From: an uncultured Bacteroidota bacterium
Lineage (GTDB): Bacteria > Bacteroidota > Bacteroidia > Flavobacteriales > Flavobacteriaceae
Assembly (NCBI GenBank): GCA_902597545.1
Contig: CACJYD010000004.1
Location: forward strand, 19,988-83,987
Direction of reading: 5' to 3'
DNA: 64,000 bases
Part shown: positions 1 through 64,000 of the stretch, piece by piece
How positions within the stretch are numbered: position 1 is the first letter of the stretch
How the letters are laid out: each line of letters opens with the position of its first letter
Notes under the pieces: model-generated
The model's database searches: none
Told to the model about the DNA's origin: nothing
The model's input: the letters and a program-made list of their open reading frames with translations, nothing else
Program-made: the position numbers and the translations under genes

Positions 1-203
1 GCCTGCATGATTCACAAGTTCAGTATTGGGAACCTGCTAAATGGGTTGCTAAACTGAGAGATTATAACAAATCCGACAGCACAATCCTATTAAATACAAA
101 CATGGAAACTGGACACAGCGGGGCCTCTGGCAGATTTGAAGCTTTAAAAGAGATTGCAATGGAGTATGCTTTCTTAATTGGTTTAGAAAAAGATTTGTTT
201 TAG
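1..203 (+). CDS. ptrB: Oligopeptidase B / S9 family prolyl oligopeptidase, C-terminal end only (truncated by window start)
   Basis: Open frame ending TAG at 201-203; reads [66 protein letters not shown], typical oligopeptidase B C-terminus including the catalytic His context GHSGASGR. Confidence 0.9.
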
Positions 204-1060
204 TTCGATTCTGCTAATATTTCAAGCAAATCCAAAAATAAATTGATTATGTCTAAGTACAAATTAACTGCAACCCTGACGGCAGTTCCCCACGAATTAT
301 CACCAGCAGCAATTGCTTTTTCTAAATAATTAAAATCATAAATTAAATACAATGAAAATATAACAACTCCACAATATGAGTATATTATCCTTCTCCTTTC
401 TGATTTAAATACAAAAGCATTCAAAACTTCCACAACTATCAATGCTAATAATGAAATCCAAAGGAAAATTCCAAGAAAACTAAAATCTGTAGGAAAGTAT
501 GCTACAATTGCACCAGCTACAATTACAGCTAATGTTGTTCCAGTCATAGCTTGAAAAACTACATTTTGCCACTCTTGATTGTACTTATCGTGAGATAATA
601 CATTTTTATTAAAATCGTCTTTTAATTTTTTAAATTCATCAGACATATTATCAAAAGTTTTGGCAGGTTCTGATGCATAGTAATAGATGTATTTCTTTTC
701 ATCATCAGCCCCAAACATTTTTTCCACAAAAGTTGCATTTGGATTTTTTTTAACTGTTTTTGATAAAACAGCTTTGGACTTTAGATATTTTCTAAATTTA
801 AATCTTTCTCCAATATAAGCTATAGTTGGTCCCAATGACCAGCCAATAAAGCCTGAAAAAATAGCAACCATAACAAGGTTTAGAGGATATGAATCAGCAT
901 AAATCATAACCATAATAAGAAATAAAAATGTTCCTCCTATTGTAAATACTGCCTCAAGTGTTGTTTCATAGGCTTTATTAAATCTCGCTGATAAAGTAGT
1001 GACTACCAGCATGCCACCCAGAATTAAGAATGTTCTGGACATCAATAAATTTGGTTCCAT
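200..1060 (-). CDS. Bax inhibitor-1 (YccA/BI-1) family-like integral membrane protein
   Basis: Multiple TM segments and C-terminal [16 protein letters not shown] typical of BI-1 family; convergent with the previous gene, stops overlapping. Confidence 0.65.
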
Positions 1061-1153
1061 TACTATATATTTTACAAATTTTTGATCAAAAAAAAAAATA
1101 AACTGAGCTTATAAAAAACTAAATCTAAATTTTTTATAAATTCATTAATCATT

Positions 1154-2707
1154 ATGAAATTTTATAAACTTTTAACAATAATTACCATTACAATTTTATT
1201 TTCTTGCAAAAAGACAAATGAGAAACCAAGAATTGGGATTACAGGAATCGCAATAGAATCTAGTACATTTTCACCTGCAATAACCACAGAAAAAGAATTT
1301 GATATTAAATATAGTAGTGAAATTTTTGGAAGGTATCCTTTTTTTGATCAGAACTATATTGATAACGCAGATTGGTTTCCAACAATGACTGCTCGAGCTC
1401 TACCTGGGGGCGTTGTTTCTAAAGAAGCTTACGAATCTATGGTTTTACAAATTATTGAACTTACCAAACAGACTTTGCCGTTAGATGGTTTGTTTCTTGA
1501 TATTCATGGAGCAATGAATGTAGTTGGCATGGATGATCCTGAAGGTGATTTTATAGAAAGAATTAGGGCTGTGATTGGAAATAACACAATGATTTCAACT
1601 TCAATGGATTCTCATGGAAATGTTTCAGAAAAATTAGCAAAGTATTCAGATATTATTACATGTTACAGAAAGGCTCCACATACTGATGCTCTTGAATCAA
1701 AACAAAGAGCTCTTGATAATTTAGTTGACAGATTAAAATCTGGGAAAGGAAAACCCAAATACAAAGCTTGGATTCCAGTCCCTATACTTTTACCTGGAGA
1801 GCAAACTAGCACAAGAGTTGAACCTGGTAAATCACTTTATGAAAAGGTTAAACCCATTGCTGATAGTAAAGGTGTTGTTGATGCTGCTGTTTGGGTAGGA
1901 TATGCTTGGGGAGACGCACCTAGAAATCACGCTGTTGTAATGACTGTTGGTGATAATAAAAAAGCTGTGGTAAATGGAGCAGAAGAGTTAGCTCAAAGTT
2001 TTTGGGATGCTAGATATGAATTTGATTTTGTAGCTCCAACTACGACCTTGGATAGCGCATTAAATCAAGCTTTTAATTATCAAAAAAATAAAATTGATAA
2101 TAAGCCATTTATCATTAGTGATATGGGTGATAATCCTACTGCTGGGGGTGCTGGAGATGTAACATGGACATTAGATAAATTATTAAAGATTAAAGAATTT
2201 AAATCTGAAAATGGTCCAGAATTAATTTATGCTTCAATCCCTGGACCTGATTTGATTTTAAATGCTTTAAATACTAAAATTGGAGATAAAGTTAGTGGTT
2301 ATGTTGGAGCTAAAGTTGATGATCGATTTTCACCACCTGTTCTTTTAAATGGAATTTTAAAAGCAGTCCATTTAGGAGATAAAAATGCTGAAGCAGAAGT
2401 TGTTGTTCAAGTTGGAAGTATTAAGGTAATTGTAACTAATAAAAGGAAACCATATCATTATATTTCAGATTTTACAAATCTTAATCTAGATCCAAAAAAT
2501 ACAGATATTCTTATGGTTAAAATTGGTTATTTAGTTCCTGAGCTTTATGAAATTAGAGGTGATTGGGTCATGGCTTTGACACCAGGTGGAGTTGATCAAG
2601 ATCTATATAGACTGGGATACAAGAAAATAAAAAGACCAATGTTTCCTTTGGATAAAGATATGGAAGATCCAGATTTAAATGCAGTATTGATTCCAGTATT
2701 AAAATGA
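1154..2707 (+). CDS. M81 family metallopeptidase (MlrC-like), lipoprotein
   Basis: PRIGITGIAIESSTFSP N-terminus, DGLFLDIHGAM, TSMDSHGN, YRKAPHTD motifs; lipobox ILFSC. Confidence 0.85.
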   Translation: MKFYKLLTIITITILFSCKKTNEKPRIGITGIAIESSTFSPAITTEKEFDIKYSSEIFGRYPFFDQNYIDNADWFPTMTARALPGGVVSKEAYESMVLQIIELTKQTLPLDGLFLDIHGAMNVVGMDDPEGDFIERIRAVIGNNTMISTSMDSHGNVSEKLAKYSDIITCYRKAPHTDALESKQRALDNLVDRLKSGKGKPKYKAWIPVPILLPGEQTSTRVEPGKSLYEKVKPIADSKGVVDAAVWVGYAWGDAPRNHAVVMTVGDNKKAVVNGAEELAQSFWDARYEFDFVAPTTTLDSALNQAFNYQKNKIDNKPFIISDMGDNPTAGGAGDVTWTLDKLLKIKEFKSENGPELIYASIPGPDLILNALNTKIGDKVSGYVGAKVDDRFSPPVLLNGILKAVHLGDKNAEAEVVVQVGSIKVIVTNKRKPYHYISDFTNLNLDPKNTDILMVKIGYLVPELYEIRGDWVMALTPGGVDQDLYRLGYKKIKRPMFPLDKDMEDPDLNAVLIPVLK

Positions 2708-3126
2708 AAATAAAACTAATCAACAAAGCTGGTTACCATTCAAAAATTGAAAATCAAAATGGAAATTATATAGATATTGATAATAAATCTGATATAAATC
2801 CCAAAGGAGTTAGTCCAATGGAGCTTCTATTAATGGGGGTTGCAGGATGTAGTAGCATTGATATAATTTCTATATTAAAAAAACAAAAACAAGAATTTAA
2901 AAACTTATATATTGAAGTTGAAGGAAAAAGAGAGGATGGAGAATTACCATCGCTTTTTACTCAGATTCATGCTGATGTATTTATAGAGGGAGAAGTAGAT
3001 TCCAAAAAAGCGTATAAGGCAAGTGAACTTTCATTTACAAAATATTGCTCTGTTTCAAAAACTCTAGAGGCTACAGCTGATATCTCCTTTTCAGTATATG
3101 TTAACAATAAAATTTGTAGTAAGTAA
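2704..3126 (+). CDS. OsmC family protein
   Basis: SPMELLLMGVAGCSSIDIISILKKQ with the OsmC Cys and CSVSKTL; overlaps upstream stop by 4 bp. Confidence 0.9.
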   Translation: MKIKLINKAGYHSKIENQNGNYIDIDNKSDINPKGVSPMELLLMGVAGCSSIDIISILKKQKQEFKNLYIEVEGKREDGELPSLFTQIHADVFIEGEVDSKKAYKASELSFTKYCSVSKTLEATADISFSVYVNNKICSK

Positions 3127-3127
3127 A

Positions 3128-3439
3128 ATGAATTTAGATAGTGTAGAGCAAAAAGAATTTTTCCCAGGTTTAAAAGGGAAATTGATACATGGCGACAAAA
3201 TAACGTGGGCGTTTTGGGATGTTGAAAAAGATGCTGAAGTTCCAGAACATTTCCATCATCATGAACAAATTATGCATGTTGTTGAAGGTGAGTTTGAATT
3301 TATATTAGATGGAGAAAAAATGGTTTGTAAAAATGGAGATGTAATTGTAATACCTTCAAATATTCCTCACTCTGGTAGAGCTCTAACTAAATGTATTTTG
3401 ATGGATGTTTTTTCACCTGTTAGAGAAGAATACAAATGA
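3128..3439 (+). CDS. Cupin domain-containing protein
   Basis: PEHFHHHEQIMHVVEGEFEFILDGE cupin motif 1; start reassigned to the ATG at 3128 rather than the upstream 3098. Confidence 0.85.
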   Translation: MNLDSVEQKEFFPGLKGKLIHGDKITWAFWDVEKDAEVPEHFHHHEQIMHVVEGEFEFILDGEKMVCKNGDVIVIPSNIPHSGRALTKCILMDVFSPVREEYK

Positions 3440-4224
3440 ATATTTCACTTAAATCTAAAAATGCTTTAGTAGGTGGAAGCAGTAAGGGGCTAGGAAATGC
3501 AGTGGCAAGACAACTTGCTATGTCTGGAGCTAAAGTTACTTTAGTTGCAAGATCTGAAGATTTATTGGTTGATACGGTCAATGAACTAAATAAACTCACT
3601 GACTGTAAACATGAATACTTAATATGTGACTATAATGATCATGAAAAATACTCCAAAATAATTAGTCAATATTTGTCTAATAATCGAATTGATATATTAA
3701 TTAATAATACACAAGGTCCTAAATCAGGTGATATAAATAGCTTATCAATTAAGGACTATCAAAAAGCTTTTGATTTATTATTTAAAAATACTGTGTTCAC
3801 AACAATGCTTGCGATTGAAAATATGAAAAAAAATAGCTGGGGAAGAATTATAAATATGACATCGGTTAGTGTTAAAGAACCACTCAGTTATTTAGCATTA
3901 TCCAATTCTATGAGATCATCTGTTATATCTTGGGCAAAAACTCTTTCAAATGATATAGGCAATAATAATGTTACAGTAAATAATATTTTGACAGGTTATT
4001 TTGATACTGAAAGATTAAAAGAGTTGAATTCAGATAAAGCAAAAAAGTTTAACGTAGATGTTGATGATTTATATGATACAATGAGAAATCAGGTGCCATT
4101 AGGAAGAATCGGTAACCCTATGGAATTTGGATATCTAATAACATTTTTAGCATCTGAATATGCTAGCTATATTAATGGAGCAAATATTCCAATTGACGGA
4201 GGACTTTTGAAATCTATTTCATAA
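3436..4224 (+). CDS. SDR family oxidoreductase
   Basis: GGSSKGLGNAVA Rossmann motif, NNTQG, C-terminal YINGANIPIDGG. The usual YxxxK tyrosine context reads SYLALSNSM, so the active site is atypical. Confidence 0.85.
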   Translation: MNISLKSKNALVGGSSKGLGNAVARQLAMSGAKVTLVARSEDLLVDTVNELNKLTDCKHEYLICDYNDHEKYSKIISQYLSNNRIDILINNTQGPKSGDINSLSIKDYQKAFDLLFKNTVFTTMLAIENMKKNSWGRIINMTSVSVKEPLSYLALSNSMRSSVISWAKTLSNDIGNNNVTVNNILTGYFDTERLKELNSDKAKKFNVDVDDLYDTMRNQVPLGRIGNPMEFGYLITFLASEYASYINGANIPIDGGLLKSIS

Positions 4225-4360
4225 TTAATTAGGATTTGTAATGTACTTTATAATGCACTAATTTATTTTAATTTATCAATTTCAAGTTTAATTAAAATTT
4301 CTAATTATTTGACTTATTAATAGTTTTAATGATTATTTTAAAAATTGATATATTTAAACA

Positions 4361-4984
4361 ATGATTAAGACCAAGGCGCTTAAATTCAACTACAATAATC
4401 AAGTTTCATTTAATTTTCCTGATATTTCATTAAATAAAAATGAAAACTTATTAATTATTGGAAGTTCAGGTATAGGAAAGACAACTCTTTTACACCTTCT
4501 TGCAGGCTTGCTTCAATCTAATTCTGGCTCAATAAATCTATATGGTCAAGATATTAGTAAATTAACTCAACATCAAATTGATAAATTTAGAGGACAAAAT
4601 ATTGGTATTGTTTTTCAAAAACCTCACTTTGTCAATTCTTTAACTGTCAAGGAAAATCTACAACTAGCTCAATATTTAGGGAACAAAAAGGACGATTCTA
4701 GGATTGTAGATATTTTGTCAAGTTTAGACATCTTGGACAAGGAAAATAAAAATCCTAAAAAATTAAGTCAAGGTGAAAAACAAAGAGCATCAATAGCTAT
4801 GGCTATTGTAAATTCACCCAAATTGATATTGGCTGATGAACCTACCTCGAGTTTAGATGATGAGAATTGTGAAAGAGTAATTAAATTATTAAAAAAACAA
4901 GCTTCAGATTTTAATGCGCAGCTTATTGTCATAACTCACGATAACAGATTAAAGAAACATTTTAAAAAATCCATCAAGCTTTGA
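4361..4984 (+). CDS. ABC transporter ATP-binding protein (LolD/MacB type)
   Basis: Walker A GSSGIGKTT, signature LSQGEKQR, Walker B LILADEPTSSLD. Confidence 0.93.
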   Translation: MIKTKALKFNYNNQVSFNFPDISLNKNENLLIIGSSGIGKTTLLHLLAGLLQSNSGSINLYGQDISKLTQHQIDKFRGQNIGIVFQKPHFVNSLTVKENLQLAQYLGNKKDDSRIVDILSSLDILDKENKNPKKLSQGEKQRASIAMAIVNSPKLILADEPTSSLDDENCERVIKLLKKQASDFNAQLIVITHDNRLKKHFKKSIKL

Positions 4985-6240
4985 ATATTTTTAAATTAAG
5001 CATAAAGAATATTATTAGTAAGCCTTTAAGTTCACTTTTGAGTTTAGCATTACTGGTTTTTGGTATAGGAATAATTTCTCTTTTACTACAACTAAATAGC
5101 TTGATTAAAACTCAAATGGATAATAATCTTAAGGGAATTGATATGGTCGTTGGTGCTAAAGGAAGTCCACTTCAACTAATACTATCTGCAGTTTACCACA
5201 TTGATTCTCCAACAGGGAATATTTCTGTTGAAGATGCTAAAAAAATTAAAAATAATAGAATGGTCGGCTCTAGTATTGATCTTCTTTATGGTGATAATTA
5301 TAAAGGTTATAGAATTGTGGGTACTGATGATGAGTTCCTTGACCTTTATGATGCAAAAATTAAAGATGGTCGTAAATGGGAGGATCCATTTGAGGTTGTA
5401 GTTGGATCAAAAATATATTCGAATCTAGGTTTAAAATTGGATGATGAATTAATGAGTTCGCACGGATTAAGAGAAACTGGAGAAGCCCATGAAGATCAAT
5501 TATTTAAAATTGTTGGATTGCTTGAACCATCAAACTCTGTAATTGATCAGTTAATTGTTACATCTCCAGAAAGCATTTGGGATTTACATGGTGAACATGA
5601 TCACAGTGGGGAGGAACACGATGATGAACACGACCACGAACATGATGATGAACACGACCACGAACATGATGATGAACACGACCACGAACATGATGATGAA
5701 GAAATTACAGCGATGTTAATTAAGTTTCAAAACCCAATGAATATCATTCAGTTCCCTCGTCAAATTAATGAAGAGACAAATCTTCAAGCAGCTGTACCAT
5801 CATATGAAATATCAAGACTATTTAAACTATTTGGATTTGGAATTGAAACGCTAACATACTTGGCATATCTAATTATAATTGTCTCAGCTTTTAGTCTATT
5901 TATTAATCTTTTTAACTCAATGCGAGATAGAAAATATGAGATGGCCTTAATTAGAACACTTGGTTCATCTAGGAGACAGCTGTCATTTATGATTATTTTT
6001 GAAAGTTTAATTTTAACTACAGTTGGATTTCTTCTAGGATTGTTGGTTAGTAGATTAGGTGTTATGTTTGTATCTTCGCTCATGGAGGAAAGCTTAAATT
6101 ATAATTTAAATTCCTTTGGTATTTTAAATGAAGAATTATGGTTATTAATACTTTCAATTTTTATAGGATTAATTTCATCTATAATTCCTGCATTACAAGT
6201 CTATAATTTAAATATATCTGAAGTATTAGGTGATGAATAA
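4981..6240 (+). CDS. FtsX/MacB-like ABC transporter permease with His/Asp-rich periplasmic insertion
   Basis: N-terminal TM, MacB-like domain, three C-terminal TM; ORF start is TTG overlapping the ATPase stop; contains (DDEHDHEH)n insertion. Confidence 0.85.
   Translation: MNIFKLSIKNIISKPLSSLLSLALLVFGIGIISLLLQLNSLIKTQMDNNLKGIDMVVGAKGSPLQLILSAVYHIDSPTGNISVEDAKKIKNNRMVGSSIDLLYGDNYKGYRIVGTDDEFLDLYDAKIKDGRKWEDPFEVVVGSKIYSNLGLKLDDELMSSHGLRETGEAHEDQLFKIVGLLEPSNSVIDQLIVTSPESIWDLHGEHDHSGEEHDDEHDHEHDDEHDHEHDDEHDHEHDDEEITAMLIKFQNPMNIIQFPRQINEETNLQAAVPSYEISRLFKLFGFGIETLTYLAYLIIIVSAFSLFINLFNSMRDRKYEMALIRTLGSSRRQLSFMIIFESLILTTVGFLLGLLVSRLGVMFVSSLMEESLNYNLNSFGILNEELWLLILSIFIGLISSIIPALQVYNLNISEVLGDE
5620..5691 (+). 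repeat. 3 exact tandem copies of a 24-bp coding repeat GATGATGAACACGACCACGAACAT (DDEHDHEH)
   Basis: Identical units at 5620-5643, 5644-5667, 5668-5691, followed by partial unit gatgatgaa. Confidence 0.97.
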
Positions 6241-6667
6241 AATAATTTTCTTTTTAGCTTTTTTTATTACAAATGATGCATTATCTCAAATTGAGATTGA
6301 TTGGTTTAAACTAAGGGACGTGTATTATAAATCCGAATATAAGGAAGAGATTGGCGGATATTTTCAAACACCATATTTTGGTGAAGGAGTTGAAAGTTTG
6401 GATAATGAATATGTTAAAATAACAGGATACATGCTAACTCTTGCACCTGATGCCGGAGTATTTGTTTTATCTCAAAACCCCTATGCTGATTGTTTCTTTT
6501 GTGGATATGGAGGTCCTGAATCTGCTATTGAATTAACTCTTAGGCCTGGATACGATGATTTTTATATGGATGAACTTGTGGAAGTCGTTGGAATATTAAG
6601 ACTTAAAAGAGAAGATGTTAGTAGCGGAGTATATCTAATGGATGATGCAGTTGCAATTAGAAAATAA
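6230..6667 (+). CDS. DUF3299-like secreted protein
   Basis: Signal peptide, then IEIDW..., DNEYVKITGYMLTL...FVLSQNPYADCFFCGYGGPESAIEL, resembling DUF3299; overlaps permease stop. Confidence 0.6.
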   Translation: MMNKIIFFLAFFITNDALSQIEIDWFKLRDVYYKSEYKEEIGGYFQTPYFGEGVESLDNEYVKITGYMLTLAPDAGVFVLSQNPYADCFFCGYGGPESAIELTLRPGYDDFYMDELVEVVGILRLKREDVSSGVYLMDDAVAIRK

Positions 6668-7790
6668 ACTTAAAAACTGTTTTTGATTTAAATACTTCAC
6701 CAGCTTTCAAATAAACATTTGGAAATGATTCTTTATTAGGAGAATCTGGAAAATGTTGTGTTTCCAAACAAAAACCAGATCTTTTTTCATATTTGAGACC
6801 TTGCTTAGAGCTAATAGATCCATTTAAAAAATTTCCAGTATATAATTGAACACCTGGTTGATCAGTATAAACATCCATTTGTATGCCACTTTGGTCACTG
6901 TATGCACTTGCTATCTTTCTTACACCTCCATCAAAATCATTTAAAACCCAACAATGATCATAACCATTCCCTAAGATTAATTGATTATTTTCAAGATCTA
7001 TATCTCTTCCAATTTTTTTCGGTTCTATAAAATCAAATGGTGTTCCTTGAACTTTCTCAATATCACCAGTTGGTATAATTTTTTCATTTACCGGCAAGTA
7101 TGAATCTGCATAAATTTCTAAATTATGATCTAATACATCTCCGCTGCTTTCTCCTGATAGATTAAAATAAGAATGCTGAGTTAGGTTCAAAATAGTTGTT
7201 TTATCAGTTTCAGCATAATATTGAACAGCAAGTTCATTTTCGTTAGTTAGTATATAGGTAACATATACATTTAAATTTCCAGGATAACCTTCTTCCATGT
7301 CTTTTGATAAATAGTTGAGTTTTAAAGAGCTGTAATTTTTATCATCATAACTTACCACCTTCCAATTTACTTTATCAAATCCTGTAACGCCTCCATGAAG
7401 TGAGGTGCCATTATTATTTAAAGCTAAATTATATTCAACATCATCTATCGTGAATTTTCCATTATCAATTCTATTTGCATACCTCCCAACGATTGCACCA
7501 AAATATGGATGTTCATTTAAATATGGCTCCAAAGAATTAAAACCAAGTGCAACATCTAATAATTTGCCATTTTTATCTGGTACTTTTATGCTGGTGATAA
7601 TAGCTCCTAGTGATATAATTTCTACTTCACAATCTTTATTTTTTAGAAGAAATTTATGAACCTCTTCTCCATTATTCATTTTACCTATTAACACTTTACT
7701 TTGATTAGGATTTGAACATGAAATTAAAATTAATATTGTGATAATTGTAAATGATATAAGATATTTTTTAATTTCGAGAGCATTTATCAT
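6657..7790 (-). CDS. galM: Aldose 1-epimerase (galactose mutarotase), lipoprotein
   Basis: GRYANRI, LNLTQHSYFNL, FCLETQHFPDSPN motifs. Confidence 0.93.
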   Translation of the reverse strand: MINALEIKKYLISFTIITILILISCSNPNQSKVLIGKMNNGEEVHKFLLKNKDCEVEIISLGAIITSIKVPDKNGKLLDVALGFNSLEPYLNEHPYFGAIVGRYANRIDNGKFTIDDVEYNLALNNNGTSLHGGVTGFDKVNWKVVSYDDKNYSSLKLNYLSKDMEEGYPGNLNVYVTYILTNENELAVQYYAETDKTTILNLTQHSYFNLSGESSGDVLDHNLEIYADSYLPVNEKIIPTGDIEKVQGTPFDFIEPKKIGRDIDLENNQLILGNGYDHCWVLNDFDGGVRKIASAYSDQSGIQMDVYTDQPGVQLYTGNFLNGSISSKQGLKYEKRSGFCLETQHFPDSPNKESFPNVYLKAGEVFKSKTVFKFIF

Positions 7791-7831
7791 AATTTGGGTC
7801 TAACTTTTGATATTAAAAATAGAAAATTAAC

Positions 7832-9034
7832 ATGAAAATCTTTTTAACATATTTGCTTACTCTTTTTTCTATTTTATCATTCACTCAAGAAACTAAGATT
7901 AAGGCTTACATCGATTGCAGATGCGATGAGAATTACATCAAACAAGAAACTTCATTCTTAGAATATGTAAGAGATCAAGATCTTGCTGATGTAGAGATTT
8001 TCATAAGAGATGAAAGAAATCCTACTGGGTCAAGATCATTTGAAATAAAAATTGATGGTAATAATAAGTACCAAGGAATAAGTTCAACAGGCACAGTTGT
8101 AGGATATACAAATGATACATCCAGTAGTTTGAGAGATAAATTAGTCCATAAGTTAAAAGTGGTTCTCGTTCCATTTTTAGATAAAGGTGACTATAATTTG
8201 AAACTTGATATTGATTCAAATTATACGGATGTTCCAACAAATGACGATAAGTGGAAAAACTGGGTTTTTGAATTATCAGGATCTTATAATGGTGATCAAG
8301 AAGAAAGCAGAAAAACTAATAGATATGAGATTGAATTTGAAATTGATAAACTAACTGAAGATTGGAGAATAGGGGCGGAATTAAGAAGAAATGAAACTAA
8401 TAGAAAGTTCTATTCGGATGATAATGTATACAAGAGTAATAGAAAAACTACAAGTTTTAATGGCAGAGTTGTAAGAAGTATTTCTGATCACTTTTCAGCT
8501 GGGGTATTCTTCGGCGCATATCAAAATACTTATGAAAATATTGATTTCAATAGATATATACAGCCTGCTATCGAATATAGCTTCTACCCTTACAAAGATG
8601 TTTTAAGTAAGGAAATTACACTTGCTTACAAAATTAGTACGGGTAAAAGAAATTATATTGAAAAAACCATTTATGGCTATGAAAAGCAAAAGCTCTCATC
8701 ACAAACATTAAGTTTGAATATTAGATTTAGACAAAAATGGGGTAATGTAAGTTCATATCTTAATGCAACTCAATTTTTAAATGATGGATCAAAAAAAAGA
8801 TTTTCACTTAGAAGTGATTTAGACATAAGAATCTTTGAAGGTTTAGCAGTTAGACTTTCAGGAAATATAAATTTAATCAGAGAACAATATAGCCTAGCAG
8901 CTGGAAATACATCGATTGAAGATTTACTACTTCAGCAAAGGCAAATTGCAACAGACTATAGGACAGGTTTTTCTTTTGGTCTTAGCTATACATTTGGATC
9001 AATTTATAACAGCATAATCAACACTAGGTTATAG
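7832..9034 (+). CDS. Putative outer-membrane beta-barrel protein, unknown function
   Basis: Signal peptide; alternating strand-like segments in the C-terminal half, ending in an aromatic-rich barrel-like tail. Confidence 0.5.
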   Translation: MKIFLTYLLTLFSILSFTQETKIKAYIDCRCDENYIKQETSFLEYVRDQDLADVEIFIRDERNPTGSRSFEIKIDGNNKYQGISSTGTVVGYTNDTSSSLRDKLVHKLKVVLVPFLDKGDYNLKLDIDSNYTDVPTNDDKWKNWVFELSGSYNGDQEESRKTNRYEIEFEIDKLTEDWRIGAELRRNETNRKFYSDDNVYKSNRKTTSFNGRVVRSISDHFSAGVFFGAYQNTYENIDFNRYIQPAIEYSFYPYKDVLSKEITLAYKISTGKRNYIEKTIYGYEKQKLSSQTLSLNIRFRQKWGNVSSYLNATQFLNDGSKKRFSLRSDLDIRIFEGLAVRLSGNINLIREQYSLAAGNTSIEDLLLQQRQIATDYRTGFSFGLSYTFGSIYNSIINTRL

Positions 9035-9056
9035 AAATGTTTTAATTTTAAAGACT

Positions 9057-11216
9057 ATGAGTAGAATATTATTTTTTATCAGTGTATTATTTAGCGTTCT
9101 AGTTTCATGCAGCGATGATATTCAAAAATATGATGCTGATGTATATGAAAATGCAGTCAAATACTTGTCTCAAAACATGAATAAGTATGTGAAGAATAAT
9201 ATTATTTCTCAAAAATGGGAAAACGATAATTTACACTTTAGATTAAAAAGTGATACAATATTTAAATCATATAAAATTAATCTAACAAACCTTGAGCTTA
9301 CTGAGGAAGAATATCCTTTTGATAATACAAGAAGAGTTAGCTATCTTGAGTTTGTTTCACCTGACAAAGAAAAGAGTGTTTACATAAAAGATTATAATCT
9401 TTGGGTTAAAAATTTAAAAACCAACAAATCAAAACAATTAACATTTAATGGTTACCAAGATTACGGATATGGTACAAATAATGCTGGATGGATTAAAAAT
9501 GATAGGCCAGTTTTAAAGTGGTCTGATGACTCGAAAACTATTACTACTTTCAGACAAGATGCAAGAAAGGTTGGAGAAATGTATTTAACTACAACCAATG
9601 TAGGACACCCTAACCTACAAAAATGGAAATATACACTTCCTGGTGATGAAAATATATTTGAAATTGAAAGACTTTTTATTAATGTTGAGACCGGAAAAGT
9701 TACCCCTTTTAAGATGAATAGAGATTATCAAAGGTCAACTACAACGGATCATATTGCTGGCAGAGGTGGAGTATTACTTGATGCAAATTTTAGTAAGGAT
9801 GGAAAAAAATTAGCATTTATTTCTTCCTCAAGAGACCATAAAGAAGCTGATTTAAAAATAGCAGATGTTAAAACTGGAAACGTTAAATCTGTTTACAAAG
9901 AGGTGACAAAGACTTATTATGAATCAGGCGTTAATGGTGAAAATTGGAGAGTTTTTTTCAAAACAAATGAATTTTTGTGGTATTCTGAAAAGGATGATTG
10001 GGGACATCTTTATCTACATGATTTAACAACTGGAAAATTAAAGAATCAAATTACAAGTGGTGAATGGCTGGTAAGAGATGTATTACATGTTGATGAGGTA
10101 ACAAGAGAAATATTTTTTACTGGTGGCGGAAAAGAAGAAGGAAACCCATATCATGTTTATTTATATAAAGTAAACTTTGATGGTTCTGGTTTAATTTGTT
10201 TAACCCCCGAAAAAGGCACTCATAGCATCAATGCTTCGAATGACTGGGAATATTTTACAACTACTTATTCAACTTCAAAAAACCCACCTATTACACTCTT
10301 AAAAAATAGAAGTGGTGAAACACTTAAAGAAGTCAATAAAGTTGATATTTCGGAACTATTAAAAAATAACTGGCAAGAGCCAATTGAATTTTCAGTTAAG
10401 GGCAGAGATGATATAACAGATATCTATGGACTTCTTTACTTACCTAGTTTTTACAATGAAAATCACAATTACCCTGTGCTTAATTATATATATCCAGGTC
10501 CCCAATCTGGAAGTATAGGTAATTATTCATTCTCTGTTGCTAAAAGAGATTTTCAAGCATTAGCCGAGCTGGGGTTCATAGTAATAGGAGTTGATGCAAT
10601 GGGAACACCGGGTAGATCAAAGTCATTTCATGATGCGTATTACGGAAATATGGGTGATAATGGATTGCCAGATAATATAAAAGCCATAAAAGATCTTTCA
10701 AAAATTTATAAAGGAATGGATACTGATCGTGTTGGTATTTGGGGTCATTCAGGCGGAGGCTTTGCATCAACCAGAGCAATTTTAGAGTATCCTGAATTTT
10801 ATGATGTTGCGGTTTCAAGCTCTGGTAATCATGACAATAGAAATTATGAAGCAGACTGGGGAGAAAAATGGCAGGGACTTTTAGAATATATTGATAATGA
10901 TGCCAGCGATGGAGAAAATAATTATGATCTAAAAAAGACTAATTATGATAATCAAGCTAATCAGCTTTTAGCAAAAAATTTAAAAGGCAAATTATTACTA
11001 GCTCATGGTAATTTAGATGATAATGTTCCGCCATATTCTACACTTTTGGTTGTAGATGCTTTAATAAAAGAAAATAAAGATTTTGATCTAATTATTTTTC
11101 CAAACAAAAGGCATGGCTATGGAGATATGAATGACTATTTTACAAGAAGAAAGTGGGATTATTTCGTTAAAAATTTAAAAGGCATAGAACCTCCAAAAGA
11201 GTTTGAGATCAATTAA
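9057..11216 (+). CDS. S9 family peptidase (dipeptidyl peptidase IV-like)
   Basis: DPPIV N-domain plus GIWGHSGGGFAS nucleophile elbow, DDNVPP and HGY catalytic contexts. Confidence 0.92.
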   Translation: MSRILFFISVLFSVLVSCSDDIQKYDADVYENAVKYLSQNMNKYVKNNIISQKWENDNLHFRLKSDTIFKSYKINLTNLELTEEEYPFDNTRRVSYLEFVSPDKEKSVYIKDYNLWVKNLKTNKSKQLTFNGYQDYGYGTNNAGWIKNDRPVLKWSDDSKTITTFRQDARKVGEMYLTTTNVGHPNLQKWKYTLPGDENIFEIERLFINVETGKVTPFKMNRDYQRSTTTDHIAGRGGVLLDANFSKDGKKLAFISSSRDHKEADLKIADVKTGNVKSVYKEVTKTYYESGVNGENWRVFFKTNEFLWYSEKDDWGHLYLHDLTTGKLKNQITSGEWLVRDVLHVDEVTREIFFTGGGKEEGNPYHVYLYKVNFDGSGLICLTPEKGTHSINASNDWEYFTTTYSTSKNPPITLLKNRSGETLKEVNKVDISELLKNNWQEPIEFSVKGRDDITDIYGLLYLPSFYNENHNYPVLNYIYPGPQSGSIGNYSFSVAKRDFQALAELGFIVIGVDAMGTPGRSKSFHDAYYGNMGDNGLPDNIKAIKDLSKIYKGMDTDRVGIWGHSGGGFASTRAILEYPEFYDVAVSSSGNHDNRNYEADWGEKWQGLLEYIDNDASDGENNYDLKKTNYDNQANQLLAKNLKGKLLLAHGNLDDNVPPYSTLLVVDALIKENKDFDLIIFPNKRHGYGDMNDYFTRRKWDYFVKNLKGIEPPKEFEIN

Positions 11217-11217
11217 G

Positions 11218-11913
11218 TTATTTGAATATTTTCTTTAAAGTTTTTGAAGTTATTCCCCACAAAATAAAACCACTCATTACTGTAAATAGACCCATTAAAG
11301 AAAAAATTCTAATTAATTTATTATTAAAATCATCTCTTGTTTCATAATCCATTGTATGTGTCATCCATAAAAAGTCAAACCATCTCCAATCTCTATGTCT
11401 TACTGTTTGGAACTGCCCATCTAACGCAGAAACATATGATTTTAAATTTTCTGTTCCTTCATAAGAAATTACGAAAGCTGGAAGAGGACGTCCTCTGTAT
11501 TCGTGATGATTTCCAACCTCATATATCTTCTCAACAAGGCTAATTTTATACTGGTCTAAAATATTTTCATTTGAAATTGAAATAGCTTCTTCTTTTGTTA
11601 TAGAATCTTTTATAGACCCATTAATAGCATTTACCAAAAGTTCGCTATTTATCCAATAATATGGTACATTGTTGAAATCTCTTAAAGATATTGTTTTGAT
11701 ACCATCTTTATAGTCTAAGTCTGAGGGGCTAATTAAATTTTTATATTCCTTTTGGACCTTATTTTTTTTGAATTGATCTCCATGAATTTCATCTAAATTA
11801 GTCCATGAAAAATAAAGGCCACTTATTGTCCAAAATAGAAATTGGATTCCTAAAAATAAGCCAAGATATCTATGGACTTTTCTAAACTTGAGTGATGTTT
11901 TAGCAGAAACCAA
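11218..11913 (-). CDS. PepSY-type membrane protein
   Basis: KVHRYLGLFLGIQFLFWTISGLYFSW N-terminus and C-terminal TM, typical short PepSY TM protein. Confidence 0.75.
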   Translation of the reverse strand: MVSAKTSLKFRKVHRYLGLFLGIQFLFWTISGLYFSWTNLDEIHGDQFKKNKVQKEYKNLISPSDLDYKDGIKTISLRDFNNVPYYWINSELLVNAINGSIKDSITKEEAISISNENILDQYKISLVEKIYEVGNHHEYRGRPLPAFVISYEGTENLKSYVSALDGQFQTVRHRDWRWFDFLWMTHTMDYETRDDFNNKLIRIFSLMGLFTVMSGFILWGITSKTLKKIFK

Positions 11914-11926
11914 GACAGATTACCAT

Positions 11927-12265
11927 TTATTCTGGATCACGATATTTACAACAGCCGTGAAGATTATCATATACTTCGTCAGTTGCCTTATATGATGAAT
12001 TATCATGACCAACATCAGCAATTTTCTTTTTAACATCATCAATAGAAACTTTAGTACTATTGTAGATGATTGAAAAGTTCTTTGACTGAGGGCTCCAACT
12101 CACATACTTTACACCTTTGAGGGATAAGGTTGCAGACTCAATTCTTTTTTTACACATCTCACAATTACCGCTAACTTCAAAAGTATCTCTAGCATTTTTT
12201 TCTTTGGTTTGTGAAAAAGAAATTAATGGGATAACTAATAATAAAAGAAAAATAATATTTTTCAT
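11927..12265 (-). CDS. Periplasmic heavy-metal-associated (HMA) domain protein
   Basis: Signal peptide; FEVSGNCEMCKKRIE (CxxC metal site); C-terminal HGCCKYRDPE. Confidence 0.85.
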   Translation of the reverse strand: MKNIIFLLLLVIPLISFSQTKEKNARDTFEVSGNCEMCKKRIESATLSLKGVKYVSWSPQSKNFSIIYNSTKVSIDDVKKKIADVGHDNSSYKATDEVYDNLHGCCKYRDPE

Positions 12266-12269
12266 AATA

Positions 12270-14492
12270 CTAATTTAATATTTTATAACGTAATCCTAAG
12301 TAATATATCGAACCAAAAATTGGGCCATGAACAATTGAAGCATCAAAATTTGGATCAAAAGGATTATTGGACATAATTATCGGATTATCTTGTTTAAAGT
12401 TATTGATATTTTCACCTCCTAAGTAAACTTCAAATTTATTACTAAAAACTCTGGTAATTTGAGAGTTAACAGAAAAATGAGGATCAACAAGTTCAAAACT
12501 ATCTCTTGGGTTTTGCATTAATCTTTGTTTACCTAATCTATTATATGTTATATCAAATTTCCAATTTTTATCATTTACTTTATTTGATTCAATCCCATAG
12601 TTGAAAAAGATAATATTTCTAGGTTGAATAGGTTTTTCTTTCAACCCGGATTTATAATATGATTTAACATCATACTTTTTATAAGCAGCCGTTAAATTCC
12701 AATTGTTTTTAGAAAAAAGAAATTCGAGTTGATAGTTGTCTGATTTAGACTTTCCAAATGTTGAATTATAAAAATTAAATTCACCAAAAGTCTCGTAATC
12801 CAAGATCACTTTATTATCAAAAATTGTTTTGTAAAAGTCAAAAATTAAGTTTCCTTGTCCTCCAAATAGAAAAACTTTGTGATCTAGACTAAAGCCTAAG
12901 TTAGTAGCCTTTTCCGGATCAACACCATATAATTTTTCGGCAAATGTTTTATTAATATTTTTTCTATTAGATAAAAATAAAACTTGATTTTCAGCAAATA
13001 TATTAGCAATTTTTCTACCCGTTCCTAATGATCCCTTTATTGAAAAATTATCATTTAATGAATATCTAAAATGCAACCTTGGGGTAAAGAATGAACCTAA
13101 ATTGTTATGAATATCATACCTGAGTCCAAAAATCAAATTAAAATTGTTAGTGTTGTCGAAACTGTATTCAAAAAAACCTCCAAATGATGAATCAACTCTG
13201 CTTAAATCAGACTTGAATACGTACTCATGATAGTCATCGCTAGAAAAATTTAATCCTACTTTTATTTTATTTTTTGTATTTGAAATAATTGAATTATAAA
13301 TCAAATTAGTAAAGAAGCTCTTTTGAGAAATATCATAATCATTTAGACCATAATATGATTCTTGATCATGAAAATTATATGCAAATTGAAACCCTAAACT
13401 TTGATATGGAATATTAGGATTTACATAACCAAGTTTAAAAGACGAATCAAATCTATTTGTAAAAATCTCTCCTCCCCAAACTCTTGATAAATCTGATTTT
13501 TCATTAAAGTCAACACTACCAATTTTTTTATTATCATCTAAGTATCTGATATTTAAAAAACTTACTAATCCATTAGATGCATCCGTAAATTGCCATTTAC
13601 TTAAAAGGTTGATTTGATCTTGAATTGGTTTGTCCAAAAATAAATCTCCATTCTTATCATTCGCTCTTTTTCTATCATTGTAATGAATGAATAATGTGTT
13701 TTGTAATTTTTCACTCCATTTAGATCTTACATGTGCATTTGCCTCAATCCTACCATCAATACTATTGAACAAATTAAAAAAGAAAGGCATGTCACTGGAA
13801 GGTTTTTTAATTTCGTAATTAATCTGTCCAGCAATACTTTCATAACCATTTGTTACACTACCCATTCCTTTAGTAACCTGAATACTTTCAATCCAAGTTC
13901 CTGGTGTAAAGCCTAAACCAAAAGTTTGTGAGGCTCCTCTTACCATCGGAATATTTTCCTCCGTTATAAGAATGTAAGGACTTTTCAATCCTAACATTTC
14001 AATTTGCTTAGTACCTGTGATTGCATCATTATGGTTGACATCAACGGATGGGTTTGTTTCAAAACTTTCTGATAGATTACAACAAGCTGCTTTTAATAGT
14101 TCCTCTTCGCTAATCATAACAACATTTTGAGGCATTAAATAGGTTCTTTGAGCTGAGCTTCTCCTTTTTGAAACTGTAACTTCACTTAATTCATTTTGAT
14201 CAGAAAATTTGAGGTAATGTGTTATGTATTTATTATCATTAACATCTAAAGTATCAGTATTAAAACCAATATAACTGATAATTAGTTTATTTGTACTTTG
14301 CTCTTTATCAATTTTAAACTCTCCATTGGATTTTGTTATAACTCCTTTACTTGTTCCTTGCCAAAAAACATTAGCACCAGAAATTGGAAAGTCAACACCC
14401 TCGTCTTCAAATAATACTTTACCAGAAATTACATCTTGAGAATAAATAAAATTTATTGATGAGATAAATAGTATATATAGAAATTTTTTCAT
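12270..14492 (-). CDS. TonB-dependent receptor with carboxypeptidase-like regulatory domain; probably metal-related
   Basis: CarboxypepD-like N-terminus, plug (EELLKAACCNLSESFETNPSVDV...), long beta-barrel. Confidence 0.88.
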   Translation of the reverse strand: MKKFLYILFISSINFIYSQDVISGKVLFEDEGVDFPISGANVFWQGTSKGVITKSNGEFKIDKEQSTNKLIISYIGFNTDTLDVNDNKYITHYLKFSDQNELSEVTVSKRRSSAQRTYLMPQNVVMISEEELLKAACCNLSESFETNPSVDVNHNDAITGTKQIEMLGLKSPYILITEENIPMVRGASQTFGLGFTPGTWIESIQVTKGMGSVTNGYESIAGQINYEIKKPSSDMPFFFNLFNSIDGRIEANAHVRSKWSEKLQNTLFIHYNDRKRANDKNGDLFLDKPIQDQINLLSKWQFTDASNGLVSFLNIRYLDDNKKIGSVDFNEKSDLSRVWGGEIFTNRFDSSFKLGYVNPNIPYQSLGFQFAYNFHDQESYYGLNDYDISQKSFFTNLIYNSIISNTKNKIKVGLNFSSDDYHEYVFKSDLSRVDSSFGGFFEYSFDNTNNFNLIFGLRYDIHNNLGSFFTPRLHFRYSLNDNFSIKGSLGTGRKIANIFAENQVLFLSNRKNINKTFAEKLYGVDPEKATNLGFSLDHKVFLFGGQGNLIFDFYKTIFDNKVILDYETFGEFNFYNSTFGKSKSDNYQLEFLFSKNNWNLTAAYKKYDVKSYYKSGLKEKPIQPRNIIFFNYGIESNKVNDKNWKFDITYNRLGKQRLMQNPRDSFELVDPHFSVNSQITRVFSNKFEVYLGGENINNFKQDNPIIMSNNPFDPNFDASIVHGPIFGSIYYLGLRYKILN

Positions 14493-14527
14493 TTTTATTT
14501 CGAACTAACGAAACATATTATTTGGAG

Positions 14528-14566
14528 CAAAAATAGCACAGTTTTAGATGATTTAAGCTATTTTTG
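14528..14566. promoter_or_regulatory. Divergent promoter pair: 10-bp perfect inverted repeat CAAAAATAGC...GCTATTTTTG carrying a TAnnTTTG (-7) on each strand
   Basis: TATTTTTG on + at 14559-14566 and on - at 14528-14535, between the divergent genes 14492(-) and 14580(+). Confidence 0.55.
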
Positions 14567-14579
14567 ATTAAGTTTTTAA

Positions 14580-14807
14580 ATGAGTACGCTAGAGCTAATA
14601 GGTTGGATAGGAAATACATTCGTAATTATATCTTTCTTGCATAATGACACCTTAAAACTCAGATCTTATAACTTGGTAGGGGCATCTGCATGGCTCATTT
14701 ATGGAATTGTAGCAAATTCTTATTCAATCATTTTTCTTAATGTTGTAGTTATCTCAATACAAATTTTTAAAATTTCTCAAATACTAAGAGACAAGAAAAA
14801 ATTATAG
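14580..14807 (+). CDS. Small YgjV-like inner membrane protein
   Basis: 75 aa with GWIGNTFVIISFLHNDTLKLRSYNLVGASAWLIYGI, hydrophobic. Confidence 0.6.
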   Translation: MSTLELIGWIGNTFVIISFLHNDTLKLRSYNLVGASAWLIYGIVANSYSIIFLNVVVISIQIFKISQILRDKKKL

Positions 14808-16532
14808 TTTTTTTACCTCCACCCAAAAGGGTAAAATGTTTTTTCGATTTATTGTTAAAAATGGTATTAAATCGAAATCTCCTTCATCAACTTTAATATT
14901 TTCCATGCTAGCAAATCCTTTATCATCAAGGTATATCTTTTTTGAATGGACACTATTCCCAATCTCCAAAGTCATTTGCCCATCACTCTGCTCAACATTA
15001 TTAAATTTGAATTTAAAATTATATACACCACTTTGAAAATTAACTCTCCATAAACCGTATTTCTCATTTTGAGCCCAAATACCTCTTTGTCCACCTGCAT
15101 CATTTCTGTTTAAAATTGTAGGGTTTTCATAAATACTCCCTAAGTGAATTCTAGGCTTATTTACCAAGTTTTTTGATTTTATTAATTCATCATACACATC
15201 ATCCATTCTATTTTTCATGTCCATTGCGAGTTGGTTTTTCTCTAAAATTAAATTTTTAGATTCAGTAGGATCATTAACCAAATCATACAATTCAAAATTT
15301 TCAATTTGTGAATCATAATCGGTGTTTCCAACAAGCTTATAGTTATCACTATTTAATGAAATATTTTTATATAGCTCAGGTGATTTTCTTGTCCAGTAAG
15401 AGAAAAAATCTCTATTATTTTTATCAATATTTTCATCAAATAAATCAATTCCATCTATTTTTCTATCAGAGGGAATTGTTAGGTTACATAGTTTAGACAA
15501 GGTTGGAAGAACATCAATATGAGCGCCAAAAAAATCTATATCCTTTGCCTTTTTATAAAGTTTGGGATAGCTAAAGTAAAGGGGAACTTTAATGCCCCCA
15601 TTATAAACCTGACTCTTTAAACCTCTAAGATTTGAAACATATCTTGTTTGCTGAGGACCATTATCAGTTAAAAAAATAACAATTGTGTTTTCTTTAATAT
15701 CTAATTCCTCAAGCTTATATAAAAGCTTTCCAAAATTTTCATCAATATTGGTAACCATACCATAAATCTTTTTTGCATCATTAACATCTCTTTCAGTCAT
15801 TTCAGAAGTTACTTCTTCATAAAAATTTGAAGGATCAATATCCTTATATAAATCATAATATTTTTCAGGGACTTGCAAAGGAGTGTGAGGAGCATTGAAT
15901 GATAAATAGCAAAAAAACTGATTCGATTTATTTTGTTCAATAAACTTTAAAGCCTCATCAGTGAAAATATCTGAACAATATCCCTCATATTCTTTTATTT
16001 CATTGTTATGCCATAAAGCTGGATCAAAATAGCTCTCATTTCCAGCATAATAATTTGTAAAATCTCCAACTTGACCTATACCTCCTGCTAAATGAATTAA
16101 TGATTCCTGAAAACCTTGATCAGACGGTCTTGAGGGATAGTTATCTCCTAAGTGCCATTTTCCAAAAATTCCAGTTTTGTAATTTTTTTCAGCAAAAATT
16201 TCAGCTAATGTTATTTCACTAGATGACATTATTGCGCCACCATTATATGTATCAGTAACTCCCGTTCTAAGAGAATACCTTCCAGTTAATAAACTAGATC
16301 TAGTAGGAGCACAAACTGGGGAAACATGAAAGTTATTGAACCTTAAACTCTCACTAGCAAATTTGTCAAGGTTAGGAGTAATTATATTTTTATTGCCATT
16401 GTAGCCAATATCTCCATAACCCTGATCATCTGTAATTACTATAATAACATTTGGATTACTTGTTTCAGAATTATTATTGCATGAAAGCAATAAGCTAGAT
16501 AAAATGAAGAAAAATAATATGTTGTATTTCAT
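14802..16532 (-). CDS. Sulfatase (arylsulfatase family), lipoprotein
   Basis: VIIVITDDQGYGDIGYNG; formylglycine motif CAPTRSSLLTGR; GKWHLG. Confidence 0.95.
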   Translation of the reverse strand: MKYNILFFFILSSLLLSCNNNSETSNPNVIIVITDDQGYGDIGYNGNKNIITPNLDKFASESLRFNNFHVSPVCAPTRSSLLTGRYSLRTGVTDTYNGGAIMSSSEITLAEIFAEKNYKTGIFGKWHLGDNYPSRPSDQGFQESLIHLAGGIGQVGDFTNYYAGNESYFDPALWHNNEIKEYEGYCSDIFTDEALKFIEQNKSNQFFCYLSFNAPHTPLQVPEKYYDLYKDIDPSNFYEEVTSEMTERDVNDAKKIYGMVTNIDENFGKLLYKLEELDIKENTIVIFLTDNGPQQTRYVSNLRGLKSQVYNGGIKVPLYFSYPKLYKKAKDIDFFGAHIDVLPTLSKLCNLTIPSDRKIDGIDLFDENIDKNNRDFFSYWTRKSPELYKNISLNSDNYKLVGNTDYDSQIENFELYDLVNDPTESKNLILEKNQLAMDMKNRMDDVYDELIKSKNLVNKPRIHLGSIYENPTILNRNDAGGQRGIWAQNEKYGLWRVNFQSGVYNFKFKFNNVEQSDGQMTLEIGNSVHSKKIYLDDKGFASMENIKVDEGDFDLIPFLTINRKNILPFWVEVKKL

Positions 16533-16548
16533 GGAAAAATTAGCTTTT

Positions 16549-17454
16549 CTAATCTATTATTCCATCAATATTATAGCTAGAAACAAATTCCCAAATTAAA
16601 CCGCTAGTATTTTTACCGTTATAATTTAATTTATCATCCCAATAATGGCCACCTCCTATTATTTTAATATGTTCAACATAAATATCTCCAGCATCATTAT
16701 AGTATTTATACTGTTCTATTGAACCATCTTGATTAGTTAATAAATCTTCATTTGGTGTGGTGTTAAAATTTTTCCACCAATCAACTACTTCTGGAATTGA
16801 TGGATAATATATATTACCATCATATGGAACATCAAAATCATCCGTTCCATGAATATTAATCATTGCCGTAGGGAATTGAGCATCACAACTTTGGTAACTA
16901 TCATCTAACATAGTACCAGCAACTGAACCAATCGCAGCAAATTTTTTGGAGTTACAAGCTAAATAATATGACATAAAACCTCCATTTGAATATCCAGCAG
17001 CGTATATTCTTTTACTATCAATTACAGGATAATCAACTATTAATTGATCAATTAAATTTTCAATGAAACCAATATCATCAACATCACTTTTATTATCAGC
17101 AGAGGGATTAGAACAATTCCAATGTGAGCCAGTACCACCTAAATCAAGACCTTGAGGATAGACAACTATAAAATTATTACTCTCTGCTAAATCTCTCATA
17201 TCTGCCGAATTAATGAATTGAGTAGCAATTCCTCCAAAACCATGAAAAACAAACATCAATGGATAATCAATTTCAGAATCATAAGAATCAGGAATATAGA
17301 CAAGATAGTTTCTATTCACATTGTCATGAGTTAAAGTTTTTGTTTGAAGTCCTGTTATAATTCCATCCTCATCAACCTGAGTATTATCTTCACTCTTACA
17401 TGAAATAATCATTAATGATAAAATGAAAAAGGATAAATATTTTTTGCAATTCAT
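16549..17454 (-). CDS. Poly(3-hydroxybutyrate)-depolymerase/feruloyl-esterase-like lipoprotein hydrolase
   Basis: MFVFHGFGG, YAAGYSNGGFMSYYLAC nucleophile elbow, GGGHYW. Confidence 0.8.
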   Translation of the reverse strand: MNCKKYLSFFILSLMIISCKSEDNTQVDEDGIITGLQTKTLTHDNVNRNYLVYIPDSYDSEIDYPLMFVFHGFGGIATQFINSADMRDLAESNNFIVVYPQGLDLGGTGSHWNCSNPSADNKSDVDDIGFIENLIDQLIVDYPVIDSKRIYAAGYSNGGFMSYYLACNSKKFAAIGSVAGTMLDDSYQSCDAQFPTAMINIHGTDDFDVPYDGNIYYPSIPEVVDWWKNFNTTPNEDLLTNQDGSIEQYKYYNDAGDIYVEHIKIIGGGHYWDDKLNYNGKNTSGLIWEFVSSYNIDGIID

Positions 17455-17469
17455 ATTATTAAAATTATG

Positions 17470-19953
17470 TTATTTAGACTGTGGAATATCTATATTAATT
17501 TCGACCATATCCACAAGATTATTTTCACTTCCAAGTAGATATTTAGAAAAATGATTCGCTCGAAGCCAAAAATTATATTCAGACATATTCCCAAAACCAT
17601 GTCTTTGACTAGGTAATATCATAAAACCAAATTTTTTATTTGCTTTTATTAAGGCATTCGCCATTCTATAAGTAGCCCCAGGATGAACATTATTATCCAT
17701 ATCTCCAGTTACCAAATATAAATGTCCTTTCAAATTCTTTGCCAACGATTGATTCTTATCAATATCATAAATGTATTTAATATTTCCATCATCATCGGTT
17801 TCCTCTAAAATACCATGATGCGTTTCACTCCACCAGCTATTATAAATAGAGTTATCATGGTTTCCTGCTTGAGAATACGCAACTTTGAAGAAATCAGGGT
17901 AAACTAAAATCGCTGCAGTTGACATAAAACCACCACCACTGTGACCATAAATTCCTACTCGATTAATATCAATAAAATCGTGTCTGTTTGCTAATTGTTG
18001 TGCAACATATTTTTTATCAGCTAAGCCATAATCTCTTAAGTTTCCATAGCCATAATTATGATACCATTTTGATCTATCTGGATGACCTCCTCTATTCCCT
18101 AAAGTGATTACAATAAAACCTAACTGAGCCATTCTATCAAGCCTATCCATTCTAACTGAGAAAGACTTATTGACTGATTCGGTTTGAGGGCCTGGGTAAA
18201 CATATTCTAATAAGGGATATTTTTTATTTTCATCAAAATCAAAGGGTTTGTAAATAACTCCATACAAATCTGTTATTCCATCATCTGCTTTTGCTTTAAA
18301 TGTTTCTGGAAATTTATATCCTGATTCAAATAAAGCACTTAAATCAGCAGTCTCCAGATTCATTATCACACTTCCATCAGAGTTTATAAGATTAGATTTT
18401 GGTGTTGTATTTACCCTGGAAAAATTATTAACAAAAAACTTATGATTATCTGAAGGGTATGTCATTGTATTGAAGTCACCCTTATTTAATAATTTGGGTA
18501 CTCCACCATTTAAAGAAATTTTATAAGTATGTTCATAATAAGGATCAATTTCTTTATTTACTCCATGTGCACTGAAAAATAAAAAGTTTGATTTTTGATC
18601 GTAATACTTAATATTATCACTATGAAAAGGGCCACTAGTAATTCGGTTTAACAAATTCCCATTTATATCATGCCTGTAAAAATGTGCCCATCCATCTTTC
18701 TCAGACCAATGTATCATTTCAGTTTCATTTTTAATTAAGTACAATGGTCTTGTTTCAATGTAAGTATTCATTCTTTCTTCAATTAATACTTCTACCTCTC
18801 CAGTGTTAATGTCAGCTCTACATACATCCATTTTTTTTCTATCTCTACTCGTTATATTAAAATATATTTTTCCTTTATCAGACAATAATAATGTAGGCCT
18901 AAATTCATCATCATAACTAGACGGTTTAGTTCTTTTACTATGAATATTAATTCCACTTATGTAGGAGATTGTTTTTTGCTTGATTGAGTCAATTTGAACT
19001 TTTCTTATATCTTTAGATTTTATATCAAAGATCAAAATTTCGTGAGTGTACTCTGCTTCCTCACCAGCCATATGATATTTATACGTTTCGAGTGTAGGTC
19101 TTTTTTTACCAACAGAATTTATTACCCACAAATCTTTAATTTTTCGTCTGTCAGTTTTTTGATATACAAAATTTTTGGAATCAGATGACCAATACCCTCT
19201 TATTGGAAATTTATCATTTTTCATTTTTTCAATATCTTCATTATCCATTCCTCTATTGTATCCTCCATATCCAAAATGTTCAACACCATCTTTTGTCCAC
19301 TGATTTTCTACTATAGTTGAATCTTTTTCATCAGCTACTGCCTTTAAAAAGTTTTCCTTATCCATCCAATATAGATTGTGTTTTTTTGAATAAAGTACAA
19401 TTGTACTATCAGGTGCTACATTTGCCCATTTTTTCCACTTCTCGTCTTTCTTTTTTTCATTATTAATGATTGTTAGTCCATTGCCTCCAAGTTTATATTC
19501 AAGAAAGAAAACCTTTTTTTCTTTGCTTTTCTTTTTTAAAGTATCAGAGGACTCTACAAGTTCTGAAGATGTAACCCTAAATCTAATAGCAGTTTCATTT
19601 TTAACAAACTTGAAATTAAACTTTGGAAGGTGTTTACCATCATAAGGATCCTTTGTGATTTCTGTTAACCATGCAGCCATTTTATCATTATCAAATAATT
19701 CTGACTTTGTTCTTCTATCTGCATCCACTAAATAATATTTAGAACCATTAGTTGTTTTATATTGATACCAAAATTTATTTCCGTTTTTAAGCCAATGAGG
19801 ATTAACGGTTGTTGAATGAACTAGTTTAGCTAAATTTTTTGGAGAAAACTTATAAGCTAATTCATAGTTTGCCTTGTTAGTATCATGAGATTGACTAAAA
19901 CTCAGATAAGTAAATAAAATAAATAAACTATAACACAATTTTTTCATAAACAC
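17470..19953 (-). CDS. S9 family peptidase (dipeptidyl peptidase IV-like)
   Basis: GIYGHSGGGFMS, TGDMDNNVHPG, RHGFG catalytic contexts; signal peptide. Confidence 0.92.
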   Translation of the reverse strand: MFMKKLCYSLFILFTYLSFSQSHDTNKANYELAYKFSPKNLAKLVHSTTVNPHWLKNGNKFWYQYKTTNGSKYYLVDADRRTKSELFDNDKMAAWLTEITKDPYDGKHLPKFNFKFVKNETAIRFRVTSSELVESSDTLKKKSKEKKVFFLEYKLGGNGLTIINNEKKKDEKWKKWANVAPDSTIVLYSKKHNLYWMDKENFLKAVADEKDSTIVENQWTKDGVEHFGYGGYNRGMDNEDIEKMKNDKFPIRGYWSSDSKNFVYQKTDRRKIKDLWVINSVGKKRPTLETYKYHMAGEEAEYTHEILIFDIKSKDIRKVQIDSIKQKTISYISGINIHSKRTKPSSYDDEFRPTLLLSDKGKIYFNITSRDRKKMDVCRADINTGEVEVLIEERMNTYIETRPLYLIKNETEMIHWSEKDGWAHFYRHDINGNLLNRITSGPFHSDNIKYYDQKSNFLFFSAHGVNKEIDPYYEHTYKISLNGGVPKLLNKGDFNTMTYPSDNHKFFVNNFSRVNTTPKSNLINSDGSVIMNLETADLSALFESGYKFPETFKAKADDGITDLYGVIYKPFDFDENKKYPLLEYVYPGPQTESVNKSFSVRMDRLDRMAQLGFIVITLGNRGGHPDRSKWYHNYGYGNLRDYGLADKKYVAQQLANRHDFIDINRVGIYGHSGGGFMSTAAILVYPDFFKVAYSQAGNHDNSIYNSWWSETHHGILEETDDDGNIKYIYDIDKNQSLAKNLKGHLYLVTGDMDNNVHPGATYRMANALIKANKKFGFMILPSQRHGFGNMSEYNFWLRANHFSKYLLGSENNLVDMVEINIDIPQSK

Positions 19954-20002
19954 CTACAATTAAGTTAATTAAATATAAAAGATAGAATTAAAAATACAAT
20001 TT

Positions 20003-20860
20003 TTAGAATCTTTTAAAAAAATTCCAAATATCTGAGAACATATTTGGATATGTTGGTCTTAAATTATGTCCTCCATTTTCAACCCTTATATATTTTATTT
20101 CTTTATTATCATTACATCCAATGAAAGTATATATTGTCTTATCATTCATTATTTTTTTTTGTGGAGGAAGTGCACACTCAAAATTTATTGCCCACAGCTC
20201 TGCACTTTTTAGTGCATCTAAAAAATTGTGGCCAAATGCTATTCCACCATCAATAGGAATAGTCGAATCTTTAGCACCATTTATTTGAAATATAGATAGT
20301 GGTTTTGTGTTGTCTTTAATTGGCATACTTTCCATAAGCTGACTCACAACTGGAGCAATTGCTTTAAAATGTGAAGTATGAATTCCTAGTTTGTTTACCA
20401 TCCCTGATCCATTTGAAGTTCCTATTGCATAAATCTTATTCATATTCAAATTATTGTAGTTTTCTAATTCCTTGATAATTGAATTAATGAAAGCCACATC
20501 ATCAGCTTTTGAAGGTTCTGTCCCTAAATTCCAAGAATCTAGATGACCTTGAGGATAAATGCCAACAAATTCTCCACTATCCGTAAAACTTTTTAACTGA
20601 TTTACCCATGAAGTATTTTTACCACCTTTTCCGTGTAAAGCAAATACAATTGGATAATCTACATCACTATTAATATTTGCCGATGTTTGAATTATTACTG
20701 GTCTTTCAGTTTTGGTTCCTTGAATTATTTGATCAATATAAATAGTCTTCGTAACTAACGATTTTTTACCATTAAGATCCTGGCTTACTAATTCATTTGA
20801 ACTATCGCATGAAAAAAAGAATATGAAAATCGTTGATATAAAAACTAAATTAATTTTCAT
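20003..20860 (-). CDS. Esterase/depolymerase-like alpha/beta hydrolase, lipoprotein
   Basis: FALHGKGG, AIGTSNGSGMVN, NGGHNLRP; lipobox FFSC. Confidence 0.75.
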   Translation of the reverse strand: MKINLVFISTIFIFFFSCDSSNELVSQDLNGKKSLVTKTIYIDQIIQGTKTERPVIIQTSANINSDVDYPIVFALHGKGGKNTSWVNQLKSFTDSGEFVGIYPQGHLDSWNLGTEPSKADDVAFINSIIKELENYNNLNMNKIYAIGTSNGSGMVNKLGIHTSHFKAIAPVVSQLMESMPIKDNTKPLSIFQINGAKDSTIPIDGGIAFGHNFLDALKSAELWAINFECALPPQKKIMNDKTIYTFIGCNDNKEIKYIRVENGGHNLRPTYPNMFSDIWNFFKRF

Positions 20861-20899
20861 AAAAAAATCTAATGATCAGTATTTTGATGTAAATAAAAA

Positions 20900-21007
20900 T
20901 TAACAATCACATGGATCGCAATTACAAGGGCTGCAAGTACACTGGTTGCAATTATTTTTATTACATGGCTCGCAGTCACAACTACAATTAGTATTCATAT
21001 TGGTCAT
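20900..21007 (-). CDS. 35-aa Cys-rich (11 Cys) metallothionein-like peptide, absent from supplied ORF track
   Basis: Hand translation: MTNMNTNCSCDCEPCNKNNCNQCTCSPCNCDPCDC*, ATG at 21007-21005, TAA at 20902-20900; motifs CDCEPC, CTCSPC, CNCDPC. Confidence 0.7.
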   Translation of the reverse strand: MTNMNTNCSCDCEPCNKNNCNQCTCSPCNCDPCDC

Positions 21008-21036
21008 TTGTTATAATAAAGTTAGGAATAAAATTA

Positions 21037-21411
21037 TTACGTATTATTTAGTAAATCAGAAAAATAGGGATAGTAGATTATAACTAATACCATTAACGAA
21101 CTAATTACAGCAAATGAAACAGCCCCAGCAGAAATATCTTTGATTAATTTAATTCTAGAATCATACTCTGGATTAATTATATCACATATTTTTTCAGCCA
21201 CAGTATTCAGAGCTTCTGTGCTTAATATAAATCCAATCAAGATTATATGAATAATCCATTCATTTTTTGTTATTTCAAAATAATACCCTAGACCAATAAA
21301 TAGAAGAAAAAAAAGGGATTGAACTTTAATTGAATCTTCATTTTTTAAAAGAAAAAACATTCCACTAAGAGCAATTATAATACCTTTGATTCTTTTAAAT
21401 ATAAATTGCAT
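21037..21411 (-). CDS. dgkA: Diacylglycerol kinase (DgkA/undecaprenol kinase family)
   Basis: STEALNTVAEKICDIINPEYDSRIKLIKDISAGAV motif, TM segments. Confidence 0.9.
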   Translation of the reverse strand: MQFIFKRIKGIIIALSGMFFLLKNEDSIKVQSLFFLLFIGLGYYFEITKNEWIIHIILIGFILSTEALNTVAEKICDIINPEYDSRIKLIKDISAGAVSFAVISSLMVLVIIYYPYFSDLLNNT

Positions 21412-21445
21412 AATATTAAAAACTTAACTTAAAATTATAATAATT

Positions 21446-21922
21446 ATGGATACGCTCAGTCATGCGCTATATGGAAAAGGATTATTTGGATATAAAAAAT
21501 ACAGATGGTATTCATTCTTCTTTGGTATTATACCAGACATATTTTCATTTGGTATTTACTTTATTTATTTAATTGTATTTAGTGAATTTGAATTTGGCAG
21601 ACCCTCTAGAGAGGAACTTCCTCACTGGGTATATGATTTATATGATATTTCTCATAGTATGGTAACAGCTTTAGTCTTTATTGCAATTGCTTACAAGATT
21701 AATAAAGATTTTGCATGGCCAATGTTAGCTTGGCCTATGCATATTGTTGTAGATTTTTTCACACATAGTATTAAATTTTTTCCAACCCCAATTTTATGGC
21801 CAATTTCAGATTATAGATTTGATGGAGTACCATGGTCAAATCCATATGTATTGGGAATAAATTTTATATTGATATTTTTAATATTTATATATCGCTGGAG
21901 AACCAGGCTAAAAAATAAATAA
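21446..21922 (+). CDS. Membrane-bound metal-dependent hydrolase-like (YdjM-like) protein
   Basis: MDTLSHALYG, FGIIPD, HIVVDFFTHS. Confidence 0.65.
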   Translation: MDTLSHALYGKGLFGYKKYRWYSFFFGIIPDIFSFGIYFIYLIVFSEFEFGRPSREELPHWVYDLYDISHSMVTALVFIAIAYKINKDFAWPMLAWPMHIVVDFFTHSIKFFPTPILWPISDYRFDGVPWSNPYVLGINFILIFLIFIYRWRTRLKNK

Positions 21923-22623
21923 TGAGAGAAAAAAGTTTTAAACGTTATCTGTTTGATTTTATTGTAATTGTTTTAGGGATTACAGTATCATTTTGGTTTA
22001 ACCAATTATCAATTAAAAGAAGTGATAATAAAGAGAGAATAAAAGTTCTAAATAATATTGAAAAGGAAATTGCAGAAATAGAGAAATATTGTGATGAAAG
22101 ACTTAATGCTTGGAATGATGATATAGGATTGTATACGGAATTTTTAGATGATAATTTAAATATTGAATCCATAAAAAATATTACTTCAAGTAAAGGAAGG
22201 ATTGAGTTTAATTTAATTTACTATAGGGATTTTGAACCACCTATGAATAGATACAATTCTATGATTAGCTCGGGTGATATAAAGTTTATTAAATCAGAAA
22301 AAATTAAAGAAACGCTGACAAGACTTCATAATTTGAATTATTCTAATCTTAAAACGTCAGTTGAATATGAAAAATCTTTAAAGCAAGAACTGATTAACAT
22401 TTTAACCGAAAACCACTCTGAGATATTATTTGCAGCTGATAGTTATAAAACATCAATTGAAATATATTCAAGTCTTTTACATAAATCAATACAAAGCGAC
22501 CAAGAACTAAAGTCGAACCTGCTAATACAAATGAAGTATTTTAAAAGTAGAGTTAGTCTTCTGAAGCTTTACATGTATACCTTAGACGAGTTAAAATCTG
22601 AAGTTGAAAATTCTTTAGATTAG
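21922..22623 (+). CDS. DUF6090-like single-TM protein, unknown function
   Basis: Short cytoplasmic N-terminus (KSFKRYLFDFIVIVLGITVSFWFNQ) followed by a helical domain. Confidence 0.5.
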   Translation: MREKSFKRYLFDFIVIVLGITVSFWFNQLSIKRSDNKERIKVLNNIEKEIAEIEKYCDERLNAWNDDIGLYTEFLDDNLNIESIKNITSSKGRIEFNLIYYRDFEPPMNRYNSMISSGDIKFIKSEKIKETLTRLHNLNYSNLKTSVEYEKSLKQELINILTENHSEILFAADSYKTSIEIYSSLLHKSIQSDQELKSNLLIQMKYFKSRVSLLKLYMYTLDELKSEVENSLD

Positions 22624-23156
22624 TTTACAGCTTGGTACTCGTCAATCACTACATCTCCATCAGAGTTTAACAATTGATCAAGCATAGATTTCATGTCAAA
22701 AAAGTCATGTTCTTTAGCAATCTTACCATCTTTCATTGTGATCATGGTTGTTCCAGAAAGATCTAAATAATTTCCTGTTGCTGGAATTCCAAAAAAATCT
22801 CCTGTGTGCTTTCCCTTAAAGTTCCAATGTTTTACAAGTCTATTACCCTGACCAAAAGCATCAATAATTTTCCACTCTATTTCTGAAAAACCGTTAAGAT
22901 AATTTAAATAATGATTTTTTACAGCTTCAATACCAACTACATCACCTTGATCTGTAACAACAACAACATCTTCAGTAAAATTATCAGAATTAACTGTACT
23001 TGTATCTCCATCAATTAAAAATGTATTCCAAACATTTTGATACATTTCAAGATCTTTCTCAAGTTGAGCATTAGCATCAATTAATTTTTTTTCAGCAGTA
23101 TTTCCTCCACAACTCAATAGAAGGAGAGAAAAAAGTATTACATATATATTTTTCAT
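22620..23156 (-). CDS. Nuclear transport factor 2/SnoaL-like lipoprotein
   Basis: VGIEAVKNHYLNYLNGFSEIEWKIIDAFGQGNRLVKHWNFKGKHTGDFFGIPATG. Confidence 0.8.
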   Translation of the reverse strand: MKNIYVILFSLLLLSCGGNTAEKKLIDANAQLEKDLEMYQNVWNTFLIDGDTSTVNSDNFTEDVVVVTDQGDVVGIEAVKNHYLNYLNGFSEIEWKIIDAFGQGNRLVKHWNFKGKHTGDFFGIPATGNYLDLSGTTMITMKDGKIAKEHDFFDMKSMLDQLLNSDGDVVIDEYQAVN

Positions 23157-23189
23157 AATTGATTTAAATTTATATAATTATAAATCCAG

Positions 23190-24011
23190 ATGCAAAAAAA
23201 ACTTTTACTTATAATTCCCATACTATTTTTTTTAAACATTAATGAACTAAAAGTGATTTCATATAATATTAGATACAATAACTCTAATGATGGTGTCAAT
23301 ATTTGGGAAAATAGAAGATCAACTATTAAGAATTTTATTGTTGATGAAAATCCAGATTTTGCAGGATTGCAAGAGGTTACTTACTCTCAACTAATATTTT
23401 TAACTGAATCTTTAAAAGATTATGATTATATAGGTGTCGGTCGTGATGACGGAAAAACAAAAGGAGAATTTAGTCCAATATTTTATAATAGGAATAAATA
23501 CAAAATTTTAACCAATGATACATTTTGGTTATCCTCAACACCTGAGAAAGTTTCTATTGGTTGGGACGCTTCAATGGAAAGAATATGTACATATGGATTA
23601 TTTGAAAATGTAGATACAAAACAGAGGTTATGGGTATTCAATACCCATTTTGACCACATTGGTAATCACGCAAGAGAAAAATCTACAGATTTAATTTTGA
23701 AGAAGATTAACAGTATTAAATCAAAAGATATTCCAGTTATATTAACTGGTGATTTTAATTTAAATGATGATAATTTTTCCATAAAAAAAATTCAAAAACA
23801 ACTAAAGGATGTTCTAATCAATATCAAAAAAACTGATCTTAATTATGAGACATACAATGGGTTTAAAAATTTAGTTAAATCAAAAAGAAGAATTGATTAT
23901 ATTTTTACTAGAAATTTTGAAGTAAAAGAAGCTAAACATGTCTACATAAAAACCCCATATGGTGGTTGGGCATCAGATCATCATCCAGTTTTATCACTAC
24001 TTAAATATTAA
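23190..24011 (+). CDS. Endonuclease/exonuclease/phosphatase family protein
   Basis: ISYNIRYNNSNDGVNIWENR, GLQEVTYSQL, GDFNL, ASDHHPV. Confidence 0.92.
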   Translation: MQKKLLLIIPILFFLNINELKVISYNIRYNNSNDGVNIWENRRSTIKNFIVDENPDFAGLQEVTYSQLIFLTESLKDYDYIGVGRDDGKTKGEFSPIFYNRNKYKILTNDTFWLSSTPEKVSIGWDASMERICTYGLFENVDTKQRLWVFNTHFDHIGNHAREKSTDLILKKINSIKSKDIPVILTGDFNLNDDNFSIKKIQKQLKDVLINIKKTDLNYETYNGFKNLVKSKRRIDYIFTRNFEVKEAKHVYIKTPYGGWASDHHPVLSLLKY

Positions 24012-24017
24012 AAAAAA

Positions 24018-24034
24018 CCCTGCAAACTGCAGGG
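24018..24034 (-). terminator. Hairpin CCCTGCA-AAC-TGCAGGG, with U-tract on the minus strand; likely terminator of tRNA-Asn
   Basis: 7-bp perfect stem, 3-nt loop; minus-strand 3' side is followed by a T-run (plus-strand A-run at 24010-24017). Confidence 0.75.
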
Positions 24035-24066
24035 CTTTAAGAATATGTGATGTAGCGGTATACTTG

Positions 24067-24140
24067 CTCCCCCTCTTGGACTCGAACCAAGGACCCTCTG
24101 ATTAACAGTCAGATGCTCTAACCAACTGAGCTAAGGAGGA
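24067..24140 (-). tRNA. tRNA-Asn (anticodon GTT)
   Basis: Minus strand TCCTCCTTAGCTCAGTTGGTTAGAGCATCTGACTGTTAATCAGAGGGTCCTTGGTTCGAGTCCAAGAGGGGGAG; 7-bp acceptor stem, D-loop, GGTTCGAGTCC T-arm; CCA not encoded. Confidence 0.93.
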
Positions 24141-24198
24141 ATTTAATGAAGGCAAATATATATTTAATTTTTGGGTAATCAAATAAGAGAAATAAGAA

Positions 24199-25515
24199 TT
24201 AGTTTAAAGCTCTAACCACATCCATTCCATTGGCATATATGAATAATCCAAGAAGTAAAAATAGACCTATATAAGTTGCGTATTCCATAAACTTCTCATT
24301 TGGTTTCCTTCCACTAACCATTTCATATAAGACAAACATAACATGACCTCCATCTAAAGCAGGAATTGGTAATAGATTCATAAATGCTAAAATTATGGAT
24401 AATAAGGCAGTAGTTTCCCAAAATCTTTGCCAGTCCCATGCTGCAGGAAAGATTTTTCCAATAGTGCCAAAGCCACCTAGTTGTGAAGCTCCAGCCTTGG
24501 TTGCTATATATTGAAATTGGGCTACATAATCGTATAAAGTCCAATAACCATAATCAAAACCAACTTGAATACTTTCAAAAAAACCATAATTTAATTTAGT
24601 TGGTTTTGGCATTTGGTTCATAATATTAATACCAATGACTTTATCTTCTGAATCAAAAGGAATCGTTACATCAAATAAACTACCATTTCTTAAGATTTCA
24701 AGTTCCATATAATCAGCATTAACAGACTTATTACTATCAAAGTCATCCATCTCGTAAATTTTGGATCCATTAACTCTGCTAATGATATCCCCTTTGGTTA
24801 ATCCTGCATATGATGCAGGTAATCCAGAGATAACAGAATCTATAACTATGTCTGGAACTGGAATAAATGATAGCATTTGACCAGATTCCATCATTCTTGT
24901 TCCAATATTCTCAGGAATATTTATAATTTTTCTACTACCATCCTCAGAAATTACTTGAACCTCTGAGAGTGCTCTGGTAAATAACATTTTATTGATGTCA
25001 AATTGATCGACAATTTCTTTACCATCAACTGTTAGAATTTTATCACCGTCAGTAAATCCAACCTCTTGCATTAATTCAGAAACCTTAAAACCAGAATTCA
25101 AATTTTCTTCTGTGATTACTGTCTTTCCCCAAACAAACATGATCATCATATAAAGTAAAAAACCAACAATAAAGTTAACAGTAACACCACCCAAAAGAAT
25201 AATTAATCTTTGCCAAGCAGGTTTGGACCTGAATTCCCATTCTTTAGGCTCCGATGAGGTGTGATCAGTATCAAAACTTTCATCTACAATTCCAGAAATT
25301 TTGACATATCCTCCAAGTGGAAGAGCTCCAATACCAAATTCTGTTTCACCAATTTTTTTCTTAAAAAAAGTAAATGGCCAATCAATAAAAAGGTAAAATT
25401 TCTCTACTCTACATCCAAATAACTTGGCTGGAATATAATGACCAAATTCATGAAGAACTACGAGAATTGATAAACTTAGTATTAATTGAAATGCTTTGAT
25501 TAAAACTACTTCCAT
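24199..25515 (-). CDS. rseP: RIP metalloprotease RseP (site-2 protease)
   Basis: VVLHEFGHYIPAKLFG, PDZ domains, NLLPIPALDGG; start taken at MEVVL (25515) because the longer ORF overlaps the divergent gene. Confidence 0.92.
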   Translation of the reverse strand: MEVVLIKAFQLILSLSILVVLHEFGHYIPAKLFGCRVEKFYLFIDWPFTFFKKKIGETEFGIGALPLGGYVKISGIVDESFDTDHTSSEPKEWEFRSKPAWQRLIILLGGVTVNFIVGFLLYMMIMFVWGKTVITEENLNSGFKVSELMQEVGFTDGDKILTVDGKEIVDQFDINKMLFTRALSEVQVISEDGSRKIINIPENIGTRMMESGQMLSFIPVPDIVIDSVISGLPASYAGLTKGDIISRVNGSKIYEMDDFDSNKSVNADYMELEILRNGSLFDVTIPFDSEDKVIGINIMNQMPKPTKLNYGFFESIQVGFDYGYWTLYDYVAQFQYIATKAGASQLGGFGTIGKIFPAAWDWQRFWETTALLSIILAFMNLLPIPALDGGHVMFVLYEMVSGRKPNEKFMEYATYIGLFLLLGLFIYANGMDVVRALN

Positions 25516-25615
25516 ATTTAAAAATTGGATGTCAAAAGTAACCTTTTTTGATATTACAAAAAAACTTAAAAAAAATATTTTAAAAATTATAAATAGGTTA
25601 ATTTTGCCAGTCCAT

Positions 25616-26296
25616 ATGAAAAATAGTTTTTTAAAGAGATACGGCCTAATAATTTTATTTTTTATTGTTTTTTCAGTTGTTGGAGTTTCATCATTCAACT
25701 ACGTACAAACTCCAACTAAAAAACTTCCTATATACAGCCCATCAATGGTAAGTGATGAGTTGGTCGAAGAGGATTTAAGATATGTAAAAAAATACCACAG
25801 GATTAGTGATTTTTCATTGTTTAATCAAAATGGTGAAAACGTAACTCATGATAATTATAAGAATAAAATATATGTTGCTGATTTTTTCTTTACTACATGT
25901 CCAGATATTTGTCCAATAATGACAGGTAATATGTTGTACCTACAAGAAAACTTAAAAAATGTTGATGATATTATGTTGGCCTCTTTTTCTGTAACACCTG
26001 ACGTTGATACAGTTGAAGTATTAAAATCTTATTCTCTTGAAAAAGGAGTTGATGATTCGAAGTGGAATTTGATGACAGGTGAAAAGAAACAAATTTATGA
26101 CTTGGCAAGAAAGTCATTTTTAGTAGCTAAAAAAATCCACAATGAGCAAACTCATGGTATGATTCATACAGAAAATTTTGTCTTAGTTGATAAAGACAAA
26201 AGAATTAGAGGATATTACGATGGCACAAATATTGAAGAAATGGATAGGTTACTTGATGATATTAAAATACTTTTAGATTCCTATGAAAGCTCTTAA
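25616..26296 (+). CDS. SCO1/SenC family copper chaperone-like protein
   Basis: DFFFTTCPDICPIMTGNM (CxxxC) and conserved His region; start taken at ATG 25616 (MKNSFLKRYG). Confidence 0.9.
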   Translation: MKNSFLKRYGLIILFFIVFSVVGVSSFNYVQTPTKKLPIYSPSMVSDELVEEDLRYVKKYHRISDFSLFNQNGENVTHDNYKNKIYVADFFFTTCPDICPIMTGNMLYLQENLKNVDDIMLASFSVTPDVDTVEVLKSYSLEKGVDDSKWNLMTGEKKQIYDLARKSFLVAKKIHNEQTHGMIHTENFVLVDKDKRIRGYYDGTNIEEMDRLLDDIKILLDSYESS

Positions 26297-26834
26297 AATC
26301 TTGTTTTTCTTTTACATATTATTTTTTTCATCATTTAATATTTTTAGTCAAGAATTAATAATTGGAGAGGAAAGAATTGAACCTGGTATTGTTTTAATTT
26401 TCGAAGGTGCTGTTAAAGATGTTGTAATTCCCAAATCCAATAATTTGAGTGTTGAAGAAACTAATGTACATATTGAAGCGAGAGTTAATTGGGATTCTTT
26501 AAATATCCCCGAGGGGACTCCGGCAGGTGGATTTGTACCATTCTTAAAAATAAGTTCTGTTATATTAAATCAAAGTACTGGTCTAAAAACATTTGTTGAT
26601 CTTACTCCTCACATCAATCTGATTGATAACTTTCATTATGCACGAAATATTGCCCTTCCTGGGAAGGTTGATGATTTATATACAGTTGAATTTAAAATCA
26701 ATCCTCCACACGTTTATGATTTAGCTTTTCATAAAGATTGGGCTGAAAAATTTGGTAAAGACTTATTCAAAGGAAAATCCTATACTTATGAAGATGTTGA
26801 CTTTGAGGAGATTGCAAAGGCTAACAGAGAATAA
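26283..26834 (+). CDS. P19/Tp34-like periplasmic iron(/copper)-binding protein
   Basis: VHIEARVNW...EGTPAGGFVPFLKISS...NFHYARNIALPG...YTVEFKINPP resembles the P19/Tp34 family; overlaps SCO gene. Confidence 0.65.
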   Translation: MKALKILFFFYILFFSSFNIFSQELIIGEERIEPGIVLIFEGAVKDVVIPKSNNLSVEETNVHIEARVNWDSLNIPEGTPAGGFVPFLKISSVILNQSTGLKTFVDLTPHINLIDNFHYARNIALPGKVDDLYTVEFKINPPHVYDLAFHKDWAEKFGKDLFKGKSYTYEDVDFEEIAKANRE

Positions 26835-26871
26835 AATTTTTTGCTAAATTTATTTAAATCAAAAAAATATT

Positions 26872-27711
26872 ATGAAAAAGTTACTATTTATAGTTAGCCT
26901 ATTATTAATTGGCTGCGAGACAAATCAAAACAGGGATAATGCAACATGGACATTTGATGCATCAACTGGAGACTATATTGAATGGCAAAGTGAAAATGAT
27001 TTTGCAAATGAAATGACAAATGCTGCTTTTGTTCATTTATATAATGTTGAGTATGAAAAAGCAATGGTATTTTTCGAAAAAGCATTGGAATATGACCCAT
27101 CACTATTTGGACCACATGTAGTTTTAGCTGGATTTTCGGAAGATGGATCTGAGAAACAACAAATGCATATATCTAAAGCCAAGGAATTGGTTGAAAATAA
27201 AAATAATACTTCGAAACTTTTTGTTTCACTTTTAGACTTAGATAAAGGAGGAAGTTGGCCACTTGTTACACAAGGTGCTCATGATGTTTGGAAATCAATG
27301 AGAGATATTGAACCGAAAGGTAAACTTATTCATTACTATTATGCATTTACTATTCCTGGAATGGAAAATAAAATTCAAGAAATGGAAACACTTTTAGCTG
27401 AGCTAAAAGATGGTACTGGTGATAGTGAATCTCTTGCTGTTAGCGGTGATCATTCATTCATGATAGCTCCAATAGTAAATACACTGGGCTATTTTTATTA
27501 CAACATTGGAAATAAGGAAGAGGCAAAAAACCTATTTGAAGAGTATCTTAATCTTTATCCAGATGGATATAATTCATATGATTCGATGGGTGAGTTTTAT
27601 TACAATGAGGGTGATATGGAAAATGCTCTAAAATTTTATAAAAAAGCAAAAGAAATGTACCCAGCTGCAACTTCAGCAAATATGATGATTGAAGAAATTT
27701 CAAAATCTTAA
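26872..27711 (+). CDS. Tetratricopeptide repeat lipoprotein
   Basis: Lipobox LLIGC; TPR-like repeats (NKEEAKNLFEEYLNLYPDGYNSYDSMGEFYYNEGDMENALKFYKKAKEMYP). Confidence 0.85.
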   Translation: MKKLLFIVSLLLIGCETNQNRDNATWTFDASTGDYIEWQSENDFANEMTNAAFVHLYNVEYEKAMVFFEKALEYDPSLFGPHVVLAGFSEDGSEKQQMHISKAKELVENKNNTSKLFVSLLDLDKGGSWPLVTQGAHDVWKSMRDIEPKGKLIHYYYAFTIPGMENKIQEMETLLAELKDGTGDSESLAVSGDHSFMIAPIVNTLGYFYYNIGNKEEAKNLFEEYLNLYPDGYNSYDSMGEFYYNEGDMENALKFYKKAKEMYPAATSANMMIEEISKS

Positions 27712-27719
27712 ATTATATT

Positions 27720-27750
27720 AAGGGTAAAATCTAATAACGATTTTGCCCTT
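27720..27750. terminator. Bidirectional terminator hairpin between convergent genes
   Basis: AAGGGTAAAATC (27720-27731) / GATTTTGCCCTT (27739-27750): 12-bp stem with one G.T, 7-nt loop. Confidence 0.8.
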
Positions 27751-28288
27751 AATTATTTTCCACTTCTAAAATTAAATCAATTTCTACGGCAATATTCATT
27801 GGTAATGAATTCATTCCCAATGCTACTCGAGTATGCTTACCTCTATCACCAAAAACTTCAACTAATAAATCAGAACATCCATTTATAACTTTTGGTTGAT
27901 CTGTAAAATTAGATGCTGAATTAACCATACCATTTACTCTAATGATTTGTTTCACATTTTTAAGATCACCAATTGCAGATTTAATTGTAGAAATCAAATT
28001 TATGCCTGTAGCTCTAGCTGCTTCATAGCCCTGATGAATAGTCAAGTCATATCCCAACTTTCCCTTGATGTATTCACCATCATTTTTTAGTGGTCCTTTT
28101 CCAGAGATAAATAAAAGATTTCCCGATTGAACAGTATTTACATAATTTGCAACGGGGTCAGATGGAATCATTAGTTCAATTCCTAACTCCTTCAACTTGG
28201 ATTCAGGATCAAAATTGGAATCTTGATCTTTCTTTTCTGGAACACATGCAACAATTAATAGTAACAGTAAATAAAATATTTTCTTCAC
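27749..28288 (-). CDS. RidA family protein, predicted lipoprotein
   Basis: LFISGKGPLKNDG, ARATGINLISTIKSAIGDL, VALGMNSLPMNIAVEID. Confidence 0.85.
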   Translation of the reverse strand: MKKIFYLLLLLIVACVPEKKDQDSNFDPESKLKELGIELMIPSDPVANYVNTVQSGNLLFISGKGPLKNDGEYIKGKLGYDLTIHQGYEAARATGINLISTIKSAIGDLKNVKQIIRVNGMVNSASNFTDQPKVINGCSDLLVEVFGDRGKHTRVALGMNSLPMNIAVEIDLILEVENN

Positions 28289-28314
28289 TTTTATATAATA
28301 TTTTAAATTAAAAA

Positions 28315-29163
28315 TTATCCAAGATATACGTCAAGGCTCATCATGACAATGAATCCAGCAATTAAACCCATTGTTGCTAAATCTGTATTTCCACCTCTCT
28401 GACTTTCAGGAATTACCTCTTCAACAACAATAAAAATCATTGCACCAGCAGCGAATGATAATGCATATGGTAATATTGGCCAAACAAGAATTACTAATGC
28501 AGCACCAATGACTGCAAAGATTGGTTCTACTATAGCTGATAGCTGTCCCCATATCCAGGATTTAGTTCTGCTAAAACCTGCTCTTCTCACAGGCATAGAT
28601 ACGGCAAAACCTTCAGGAAAATTTTGAATTCCTATACCAATTCCTAATGCAACAGCAGCTCCGAGTGTATATACATTAGCAAATTCTGGAATAACTAAAG
28701 CCCCAAAAGCAACTCCAACTGCTAATCCTTCTGGAATATTATGAATAGCAATAGCTAATACAAGTAAAGAAGTTTTTTTAAGATCTGTCTTGGGCCCTTC
28801 TGCTTCTTTCATTTTTCCAAAAATATGTAAGTGTGGGATTGCCTTATCTAATATGAACATGAAAAGTGCTCCAATGAAAAAACCAATTGCTGGAGGTAAA
28901 AATGATGGCAGAGTTGATTGTCCCAACTCATTCTGAACCTCAACTGCATCAATAGCTGGTGCTATTAATGACCAAAAACTTGCAGCAATCATTACACCAC
29001 CAGTAAATCCTAAAGCCATATCAAGAACTTTTCTATTTGAGCCCTTGAACAAAAAGACAAGAGCAGCTCCAATAGCTGTCATGATCCAAGTAAATAGACC
29101 AGCATAAAGTGCTTGTAATATTGGATTGGTTTGAGATTGAAAAAATTCTAATATAGAATTCAT
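28315..29163 (-). CDS. ZIP family metal (zinc) transporter
   Basis: LAIAIHNIPEGLAVGVAFG and NFPEGFAVSMPVRRAG, VEEVIPESQRGG. Confidence 0.93.
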   Translation of the reverse strand: MNSILEFFQSQTNPILQALYAGLFTWIMTAIGAALVFLFKGSNRKVLDMALGFTGGVMIAASFWSLIAPAIDAVEVQNELGQSTLPSFLPPAIGFFIGALFMFILDKAIPHLHIFGKMKEAEGPKTDLKKTSLLVLAIAIHNIPEGLAVGVAFGALVIPEFANVYTLGAAVALGIGIGIQNFPEGFAVSMPVRRAGFSRTKSWIWGQLSAIVEPIFAVIGAALVILVWPILPYALSFAAGAMIFIVVEEVIPESQRGGNTDLATMGLIAGFIVMMSLDVYLG

Positions 29164-29174
29164 TATTTAGTTAA

Positions 29175-29212
29175 TTAAAACAACCTGTTTTAAAGTTCAC
29201 ACATCAAAGATA
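29175..29212 (-). promoter_or_regulatory. ZIP gene promoter: TATCTTTG (-7) at 29205-29212 and perfect palindrome TTAAAACA-ACC-TGTTTTAA at 29175-29193
   Basis: 8-bp perfect inverted repeat with 3-nt spacer immediately downstream of a consensus TAnnTTTG. Confidence 0.5.
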
Positions 29213-29216
29213 TGAA

Positions 29217-30212
<996 letters not shown>

Positions 30213-30297
30213 TATATAAATATTAAAAGGTAAATTAGAGGTTTAGAAACTTAAGAAAGTTATATAGTTTTATAGTTTCTTTTAGATATTTGTAATT

Positions 30298-32025
30298 ATG
30301 TACAGAACTAATAATTGTGGAGAGCTTAAAATTTCAGATGTTGGAAAAGCTGTAACTCTTGCAGGTTGGGTTCAAAAAATAAGGAATAAAGGTTTTTTAA
30401 TTTGGATTGATCTCAGAGACAGATATGGCATAACTCAGCTTATCATAAATTCTGAAAAAAGTTCAAAAAAAGTTATTGATTCTGTAAAAGATATTGGAAG
30501 AGAATTTGTAATTCAAGTTGAAGGAGAAGTAATTAAAAGAGAAGCAATAAATAAGAATATCCCAACTGGTGAAATTGAGATATTAGTTACAGAAATAAAT
30601 ATTTTAAATTCATCCAAGGTACCCCCTTTTACAATTGAAAATGAAACTGATGGAGGTGAGGAATTAAGAATGAAGTATAGGTATCTAGACCTAAGAAGAC
30701 CAGCTTTAAAAGACAACATTATTTTTAGGAATGAATTAACTTTTCAAGTGCGTAAGTACTTAAAAGAGGAGGGATTTATTGATATTGAAACTCCCTATTT
30801 AATCAAATCAACACCTGAGGGAGCAAGAGATTTTGTAGTTCCTTCTAGAATAAATCCTGGAGAATTTTATGCACTTCCACAATCACCTCAAACATTTAAA
30901 CAGTTGCTTATGGTATCTGGATTTGATAAATATGTTCAAATTGTAAAATGTTTTAGGGATGAGGATCTTAGAGCTGATAGGCAACCAGAATTTACTCAAA
31001 TTGATTGTGAAATGTCATTTGTCAATCAAGAGGATATCCTAAATACTTTTGAAGGATTAGTCAAAAATTTATTTAAAGTTTGTATCGGAGCATCTTTGGA
31101 AAAATTTGATCGTATATCCTACGCTGATGCAATGGAACTTTATGGGTCTGACAAGCCAGATACACGATTTGGAATGAAGTTTTTAAACCTTTCAGAAAAA
31201 GCTAAGGGAAGTGGTTTTAAAATTTTTGATTCAAGTGAATCTATTTATGCATTTACTATTGAAAATGGTGAATCTTTTTCAAGAAAAGATATTGATTATT
31301 ATACAGACTGGGTTAAAAGACCTCAAATTGGTGCTCTTGGTTTGATTTGGATAAAGCACAATCAAGATGGGTCAGTCAAATCTTCAGTTGATAAATTCTT
31401 TAATGAAGAACAATTAAAATCAATGACAGGCTCGAAAGCTGGAGATCTAACATTTATAATATCTGGTGATAAGAAAAAGACACTTACTCAACTTGGGAGT
31501 TTGAGAATACATGTTGGCGAAAAACTAGGGCTTAGAGATAAAAATAAATTTAATGCATTATGGGTTACTGACTTTCCTATGTTCGAATGGGATGAAGAAG
31601 CTAAAAGATATCATGCAATGCATCATCCATTTACATCACCAGTTAAAAATACAATTGGGGAGGATCCAGGATCAACTCTAGCTAATGCTTATGACCTTGT
31701 TATAAATGGAAATGAAATTGGTGGTGGATCAATAAGAATTCATGATCAAAAACTACAAGAGGAAGTTTTCTCTATTTTAGGGTTTTCTAAAAAAGAGGCG
31801 TTTGATCAATTTGGATTTTTACTAGAAGCTTTTACTTATGGTGCACCTCCGCATGGCGGTATTGCATTTGGATTAGACAGATTAGCTGCTGTGATGAAAG
31901 GTGAAGAATCAATCAGAGACTATATAGCATTTCCAAAAAACAATAGTGGACGAGATGTTATGATTGACAGCCCATCAATTATTGATAAAGACCAATTGGA
32001 TGATTTAAATATTAAAATCAAATAA
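30298..32025 (+). CDS. aspS: Aspartate--tRNA ligase
   Basis: Class II aaRS with [49 protein letters not shown]. Confidence 0.98.
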
Positions 32026-32026
32026 T

Positions 32027-32233
32027 TTGTTTCTACGAATTTTACTATACATTATTTTTATTCTGGATTTGGCTCTACTGTTTTTCGGATTGTATAAAAA
32101 AAATACAGATATCGAACTTGGTGAAAAATTAATTGGAAGTAGTGTTCTTGCTTTCTGTTTTATTTTCTTACCTATCTTTCTTTACTACCGCTACAGTAAG
32201 AGAAATTTAGAGGATTATATTTATAAAGACTAA
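32027..32233 (+). CDS. Small hydrophobic membrane protein, unknown
   Basis: 68 aa, two TM-like stretches; non-ATG start; 1 bp after aspS. Confidence 0.5.
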   Translation: MFLRILLYIIFILDLALLFFGLYKKNTDIELGEKLIGSSVLAFCFIFLPIFLYYRYSKRNLEDYIYKD

Positions 32234-32685
32234 GTTTTTTTCAGTTTCCTTTTTTTAATAAAAAAGGCATCAATTAGTAATTTACACTCATTAGATAAAA
32301 CTCCATAAGAAACTTTTGTTTTAGGATGTAATGTTGTATTTAATTTTCTGTATCCTCTGTGAGGATCACTAGCTCCAAAAACCAGTCTTGATAATTGTGC
32401 CCAATACATAGCACCAGCACACATTTGGCACGGCTCCAATGTAACATATAATGTACAATCATTTAAATATTTACCTCCTAAATAATTAGCTGCAGATGTT
32501 ATAGCTTGCATTTCAGCGTGAGCAGTTACATCATTTAGCATTTCTGTTAAATTATGAGCTCTAGCAATAATTTTATCATTTGAAACAATTACAGCACCAA
32601 CAGGAACTTCATCTTTTTCAAAAGCCGTTTTGGCTTCAGCAAGGGCTTTGGACATATAGAAAATATCTTTTTCTTTCTGGTTCAT
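32230..32685 (-). CDS. tadA: Nucleoside/tRNA adenosine deaminase (TadA-like)
   Basis: AHAEMQAI, LYVTLEPCQMCAGAM. Confidence 0.9.
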   Translation of the reverse strand: MNQKEKDIFYMSKALAEAKTAFEKDEVPVGAVIVSNDKIIARAHNLTEMLNDVTAHAEMQAITSAANYLGGKYLNDCTLYVTLEPCQMCAGAMYWAQLSRLVFGASDPHRGYRKLNTTLHPKTKVSYGVLSNECKLLIDAFFIKKRKLKKT

Positions 32686-34004
32686 TAACTTAATTTTTTA
32701 TACCATTCAAGTGCTAATCCGTCGGTTAAACTAGCAATAAAACAACTAACATCTAACAGACTTGAATATAAATCTGTATCTCTGTTTAAATATTCCTTTG
32801 GAATACATTCCAAAGCTAATTCATCAAATGCACTTACTTTGTCATTTCTCCAATTTATAACTGAATTTGTAAATGTCTTCAAAAGGAAATTTAAAACCTT
32901 ATATCCTGTGAGTTCTTTTTCAATCACCTCTTTAGACTTATAGACTTTTTCAATACTAATCTCAATTATTCCATCCATTTGTGCTTTAAATTTACTTATG
33001 GACATTAAAGATTTATCGAATGTTCCATCCAATATTTTTTCTTCATTTTCAATAAATATTTTTACTGCTTCATTAATTAATGTGTTAATTGCTAATGCTC
33101 TCAAGTATGCAATTCTTTGAGACTTCAATCCCATTTTTGAATATTTTTCTTTATCAATTGTATCCTTAACAAGCTTAACTAAATATTCAAGAGCAAATTC
33201 TTCAGGAATCCAATCCAGATTTATTCCATCCTCAAAATCAATTAATGTGTAACAAATATCATCAGCCGCTTCAACTAAAAAAGCTAAAGGATGTCTATTG
33301 TAATTTGAGTCACCGATTTTTAAATTTAGTTCCTCAGCAACTTCATCAAAAAAGATATGTTGGTTAGAAAAGAAACCATATTTTTTATCCTTAATATTCT
33401 TTGTTGGCTTGTATGGAAGTGAGGCTTTTGGGTATTTTGTAAATGCTCCTAGAGTTGCATAGCTTAATCTCAAACCTCCTGGTGATCCAATTTTACTTTC
33501 TGTTAATATTTTAAATCCATTGGCATTACCCTCAAAATTACACAGGTCATGATACTGAACTTTTGTTAACTCGCTTTTATATTTTTCTCCTTCACCAATT
33601 TTAAAAAAATCTCCAATTGCTGACTCTCCACTGTGACCAAATGGTGGATTCCCAATATCGTGAGCTAAACAAGCAGCAGCTACAATACTCCCAAAATCAT
33701 TTGTTTGAAATCCATGAATTTGATTTAAATATGGATACTTTTCTAAAATGTGTTTTCCAACTGTACGCCCTAAACTTCTACCAACGACAGATACTTCTAA
33801 ACTGTGTGTTAATCTTGTATGGACGAAACTTGTTTTTGAAAATGGTACAACTTGTGTTTTGTCTTGAAGTGTTCTAAAAAATGATGAGAAAACAATTCTA
33901 TCATAGTCAACATCAAATCCAACTCTCGTTTCATCTTGCTCTGACCTAAGTCTTTTTAAACTATCTCCATGTCTTTTTAATGATAAAAGGTTTTCCCATT
34001 TCAT
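32685..34004 (-). CDS. dgt: Deoxyguanosinetriphosphate triphosphohydrolase (dGTPase)
   Basis: HD-domain: THSLEVSVVGRSLG, AACLAHDIGNPPFGHSGE, EAADDICYTLIDFEDG. Confidence 0.95.
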   Translation of the reverse strand: MKWENLLSLKRHGDSLKRLRSEQDETRVGFDVDYDRIVFSSFFRTLQDKTQVVPFSKTSFVHTRLTHSLEVSVVGRSLGRTVGKHILEKYPYLNQIHGFQTNDFGSIVAAACLAHDIGNPPFGHSGESAIGDFFKIGEGEKYKSELTKVQYHDLCNFEGNANGFKILTESKIGSPGGLRLSYATLGAFTKYPKASLPYKPTKNIKDKKYGFFSNQHIFFDEVAEELNLKIGDSNYNRHPLAFLVEAADDICYTLIDFEDGINLDWIPEEFALEYLVKLVKDTIDKEKYSKMGLKSQRIAYLRALAINTLINEAVKIFIENEEKILDGTFDKSLMSISKFKAQMDGIIEISIEKVYKSKEVIEKELTGYKVLNFLLKTFTNSVINWRNDKVSAFDELALECIPKEYLNRDTDLYSSLLDVSCFIASLTDGLALEWYKKLS

Positions 34005-34055
34005 TAATGCAATTTAAATATTTTTGAGAATTGGAAAGATGAAAAAATAAATGTT

Positions 34056-34877
34056 TTATAATTTAAATTTCATCAACCTTGCAGCTGAGCTACTTTTTTC
34101 ATCTTCAGAGGTTATCCAGAATGTTGTTGGATCAATAATTTTTATAGCCTCAACCTGAGTTTTCCCGATTGGGATTTCATACATATCAATTTTTTGATTT
34201 TTATTGTTTAAACTAAAATCAGAAATTATTAAAACGTAATATTCATCAAACTTGATAGTTGATGTCAGAGCTAATGTATTTGTTTCTTTATCGTAATCAC
34301 CACCAGTGACTATTGAATCAGTATTTAAACTACCAATTTTTTTTGCCTGATAATTTCCTCCATTTTTTGGAAGAGAGTAGATTTCAGTAATTTTTTTTCG
34401 TTTATTTTTTGTGAATATTAACAGTTTATCCTCAAAAGAGATTAAAGCTTCAGCATCATACTCTGATCGTCTATAAATTCTCCTAAATTTTTTTTGTTCT
34501 GGATATGAAAAATTTATCACCTCAACATTTTCATTAGAAGACTTTTGAATTGGGATTTTAACAATAGATAAATTTTTTCTTGTATCATAATTATTCCCCA
34601 TGTTAGCAACATATAAAAACTCTTCGTCTTTAGTTATGTCCTCCCAATCAGTATTTTTAACCCCAGCAATCTTTCGGGTCTCAACTATTTTTCCTTTTTC
34701 ATCTAAATAATATAATGCTGGATCCCCTCCAGAATCATTGTGTGTAACAAATTGACCATCTATAATCTCTAATCCAGATGTTTCATCAATAATTTTTGAT
34801 AAACTTATGTCTGTTGTAATTTTCTGCGAATAAGAAAATTGAAATACAATAAGTGTAAGTAGAATACTAATTCTCAT
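34056..34877 (-). CDS. Secreted beta-propeller-like protein, unknown function
   Basis: Signal peptide; ETSGLEIIDGQFVTHNDSGGDPALYYLDEKG repeats; overlaps the phytase gene. Confidence 0.5.
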   Translation of the reverse strand: MRISILLTLIVFQFSYSQKITTDISLSKIIDETSGLEIIDGQFVTHNDSGGDPALYYLDEKGKIVETRKIAGVKNTDWEDITKDEEFLYVANMGNNYDTRKNLSIVKIPIQKSSNENVEVINFSYPEQKKFRRIYRRSEYDAEALISFEDKLLIFTKNKRKKITEIYSLPKNGGNYQAKKIGSLNTDSIVTGGDYDKETNTLALTSTIKFDEYYVLIISDFSLNNKNQKIDMYEIPIGKTQVEAIKIIDPTTFWITSEDEKSSSAARLMKFKL

Positions 34878-35886
34878 TTATAATTTTTCTCCAATCTACT
34901 AATTTAAAATTTTGATTCAAACCATCATTATCATCATCTTGAGCAATAAAAAATCCCTTAGGAAATTTTTTAGTAGAAATTGAAGTTACATCAATACCAT
35001 CAGTTTCAGTTGTACCATCAATAGTTTTTCCAGATATAACTCTGAAAAAAGTCTTAGCCTTTAATGATTCTCTATCAATAAGTAAATAACCATTAGATCC
35101 TTGAACAGAAGAAATTAAATACCCTTTACTGTCGCCATCGTCCCTCAATGCCAAACCTTCAAAGTCAGGTTTAAAAAATTTATTTTTCTTAAATATTAAT
35201 TTTCTTTCCTCATCAGTTGTTGGAAAAACATTAATTTCCCATATACCTTTTCTTTCTTGACCTATGTAAACTTTTCCTTTAGATTCATCTGCTACTATAC
35301 CTTCAACTAAAGAGGAAAATCTTAATTTTCTTTCAAATTTAATTTCGGGACTTGATTCATCATTATTATAACTCCACTGCTCTACATTTCCTTTTTTATC
35401 ACTTACAAATAAATATGTATTATACTTATCATCATAAAAAGTAATTCCATATACATCTTTTAAACTTGGAACTACTTCACGAACTATATTTTTTTCTAAT
35501 TCTCCATTGGAATTAAAAATATAAAGATCTATACTATTATGTGTTCTATTTGTTCCAGCAACTAAGTATTTATCTTGACTGAACTTGGATGGTATTATGT
35601 CCACATTATTTATCCTCCCAACCTCATAATCATAGAGCTTATTACCCTCTAAGTCATATACAATTATGCCGAATTTTTTATCAGATGAAACAATTAAGCT
35701 TTTTTCTGGATTGATTAGGTTTTCTAAAACACACATATCATCTGCTGCATCATCACCAGCAAAAACTGGCTCTGTTTCTACATCAGCTTCAACTTCAATA
35801 TATAACAAAGAGCCTAATAAATTAGGCTCTTGTGAATTTAAAATGCTAGTAAAAATTAAACTAGCAAAAAATAATTTTTTAACCAT
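34867..35886 (-). CDS. Beta-propeller phytase (3-phytase)
   Basis: EPVFAGDDAADDMCVLENLINPEKSLIVSSDKKFGIIVYDLEG; FEGLALRDDGDSKGYLISSVQGSNGYLLIDR; FIAQDDDNDG. Confidence 0.9.
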   Translation of the reverse strand: MVKKLFFASLIFTSILNSQEPNLLGSLLYIEVEADVETEPVFAGDDAADDMCVLENLINPEKSLIVSSDKKFGIIVYDLEGNKLYDYEVGRINNVDIIPSKFSQDKYLVAGTNRTHNSIDLYIFNSNGELEKNIVREVVPSLKDVYGITFYDDKYNTYLFVSDKKGNVEQWSYNNDESSPEIKFERKLRFSSLVEGIVADESKGKVYIGQERKGIWEINVFPTTDEERKLIFKKNKFFKPDFEGLALRDDGDSKGYLISSVQGSNGYLLIDRESLKAKTFFRVISGKTIDGTTETDGIDVTSISTKKFPKGFFIAQDDDNDGLNQNFKLVDWRKIINEN

Positions 35887-38597
35887 TAAAAATCATATTT
35901 TAAACCTACATTCCAGCTTAAATTATAATATTCAAGTTGCATAGTTTTTTCAACAGTACCTTGATAATATCTTAAAGGCTGATTTGTTAGGTTTTTCCCC
36001 TCAGCAAATATACTAAGTTTGTCAGTAATTTTGTAGTTAGCATTTACGTCCAAAAATGTTTGCTCATCATAATATCTGTCTTCATAAGCATCTCCACTCA
36101 ACTCATCCAATGCTTCACTTGCATAATTCATTGATGCCCTAACAAAAAATTTATTTGCTTCATAGGCTAACGATAAGTTATACATATTATCAACTTGACC
36201 AACTAGTGGAATGTCATCTCTACCTTCAACTCTGTCTGTCGAAGAATTGGTTGAAGTATAGTTGCCCATAAAAGTGAAGTTATTCAAGAGTTTAGTTTGA
36301 AAACCAATTTCAAAACCATTCAAAGTAGCTTTTTCACCATTTCTAAGTTGACTCATTTCATAACCATCATCACCAGCATATGTATAATTATTAGTAGCAA
36401 ACTTATAAATCCAGTCATCAATACTTTTATTAAAAAACCCTACAGAAAATAAACCTAATCCTTTAAAATAATATTCAGCCATAAAATCAATGTTAGTTGA
36501 TAAAGAGGCTTTTAAATCAGGGTTTCCAAGTGCAAGTTCTTTATCATCAGAATTTGAATATTCGTATGGAACTAGATCATAATATGATGGTCTAGATAAT
36601 GATTGAGTTAATGCAAAGTTAAAATTCAATTTATCATTTAAATCCCATTGTAAAGTTAGATTTGGAAGAACATTAGTATAACTATTATCTCCAGTTACTG
36701 ATCCGATATCTGCTGGTGTCTCATCCTCTTCTTCATCAAAAACCTGACCTGTATATTCAACATTTGTACTTTCAATTCTAGCTCCAGCAATTAAAGTTAA
36801 ATTATCTCCTAACTTATCTTTAATCATCGCATAAAATGCAGTTATATTTTCATCTGCATCGTAATTACCTCCTGCAAATTCATCCATAACATAGGAGTCA
36901 AAATTAGGATCACTAGGGCCTCCTAACGATAAGCTACCTAATGCTTCAGCAGTCATAAAATTTCCACTTTGATATTTTTTTCCAGGCTGATAATCAGAAA
37001 GTGTAGCATTAAAAAATGAAACTCCATCCATGTTAGGTAAGTCGTTATCATATTCATACCAAATATCATTTCTGTCTTTGGTTTTACTTTTGTATTTGAG
37101 TCCAAATTTTATTTCATCATTGACATTATATGGTAAATCAAAGTCTAATGAAAAAGAAGTATTAGTTTCTTCAGTACCCTTAAATGCTTGCTCAGTTTTT
37201 TTGTAACCAAACTTACTTGCTTCAGTCCAATTATCTCCTTGATAAATAAAATTTGGGAATCTTGGGTTTGAAATATCAAGAGAAGAAATTGGAACTCCTT
37301 TTTGCTCATATCTTACATATCTTTCATCAGGCCTATCCTCACTAGCAGCTGAAAAACTCACTTTCCAATCCATTCCAAGTTTACCAAATTGATGATCACC
37401 ACCTAAAGAATATTTCTGAGTCTTTTGGTCCTCTAATCTTGTATTTTTATTTCTATCATTATTACCTCCACCTTTAGTTTGTCTTCTAACTCTAACTGTC
37501 ATATCATCCATATCAATACTTCCAACTCTCATTCTAAATCTATTTTCCCAGTCATCTCTGTGGTTATATATTGATTTAAAGTAGAGCTGATTATTATCAT
37601 TTAAGTTCCAATCTAAGTTTAAACTTAAACTTCGTCTTGTTCTTTTGACATCATATCTTCTTATATCCATTTCACCAATAGCTCCATCATCTGCCCAATC
37701 AGCTGGATCGTTCCATTCAAACTCAATATTATCAGAACCATAATCTCTAGTTTGAACAGTAGCAGATAGTGTATAGCTAAATTTTTCAGAAACTTCATTT
37801 CCAATTAGTGCTGTTACATTTGAATTATACCCACCGGATCTTATTGGATTTCCACCTCCAGCTACAGTTGCAGATGCCCTAAAACCTGTTGGATTTGATC
37901 TGGTAATTAAGTTGACAGAACCACCAATTGCATCAGCCTCCATATCAGGTGTTAATGTTTTATTGACCTCAATTGACTGAATCATTGCTGATGGTATTAG
38001 ATCTAACTGAACGTTTCTATTATCACCTTCTGCTGATGGAATTCTATCTCCATTTAATGTTACAGAATTTTGACCAGGTCCTAATCCTCTCATTACAATA
38101 TTCCTTGCTTCACCTTGATCACCTTGCATACTAACACCAGCAATTCTTTTAATTACATCACCAACATTATCATCGGGAAATTTTCCAATCTGATCTGCCG
38201 AAACAACATTGGTTACATTAACATCGGATTTTTGCTTATTGAGTCCTTTAATAATTCCACTTTGAAATCCGGATACTACAACTTGAGCCAATTCACTTAC
38301 AGCTGTTTCTAAAGTGAAGTCTAAAGTATTTGAACCATCTTCAATTGAAATAGATTGTTCAACAGTTTCAAATCCAATGTATGAGACCTTTATAATCTGA
38401 TCTCCTTCAATACCAACGATAGTATAAAATCCATTAAAGTCAGTAACCACAGCTTTTCCTGATGGTGAAGCTTGAATTGTTGCGCCAGGTAATGCAAAAC
38501 CATTAGCATCTGTAATTTTACCTTTTAAAGTAGATGTTTGAGAATATGATAAACCAAACATTAGGAAGGTAAAGATAAATAGAATGTAATTTTTCAT
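35886..38597 (-). CDS. TonB-dependent receptor with carboxypeptidase-like regulatory domain
   Basis: CarboxypepD-like N-terminus, plug IKRIAGVSMQGDQGEARNIVMRGLGPGQNSVTLNG, long barrel; same operon as the phytase. Confidence 0.93.
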   Translation of the reverse strand: MKNYILFIFTFLMFGLSYSQTSTLKGKITDANGFALPGATIQASPSGKAVVTDFNGFYTIVGIEGDQIIKVSYIGFETVEQSISIEDGSNTLDFTLETAVSELAQVVVSGFQSGIIKGLNKQKSDVNVTNVVSADQIGKFPDDNVGDVIKRIAGVSMQGDQGEARNIVMRGLGPGQNSVTLNGDRIPSAEGDNRNVQLDLIPSAMIQSIEVNKTLTPDMEADAIGGSVNLITRSNPTGFRASATVAGGGNPIRSGGYNSNVTALIGNEVSEKFSYTLSATVQTRDYGSDNIEFEWNDPADWADDGAIGEMDIRRYDVKRTRRSLSLNLDWNLNDNNQLYFKSIYNHRDDWENRFRMRVGSIDMDDMTVRVRRQTKGGGNNDRNKNTRLEDQKTQKYSLGGDHQFGKLGMDWKVSFSAASEDRPDERYVRYEQKGVPISSLDISNPRFPNFIYQGDNWTEASKFGYKKTEQAFKGTEETNTSFSLDFDLPYNVNDEIKFGLKYKSKTKDRNDIWYEYDNDLPNMDGVSFFNATLSDYQPGKKYQSGNFMTAEALGSLSLGGPSDPNFDSYVMDEFAGGNYDADENITAFYAMIKDKLGDNLTLIAGARIESTNVEYTGQVFDEEEDETPADIGSVTGDNSYTNVLPNLTLQWDLNDKLNFNFALTQSLSRPSYYDLVPYEYSNSDDKELALGNPDLKASLSTNIDFMAEYYFKGLGLFSVGFFNKSIDDWIYKFATNNYTYAGDDGYEMSQLRNGEKATLNGFEIGFQTKLLNNFTFMGNYTSTNSSTDRVEGRDDIPLVGQVDNMYNLSLAYEANKFFVRASMNYASEALDELSGDAYEDRYYDEQTFLDVNANYKITDKLSIFAEGKNLTNQPLRYYQGTVEKTMQLEYYNLSWNVGLKYDF

Positions 38598-38616
38598 AAT
38601 TATTGTTTTATGTAAA

Positions 38617-38661
38617 CAAAATTATTTTATTACACTATCCTCAATGTTAACTTAAGGTTAA
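38617..38661 (-). promoter_or_regulatory. Candidate Pho-box-like promoter: TTAACCT-taag-TTAACAT, 19 nt, TAATTTTG (-7)
   Basis: Heptamers at 38655-38661 and 38644-38650 on minus strand (11-bp period); perfect TAnnTTTG at 38617-38624; ATG 19 nt further. Confidence 0.6.
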
Positions 38662-38689
38662 TTTTTAGATAAGATATAAATGGAGTTAA

Positions 38690-39070
38690 TTACTTAACAG
38701 CAACTACATTTTGATTTTCCCATTTAAAATGGCTAATTACTTTATTATTTTGAAAATTAACCTCTGTAAAATTCTTATTACCCCAAAAAAACCATTTTCC
38801 TGTTTTTTTACCTTTTATGAATTCTCCAATTACAGCTAAATTTCCATCAATGTCATAAGACTCCCACCTACCATGTAGTTTATTGTTTTTTAAATACCCT
38901 TTTTGATATAACTCCCCATTATCATGAAAAATTTCCACTTTTACCACTCTATCAAATCTATTGTAAACATGTTCAAGATCTTCTGTATTTAGATCTTGAT
39001 ATTTGATTTCATTTTGAGAAACGATTGAGTTAACAAAAAATAAACTAATTAATAAGAATAGATTTTTCAT
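38690..39070 (-). CDS. YwqK/MORN-repeat family secreted protein
   Basis: FHDNGELYQKGYLKNNKLHGRWESYDIDGNLAVIGEFIKGKKTGKW; likely start MKNLFLL at 39070. Confidence 0.8.
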   Translation of the reverse strand: MKNLFLLISLFFVNSIVSQNEIKYQDLNTEDLEHVYNRFDRVVKVEIFHDNGELYQKGYLKNNKLHGRWESYDIDGNLAVIGEFIKGKKTGKWFFWGNKNFTEVNFQNNKVISHFKWENQNVVAVK

Positions 39071-39107
39071 AATACTGTTATTTAATTTCAATAAATATAA
39101 TTAATAT

Positions 39108-39147
39108 TTTACATTAAATTAACATTTACGTAACATTAAATTAACAT
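39108..39147 (+). promoter_or_regulatory. Array of four 11-bp-phased heptamers TTTACAT-taaa-TTAACAT-ttac-GTAACAT-taaa-TTAACAT
   Basis: Heptamers at 39108, 39119, 39130, 39141, each separated by 4 nt. Confidence 0.65.
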
Positions 39148-39316
39148 AGTGATTATAGTTTACTGATTATCAATAGTTTAATTTTTTATTTTTTATGCAT
39201 AAAAAAATCTATTTTGTTAACATTAGCATAATGTAAAGGTTACATTATGATGATTTTTAGGAAACGTTAAGTTAAACGCCATTACATAATTTTAGCTCAA
39301 CTAATACTAAATAATA

Positions 39317-40831
39317 ATGAAAAAAATAAATTTTTTATTGATCATGTCAGCATTTATATTTGTTGCATGTTCAGACGATGACAACGAGGTGGATGCAGTT
39401 GTAAATATTGCTCCCCAAGTTGTTGATCTAACAGCTGCAATTACGGTAGCTAATAATTCAAGCGTAGACATAACATTAGTTGGTACAGATGCTGATGGAG
39501 ATGATCTGACATTTTCCGTAGTTTCTCAACCTTCACAAGGTTCTGTAGATATTAGTGGAAACAAAGCAACTTATACACCAAGCGACAATGCAGACGGTGA
39601 AGACTCTTTCACTTATAAAGCTAACGACGGTGCATTGGATAGTAATGTAGCTACTGTTACAATTGATGTTACTGGAAACTTTGTTCTTAATGGTGAAATC
39701 TCATCAGATAGAACACTTACAGCTGACAAGATATGGACAATTAAAGGTAGAGTTTTTGTTGGAGATGGCGCTACATTAACCATTCCTGCAGGAACAATCT
39801 TAAAAGCTGAAGGAGGAACTGGAACAAATGCATCCTTCTTAGCTGTAGCAAGAGGTGGTAAATTAATTGCTAATGGTACAGCAGATAAACCGATAATTAT
39901 GACTTCAGTTTCAGATGACATAAAAGTAGGAGAAAGTGTTGGATCAAACTTAAATGTTGATAACAGAGGTTTATGGGGAGGATTACTTGTATTAGGTAAA
40001 GCACCTAGTTCATTTAAAGGTGATGTTTCTGAATATCAAATTGAAGGTATTCCTGCTGATGATACAAGAGGATTATATGGTGGGTCAGATGCTTCTGATA
40101 ATTCAGGATCAATGAAATATATTTCTATTAGACATGGCGGTGCAGAAATTGGTGCAGATAATGAAATCAATGGGCTTACACTAGGAGGAGTTGGTAGTGG
40201 TACTGTAATTGACAATATTGAAGTTGTAGGAAATGTTGATGATGGAATTGAATTTTTTGGCGGAACTGTTAACGCTTCTAACCTATTAGTTTGGGGACAA
40301 GGAGATGATGGATTAGATATTGATCAAGCTTATTCTGGAACAGTAGAAAATGCAATGGTAATAGCAACTGCAGCTTCAGATCACGGTATGGAAATTGACG
40401 GTCCTGAAGGATCTGCTAAAGGTAAATTTACGTTAAAGAAAATTACTTTAGTTGGGTCTTCTAGCGCTGCTGATGGAGAATATAATGACAATAGAAAAGG
40501 AGCTACTGGAACAATTGATGGATTGGTTGCATTTGGATTCCAGGCTGGTAAAGATTTCGAATTAGATGCTGATGCTGACAGTAAAACTTATACTGATGGT
40601 GATTTAGTATTTAAAAATTTCCAAGTTGATGTTCCAGATGGAGCAAGTTTAACTGGTGGTGATATTTTTGATGATAAATCGAGTACTCCTAATGCTAACT
40701 ATGAAGATGGCAAAACAATTGGTGGTGCATCTTTTGTAACTAATGTTGCTAGAGCATCTCAAACTGGTGGAGCTGATGTTACAGTTTGGGCATGGTCAAT
40801 GGCTAAAGCTAGAGGAGCAGATGGATTGTAA
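39317..40831 (+). CDS. Secreted lipoprotein with cadherin/Ig-like domain followed by beta-helix-like region
   Basis: Lipobox IFVAC; DADGDDLTFSVVSQPSQGSVDISGNKATYTPSDNADGEDSFTYKANDG; ISSDRTLTADKIWTIKGRVFVGDGATLTIPAGTILKAEGG. Confidence 0.75.
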   Translation: MKKINFLLIMSAFIFVACSDDDNEVDAVVNIAPQVVDLTAAITVANNSSVDITLVGTDADGDDLTFSVVSQPSQGSVDISGNKATYTPSDNADGEDSFTYKANDGALDSNVATVTIDVTGNFVLNGEISSDRTLTADKIWTIKGRVFVGDGATLTIPAGTILKAEGGTGTNASFLAVARGGKLIANGTADKPIIMTSVSDDIKVGESVGSNLNVDNRGLWGGLLVLGKAPSSFKGDVSEYQIEGIPADDTRGLYGGSDASDNSGSMKYISIRHGGAEIGADNEINGLTLGGVGSGTVIDNIEVVGNVDDGIEFFGGTVNASNLLVWGQGDDGLDIDQAYSGTVENAMVIATAASDHGMEIDGPEGSAKGKFTLKKITLVGSSSAADGEYNDNRKGATGTIDGLVAFGFQAGKDFELDADADSKTYTDGDLVFKNFQVDVPDGASLTGGDIFDDKSSTPNANYEDGKTIGGASFVTNVARASQTGGADVTVWAWSMAKARGADGL

Positions 40832-40880
40832 AATATTTTTTTAATAGTTCGTTAATTAAATACTTTTATTAGTTGTTAGA

Positions 40881-40912
40881 AAACCCGTCAGTTTAATTCT
40901 GATGGGTTTTTT
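40881..40912 (+). terminator. Rho-independent terminator
   Basis: AAACCCGTCAG (40881-40891) / CTGATGGGTTT (40899-40909), one G.T, followed by T-run. Confidence 0.88.
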
Positions 40913-40913
40913 A

Positions 40914-40958
40914 TTAACAATAGCTTAACATTGTATTGCACTTGAAACTTGATATTTG
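40914..40958 (+). promoter_or_regulatory. Candidate Pho-box-like promoter: TTAACAA-tagc-TTAACAT, 19 nt, GATATTTG (-7)
   Basis: Heptamers at 40914-40920 and 40925-40931; 19-nt spacer; near-consensus TAnnTTTG at 40951-40958; ATG 18 nt further. Confidence 0.6.
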
Positions 40959-40976
40959 CAACAACACTAATCTATA

Positions 40977-43781
40977 ATGAAAAATAAATCAACTATTCTA
41001 AAAACAATATTTATTCTTTTTATTTCTTACTCATTTTCTCAAAATTCAATTATTAGAGGAACTGTAATTGATGCAGATTTTCAAGACCCAATTCCTTTTG
41101 CAAACATATTAGTGAAAGAAACTGGAACAGGAACAACATCTGATTTTGATGGAAATTTTGAAATTTATTTAGATGAAGGATCATACACACTTCAGTTCAG
41201 TTACATTGGATACAAAACAATTGAAATTAGCGAAGTTGTGACTAATTCCATTGATCCCTATGTTATTAATGTAACTATGGAAGTTTTAGCTGAAGGTTTA
41301 GATGAGGTTGTTGTTTCTGTAAGTGCAAAAAAAAATACTGAAGCATCAGTATTGGCATTTCAAAAAAAATCTGCAAGTTTAGTTGATGGGCTTTCGTCTC
41401 AAAGAATAAAAAGTAGTGGAGCCTCAGATATTGCATCTGCAGTAAAATCAATACCAGGAGTTTCTGTTCAAGGTGGAAAATATGTTTATGTAAGAGGGCT
41501 TGGAGATCGTTATACAAAATCGATTTTAAATGGAATTGATATACCAGGTTTAGACCCAGACAGGAACACAGTTCAAATGGATTTATTTCCTACAAATATT
41601 TTAGATAATGTTATCATAATTAAATCTTCAACAGCCGAAAACCCTGCTGATTTCACTGGTGGAATTATCAATGTTGTTACAAAAGAATTTCCAACCAACA
41701 AACAACTATCAATTTCTATTGGGACATCATACAACCCAAATATGCATTATATCAATAATTTTATTGGATACGAAGGAGGTAAAACAGATTTTTTAGGGTT
41801 TGATGATGGAACTAGATCTTTACCTGTAGATCCAACTAAAACATACAGTTTCTTAGATGTTTTAAACAATCCAATACAAACTGAACAAACCAAAAAATAC
41901 ACCAAAACAATGGCTGGAACAAGACAGTCTAATATGGGTGATTATAGTTTTTCAATTTCTGGGGGTAATCAAAAAAGCATTGGAGATGGAGATAACAAAT
42001 TAGGTTATTTTGGGGCTTTATCATTTAAAAATGAATCAGAATTTTATGAGGGAGCAGAAAATAATGAATATATGCGAAATGAAAATAAATCTGTATATGA
42101 ACTTGATCCAGCAGTAACTCAAAAAGGGGACTATGGAGTTGAATTAGCTACACTAAGCGGTATGGGTGGACTTTCATTTAAAACAGTGAATTCTAAAATC
42201 AAATTTAATGCTCTTCATATACAAAATGGAGAATCTACTGCTGGAGATTTTATTCAAGATAGAATGGATACAGATTTTAATACTTACAAGAAAAGTGTCT
42301 TACAGTATACAGAAAGATCTATAACAAACATTCTTCTTTCAGGAACTCATTCATTAGCTGAAGGTAATTGGAAAATAGATTGGAAATTATCTCCAACTAG
42401 ATCATCCATTCAAGATAAAGATGATAGAACTACTGCATTTAAAATAACTGATGAAGGCCGATATGTAATAAATCTAAATAATAGACCAAAAAGAATATGG
42501 AGGGACCTAGAAGAATTCAATTATGTTGCTAAAATTGATATTGTAAAAAGAATGGAGATATTTAAAAATGATGCTCTTTTTAAATTTGGAATTTTTGGGT
42601 CTTACAAAGAAAGAGATTATAATATTTATGCTGCAACTATAAACTCCCCAACGAACATGGGGACTCTAAATAATGGAGATGCAAATAACATATTAAAGGA
42701 TGTAAATATTTGGAGCACTTCAAACACTGGTGGAAACCTTATAGATTTAACATATAGTTTGATTCAAAGAGGTAAAAGTTTTGTTTCTGATCAAAATAAT
42801 TTAGCTGGATATTTATCATTTGAGTTTAAATTCAATCCTAATTTTAGATCAATAATCGGTTTACGAGCAGAAAAATACTTTACATATTATACTGGTCAGG
42901 ACAGTTCTGGAGACAAAGAATTTAATGATGAAAAGATCATCGATACTTTTGACTTATTTCCATCATCTAATTTCATTTGGACCTTGAATGAGCAGGCTAA
43001 TCTTCGTTTTTCTTATTCTAAAACTACTGCCAGACCTTCATTTAAGGAAGCGTCAATTGCTCAAATTTTTGACCCTTTATCAAACATTGTATTCATTGGA
43101 AATATAGATTTAAAACCTACCTACATTGATAATTTAGATATTAGATATGAGGACTTTGGAGATAATAATCAGCTTTTTGCAATAAGTGCATTTTATAAAA
43201 ATTTCATAAATCCTATTGAGCTAAGCTATTTTGAATCTGCAAGACAAAATTATCAACCTAGAAACCTAGGAAACGCTACAGTCTATGGCTTAGAGTTAGA
43301 ATTAAGAAAAAATATTTCTTCTATGCTAAGTGCAAACATAAATGCTTCAATAATTGAATCTAATCAAAAGTATGGTGAAGCTGAAAGAAATCTTAGATCT
43401 TTGGCTATCAGGGATGGTGAGACAATAAGTGGTTCTAGAGAACTTCAGGGTCAATCCCCCTACCTTATAAATACCAGCATTGATTATAGAAATGATAATG
43501 GAACCAGAGCAGGATTATATTTCAATATGCAAGGTAAAACACTTGAAGTTGTTGGTAATGGGATAAATCCTGACATTTATACACAACCATTTGAAAGTCT
43601 AAACTTTACATTCTCAAAAAGTTTCGGGATTAATAATAAAAGATCAATTAATCTAAAAGTTGAAAATCTTCTTGGAAGTGAAAAAGAAAGTTTTGCAGAA
43701 TCATTTAATGCAACAAAAAAAGTTTTTAGCTATGCAGATCCTGGTATTAAATTCTCAATAGGGTACTCAATTAACTTTTAA
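40977..43781 (+). CDS. TonB-dependent receptor with carboxypeptidase-like regulatory domain
   Basis: IIRGTVIDADFQDPIPFANILVKETGTGTTSDFDG; plug VKSIPGVSVQGGKYVYVRGLGDRYTKSILNG; barrel C-terminus. Confidence 0.93.
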   Translation: MKNKSTILKTIFILFISYSFSQNSIIRGTVIDADFQDPIPFANILVKETGTGTTSDFDGNFEIYLDEGSYTLQFSYIGYKTIEISEVVTNSIDPYVINVTMEVLAEGLDEVVVSVSAKKNTEASVLAFQKKSASLVDGLSSQRIKSSGASDIASAVKSIPGVSVQGGKYVYVRGLGDRYTKSILNGIDIPGLDPDRNTVQMDLFPTNILDNVIIIKSSTAENPADFTGGIINVVTKEFPTNKQLSISIGTSYNPNMHYINNFIGYEGGKTDFLGFDDGTRSLPVDPTKTYSFLDVLNNPIQTEQTKKYTKTMAGTRQSNMGDYSFSISGGNQKSIGDGDNKLGYFGALSFKNESEFYEGAENNEYMRNENKSVYELDPAVTQKGDYGVELATLSGMGGLSFKTVNSKIKFNALHIQNGESTAGDFIQDRMDTDFNTYKKSVLQYTERSITNILLSGTHSLAEGNWKIDWKLSPTRSSIQDKDDRTTAFKITDEGRYVINLNNRPKRIWRDLEEFNYVAKIDIVKRMEIFKNDALFKFGIFGSYKERDYNIYAATINSPTNMGTLNNGDANNILKDVNIWSTSNTGGNLIDLTYSLIQRGKSFVSDQNNLAGYLSFEFKFNPNFRSIIGLRAEKYFTYYTGQDSSGDKEFNDEKIIDTFDLFPSSNFIWTLNEQANLRFSYSKTTARPSFKEASIAQIFDPLSNIVFIGNIDLKPTYIDNLDIRYEDFGDNNQLFAISAFYKNFINPIELSYFESARQNYQPRNLGNATVYGLELELRKNISSMLSANINASIIESNQKYGEAERNLRSLAIRDGETISGSRELQGQSPYLINTSIDYRNDNGTRAGLYFNMQGKTLEVVGNGINPDIYTQPFESLNFTFSKSFGINNKRSINLKVENLLGSEKESFAESFNATKKVFSYADPGIKFSIGYSINF

Positions 43782-43795
43782 TTCAATATCTTAGT

Positions 43796-46099
43796 TTGTT
43801 GATGCAAGACTACTATTTAATACTTGTCATAATCCTTGGAATATTAGCAATTATTGATTTGATGGTTGGAGTTAGTAATGATGCTGTAAACTTTTTAAAC
43901 TCAGCAATTGGATCAAAAGTAGTTTCCTTTAAAACCTTAATGATTATTGCTAGCTTGGGTGTTGCTTTTGGCGCAATGTCATCAAGTGGAATGATGGAAG
44001 TTGCCAGAAAAGGAATATTCAATCCTGAAATGTTTCTATTCTCTGAAATCATGATAATATTTATTGCAGTTATGATAACAGACATATTATTATTAGACTT
44101 GTTTAATTCTTATGGTCTTCCAACCTCAACAACAGTTTCCATTGTTTTTGAACTTTTAGGTGCTGCTGTTGTCATATCAATAATTAAAATTTCATCAAGC
44201 AGCGATGCTTTTATAGATTTATCAACATACATAAACACGTCTAAAGCAACTCAAATAATTTTTGGAATATTTTTGTCCGTCTTAGTTGCCTTTTCAATAG
44301 GGGCATTGGTTCAGTTTTTATCCAGATTAGTTCTGTCTTTTAAATTTGAAGAAAAAAAGAAATGGTTGGGTTCAATATTTGGAGGAATCGCCTTAACATC
44401 AATATTTTATTTCATTGTAATTAAGGGATTAAAAGGAACGCCATACTCATCAAGTAGTTTTGAAATTTTAAATGGGAGTACTCTTTCAAACTTTATAGAC
44501 AATAATCTAGTATCAATTGTTATTGTATCACTTTTGTTTTTAACATTTTTATCTTATTTAATCAATTCCATTTTAAAAGTAAATATCTATACAATTGTAA
44601 TTTGTGTTGGAACATTTGCATTAGCATTAGCATTTGCAGGGAATGACCTTGTTAACTTTATTGGTGTGCCAATTGCTGGATATCAATCATACCTTGCGTG
44701 GATTGGCTCTGGAGTTGAAGCTGATGCATACTTTATGGGCGCATTATCAGAAAAAGTCGCAGCACCAACATTGATACTGCTTGGTGCAGGTGTAATTATG
44801 ATAGTTACATTATGGACTTCTTCAAAAGCTAAATCTGTTATAAAAACATCCATTGATTTATCAAGACAAGAAGAAACAATTGAAAGATTTGAACCAAATT
44901 TTCTTTCTAGAGGACTAGTTAGATTAGGGGCTTATTTTCAAAAAAGTTTTTTAAAAATACTTCCAAATAATTCAATTAATTTTATTGAGAGACAGTACAT
45001 AAAACCAAAAGTAAACACGCTAATACTTAGGAAAGATAGACCTGCATTTGATAAAATTAGAGCTTCAATTAATTTAGTAGTAGCTGCAATTTTAATATCA
45101 ATAGCTACATCTTACAAGCTACCACTTTCAACAACATATGTAACATTTATGGTTGCTATGGGAACATCTTTAGCAGATAGGGCGTGGGGAAGTGACAGTG
45201 CTGCTTACAGAGTTGCAGGTGTAATTAATGTAATTGGCGGATGGCTTATGACTGCACTAATTGCCTTTTTGGCTTCAGGTCTAATTGCTTCAATTATCTA
45301 TTATTTTGATCAATATGCTTTATACCTTTTAGTTCTTATAGTAGCAATAGTTTTAACTAAAAATTACTTTACTCATAAAGAAAGAAGAACAAAAGAAATT
45401 GAAGAGGAAGAGCTAGAGTTAATTGAAAGTAAATCAATAAAAGGCGTAATTTTTGAAAGCTCTAAAAACATTACCAAATTTTCAAAAAGAATTAGTAAGC
45501 TATATAAAAATCTACTAACAGGAATTAGCTCAAAAAATATTTTACTATTAAAAGACAGTGAATCAATAGTCAATAAACTAGATAAAGATGTAGATCTTAT
45601 CGCTAATAATGTTTTCTATTTTATTAAAAACTTAGATGAAGCAACTTCACAATCTGCGTCTAATTTTCATATGAGTGTTCTTGAATCTTTAGAAAATATA
45701 ACAAGACTCACTCAATCGTTATTAAAGTCCAGTTCTAAACATTTTAAAAATGAACACAGGGGGCTAACATTCCAACAATTAAGAGAGCTCAAGGAGATTG
45801 AAATAGATTTAGAATTATTTTTCAACAAGGTTATAGAAACTTTTGAAAATAAAAATTACAAACAAATTCAATCAATTTTTGAGATTAAAGAAAGTGTAAG
45901 CAATTCTCTGGAATCAAAAATTAAATCTCAAATTTCTCGAACGAAAGAGAAAGAATCTAGCCCAAGGAATACAAGGCTTTATTTTGAAATCCTTAAAAAA
46001 ACTAAAAAAATTACTGAAAATTATATTGAAATTTTAGAGCTGTACTCAGATAAGTATGATGAGAAAATCAGCCCTACACAATTTGAAAATCAAGATTAA
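43796..46099 (+). CDS. Inorganic phosphate transporter (PiT family) with C-terminal PhoU-like domain
   Basis: SNDAVNFLNSAIGSK and AFAGNDLVNFIGVPIAGYQSY signature halves; long helical C-terminal extension. Confidence 0.9.
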   Translation: MLMQDYYLILVIILGILAIIDLMVGVSNDAVNFLNSAIGSKVVSFKTLMIIASLGVAFGAMSSSGMMEVARKGIFNPEMFLFSEIMIIFIAVMITDILLLDLFNSYGLPTSTTVSIVFELLGAAVVISIIKISSSSDAFIDLSTYINTSKATQIIFGIFLSVLVAFSIGALVQFLSRLVLSFKFEEKKKWLGSIFGGIALTSIFYFIVIKGLKGTPYSSSSFEILNGSTLSNFIDNNLVSIVIVSLLFLTFLSYLINSILKVNIYTIVICVGTFALALAFAGNDLVNFIGVPIAGYQSYLAWIGSGVEADAYFMGALSEKVAAPTLILLGAGVIMIVTLWTSSKAKSVIKTSIDLSRQEETIERFEPNFLSRGLVRLGAYFQKSFLKILPNNSINFIERQYIKPKVNTLILRKDRPAFDKIRASINLVVAAILISIATSYKLPLSTTYVTFMVAMGTSLADRAWGSDSAAYRVAGVINVIGGWLMTALIAFLASGLIASIIYYFDQYALYLLVLIVAIVLTKNYFTHKERRTKEIEEEELELIESKSIKGVIFESSKNITKFSKRISKLYKNLLTGISSKNILLLKDSESIVNKLDKDVDLIANNVFYFIKNLDEATSQSASNFHMSVLESLENITRLTQSLLKSSSKHFKNEHRGLTFQQLRELKEIEIDLELFFNKVIETFENKNYKQIQSIFEIKESVSNSLESKIKSQISRTKEKESSPRNTRLYFEILKKTKKITENYIEILELYSDKYDEKISPTQFENQD

Positions 46100-46101
46100 A
46101 A

Positions 46102-48549
46102 TTAGGAACCACACATTAAGCAATCATCTCCTTCATCATTCTTGTTTTTTTCGATCATCTCCTTTAATTCTTCTGCAGTTAATGGCTCAACAGGGATTTG
46201 AGAAACGGCATCAGCAGTTGGTGGAGGTTCAGCGATAGATGCTGTTGCAGCAACCTCTTCTTTAACCTTTTCTTCTTTCTTAGTATTATCGAGTGTAAAT
46301 TTAATTGCATCTACAGCTGACTTTGTTCTTAAGTAATACATTCCAGTTTTTAAACCAGATTTCCATGCATAAAAATGCATTGATGTTAACTTGGCCATTG
46401 TAGCGCCTTCCATAAATAAATTTAATGACTGAGACTGATCAATGAAATATCCTCTGTGTCTAGCCATATCAATTATATCTTTCATTTTTAGTTCCCAAAC
46501 TGTTCTGTAAAGCTCTTTAATATCCTCAGGAATTCCATCTATGTGTTGGATTGATCCATTTGCTTTCATTAACTCTTGCTTTAACTCTTCAGTCCACAAA
46601 CCTAATTTTACAAGATCTTCTAATAGATGTTTATTTACAACAATAAATTCACCTGAAAGAACTCTTCTCGTGTATATATTTGATGTGTAAGGCTCAAAAC
46701 ATTCATTGTTTCCAAGTATTTGAGCGGTTGAAGCAGTAGGCATAGGTGCAACCAATAATGAGTTTCTCACACCATTCTTTTTAATTTCTTTTCTAAGACC
46801 ATCCCAATCCCATCTTCCGCTTAATTCATCATCTTTAATGCCCCACATATTGTGTTGAAATTCACCTTTAGAAATTGGAGACCCTTTATAAGATTTATAT
46901 GCCCCATCTTTAATTGCTTCTTCCATTGATGCGGTCAAAGCAGCAAAATAAATTGTTTCAAAAATTTCTTGGTTTAAGGTTTTTGCATCATCACATGTAA
47001 AAGGCATTCTTAATTTTATAAATGTGTCAGCAAGACCTTGTACTCCTAATCCAATTGGTCTATGTCTGAAATTTGAATTCTCAGCTTCCTTAACTGGATA
47101 ATAATTTCTATCAATTACTTTATTCAAATTCTTAGTAACTCTTTTAGTTACTTTAAATAGTTCCTTATGGTCAAAAGAATTATTCTTAACAAACATTGGA
47201 AGAGCAATTGATGCGAGGTTGCATACAGCAATTTCATCTTTAGATGTATACTCTAATATTTCAGTACAAAGATTTGAAGATCTGATTGTACCTAAGTTTT
47301 TTTGATTTGACTTTCTGTTACATGCGTCCTTGTATAACATGTACGGAGTACCAGTTTCAATTTGAGCTTCTAATATTTTTTCCCAAAGCTCTCTGGCCTT
47401 AATTGTCTTTCTTCCTTTTTGATCTTTCTCGTATTTTAAATAAAGTTTTTCAAACTCTTCACTGTGTGTATCATACAATCCGGGACACTCGTTTGGACAC
47501 ATTAAAGTCCACTCTTCATTACTTTCAACTCTTTTCATGAATAAGTCTGGAATCCACATTGCATAAAACAAGTCTCTTGCTCTCATCTCCTCTTTACCAT
47601 GATTTTTCTTTAATTCTAAAAAGTCAAATATATCTGAATGCCACGGCTCAATGTATATTGCAAATGATCCTTTTCGTTTTCCTCCACCTTGATCAACGTA
47701 TCTAGCTGTATCATTGAAAACTCTCAACATAGGAACTATACCATTTGAAGTACCATTAGTCCCAGCTATGTATGAACCGGTTGCTCTAATATTATGTATG
47801 GACAATCCGATACCGCCAGCTGATTGAGAAATTTTTGCTGTTTGCTTTAATGTATTGTATATACCATCTATGCTATCATCCTGCATTGTCAATAAAAAAC
47901 ATGAGGATAGCTGAGGCTTTGGTGTTCCTGAATTAAATAATGTAGGAGTTGCATGAGTAAAATACTTTTTTGACATCAAAGTATATGTTTCAATTGCAGC
48001 GTCTAGATCATCCAAATGAATACCAATTGAAACCCTCATCAACATATGTTGAGGTCTCTCAACAGTAACTCCATTTAACTTTAGAAGATATGATCTCTCA
48101 AGTGTTTTGAATCCAAAATAATCATAGTTGAAATCTCTGTTATAAATAATTGTGGAATCAAGTTTCTCAGCATTTTTCTTAATTACTTTATAAACCTCGT
48201 CTGACAATAATGGAGCTTTTTTATTTGTCCTTGGATTCACATAATTATACAAATCATCCATAGTTTGTGAGAATGATTTCTTTGTGTTTTTGTGAAGGTT
48301 TGAAACAGAAATTCTAGAAGCTAAATTAGCATAGTCTGGATGAGTTGTAGTCATTGTAGCAGCAACTTCTGCAGCAAGGTTATCAAGCTCTGATGTAGTT
48401 ACACCATCATAGAGACCTTCAATAACTCTCATTGAAACTCTGACTGGATCCACAAGTGGGTTAAGACCATAGCAAAGCTTTTTAATTCTTGCCGTTATCT
48501 TATCAAACATTACTGGCTCCTTGTGGCCGTCTCTTTTTACTACAAACAT
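46102..48549 (-). CDS. nrdA: Ribonucleoside-diphosphate reductase subunit alpha
   Basis: N-terminal ATP-cone, [36 protein letters not shown]-terminal CLMC. Confidence 0.97.
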
Positions 48550-48580
48550 TTGGTACTAGTTGTTGTTCTTATAAATTTAA

Positions 48581-49552
48581 TTAAAAATCTTCATCAAAAC
48601 TGATCTCTTCAGATCTAGTATCATTATTTAATACTCCAGCTTTTTGATACTCCGAAACTCTTTTTTCAAAGAAGTTTGTTTTTCCTTGTAAAGAAATCAT
48701 ATCCATGAATTCAAATGGATTTGTTGAGTTATAAACTTTATCACAATTAAGCTCAACCAAAAGTCTATCGGTGACAAATTCCAAATATTGAGTCATTAGT
48801 TTTGCATTCATTCCAATTAGACTAACTGGAAGTGATTCTGTAATAAACTCTTTTTCTATTTCTAATGCATCAGTCAAAATCTCAGTGATTCTTTCTTTAG
48901 GAACTTTATTTACAAGGTGATTATTGTGCAGGTGTACGGCATAATCACAATGTACACCTTCGTCTCTTGAAATAAGTTCATTTGAAAAAGTTAAACCAGG
49001 CATGAGTCCTCTTTTCTTTAACCAAAATATAGAGCAGAATGCACCTGAAAAAAAGATACCTTCAACACCTGCAAATGCTATTAATCTTTCTGCAAATGAA
49101 TCAGACTCAATCCACTTTAATGCCCAATCTGCTTTCTTTTTAATTGCTGGAAAGGTTTCGATTGCATTGAATAGTTTATCTTTTTCAGCATCGTCTTTAA
49201 CATACGTATCTATCAATAATGAATAAGTTTCTGAATGAATATTTTCCATCATTATTTGAAAGCCATAGAAAAACTTGGCTTCAGAATACTGAACCTCATT
49301 AACAAAATTCTCAGCAAGATTTTCATTAACGATTCCGTCAGATGCAGCAAAGAATGCTAAAATATGTTTGATGAAATATCTTTCATCATCATTTAATTTT
49401 GTTTTCCAATCTGTCAAATCTTGGTGTAGGTCAATTTCTTCAGCAGTCCAAAAACTAGCTTCACATTTTTTATACCACTCCCATAAATCGTGATGTTTAA
49501 TTGGGAAGATGACAAATCTATCTTTATTTTCTTTTAAAATTGGTTCAACCAT
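48581..49552 (-). CDS. nrdB: Ribonucleoside-diphosphate reductase subunit beta
   Basis: Class I R2: [41 protein letters not shown]. Confidence 0.97.
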
Positions 49553-49578
49553 AACGTCTAAATGTAAAAATGAATTAA

Positions 49579-49630
49579 ATGCAATAGAGCTTTACTAAGT
49601 GTATAATAGTAGCATGCAATAAAGCTTAAC
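49579..49630. promoter_or_regulatory. Two 17-bp near-identical direct repeats upstream of nrdBA
   Basis: ATGCAATAGAGCTTTAC (49579-49595) and ATGCAATAAAGCTTAAC (49614-49630), 15/17 identical, 35 bp apart. Confidence 0.55.
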
Positions 49631-49760
49631 AAAGATTCTAAATTGTTATCAAAAAAAAAAGAATTAATTATTCACAAATTGTATTAGTTTTTAACAATTT
49701 TAAAAACTTAAATAAAAAATAAAGCGATTAATAATTTGAATTTTTATTTTCGAAAATATT

Positions 49761-49958
49761 ATGTTAAAATATATAGGTCTTGCAATTTCCATCATTATAT
49801 TAATAATCAATTTAGTATACTTTGATTACAGTGATGCTATTTTTTCTAACGATAATAAGGTTGCGCTAATTGGAATTTTTGGGAGCTTATGTGCTATAAT
49901 ACTAATCTTAATTTTAATTATTTCTGAAAAAATAAATTCAAAAATTAAAGGTCAATAA
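49761..49958 (+). CDS. Small two-TM hypothetical protein
   Basis: 65 aa with two hydrophobic segments; ATG start in AT-rich upstream region. Confidence 0.45.
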   Translation: MLKYIGLAISIIILIINLVYFDYSDAIFSNDNKVALIGIFGSLCAIILILILIISEKINSKIKGQ

Positions 49959-50370
49959 TTTGATCAACTTGAACCCCAGCATTAATCAAAAAATCTAATC
50001 CAGACCTGTCTTTATATTCATTAATGTAGACTACTCGCTTAATGCCAGATTGAAAAATCAACTTACTACATTCCGTACATGGCGACAAAGTAACATAAAG
50101 GGTTGCTCCAATACTGGATTGAGTTGAGGCTGCAACTTTCATAATTGCATTTGCCTCAGCATGTAAAACATACCACTTAGTATAACCTTCATCGTCTTCA
50201 CAGTTATTATCAAGTCCAGTTGGGGTCCCATTATATCCGTCAGAAATAATCATTCGGTCCTTAACAATTAAAGCCCCTACTTGTCTTCTTTTACAATAAG
50301 ATAACTTAGCCCATTCACTAGCCATTTTTAAATAAGCCTTATCGTACTTTAATTGTTTTTTATCAATCAT
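49945..50370 (-). CDS. dCMP deaminase family protein
   Basis: CKRRQVGALIVKDRMIISDGYNGTPTG, LHAEANAI, LYVTLSPCTECSKLI. Confidence 0.93.
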   Translation of the reverse strand: MIDKKQLKYDKAYLKMASEWAKLSYCKRRQVGALIVKDRMIISDGYNGTPTGLDNNCEDDEGYTKWYVLHAEANAIMKVAASTQSSIGATLYVTLSPCTECSKLIFQSGIKRVVYINEYKDRSGLDFLINAGVQVDQIIDL

Positions 50371-50374
50371 ATTT

Positions 50375-50944
50375 CTAAATAAATATTAATATAGTTAATA
50401 AACAAACTATAATGGAAATTAATCGAACGTAATTTTTTCTAAAGCCAGGATTGATTAAAAATAAAATTGAGTTCAAAATTAAAATTGAAGTTGCTATTAA
50501 TATTTGTGCGGTTTCAACACCAAATGAAAAACCAATCAATGCTACTAGATCGACACCATCATTGAATGTAATTTGATTAAAAAAGTTTGCAAAACCAAAT
50601 CCGTGAATTAATCCAAAAAATAAAGCAATCAGTATTGTTAAGTAACTGATTTTTTGAGTGGACTTTAAAAAAAATAGATTTGTTAGAGCAGAAATAATTA
50701 TAGTTACTGGAATTAAAAATTCAATAATCTCAGAGTTTGGTTTATATATATTGTATGATGAAATTACTAAAGACATTGAATGGCCAATTGTAAAAAAAGT
50801 GACAATCCAAAATAATTTTTTCCAACTTTTAAATGAGTACACAACTGAAATTGAAACAAGAAATAGCAAATGGTCATAGGCACCTATGTCCATTATATGA
50901 CTGAACCCAATTTCTAAATAAAAAATGATTTGATCTAAATTCAT
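50375..50944 (-). CDS. HupE/UreJ family membrane protein
   Basis: FSHIMDIGAYDHLLFL, FTIGHSMSL, FGLIHGFGFAN. Confidence 0.9.
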   Translation of the reverse strand: MNLDQIIFYLEIGFSHIMDIGAYDHLLFLVSISVVYSFKSWKKLFWIVTFFTIGHSMSLVISSYNIYKPNSEIIEFLIPVTIIISALTNLFFLKSTQKISYLTILIALFFGLIHGFGFANFFNQITFNDGVDLVALIGFSFGVETAQILIATSILILNSILFLINPGFRKNYVRLISIIVCLLTILIFI

Positions 50945-51642
50945 ATTCCTCTTTGTTTTTTGATGTTTTCATATGCAGCTTGAATTTTAGAAAATTTTTC
51001 CTTTGCCGCCTTTACATAAACTTCACCCAAATTTTGAACTTTATCAGGATGATGTTTTTTTGCTAATTCTCTGTAAGCTTTTTTTAATTCATCATTAGTA
51101 CAGTTTTTATCAATTTCTAAAATTTTATAATCAGAATCTGAAGATTTAAAGAACATCGCTTTAATACTTTCAAAATCTATTCTTGAAATATTTAAATATC
51201 TGGTGAATTCCAGCAACTTCTCAATTTCACTTTTTGAAACATTTCCATCAGCCTTAGCAATATTAAAAAGAAAATGAATCAATTGAAGGCGAGTTCCATA
51301 AGTTGTTCTCCTTAAAAAAAAACTACATATTTTTTCAGCAGAAATATTTCGTTTATCAATATTATTATTGAACTGTTTAAATAAAATCTCAGCTCTAGCT
51401 TGACCATATATCGATATAAAATAATTTCTTACATATTGAAGTTCCTTTTGGGAAACATTTCCATCTGATTTAATTAAAATGGATGCTAAAGCCAATAGAT
51501 TTAACTCAAAATCCTTTTTAATATTGTTTCTAATTTTTATGAAACTATTTTTATCTATTTGATGTCCAATAAATAAACCGATAAAAAATCCAGGTAACCT
51601 AAAAATATAAAACCCAATAATTCCTAAAATCCACTTATACAT
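50941..51642 (-). CDS. TerB-like/DnaJ domain protein (DjlA-like)
   Basis: ALASILIKSDGNVSQKE TerB-like region and C-terminal J-domain YKILEIDKNCTNDELKKAYRELAKKHHPDK. Confidence 0.9.
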   Translation of the reverse strand: MYKWILGIIGFYIFRLPGFFIGLFIGHQIDKNSFIKIRNNIKKDFELNLLALASILIKSDGNVSQKELQYVRNYFISIYGQARAEILFKQFNNNIDKRNISAEKICSFFLRRTTYGTRLQLIHFLFNIAKADGNVSKSEIEKLLEFTRYLNISRIDFESIKAMFFKSSDSDYKILEIDKNCTNDELKKAYRELAKKHHPDKVQNLGEVYVKAAKEKFSKIQAAYENIKKQRGI

Positions 51643-51707
51643 GATATGATGTTCAAATTTACAAATGTCAATTAATAGTTCTTTATTATATTTGAAAAAA
51701 TAAAATT

Positions 51708-52115
51708 ATGTATCCAGAGGAAGTAGTAAAACCAATGAAATTAGAATTAACATCTAATGGATTTGTAGAATTATCAAATGATGATGATATCAAAAAGTTA
51801 ATTGATGATGATACATCAGTGATAATGGTAAATTCTGTTTGTGGTTGTGCAGCAGCAAATGCTAGACCAGGAGTTATAATGTCATTAAATAATGAGAAAA
51901 CTCCAAAAAATTTATATACAGTTTTTGCTGGAGTTGACAGAGAAGCTACTAATTCAGCTCGTGAATTAATGTTCCCTTTTCCTCCATCATCTCCTTGTAT
52001 TGCGTTATTTAAAAATGGTGAGCTAGTTCACATGCTTGAAAGACATCATATTGAGGGAAGAGAAGCAAGTTTAATTTCCGAAAACTTAAAACAAGCTTAC
52101 AACGAGTACTGTTAA
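51708..52115 (+). CDS. BrxA/BrxB family bacilliredoxin
   Basis: VNSVCGCAAANARPG (CGC motif), FAGVDREAT, FPPSSPCIALFKNGE. Confidence 0.95.
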   Translation: MYPEEVVKPMKLELTSNGFVELSNDDDIKKLIDDDTSVIMVNSVCGCAAANARPGVIMSLNNEKTPKNLYTVFAGVDREATNSARELMFPFPPSSPCIALFKNGELVHMLERHHIEGREASLISENLKQAYNEYC

Positions 52116-53606
52116 CTAGTCTGATATAGGTAATTCAATTTTAAAAATAGTACTCCCCTTTTTTGAACTAAAATCTATGTTTCCATTGTAATTAGTTACA
52201 AGATTTTTAATAATACTAAGCCCTAATCCCATCCCTTTTGACTTAGTAGTGAATTTTGGTTCAAATATTTTTTCCTTTATATTTTTTGGAACACCAACTC
52301 CATTATCCTGAATTTCTATAATTGCCTTTTTTCGGACTTTTTTAATACTAACGGTGATTTTGGGATCTTCAATATTTTCTGTTGCTTGAATTGAATTCTT
52401 AACTAAATTAGTTATGATTCTAATCAGGTTAGTACGGTCAATTTTAACTTTAAGACTTTCAATTTTAGATTCGAAATCTATACTATTTTCTTTAAAAATT
52501 TCGAGTGCCAATTTTGTTGTTGAAACAATGTCAATATTCTCATTTTTTTGTGCAGGCATTTCAGCAAAATGTGAAAAGGCTGTTGAAATTGAACTAAGCA
52601 CATCTATTTGTTGAACTAATGTATCACTAAAATCCTCCATTTTTTCTTGGATTTTGGGATCATTTGGATTGAACTTAAGTTTAAAATTTTGAACACTTAA
52701 TTTCATTGGAGTGAGTGGATTCTTAATTTCATGTGCAACTTGCTTAGCCATTTCTCTCCAAGCTAACTCTCTTTGAGATTTGGATAATTTTTTTACATTT
52801 TCATCAATTTGACTAACCATGTTATTATATGAACTAACAAGTGTAAACATCTCTTTACTTGAAACGCTAGTTCTAATTTTCTTATTCAATTTATCCAGTC
52901 TCATTTGTCTCATTTTTTTAACTAATTCTGAAATTGGATTAGTAATATAAAGTGAAACAAAATATGATATGATAATTGCTAAAACAAATAATAAAATGTA
53001 TACCTGTGCAATATTAATTATAAAGGATCTAATCTCGTAGGCATTTAATTTATCATCATCAACATATGGTAGATTTAATATCCATATTGGCTTGTCATAA
53101 ATATCCAATATGTAAGAAAAGGATGATCGGATCAATTGATTTTCTGATTCATTTTTTTTCACAAGTTTTGAACTGGTTGAAGATCCCAAATCATTAATCA
53201 ATAATTCATCTAATTTAGTTGTAACATTATCGTCAACTGTAGAGCCAATCAAGGTTCCATCTAAATCATATAAACTGAAATTAATATTTTGAACATCTGA
53301 AATCTTGAAGATTTCATCTTTTAAATCTTCATCTAAAACTGTACTAATATTTATACCTACGTCAGGTCTTCTATTGAACAGATAAGACAGTTGATTGTCT
53401 GGCTGTAGAGATTTTTCATTAAAAAGTATGTTAAAAGCTCTTTGAAGCTGAGCTTCTTTCCTATCTAATCTTAGCTCATGATAATATAATGAGTTATCAC
53501 GAATTTGAAAACTAGTAGTAATCCCAATTAATAAAAAGGATACAAAAACTAGTAGAATCATAGCAAAGAAGATTCTAGTTCTCAATAATAAATATGGCTC
53601 CTTCAT
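52116..53606 (-). CDS. Sensor histidine kinase with HAMP domain
   Basis: Two TM, HAMP, H-box REMAKQVAHEIKNPLTPMKLS, HATPase NGVGVPKNIKEKIFEPKFTTKSKGMGLGLSI. Confidence 0.95.
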   Translation of the reverse strand: MKEPYLLLRTRIFFAMILLVFVSFLLIGITTSFQIRDNSLYYHELRLDRKEAQLQRAFNILFNEKSLQPDNQLSYLFNRRPDVGINISTVLDEDLKDEIFKISDVQNINFSLYDLDGTLIGSTVDDNVTTKLDELLINDLGSSTSSKLVKKNESENQLIRSSFSYILDIYDKPIWILNLPYVDDDKLNAYEIRSFIINIAQVYILLFVLAIIISYFVSLYITNPISELVKKMRQMRLDKLNKKIRTSVSSKEMFTLVSSYNNMVSQIDENVKKLSKSQRELAWREMAKQVAHEIKNPLTPMKLSVQNFKLKFNPNDPKIQEKMEDFSDTLVQQIDVLSSISTAFSHFAEMPAQKNENIDIVSTTKLALEIFKENSIDFESKIESLKVKIDRTNLIRIITNLVKNSIQATENIEDPKITVSIKKVRKKAIIEIQDNGVGVPKNIKEKIFEPKFTTKSKGMGLGLSIIKNLVTNYNGNIDFSSKKGSTIFKIELPISD

Positions 53607-53681
53607 AAATGACTATATCTAAAATAGTCAAAATCAAAAATTATTCCACTTAATATTTTTTATTTTAATACATTAGAGCAG

Positions 53682-54845
53682 ATGAAGAAAAGAACAATTA
53701 TACTTTTTATATGTTCAATATTTATATGTGTTGGAATTATTTTTAAATCAGAAACTGTTTACCTGTACGACTTGGTAAAAATAATTGTAAAAATTAAAAG
53801 AACTACTGCAGATATTACGGACTACAAGTATTTTGATAACATTACTATTCCAAAAAGTAAGAATCCAAAATCATGGCCCATTCATGATAGCTATAATAAT
53901 GTAAACCCCACAGAAAAATTAGACAGCATTCATTCTGAATTAGGAACTGTAGCTTTTTTAATAATTAAAAATGATTCTATATGGCATGAAAAATATTATG
54001 AGGGCTATAATGAAAATTCACTTAGTAATTCTTTTTCGATTTCAAAAAGTATTGTTGCCGCAATTATGGGTAGAGCTATAATGGAAGGATATCTTTCTGG
54101 ATTAGATCATAAAGTTGGAGATTTTATTCCAGAGTTTAGCTCTGGCTTAGCTAGTAACTTAACCGTTGGAGATTTATCAAGTATGTCCTCAGGTATGAAA
54201 TGGACAGAAGATTATAAAAATATTTTTGGAGTAACTGCAAGAGCATATGTTGGAACTGGATTGGAGGAACTTATAAAATCAAGGCCTATTATTTCAGAAC
54301 CAGGTAAATCATTTAAGTATTTGAGTGGTGATACTCAATTATTAGCAATGACGATAGAAAAGGCAACCGGTAGAAAAATATCCGATCTTGTTTATGAATG
54401 GTTTTGGGACCCAATGGGTGCAGAGAATGATGCTCTTTGGCAAGTAGATAATGCAAAAACTAACATGGAAAAAGCCTATTGTTGCTTTAATTCCAATGCT
54501 AGAGATTTTGCAAGATTTGGAAAACTTTTTAAAGATAATGGATATTGGGATGGGGAAACTCTTTTGGATTCATCATTTACAAGAAAAGTTACGTCTCCAA
54601 GATTTAAGGAGAGTCCCAACTACGGATATGGTTTTTGGATAGGGAAATACAACAGTATGGATTTTTTTGCAATGAGAGGTCATCTAGGTCAGCATGTATT
54701 TGTTTTTCCAGATCAAAATATAATGATTGTTAGATTAGGAAAACGTCAAGATAAAAAAACTGAAAGAGAGATATATCCTAGAGATCAACAAGTTTATCTT
54801 GAGGAAGCATTTAATATGTTAAAAATATATTTTGATGAAGTCTAA
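53682..54845 (+). CDS. Serine hydrolase (class C beta-lactamase family)
   Basis: SFSISKSIVAAIMG (SxxK), YLSGDTQLL, C-terminal beta-lactamase fold motifs. Confidence 0.9.
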   Translation: MKKRTIILFICSIFICVGIIFKSETVYLYDLVKIIVKIKRTTADITDYKYFDNITIPKSKNPKSWPIHDSYNNVNPTEKLDSIHSELGTVAFLIIKNDSIWHEKYYEGYNENSLSNSFSISKSIVAAIMGRAIMEGYLSGLDHKVGDFIPEFSSGLASNLTVGDLSSMSSGMKWTEDYKNIFGVTARAYVGTGLEELIKSRPIISEPGKSFKYLSGDTQLLAMTIEKATGRKISDLVYEWFWDPMGAENDALWQVDNAKTNMEKAYCCFNSNARDFARFGKLFKDNGYWDGETLLDSSFTRKVTSPRFKESPNYGYGFWIGKYNSMDFFAMRGHLGQHVFVFPDQNIMIVRLGKRQDKKTEREIYPRDQQVYLEEAFNMLKIYFDEV

Positions 54846-56343
54846 ATTAATCTCAGTTAATAACTTAAAAGTATCATCAGAAAATAAAAAATTAGTTAAA
54901 GGAATTTCATTTGACCTTAATAGAAATGAAATTCTTGGAATTATTGGTGAATCAGGCAGTGGAAAATCATTAACTGCTCTTAGCATTTTATCACTTATAA
55001 AATTCAAAGGGCTTAATCAGAGTGGTGAAATTTTTTATGCTGATGAATTAATTGACAAAAACAATCAGGATAATATTATTAGGAATGAGATTTCTATAAT
55101 TTTTCAAGATCCGATGAGTTATTTAAACCCAAGCATGAAATGCGGCGAACAGATTTTAGAGGCCTTAAAAATTAAAGACAAAAATCAAGTTTTAAGTTTA
55201 ATTAACAAGGTTAAAATTGATGAACCTGAACTTACATATAATAAGTATCCTCACCAATTGAGCGGAGGTCAACAACAAAGAATAATGATAGCTATTGCAA
55301 TTGCCAAAGAGCCGAACTTAATAATTGCTGATGAAGCTACTTCATCTTTGGATAGTCTGATAAAAAAAGATATTATTAATCTTTTGATGGAATTGAAGAA
55401 TGAATATAAACTTAGTCTTATTATTGTAAGCCACAACCTAAATTTAGTATCCAAAATTTCTAATTACGTTTTGGTAATGAATGATGGGTTAATTGTTGAA
55501 GAAGGATCAACCAATAAAGTTTTTAAAAATCCGAAAGAGAATTACACAAAAAAACTTATTGATCAAAATAATAAATTAAAAAAAAGTAAAAGAAAGAAAA
55601 TCGTTAAGGCAAATAAAATTCTGAACATAGAAAATTTAGAATTATCAATTAAAGGAAAACATATATTGCAAAATATAAGTTTTAAAATTATTGAGGGAGA
55701 AACTATTGGTATAATTGGACAGTCAGGTTCAGGCAAAACAACAATATCAAGATGTATCATTGGTTTTTATAAAAACTATGATGGTAAAATACATTACAAA
55801 GGGAAAGAGATTAAATCAATCAGTAGGTATAATTTGAGTAAAGAAATTCAACTAATTTTTCAAGACCCATATTCAGCATTAAATCCAAATATCAAAATCA
55901 TAGATCAAATAAAGGAACCAATGAAAGTTCATTTTAAATTAAATAAAGATGAATTAAACAATAAGGCATATGATTATTTAAGCAAGGTAAAATTAAAAGA
56001 AGATCTATATCACAAATATCCTTCAGAATTATCTGGAGGCGAGAGACAAAGGGTGGTAATAGCTAGAGCACTGTGCTTAAAGCCAAAGCTTATAATATGC
56101 GATGAATGTGTGTCTGCCTTAGATAAATCAATTCAATTTTCAATACTTAAATTATTGGATAATTTAAAGAAGGAAATGAAACTAACTTATATTTTTATTT
56201 CTCACGATCTTGCACTTGTTAAAATTATGTCTGATAGAATTATTGTTTTAAAAGACGGTCAAATAGTTGACGAAAATCCCACTAATAATCTATTTAAAAA
56301 TCCAAAAAAGTATACCAAAAAGCTCATTGACGCAATAATATAA
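54835..56343 (+). CDS. Fused dual-ATPase ABC transporter ATP-binding protein (oligopeptide DppD-DppF type)
   Basis: Two Walker A (GESGSGKS, GQSGSGKT) and two signatures (LSGGQQQR, LSGGERQR); ATG at 54835. Confidence 0.95.
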   Translation: MKSKLISVNNLKVSSENKKLVKGISFDLNRNEILGIIGESGSGKSLTALSILSLIKFKGLNQSGEIFYADELIDKNNQDNIIRNEISIIFQDPMSYLNPSMKCGEQILEALKIKDKNQVLSLINKVKIDEPELTYNKYPHQLSGGQQQRIMIAIAIAKEPNLIIADEATSSLDSLIKKDIINLLMELKNEYKLSLIIVSHNLNLVSKISNYVLVMNDGLIVEEGSTNKVFKNPKENYTKKLIDQNNKLKKSKRKKIVKANKILNIENLELSIKGKHILQNISFKIIEGETIGIIGQSGSGKTTISRCIIGFYKNYDGKIHYKGKEIKSISRYNLSKEIQLIFQDPYSALNPNIKIIDQIKEPMKVHFKLNKDELNNKAYDYLSKVKLKEDLYHKYPSELSGGERQRVVIARALCLKPKLIICDECVSALDKSIQFSILKLLDNLKKEMKLTYIFISHDLALVKIMSDRIIVLKDGQIVDENPTNNLFKNPKKYTKKLIDAII

Positions 56344-56344
56344 A

Positions 56345-56689
56345 ATGACCGACACTTTATTAATTATTGATTCGCTTCTAAAATATATATCACTCATATT
56401 TCTAATTTATTGCTCTATAAACTTTTGTTATAAATTAATTTTAAAAAAACAATATTCAATTAATGATTTTAGGATATCCCTAATTACTTTAATTTTTGTT
56501 TTTTTTAAATTTTCAGCCTCTCTTTTGTGGATATTTTCTGATCTAATTTTTGAAGAAAAAAACTTAGTAACTTTTATTATTGTTTTATTGGGATTTTATT
56601 TACACAACAAGGTAGTTGAGTCAAGAAAAAAATTTTTTAGGTTGTTTGTTTTCTATTCTATATCAATTTATTTTCTGATGATGACTTAA
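56345..56689 (+). CDS. Hypothetical multi-TM membrane protein
   Basis: 114 aa, hydrophobic, 1 bp after ABC gene. Confidence 0.55.
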   Translation: MTDTLLIIDSLLKYISLIFLIYCSINFCYKLILKKQYSINDFRISLITLIFVFFKFSASLLWIFSDLIFEEKNLVTFIIVLLGFYLHNKVVESRKKFFRLFVFYSISIYFLMMT

Positions 56690-56797
56690 AAGCAAAAAAC
56701 ACTCATGGAAGAGTGTCTTAGGCTAAACAAACTATGAAAAACTAAGAAACTAAATTTAGTTTAAATTTGTTTCGAATTTTATTAAAGAATTGTTAAA

Positions 56798-57793
56798 ATG
56801 AGTTTTAATAAAAATATTGGTGTGTTGGGAGCTGGAAGCTGGGGAACTGCTTTAGTTAAGATGCTTTCAGAGAATTGCGATAAAATTTTTTGGTTCAGTA
56901 GAAACGATATTCAAATCAAAGAAATAATTAAAACAAAAAAAAATCCAAAATATTTAAAAGATTTAGAAATTGATACTAATAAAATAAGTATTAGTTCAGA
57001 TTTAAATTTCATTATTGATAACTCAGATATTCTAATTATTGCTATTCCTTCACCTTATATTGAAAAAAGTTTAAATGAATATAAAACTGCCTTAGCTCAT
57101 AAAATTATTTTTTCTGGATCAAAAGGCGTGATTCCAGAATCCCATTTGGTAATTACTGAGCATCTCCATAAGGAATACAATATACCATTTAAAAATTTAG
57201 GTATTTTAAGTGGTCCAACTCATGCGGAGGAAATTGCCAAAGGAAAACTATCCTACTTAACCGTTGGTTCATCAAACGATGAAATTTCAAAATATTTATC
57301 AAAAAAATTATTTTCTCCATACGTTCATACGTCACTGTCTAATGATGTAATCGGAATTGAATATGCAGCAACATTAAAAAATATATATTCAATTTTGGTT
57401 GGAATTTCTTTTGGCTTAGGCTATGGAGATAATTTTATAAGTGTACTAATTAGTCATTGCACTAAAGAAATGATAAATTTTATTAAATCAATAGATAACG
57501 TAAAGCGTGAATTTAGCCATTCAGCATACATTGGCGACCTATTGGTAACTACATACTCTAAACATAGTAGAAATAGGGCTTTTGGCGAAATGATAGGAGA
57601 AGGGCTACCTGTAAAAAAAGCTATCTCAAAAATGTCAATGATTGTTGAGGGTTATTATGCTACAAAAAATGCATATGAGATTTCAAAATCAAAAAATATG
57701 AATTTTGAAATTATAAAAGTTGTACATGAAATATTGTACAATAATAAAAATGCAGAATTAGAATTAAAGCTTTTATCTGAAAAACTAAATTGA
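56798..57793 (+). CDS. gpsA: NAD(P)H-dependent glycerol-3-phosphate dehydrogenase
   Basis: [55 protein letters not shown]. Confidence 0.97.
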
Positions 57794-58801
57794 TGATCTG
57801 AACTGATTTAAAAATCTCAAATCATTTTCATACAAGGTTCTAATATCTTCAATTTGATAAAGAAGCATAGCTATTCTTTCAATACCAAGTCCAAATGCGA
57901 ATCCAGAAAATTTTTCAGTATCAATTTTACAGTTTTGTAAAACATTCGGATCAACCATACCACATCCCAATATCTCTAACCATCCAGTTCCTTTAGTTAT
58001 CCTGTAATCAGCCTCAGATTCAAGACCCCAATATATATCAAGTTCTGCACTAGGCTCAGTAAATGGAAAATATGAAGGTCTTAATCTAATTTTACTTTTT
58101 CCAAACAATTCTTTTGTAAAATGCAAAAGCGTTTGTTTTAAATCAACAAATGAAACACCCTTGTCAATGTATAGACCTTCAACCTGATGAAAAAAACAAT
58201 GTGACCTAGCAGAAATATCTTCATTTCTGTAAACCCTTCCTGGTGATATGGTTCTTATTGGCGGATCATTGTTTTCCATATGTCTTATTTGAACTGATGA
58301 GGTATGAGTTCTTAGGAGCCAATCAGGGTTTTTATTAATATAAAAGGTATCCTGCATATCCCTAGCAGGATGATGCTCTGGTAAATTAAGAGCAGTAAAA
58401 TTATGCCAATCATCTTCAATTTCAGGACCTTCTGAAATATCAAATCCTATTTTTAAAAATATATCGATGATTTTATTTTTGACAATTGATATTGGATGTC
58501 TCGATCCTAACTTTATGAAATTTGCTGGTTTAGTTAAATCGTTAAAACTTTGATCCGAGTTTGTTTTCGTAAAGTTTTTCTTTTGTTTGGATAAAATTTC
58601 ATTAACCTTCTCTTTAATGGAGTTAATTTTTAAACCTACTTCCCTTTTTTGAGCATCTGGTATTTCCTTTAATTTTGAAAATAAAAAGGGTACAATTCCT
58701 TTTTTAGAAATATATTTTATTCTAAATTTCTCAAGCTCAGCACTGTCCTTAAGTTTAATTTTTTCTAAATCAGCTATATGTTTATTTATTTCTTCAATCA
58801 T
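57785..58801 (-). CDS. pheS: Phenylalanine--tRNA ligase subunit alpha
   Basis: [58 protein letters not shown]. Confidence 0.98.
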
Positions 58802-58843
58802 TAATATTGCTAAAATATCTCAATAAAATTAAATTTTAAAACT

Positions 58844-59305
58844 TCACCAGAATTTAATTAAATCAAATCCATAGTAAATTATTAATGCGGATACTACAAA
58901 TCTAAAAAACTTACCTATTAACATCCACAAAGCAACCCTGTAAGAATCTACCTTAAAAAATCCCAGGCTCAGAGCTAAAATATCTCCTCCCAATGGGAAC
59001 CATGTAAAAAATGCCAGTATACTTCCCCATTTATCAATTTTAATTTTAAATGCTAAAACCTTTTCTTTTTTAATCTTGAAATATTTTTCTATTTTTTTCC
59101 AATCACCTATTCTTCCTACAAAATATGATGTCATTCCACCAAGCCAATTACCAATTGTTGCAACTAAAATTGTAACTGGAAGGCTAAAACCTTTTACAAT
59201 TAATATTCCTAAAATAACTTCAGGACTAAATGGAATAATAAATGTGGCAGCTAAAAAACAAGATATGAATAAACCTAAATATCCTAAATCTGTAAAGTAT
59301 TCCAT
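58844..59305 (-). CDS. YqaA/DedA-like membrane protein
   Basis: Short YqaA-type SNARE-associated protein: IPFSPEVILGIL, IGNWLGGMTSYFVGRIG, FFTWFPLGGDILAL. Confidence 0.88.
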   Translation of the reverse strand: MEYFTDLGYLGLFISCFLAATFIIPFSPEVILGILIVKGFSLPVTILVATIGNWLGGMTSYFVGRIGDWKKIEKYFKIKKEKVLAFKIKIDKWGSILAFFTWFPLGGDILALSLGFFKVDSYRVALWMLIGKFFRFVVSALIIYYGFDLIKFW

Positions 59306-59348
59306 TTTAATTTTAAATTTATGCTATATTAAAATTATACTTTAAATT

Positions 59349-59849
59349 TTGATTTATATAGATTTAATAATTATAGTAATAATTCTTTATGCGTTTATAA
59401 AGGGAGTTTCAAATGGATTTATAAATGAGATAGCATCCTTCCTAGGCTTATTTATCGGAGCTATTATATCATATACATTTTCGGATGATTTGTCAAAAAT
59501 AATTGAAAATTATATTGAAATTGATTTAAAATTTTTAAATATTATCAGTTTTGTTTTATTATTCATTATCACATCACTTTGCTTTACAATTGCAGGTAAA
59601 TCCCTCACAAAACTGATAAAGTTTATTTCCCTAGGAACTATAAATAGAATATTAGGAGGTGTATTTAGTTCTCTGAAGTTCATTATTATAATTGTTTCAA
59701 TTTCAATGGTAATAAATTATTTATCTGATCTTTTTTTGATTGAAATTATCCCCAATGATCAAGCGAATAATTCAAAAATTTATCCTGTACTTTTAAAGAT
59801 TGGTGATTTATTATTAGAGTTGTTGGACAATAACTCTTTGACTATCTAA
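59349..59849 (+). CDS. CvpA family protein
   Basis: Four TM; DLIIIVIILYAFIKGVSNGFINEIASFLGLFIG typical CvpA N-terminus; TTG start. Confidence 0.85.
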   Translation: MIYIDLIIIVIILYAFIKGVSNGFINEIASFLGLFIGAIISYTFSDDLSKIIENYIEIDLKFLNIISFVLLFIITSLCFTIAGKSLTKLIKFISLGTINRILGGVFSSLKFIIIIVSISMVINYLSDLFLIEIIPNDQANNSKIYPVLLKIGDLLLELLDNNSLTI

Positions 59850-60588
59850 TTAGCCTGTAGGATGATGAAGTAAGCCATCCTTTATTTCCGTTTTTAAGCT
59901 CAATATAACTCCAATCATCAATCTTTTCAATAATATTCAATTTTGTTCCCTCATGTAAAGTATTTATTTCCTCTGATCTTAAATTTGGTTCTGTCCTTAA
60001 GTCAACCTGTTTATCAAATATGATTGCTGGATTGTCATTCACATAATTATTTTTTGAAATATTTGCTGCTATTAAGCTTAAAACAAAAAATAATGATAAT
60101 GTTAATGCAGAAATAAAATATCTTTTTTTGTTTAAAGGTGTTTTACTAATTAAGTACAAAATTAAAAATATTACAGCAGTGAATTCAAAAAACAGAAAAA
60201 TATACTGCCAAATAGAATAATCAAATAAATTTATAATACTACTAAAAAAAGAATTGATTTGATTCTGAGGTAGTGGCTCAATTTTATCAATTAACATGTT
60301 TTGTGCAAAAGATAAATTATTGGTTATTTTCTCACTCTTTGGATTTAGTAGTAAAGCTTTTTCATAATAAAATATTGAGTTTGCAATATCGTTCAACTTA
60401 TAATAGGAATTTCCCATATTGTAATACAGCTCTGATGAATGCTTACCATCTTTTATTATATCACTATAACTTTCAATTGCTTCTAGATATCTTCCCTGAT
60501 TGTACAAATCATTTCCCTTATCAAATAACTCGGTGTTTTGACCGATACAAAATGAGAAAAACAACAAGGTTATAATGTTTAATTTCAT
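59842..60588 (-). CDS. batE: BatE-like TPR + SH3 domain protein
   Basis: TPR-like YYNMGNSYYKLNDIANSIFYYEKALLLNP, two TM, C-terminal SH3 VDLRTEPNLRSEEINTLHEGTKLNIIEKIDDWSYIELKNGNKGW; last gene of Bat operon. Confidence 0.85.
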   Translation of the reverse strand: MKLNIITLLFFSFCIGQNTELFDKGNDLYNQGRYLEAIESYSDIIKDGKHSSELYYNMGNSYYKLNDIANSIFYYEKALLLNPKSEKITNNLSFAQNMLIDKIEPLPQNQINSFFSSIINLFDYSIWQYIFLFFEFTAVIFLILYLISKTPLNKKRYFISALTLSLFFVLSLIAANISKNNYVNDNPAIIFDKQVDLRTEPNLRSEEINTLHEGTKLNIIEKIDDWSYIELKNGNKGWLTSSSYRLIR

Positions 60589-62333
60589 GACTTTTCAATA
60601 TTAGATATTACATCAACAGCTTTATCATAATCAACTTTCATTTCTTTAGATGAGGAGGGTGTATATCTAGCATACTCACAACTATTCAAAATTCCAATAA
60701 GTGAATCTATTACACTGTCGGGAATGTTCTTTTTCGAAAGTTTTAATTTAATTTTTTCTTTTGAAAACTCTGTTGTCTGAAAATCAAATCTAGATTTTAA
60801 GAAGTTGAATAAAGCTTTCTCCAAAGAAATATAAAAAAGATCTGTATTCGTTATATCATTCTTTGCATTTTCTAAAAACTTATAGGCTAGTTTTTTAGCT
60901 TCCTCTGCATTCTTCTCACTTTGCGAAATAGACTTCTTATTGGTTTTCAAATAAATAAAAACACAAATAATTAATACTATAGGCAAAATAATAATATAGG
61001 TAATATACTTGTCTAAAATTCGATAGCTTTTACTTATGTTATCAAATTCAGAGTTAAGTTCAATAAAATTAAATTGCAGTGAATTTGAAGCAATTTTATT
61101 ATCCTCAAACGCAACATTACCATTATCATTTGAAACAATTGGACCATCATAAACGTCAACAATTTCTTCATCACTAAATATTGTAGAATACTTATTTAAT
61201 CTAGGATTAAAAAATGAGAACTTTACTCTTGGAATAGGATACTTACCTTGAAATTGTGGAACAATAGTATATGTATTTGAAATATTTCCATTCATGCCTG
61301 CTAAGCCTATTTTTACACTTTCTGAATATTCTGGATCATACTTTTCCAAAGATGATGGAACAATTAGATCAGGGATTGAAAATAATTTTAAATTTCCAGA
61401 ACCAGAAATTTTAAGTTCAACCTGAAAAGATTCTGTAGCTTTTAACTCATTCTTGTTAGAATTTAATGAAATATTAAAATCTCCAACAGCGCCAAAAAAA
61501 TCTTCTGGTTTATTTTCTGTAGGTAAAGATTTAACGTTAACTACCTTTTTATTTGATGAAACTTTACTTGATGTTTGAGTATAAATTATATTTCCAAAAA
61601 AATCTCTTCTGTTGGTAGGAACATCAATTGAAACGTCTAAAGTCATTGGATTAATTTCTAGTTTACCTTCCTTTTGCGGATAAAGCAATGTTTTTTTCCA
61701 GGTAACATAGTTATAGCTCTTCCCATTCAAAGAAGAACGCTTAATCTCTAATCTTGGAACATCAATTTTTTGTGACCAAAAGTTTTTAAACTCCGGCGAA
61801 TCAATCTCCCCTAAATTTCTGACATTAATTTCTGGACTAAAAAATAATTTATATACTATGGAAATTGGTTCATTCAAATAGGGATTACTTTTAGATAATT
61901 CAGCAACAAGTTGAATATCATCATCAACTAGTGTACTTGTACTGTTTGGAGAAGCAGATGAATCAACAGCTTCAACAACTTGAATATCGACTGGTGAAGT
62001 TTTATATATATCTCCCTCAATTTCAATTGATGCCTGACCGATTGTAAATCTTCCTCTTTTTATTGGTGATAAAAAATAAGAGTATGTTTTTGAAAATGTT
62101 CTAGTCCCATTTATCCAGCTATTGCTAACTGACTGATTTGGACCTCCGACAATATTGAAACCTTCAAAGTTTGGAGGAGAAAAATTATCACCATCCTTAT
62201 TCATTTTAAAATCTATCCTTAAGTTTTCATTTACACCAAGTTTGTTTTTACTAACCTCAGCTTCGAACTTAACCTGCGTCCATGTTAACGTGCAATAAAA
62301 AAATGTGAGTATTAACAAAAAATTATTTTTCAT
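60585..62333 (-). CDS. batD: BatD family protein
   Basis: KFEAEVSKNKLGVNENLRIDFKMN...NFSPPNFEGFNIVGGPNQSVSNSWINGTRTFSKTYSYFLSP. Confidence 0.93.
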   Translation of the reverse strand: MKNNFLLILTFFYCTLTWTQVKFEAEVSKNKLGVNENLRIDFKMNKDGDNFSPPNFEGFNIVGGPNQSVSNSWINGTRTFSKTYSYFLSPIKRGRFTIGQASIEIEGDIYKTSPVDIQVVEAVDSSASPNSTSTLVDDDIQLVAELSKSNPYLNEPISIVYKLFFSPEINVRNLGEIDSPEFKNFWSQKIDVPRLEIKRSSLNGKSYNYVTWKKTLLYPQKEGKLEINPMTLDVSIDVPTNRRDFFGNIIYTQTSSKVSSNKKVVNVKSLPTENKPEDFFGAVGDFNISLNSNKNELKATESFQVELKISGSGNLKLFSIPDLIVPSSLEKYDPEYSESVKIGLAGMNGNISNTYTIVPQFQGKYPIPRVKFSFFNPRLNKYSTIFSDEEIVDVYDGPIVSNDNGNVAFEDNKIASNSLQFNFIELNSEFDNISKSYRILDKYITYIIILPIVLIICVFIYLKTNKKSISQSEKNAEEAKKLAYKFLENAKNDITNTDLFYISLEKALFNFLKSRFDFQTTEFSKEKIKLKLSKKNIPDSVIDSLIGILNSCEYARYTPSSSKEMKVDYDKAVDVISNIEKS

Positions 62334-62334
62334 T

Positions 62335-63066
62335 CTACCAATCTTTCTTATTAGGTTTAGGGTTCCCTTTAAACTTTTTCTTATTAACTTTTTCTTGAAC
62401 TTTTTTCTCTTCTTTGCTCATAGCTTCTAAAATACTTTTTAGTTGCTGAGGAGAAATTTCTTGTTTTGAAGGTTCTTTTTTCGGCTCTGATTTGTTATCC
62501 TGTTTTTTATCCTTCTTGTCTTTATCATCATCTTTTTCTTGATCTTTATTTTGATCCTTGTTTTTTTCTTTATCCTTATTGTCCTTATTGTCCTTATTAT
62601 CTTTATTGTCCTTATTATTATTTTGATTTTTTAATAACTCTTTTGCTAGTACATAATTGTATCTTGTTTCTTCATCGTCAGGATTATTCAATAATGCTTT
62701 TTTAAAACTATCAACTGCTCCCTGATAGTTTTTATCTTTCATAAATGTATTACCTAAATTATGATATGCTTTGTGCAGGTCTTCCTTATCATTTAACTTT
62801 TTGATTGATTTGTTATAACTGAATCTTGCCTCATTTGATAAATTATTTTTATATAGTGAATTACCTAAATTATAAGGTGCCTTATAATTTAAAGAATCAA
62901 AGGAAGTTGCTTTTCTATAATTATATTCAGCATCGGAAAAACGCTCCTTTTGAAATTCAAGATTACCGTCAAAAACAAAATTATTTGAACTCTTTTTGTC
63001 TTCATCTTGGGAAAAGCTGATAGCAAAAATAAAGAATAATGCAGTGAATAATCTAGTTGTTTTCAT
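62335..63066 (-). CDS. batC: BatC-like TPR protein with (NKD)n charged linker
   Basis: TPR repeats; low-complexity NKDNKDNKDNKDNKDKEKNKDQNKDQEKDDDKDKKDKK. Confidence 0.85.
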   Translation of the reverse strand: MKTTRLFTALFFIFAISFSQDEDKKSSNNFVFDGNLEFQKERFSDAEYNYRKATSFDSLNYKAPYNLGNSLYKNNLSNEARFSYNKSIKKLNDKEDLHKAYHNLGNTFMKDKNYQGAVDSFKKALLNNPDDEETRYNYVLAKELLKNQNNNKDNKDNKDNKDNKDKEKNKDQNKDQEKDDDKDKKDKKQDNKSEPKKEPSKQEISPQQLKSILEAMSKEEKKVQEKVNKKKFKGNPKPNKKDW

Positions 63067-64000
63067 TGAACAAATTTAATTTTTCGATCCATTTAGTTTT
63101 TTTATCAAAAATAATTGAGTTAACTAAAAATAATAGTAATCCAGCACCCAAAAACCATTGAAATTGATCTTTAAAAGAGACAAATTGTTTAGATTCAAAC
63201 TCCTTTTTATCCATCTCTTTTAATTCATTTATTATTTCATCAACTACTAAACTGGTGTTATCACCCTTTATATATTTTCCACTAGATTGAGTAGCAATTT
63301 TTTTTAATAATTCATCATTTAATTTTGTAATTACTACCTCTCCTTTATCATCTTTTTTATATGACTTTACAATATTATTTTCTTTAATTGGAATTGGTGC
63401 ACCTTTAGTTGATCCAAGACCAACAGATAATATTATTATTCCACTATCGCTGAGAGTTGAAATAAACTGATTCTCATCATACTCGTGATCCTCACCATCA
63501 GATAAAATACATAGTACCCTATTGGTTTGATTTTCATCATCAAAATATCCTTTAGATAATTCAATGGCCTCAACAATTGATGTACCTTGAGAAGATAACA
63601 TATCGGTATTCAAACTTTCTAAAAACATTTTAGCTGATGAAAAATCATTAGTTATTGGTAAAACAGGAATTGCAGTAGATGCATATGCAATGATACCAAC
63701 TCTATCAGATGCAAGCTTATTGAAAATCTCTGAAACTAATCTTTTAGCTTTAAAAATTCTATTAGGTGCAATATCCTCTGCTAACATACTTTTAGAAACA
63801 TCTATGGCAAAAACTATATCTACACCCTCTCTTTTTACTGTTTTTAATTCAGTCCCAATCTTTGGATTAACTAAACCAAATACCAAAATGGAAATTATCA
63901 GTAAGGTTAAAGATGTTTTTATATATGATTTAGTTGATGATAGTTCAGGGCTTAAAAAATTGAAAGTAGCATCATCGAAATATTTTTTAATTGTTATTTT
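63053..64000 (-). CDS. batB: BatB-like VWA domain protein, N-terminus beyond window
   Basis: Frame stays open from listed 63886 start to 64000 (KITIKKYFDDATFNFLSPELSSTKSYIKTSLTLLIISILVFGLVNPKIG...), VDIVFAIDVSKSMLAEDIAPNR MIDAS. Confidence 0.92.
   Translation of the reverse strand, partial: KITIKKYFDDATFNFLSPELSSTKSYIKTSLTLLIISILVFGLVNPKIGTELKTVKREGVDIVFAIDVSKSMLAEDIAPNRIFKAKRLVSEIFNKLASDRVGIIAYASTAIPVLPITNDFSSAKMFLESLNTDMLSSQGTSIVEAIELSKGYFDDENQTNRVLCILSDGEDHEYDENQFISTLSDSGIIILSVGLGSTKGAPIPIKENNIVKSYKKDDKGEVVITKLNDELLKKIATQSSGKYIKGDNTSLVVDEIINELKEMDKKEFESKQFVSFKDQFQWFLGAGLLLFLVNSIIFDKKTKWIEKLNLFNENN

Follow-up and report, generated by a model that had tools for sequence, protein, structure and literature searches.

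A conserved eleven-cysteine flavobacterial peptide, probably metallothionein-like, and its SigZ-like sigma factor partner in related genomes

Metallothioneins, which hold several d10 metal ions in thiolate clusters, are recognized here by composition, as small proteins with about 20–35% cysteine in CxC and CxxC motifs and with few or no aromatic residues. CxC and CxxC motifs set in a ladder, with polar residues between them, are the classic arrangement for metal thiolates. Among cysteine-containing regulators, ZAS anti-sigma factors carry an HxxxCxxC motif within a helical domain of at least about 80 residues. In a literature search that covered few subscription journals, no paper found gives a function for SigZ-type sigma factors, links SigZ to a metallothionein or cysteine-rich peptide, or names a metallothionein in the genera discussed below. 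The metallothionein SmtA is characterized by a zinc-finger fold (PMC10612145). CorE, an ECF sigma factor of Myxococcus, needs thiols in both its linker and its tail for metal-dependent activity, and CorE-like ECF238/ECF44 factors have a CXC motif between sigma2 and sigma4 together with a C-terminal cysteine-rich domain (PMC8999054).

The initial annotation pointed to an unlisted, 35-residue reading frame with 11 cysteines in the window, by which we mean the whole 64,000-nucleotide stretch of flavobacterial DNA that was analyzed. This frame is as described: it translates exactly as given, to MTNMNTNCSCDCEPCNKNNCNQCTCSPCNCDPCDC; codon 4 is also an ATG in the same frame and offers an alternative start (Table 1). 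Cysteines occupy positions 8, 10, 12, 15, 20, 23, 25, 28, 30, 33, and 35, and the motifs CDCEPC, CTCSPC, and CNCDPC are all present, the latter two overlapping at C28. The gene sits between dgkA and an esterase-like lipoprotein gene, which are 176 bp apart. The peptide gene is probably co-transcribed with dgkA, which has no functional link to the peptide as far as is known, and the downstream esterase-like gene is probably a mere neighbor outside the peptide's function. This copy of the esterase-like lipoprotein has no Pfam match, though gene clustering shows that it resembles a paralogue at 16549–17454. A prolyl-oligopeptidase-family peptidase gene (17470–19953) sits between the two paralogues, a layout that recurs in the genus.

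Table 1. The cysteine-rich peptide gene and its immediate neighbors in the window.
Feature	Position in window	Strand	Basis and remarks
Cysteine-rich peptide gene (35 aa, 11 Cys)	20900..21007	minus	ATG start, TAA stop; translation, homologues, purifying selection
dgkA (diacylglycerol kinase, PF01219)	21037..21411	minus	Pfam E 9.7e-26; 29 bp upstream of peptide gene
Esterase-like lipoprotein gene	20003..20860	minus	39 bp downstream of peptide gene; gene order kept in genus

Metal-related genes in the surroundings had been taken as making metal buffering plausible. The SCO, ZIP, and HMA domains named in this connection are real, and Zn, Cu, and heavy-metal-domain proteins occur elsewhere in the window, but the SCO, ZIP, and HMA genes lie 4–9 kb from the peptide and no linkage to it is shown. 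The informative context is a SigZ-like sigma factor and a promoter found in relatives, which cannot be seen in the window because its genus has neither.

The reading frame is a real, conserved flavobacterial gene. When the window was shuffled 40 times at the mononucleotide level, the most cysteine-rich ORF of 20–60 codons had a mean cysteine fraction of 0.168 and never exceeded 0.217, as against 0.314 for the peptide. Frame and cysteine pattern are kept in relatives, and selection acts on the protein, two points on which the initial annotation had asked for a check: between the window and its closest congener there are 10 synonymous changes over 12.3 sites and 4 non-synonymous changes over 71.7 sites, and a pooled pN/pS of 0.18 across 31 close pairs of peptide genes indicates purifying selection. 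Among 65 homologues, both cysteine codons are used at each ladder site and the spacer residues are variable. That the frame is a chance ORF without a product could draw on its length, which is under the usual gene-caller limits, and on its absence from most members of the genus. It is contradicted by the shuffles, by pN/pS, and by a ladder that stays fixed across 70 homologous places, and we give it next to no credence.

Within the window's genus the peptide is found in 6 of 23 genomes, each time in the order dgkA-peptide-esterase. Because these genomes are 55–87% complete, absences carry little weight, with the exception of G006, a seventh genome that contains both flanking genes: its dgkA is about 90% identical, the esterase follows directly, and the peptide is missing (L241), apparently a clean loss. 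Across the family, profile matches were obtained in 70 of 400 sampled Flavobacteriaceae genomes (50 of 237 genera), at one place per genome, the few weakest being doubtful because they are broken or partial. A class-wide sample gave matches in Flavobacteriaceae only, and a scan of named genomes with a DNA pattern built from a close set of nine peptide sequences (57 named loci) also recovered the peptide from Kaistella, Frigoriflavimonas, and one Saprospiraceae MAG. We take Kaistella and Frigoriflavimonas to be usually placed in Weeksellaceae.

What unites the family is the spacing of its 11 cysteines, CxCxCx2Cx4Cx2CxCx2CxCx2CxC. Every ladder cysteine is fixed in the 65 homologues, the sole exception being one tyrosine at the last position, and the consensus of the core set reads MKNxECTCNCxxCxxGNCxNCTCENCTCSNCNC. 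At their spacer positions, proline is found in a minority of these homologues. The prolines of the CxCxPC motifs in the window are a genus trait, and the proposal that CxCxPC marks the family fails, since only the cysteine ladder is fixed. Neither Pfam (E up to 0.1) nor NCBIfam (E up to 1) contains a match to the window peptide, the peptides of relatives match neither library at E up to 1, and a profile search of the PDB matched no chain, metallothionein chains included.

A comparison of neighborhoods of about 12 kb around the 70 peptide loci revealed that the next gene downstream encodes an ECF sigma factor in 49 instances (48 by clustering and one, L078, by profile). The best NCBIfam match of this partner is SigZ (TIGR02959, NF007215), with E values of 1e-47 to 1e-56 over its length. 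Relative to the TIGR02959 cut-off of 168.65 bits, which only 7 of 248 phylum genomes exceed, one partner scores 176.5 and another 161.0, and several members fall below curated cut-offs. An independent search of the 400 genomes for the sigma factor returned 51 close homologues (E at or below 3e-43), 50 of which lie directly behind the peptide by coordinates, while at the 51st (G234) the sigma gene is interrupted by a stop and the peptide is reduced to a truncated remnant. Most relatives have a two-gene operon that begins with the peptide gene and continues with the gene for a SigZ-like ECF sigma factor, of which the peptide is most likely the dedicated target and partner. Invariant residues in 45 of these sigma factors include H91 and C96 in the linker and C154, C155, C175, and C178 in the tail, which together form a CC...CxxC arrangement. 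An AlphaFold model (pTM 0.43) predicts two domains in an ECF-type fold, with moderate confidence in the tail and low confidence in how the domains are placed relative to each other, so that whether linker and tail thiols meet lies beyond what the model can show. In the neighborhoods of the 70 loci, no anti-sigma gene recurs at the peptide-sigma locus and no metal exporter recurs beside the sigma factor.

The peptide gene of relatives is preceded by a rigid promoter element, GCATCTTTTT-N12-CGTCT, which can also be written TGCATCTTTTT-N12-GTCTA and lies 22–33 bp ahead of the start codon; CGTC often serves as the –10 sequence of ECF promoters. Of the 49 loci with the sigma factor, 45 carry the element and the other four have near matches that are one or two bases off, and none of the 21 loci without the sigma factor has it. 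Patterns with spacings of N13–18 found nothing, the true spacing being N12. Among 20 genomes searched, 17 contain the pattern, for which a reversed control gave 0–2 matches per genome. Because the pattern usually occurs once per genome, before the peptide, the regulon predicted from it is essentially the operon itself. Most of the 57 named loci show peptide, promoter, and sigma factor together, and Kaistella and Frigoriflavimonas have the peptide alone. Cultured carriers of the operon include Polaribacter sp. Hel1_85, Lacinutrix, and Winogradskyella. Extra matches to the promoter pattern in L137, L140, L144, L145, and L147 have no convincing gene downstream and look like chance occurrences. 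At another locus (L146, G356:C1), a second copy of the promoter (GCATCTTTTT-N12-GTCT) lies at 26472, 389 bp ahead of the operon promoter, and is followed by a DUF3703 gene (PF12487, E 3e-32) that adjoins the peptide-sigma operon just upstream. Judged by this placement, the DUF3703 gene of G356 is a possible second regulon member. DUF3703 presumably has a metal role.

The window's genus, one with reduced genomes, has no SigZ-like sigma factor at E≤1e-25 (the window's own assembly being 85% complete), and the promoter element is absent from it. Its ECF matches are generic, at about 28% identity and without coverage of the cysteine tail. At least 15 other genomes, many of them small, also keep the peptide without the sigma factor. 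Because the ladder persists where the sigma factor is missing, the peptide seems to have a job of its own. The distribution suggests loss of the sigma factor in the window's lineage, not a gain: the ancestor would have had the operon, the regulator would then have been lost, and the peptide would have come under other control, probably read-through from dgkA in the window. The window may thus represent what remains without the regulator, a retained peptide. Two arrangements recur among sigma-less small genomes. In L094 and L113, a CDF cation-efflux gene (PF01545), a metallo-beta-lactamase-fold lipoprotein gene, and the peptide gene follow one another on the same strand, which places the CDF gene two genes upstream of the peptide. 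In L101 and L111, a carbonic anhydrase gene (PF00484 in L101) comes after the peptide, as does a SulP-like transporter gene in L101.

Forty more distant SigZ-like loci were selected by the sigma factor alone, and 22 of them have a cysteine-rich ORF beside it, mostly of a second peptide type, exemplified by MNNCKCTNCDCTKCNCGNCLESNCPCSKCDCDKCDCC. Presence of a peptide tracks the tail of the sigma factor, with peptides at 20 of 22 loci that have a G-L-G...CxxC tail and at 2 of 18 that lack it, an association whose p-value is too good owing to shared ancestry; in a phylum-wide TIGR02959 sample, the tail-peptide association alone was not significant (p 0.27). In a sigma tree, type I and type II factors fall into two distinct groups (97/91 and 100/100) that are sisters of each other (89/83 for the pair), and peptide-type labels change 8 times, compared with 47.5 in shuffles, with shared ancestry not fully corrected for in the shuffle, Fisher, and tree-label tests. 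Other Bacteroidota families have other, unrelated cysteine-rich peptides upstream or downstream of a SigZ-like sigma factor, and a promoter of like form precedes these peptides even where they lie downstream. Part of the cysteine tail is shared with SigZ of Vibrio and other Bacteroidota. Plasmid searches with both peptide types returned no match, and SigZ genes on Vibrio, Photobacterium, and Priestia plasmids have no cysteine-rich neighbor. Two further SigZ-like loci, L326 (G078) and L281 (G907), encode unusually cysteine-dense peptides (MKDLNKFRNAELNSNTNCCTCPPDCCTCC... and MDTTNQNNCTCNSNCNCQNNCQCNC...) that resemble neither type I nor type II. On the Arenibacter algicola plasmid pSMS7 (L302, 2453–5142), genes for a thioredoxin, a permease, and an NAD(P)H-dependent oxidoreductase come after a SigZ-like sigma gene that has no cysteine-rich neighbor, and their arrangement is suggestive of a metalloid-resistance cluster.

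We favor, at a probability of roughly 0.7 for the explanation as a whole, a translated, miniature, His-free cytoplasmic metallothionein-like peptide that in relatives belongs to a sigma-peptide operon under metal-responsive feedback. We infer that the 11 cysteines, with their fixed spacing, would bind soft metal ions (Cu(I), Zn, or Cd) and so contribute to metal buffering or detoxification. The SigZ-like factor most likely recognizes the conserved promoter element, which would co-induce peptide and sigma factor and let the latter activate its own gene. The linker His/Cys pair and the CC...CxxC tail of the sigma factor may plausibly sense metal directly, and the peptide, by lowering free metal, would close a negative feedback loop. 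The general composition of metallothioneins fits: 11 of 35 residues are cysteine, the window copy has no aromatics, and the CxC/CxxC ladder is fixed in 65 homologues. On composition and fixed ladder, the metallothionein-like reading of the initial annotation stands as the best one, stripped of CxCxPC as its signature. Against the explanation as a whole count the lack of a conserved histidine in the peptide, unlike SmtA, the lack of a metal exporter recurring beside the sigma factor, the absence of the peptide from most of the incompletely assembled genomes of the genus, and the chance that the sigma tail responds to thiol stress instead of metal. A broader proposal, to which we would give even odds, is that SigZ-like factors sense metal as one-component regulators, each dedicated to a rapidly evolving miniature metallothionein gene at the same locus. 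Sensor and sink would then make up a two-gene, autoregulated switch, widespread in Bacteroidota, that can decay to a bare peptide in streamlined marine lineages such as that of the window.

An unlikely alternative makes the peptide mainly a regulator of the sigma factor, a mini anti-sigma or metal- or redox-sensing partner that keeps the SigZ-like factor inactive and releases it once the peptide's thiols are metallated or oxidized. Strict adjacency and co-inheritance with the sigma factor would suit such a role, as would the lack of any other anti-sigma candidate recurring at the locus, and many ECF factors have a co-transcribed cysteine-containing anti-sigma factor (PMC8999054). Yet the window's genus and at least 15 other genomes retain the full cysteine ladder without having a SigZ-like sigma factor. 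Peptides of 33–35 residues also offer no hydrophobic or helical segment with which to bind one, and the types at distant SigZ loci are wholly different, although a contact surface should be kept. Nor do the peptides resemble ZAS anti-sigma factors, being 33–37 residues long, with no HxxxCxxC motif and no conserved histidine.

It is similarly improbable that the peptide acts as a thiol-based redox buffer or as a target of oxidative stress, with the thiols of the sigma factor sensing disulfide or electrophile stress and not metal. The same composition would serve, and ZAS anti-sigma factors in other ECF systems respond to zinc-thiolate oxidation (PMC8999054). A redox buffer would not, however, need a spacing fixed across 50 genera. 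Metal genes lie near some copies of the peptide (the CDF exporter gene and, under the second promoter copy, the DUF3703 gene, whose metal role we assume), and the CxC/CxxC ladder with polar spacers is itself the classic layout for metal-thiolate binding. Very unlikely is a cysteine-rich RiPP precursor, lanthipeptide- or ranthipeptide-like, with its enzyme encoded elsewhere. A short, conserved, cysteine-rich product would be expected of one, but there is no leader, the ladder beginning at residue 5–8 of about 33, Ser/Thr partners are not fixed, and the conserved partner is a sigma factor. The initial annotation had set this option back for want of an adjacent modification enzyme, and the wider comparison agrees, as no maturation enzyme recurs in the 70 neighborhoods.

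Proteins of such small size escape gene callers and family libraries, and metal buffering in Bacteroidota may be overlooked as a result. The link to the metallothionein-like peptide provides SigZ-type sigma factors with a concrete candidate target and signal. In addition, several natural thiolate peptides of 33–37 residues offer minimal metallothionein models that are small enough to synthesize.

Several known systems resemble parts of this one. Like SmtA/BmtA of cyanobacteria and Pseudomonas, the peptide is small and cysteine-rich with CxC and CxxC motifs, and its local CxCxxCxC motif resembles the start of SmtA. Mycobacterial MymT is another short, cysteine-rich bacterial peptide, thought to bind Cu(I), and is set apart by description, its cysteine layout and length being different. 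Nearest in size and style are the small copper metallothioneins of fungi (e.g., Neurospora crassa), which are very short, CxC-rich, and His-free, a likeness for which we claim no homology. SmtA/BmtA proteins have about 55 residues, compared with 33–35 for the peptide, which has no conserved histidine or hydrophobic residues and no room for SmtA's zinc-finger fold (PMC10612145). Length, histidine content, fold, and curated profile all place it outside SmtA/BmtA. For the sigma factor, a close parallel is CorE/CorE2 of Myxococcus xanthus (ECF238, former ECF44), likewise an ECF sigma factor without a recurrent anti-sigma factor and with linker and C-terminal thiols (PMC8999054). The partner sigma factor belongs to a different family, with an H-x4-C linker (H91/C96) and a CC...CxxC tail (C154-C155/C175-C178), all invariant, in place of the CXC motif and larger cysteine-rich domain of CorE-like ECF238/ECF44 factors. 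Because CorE uses linker and tail thiols, the SigZ-like factor may, by analogy, bind metal itself.
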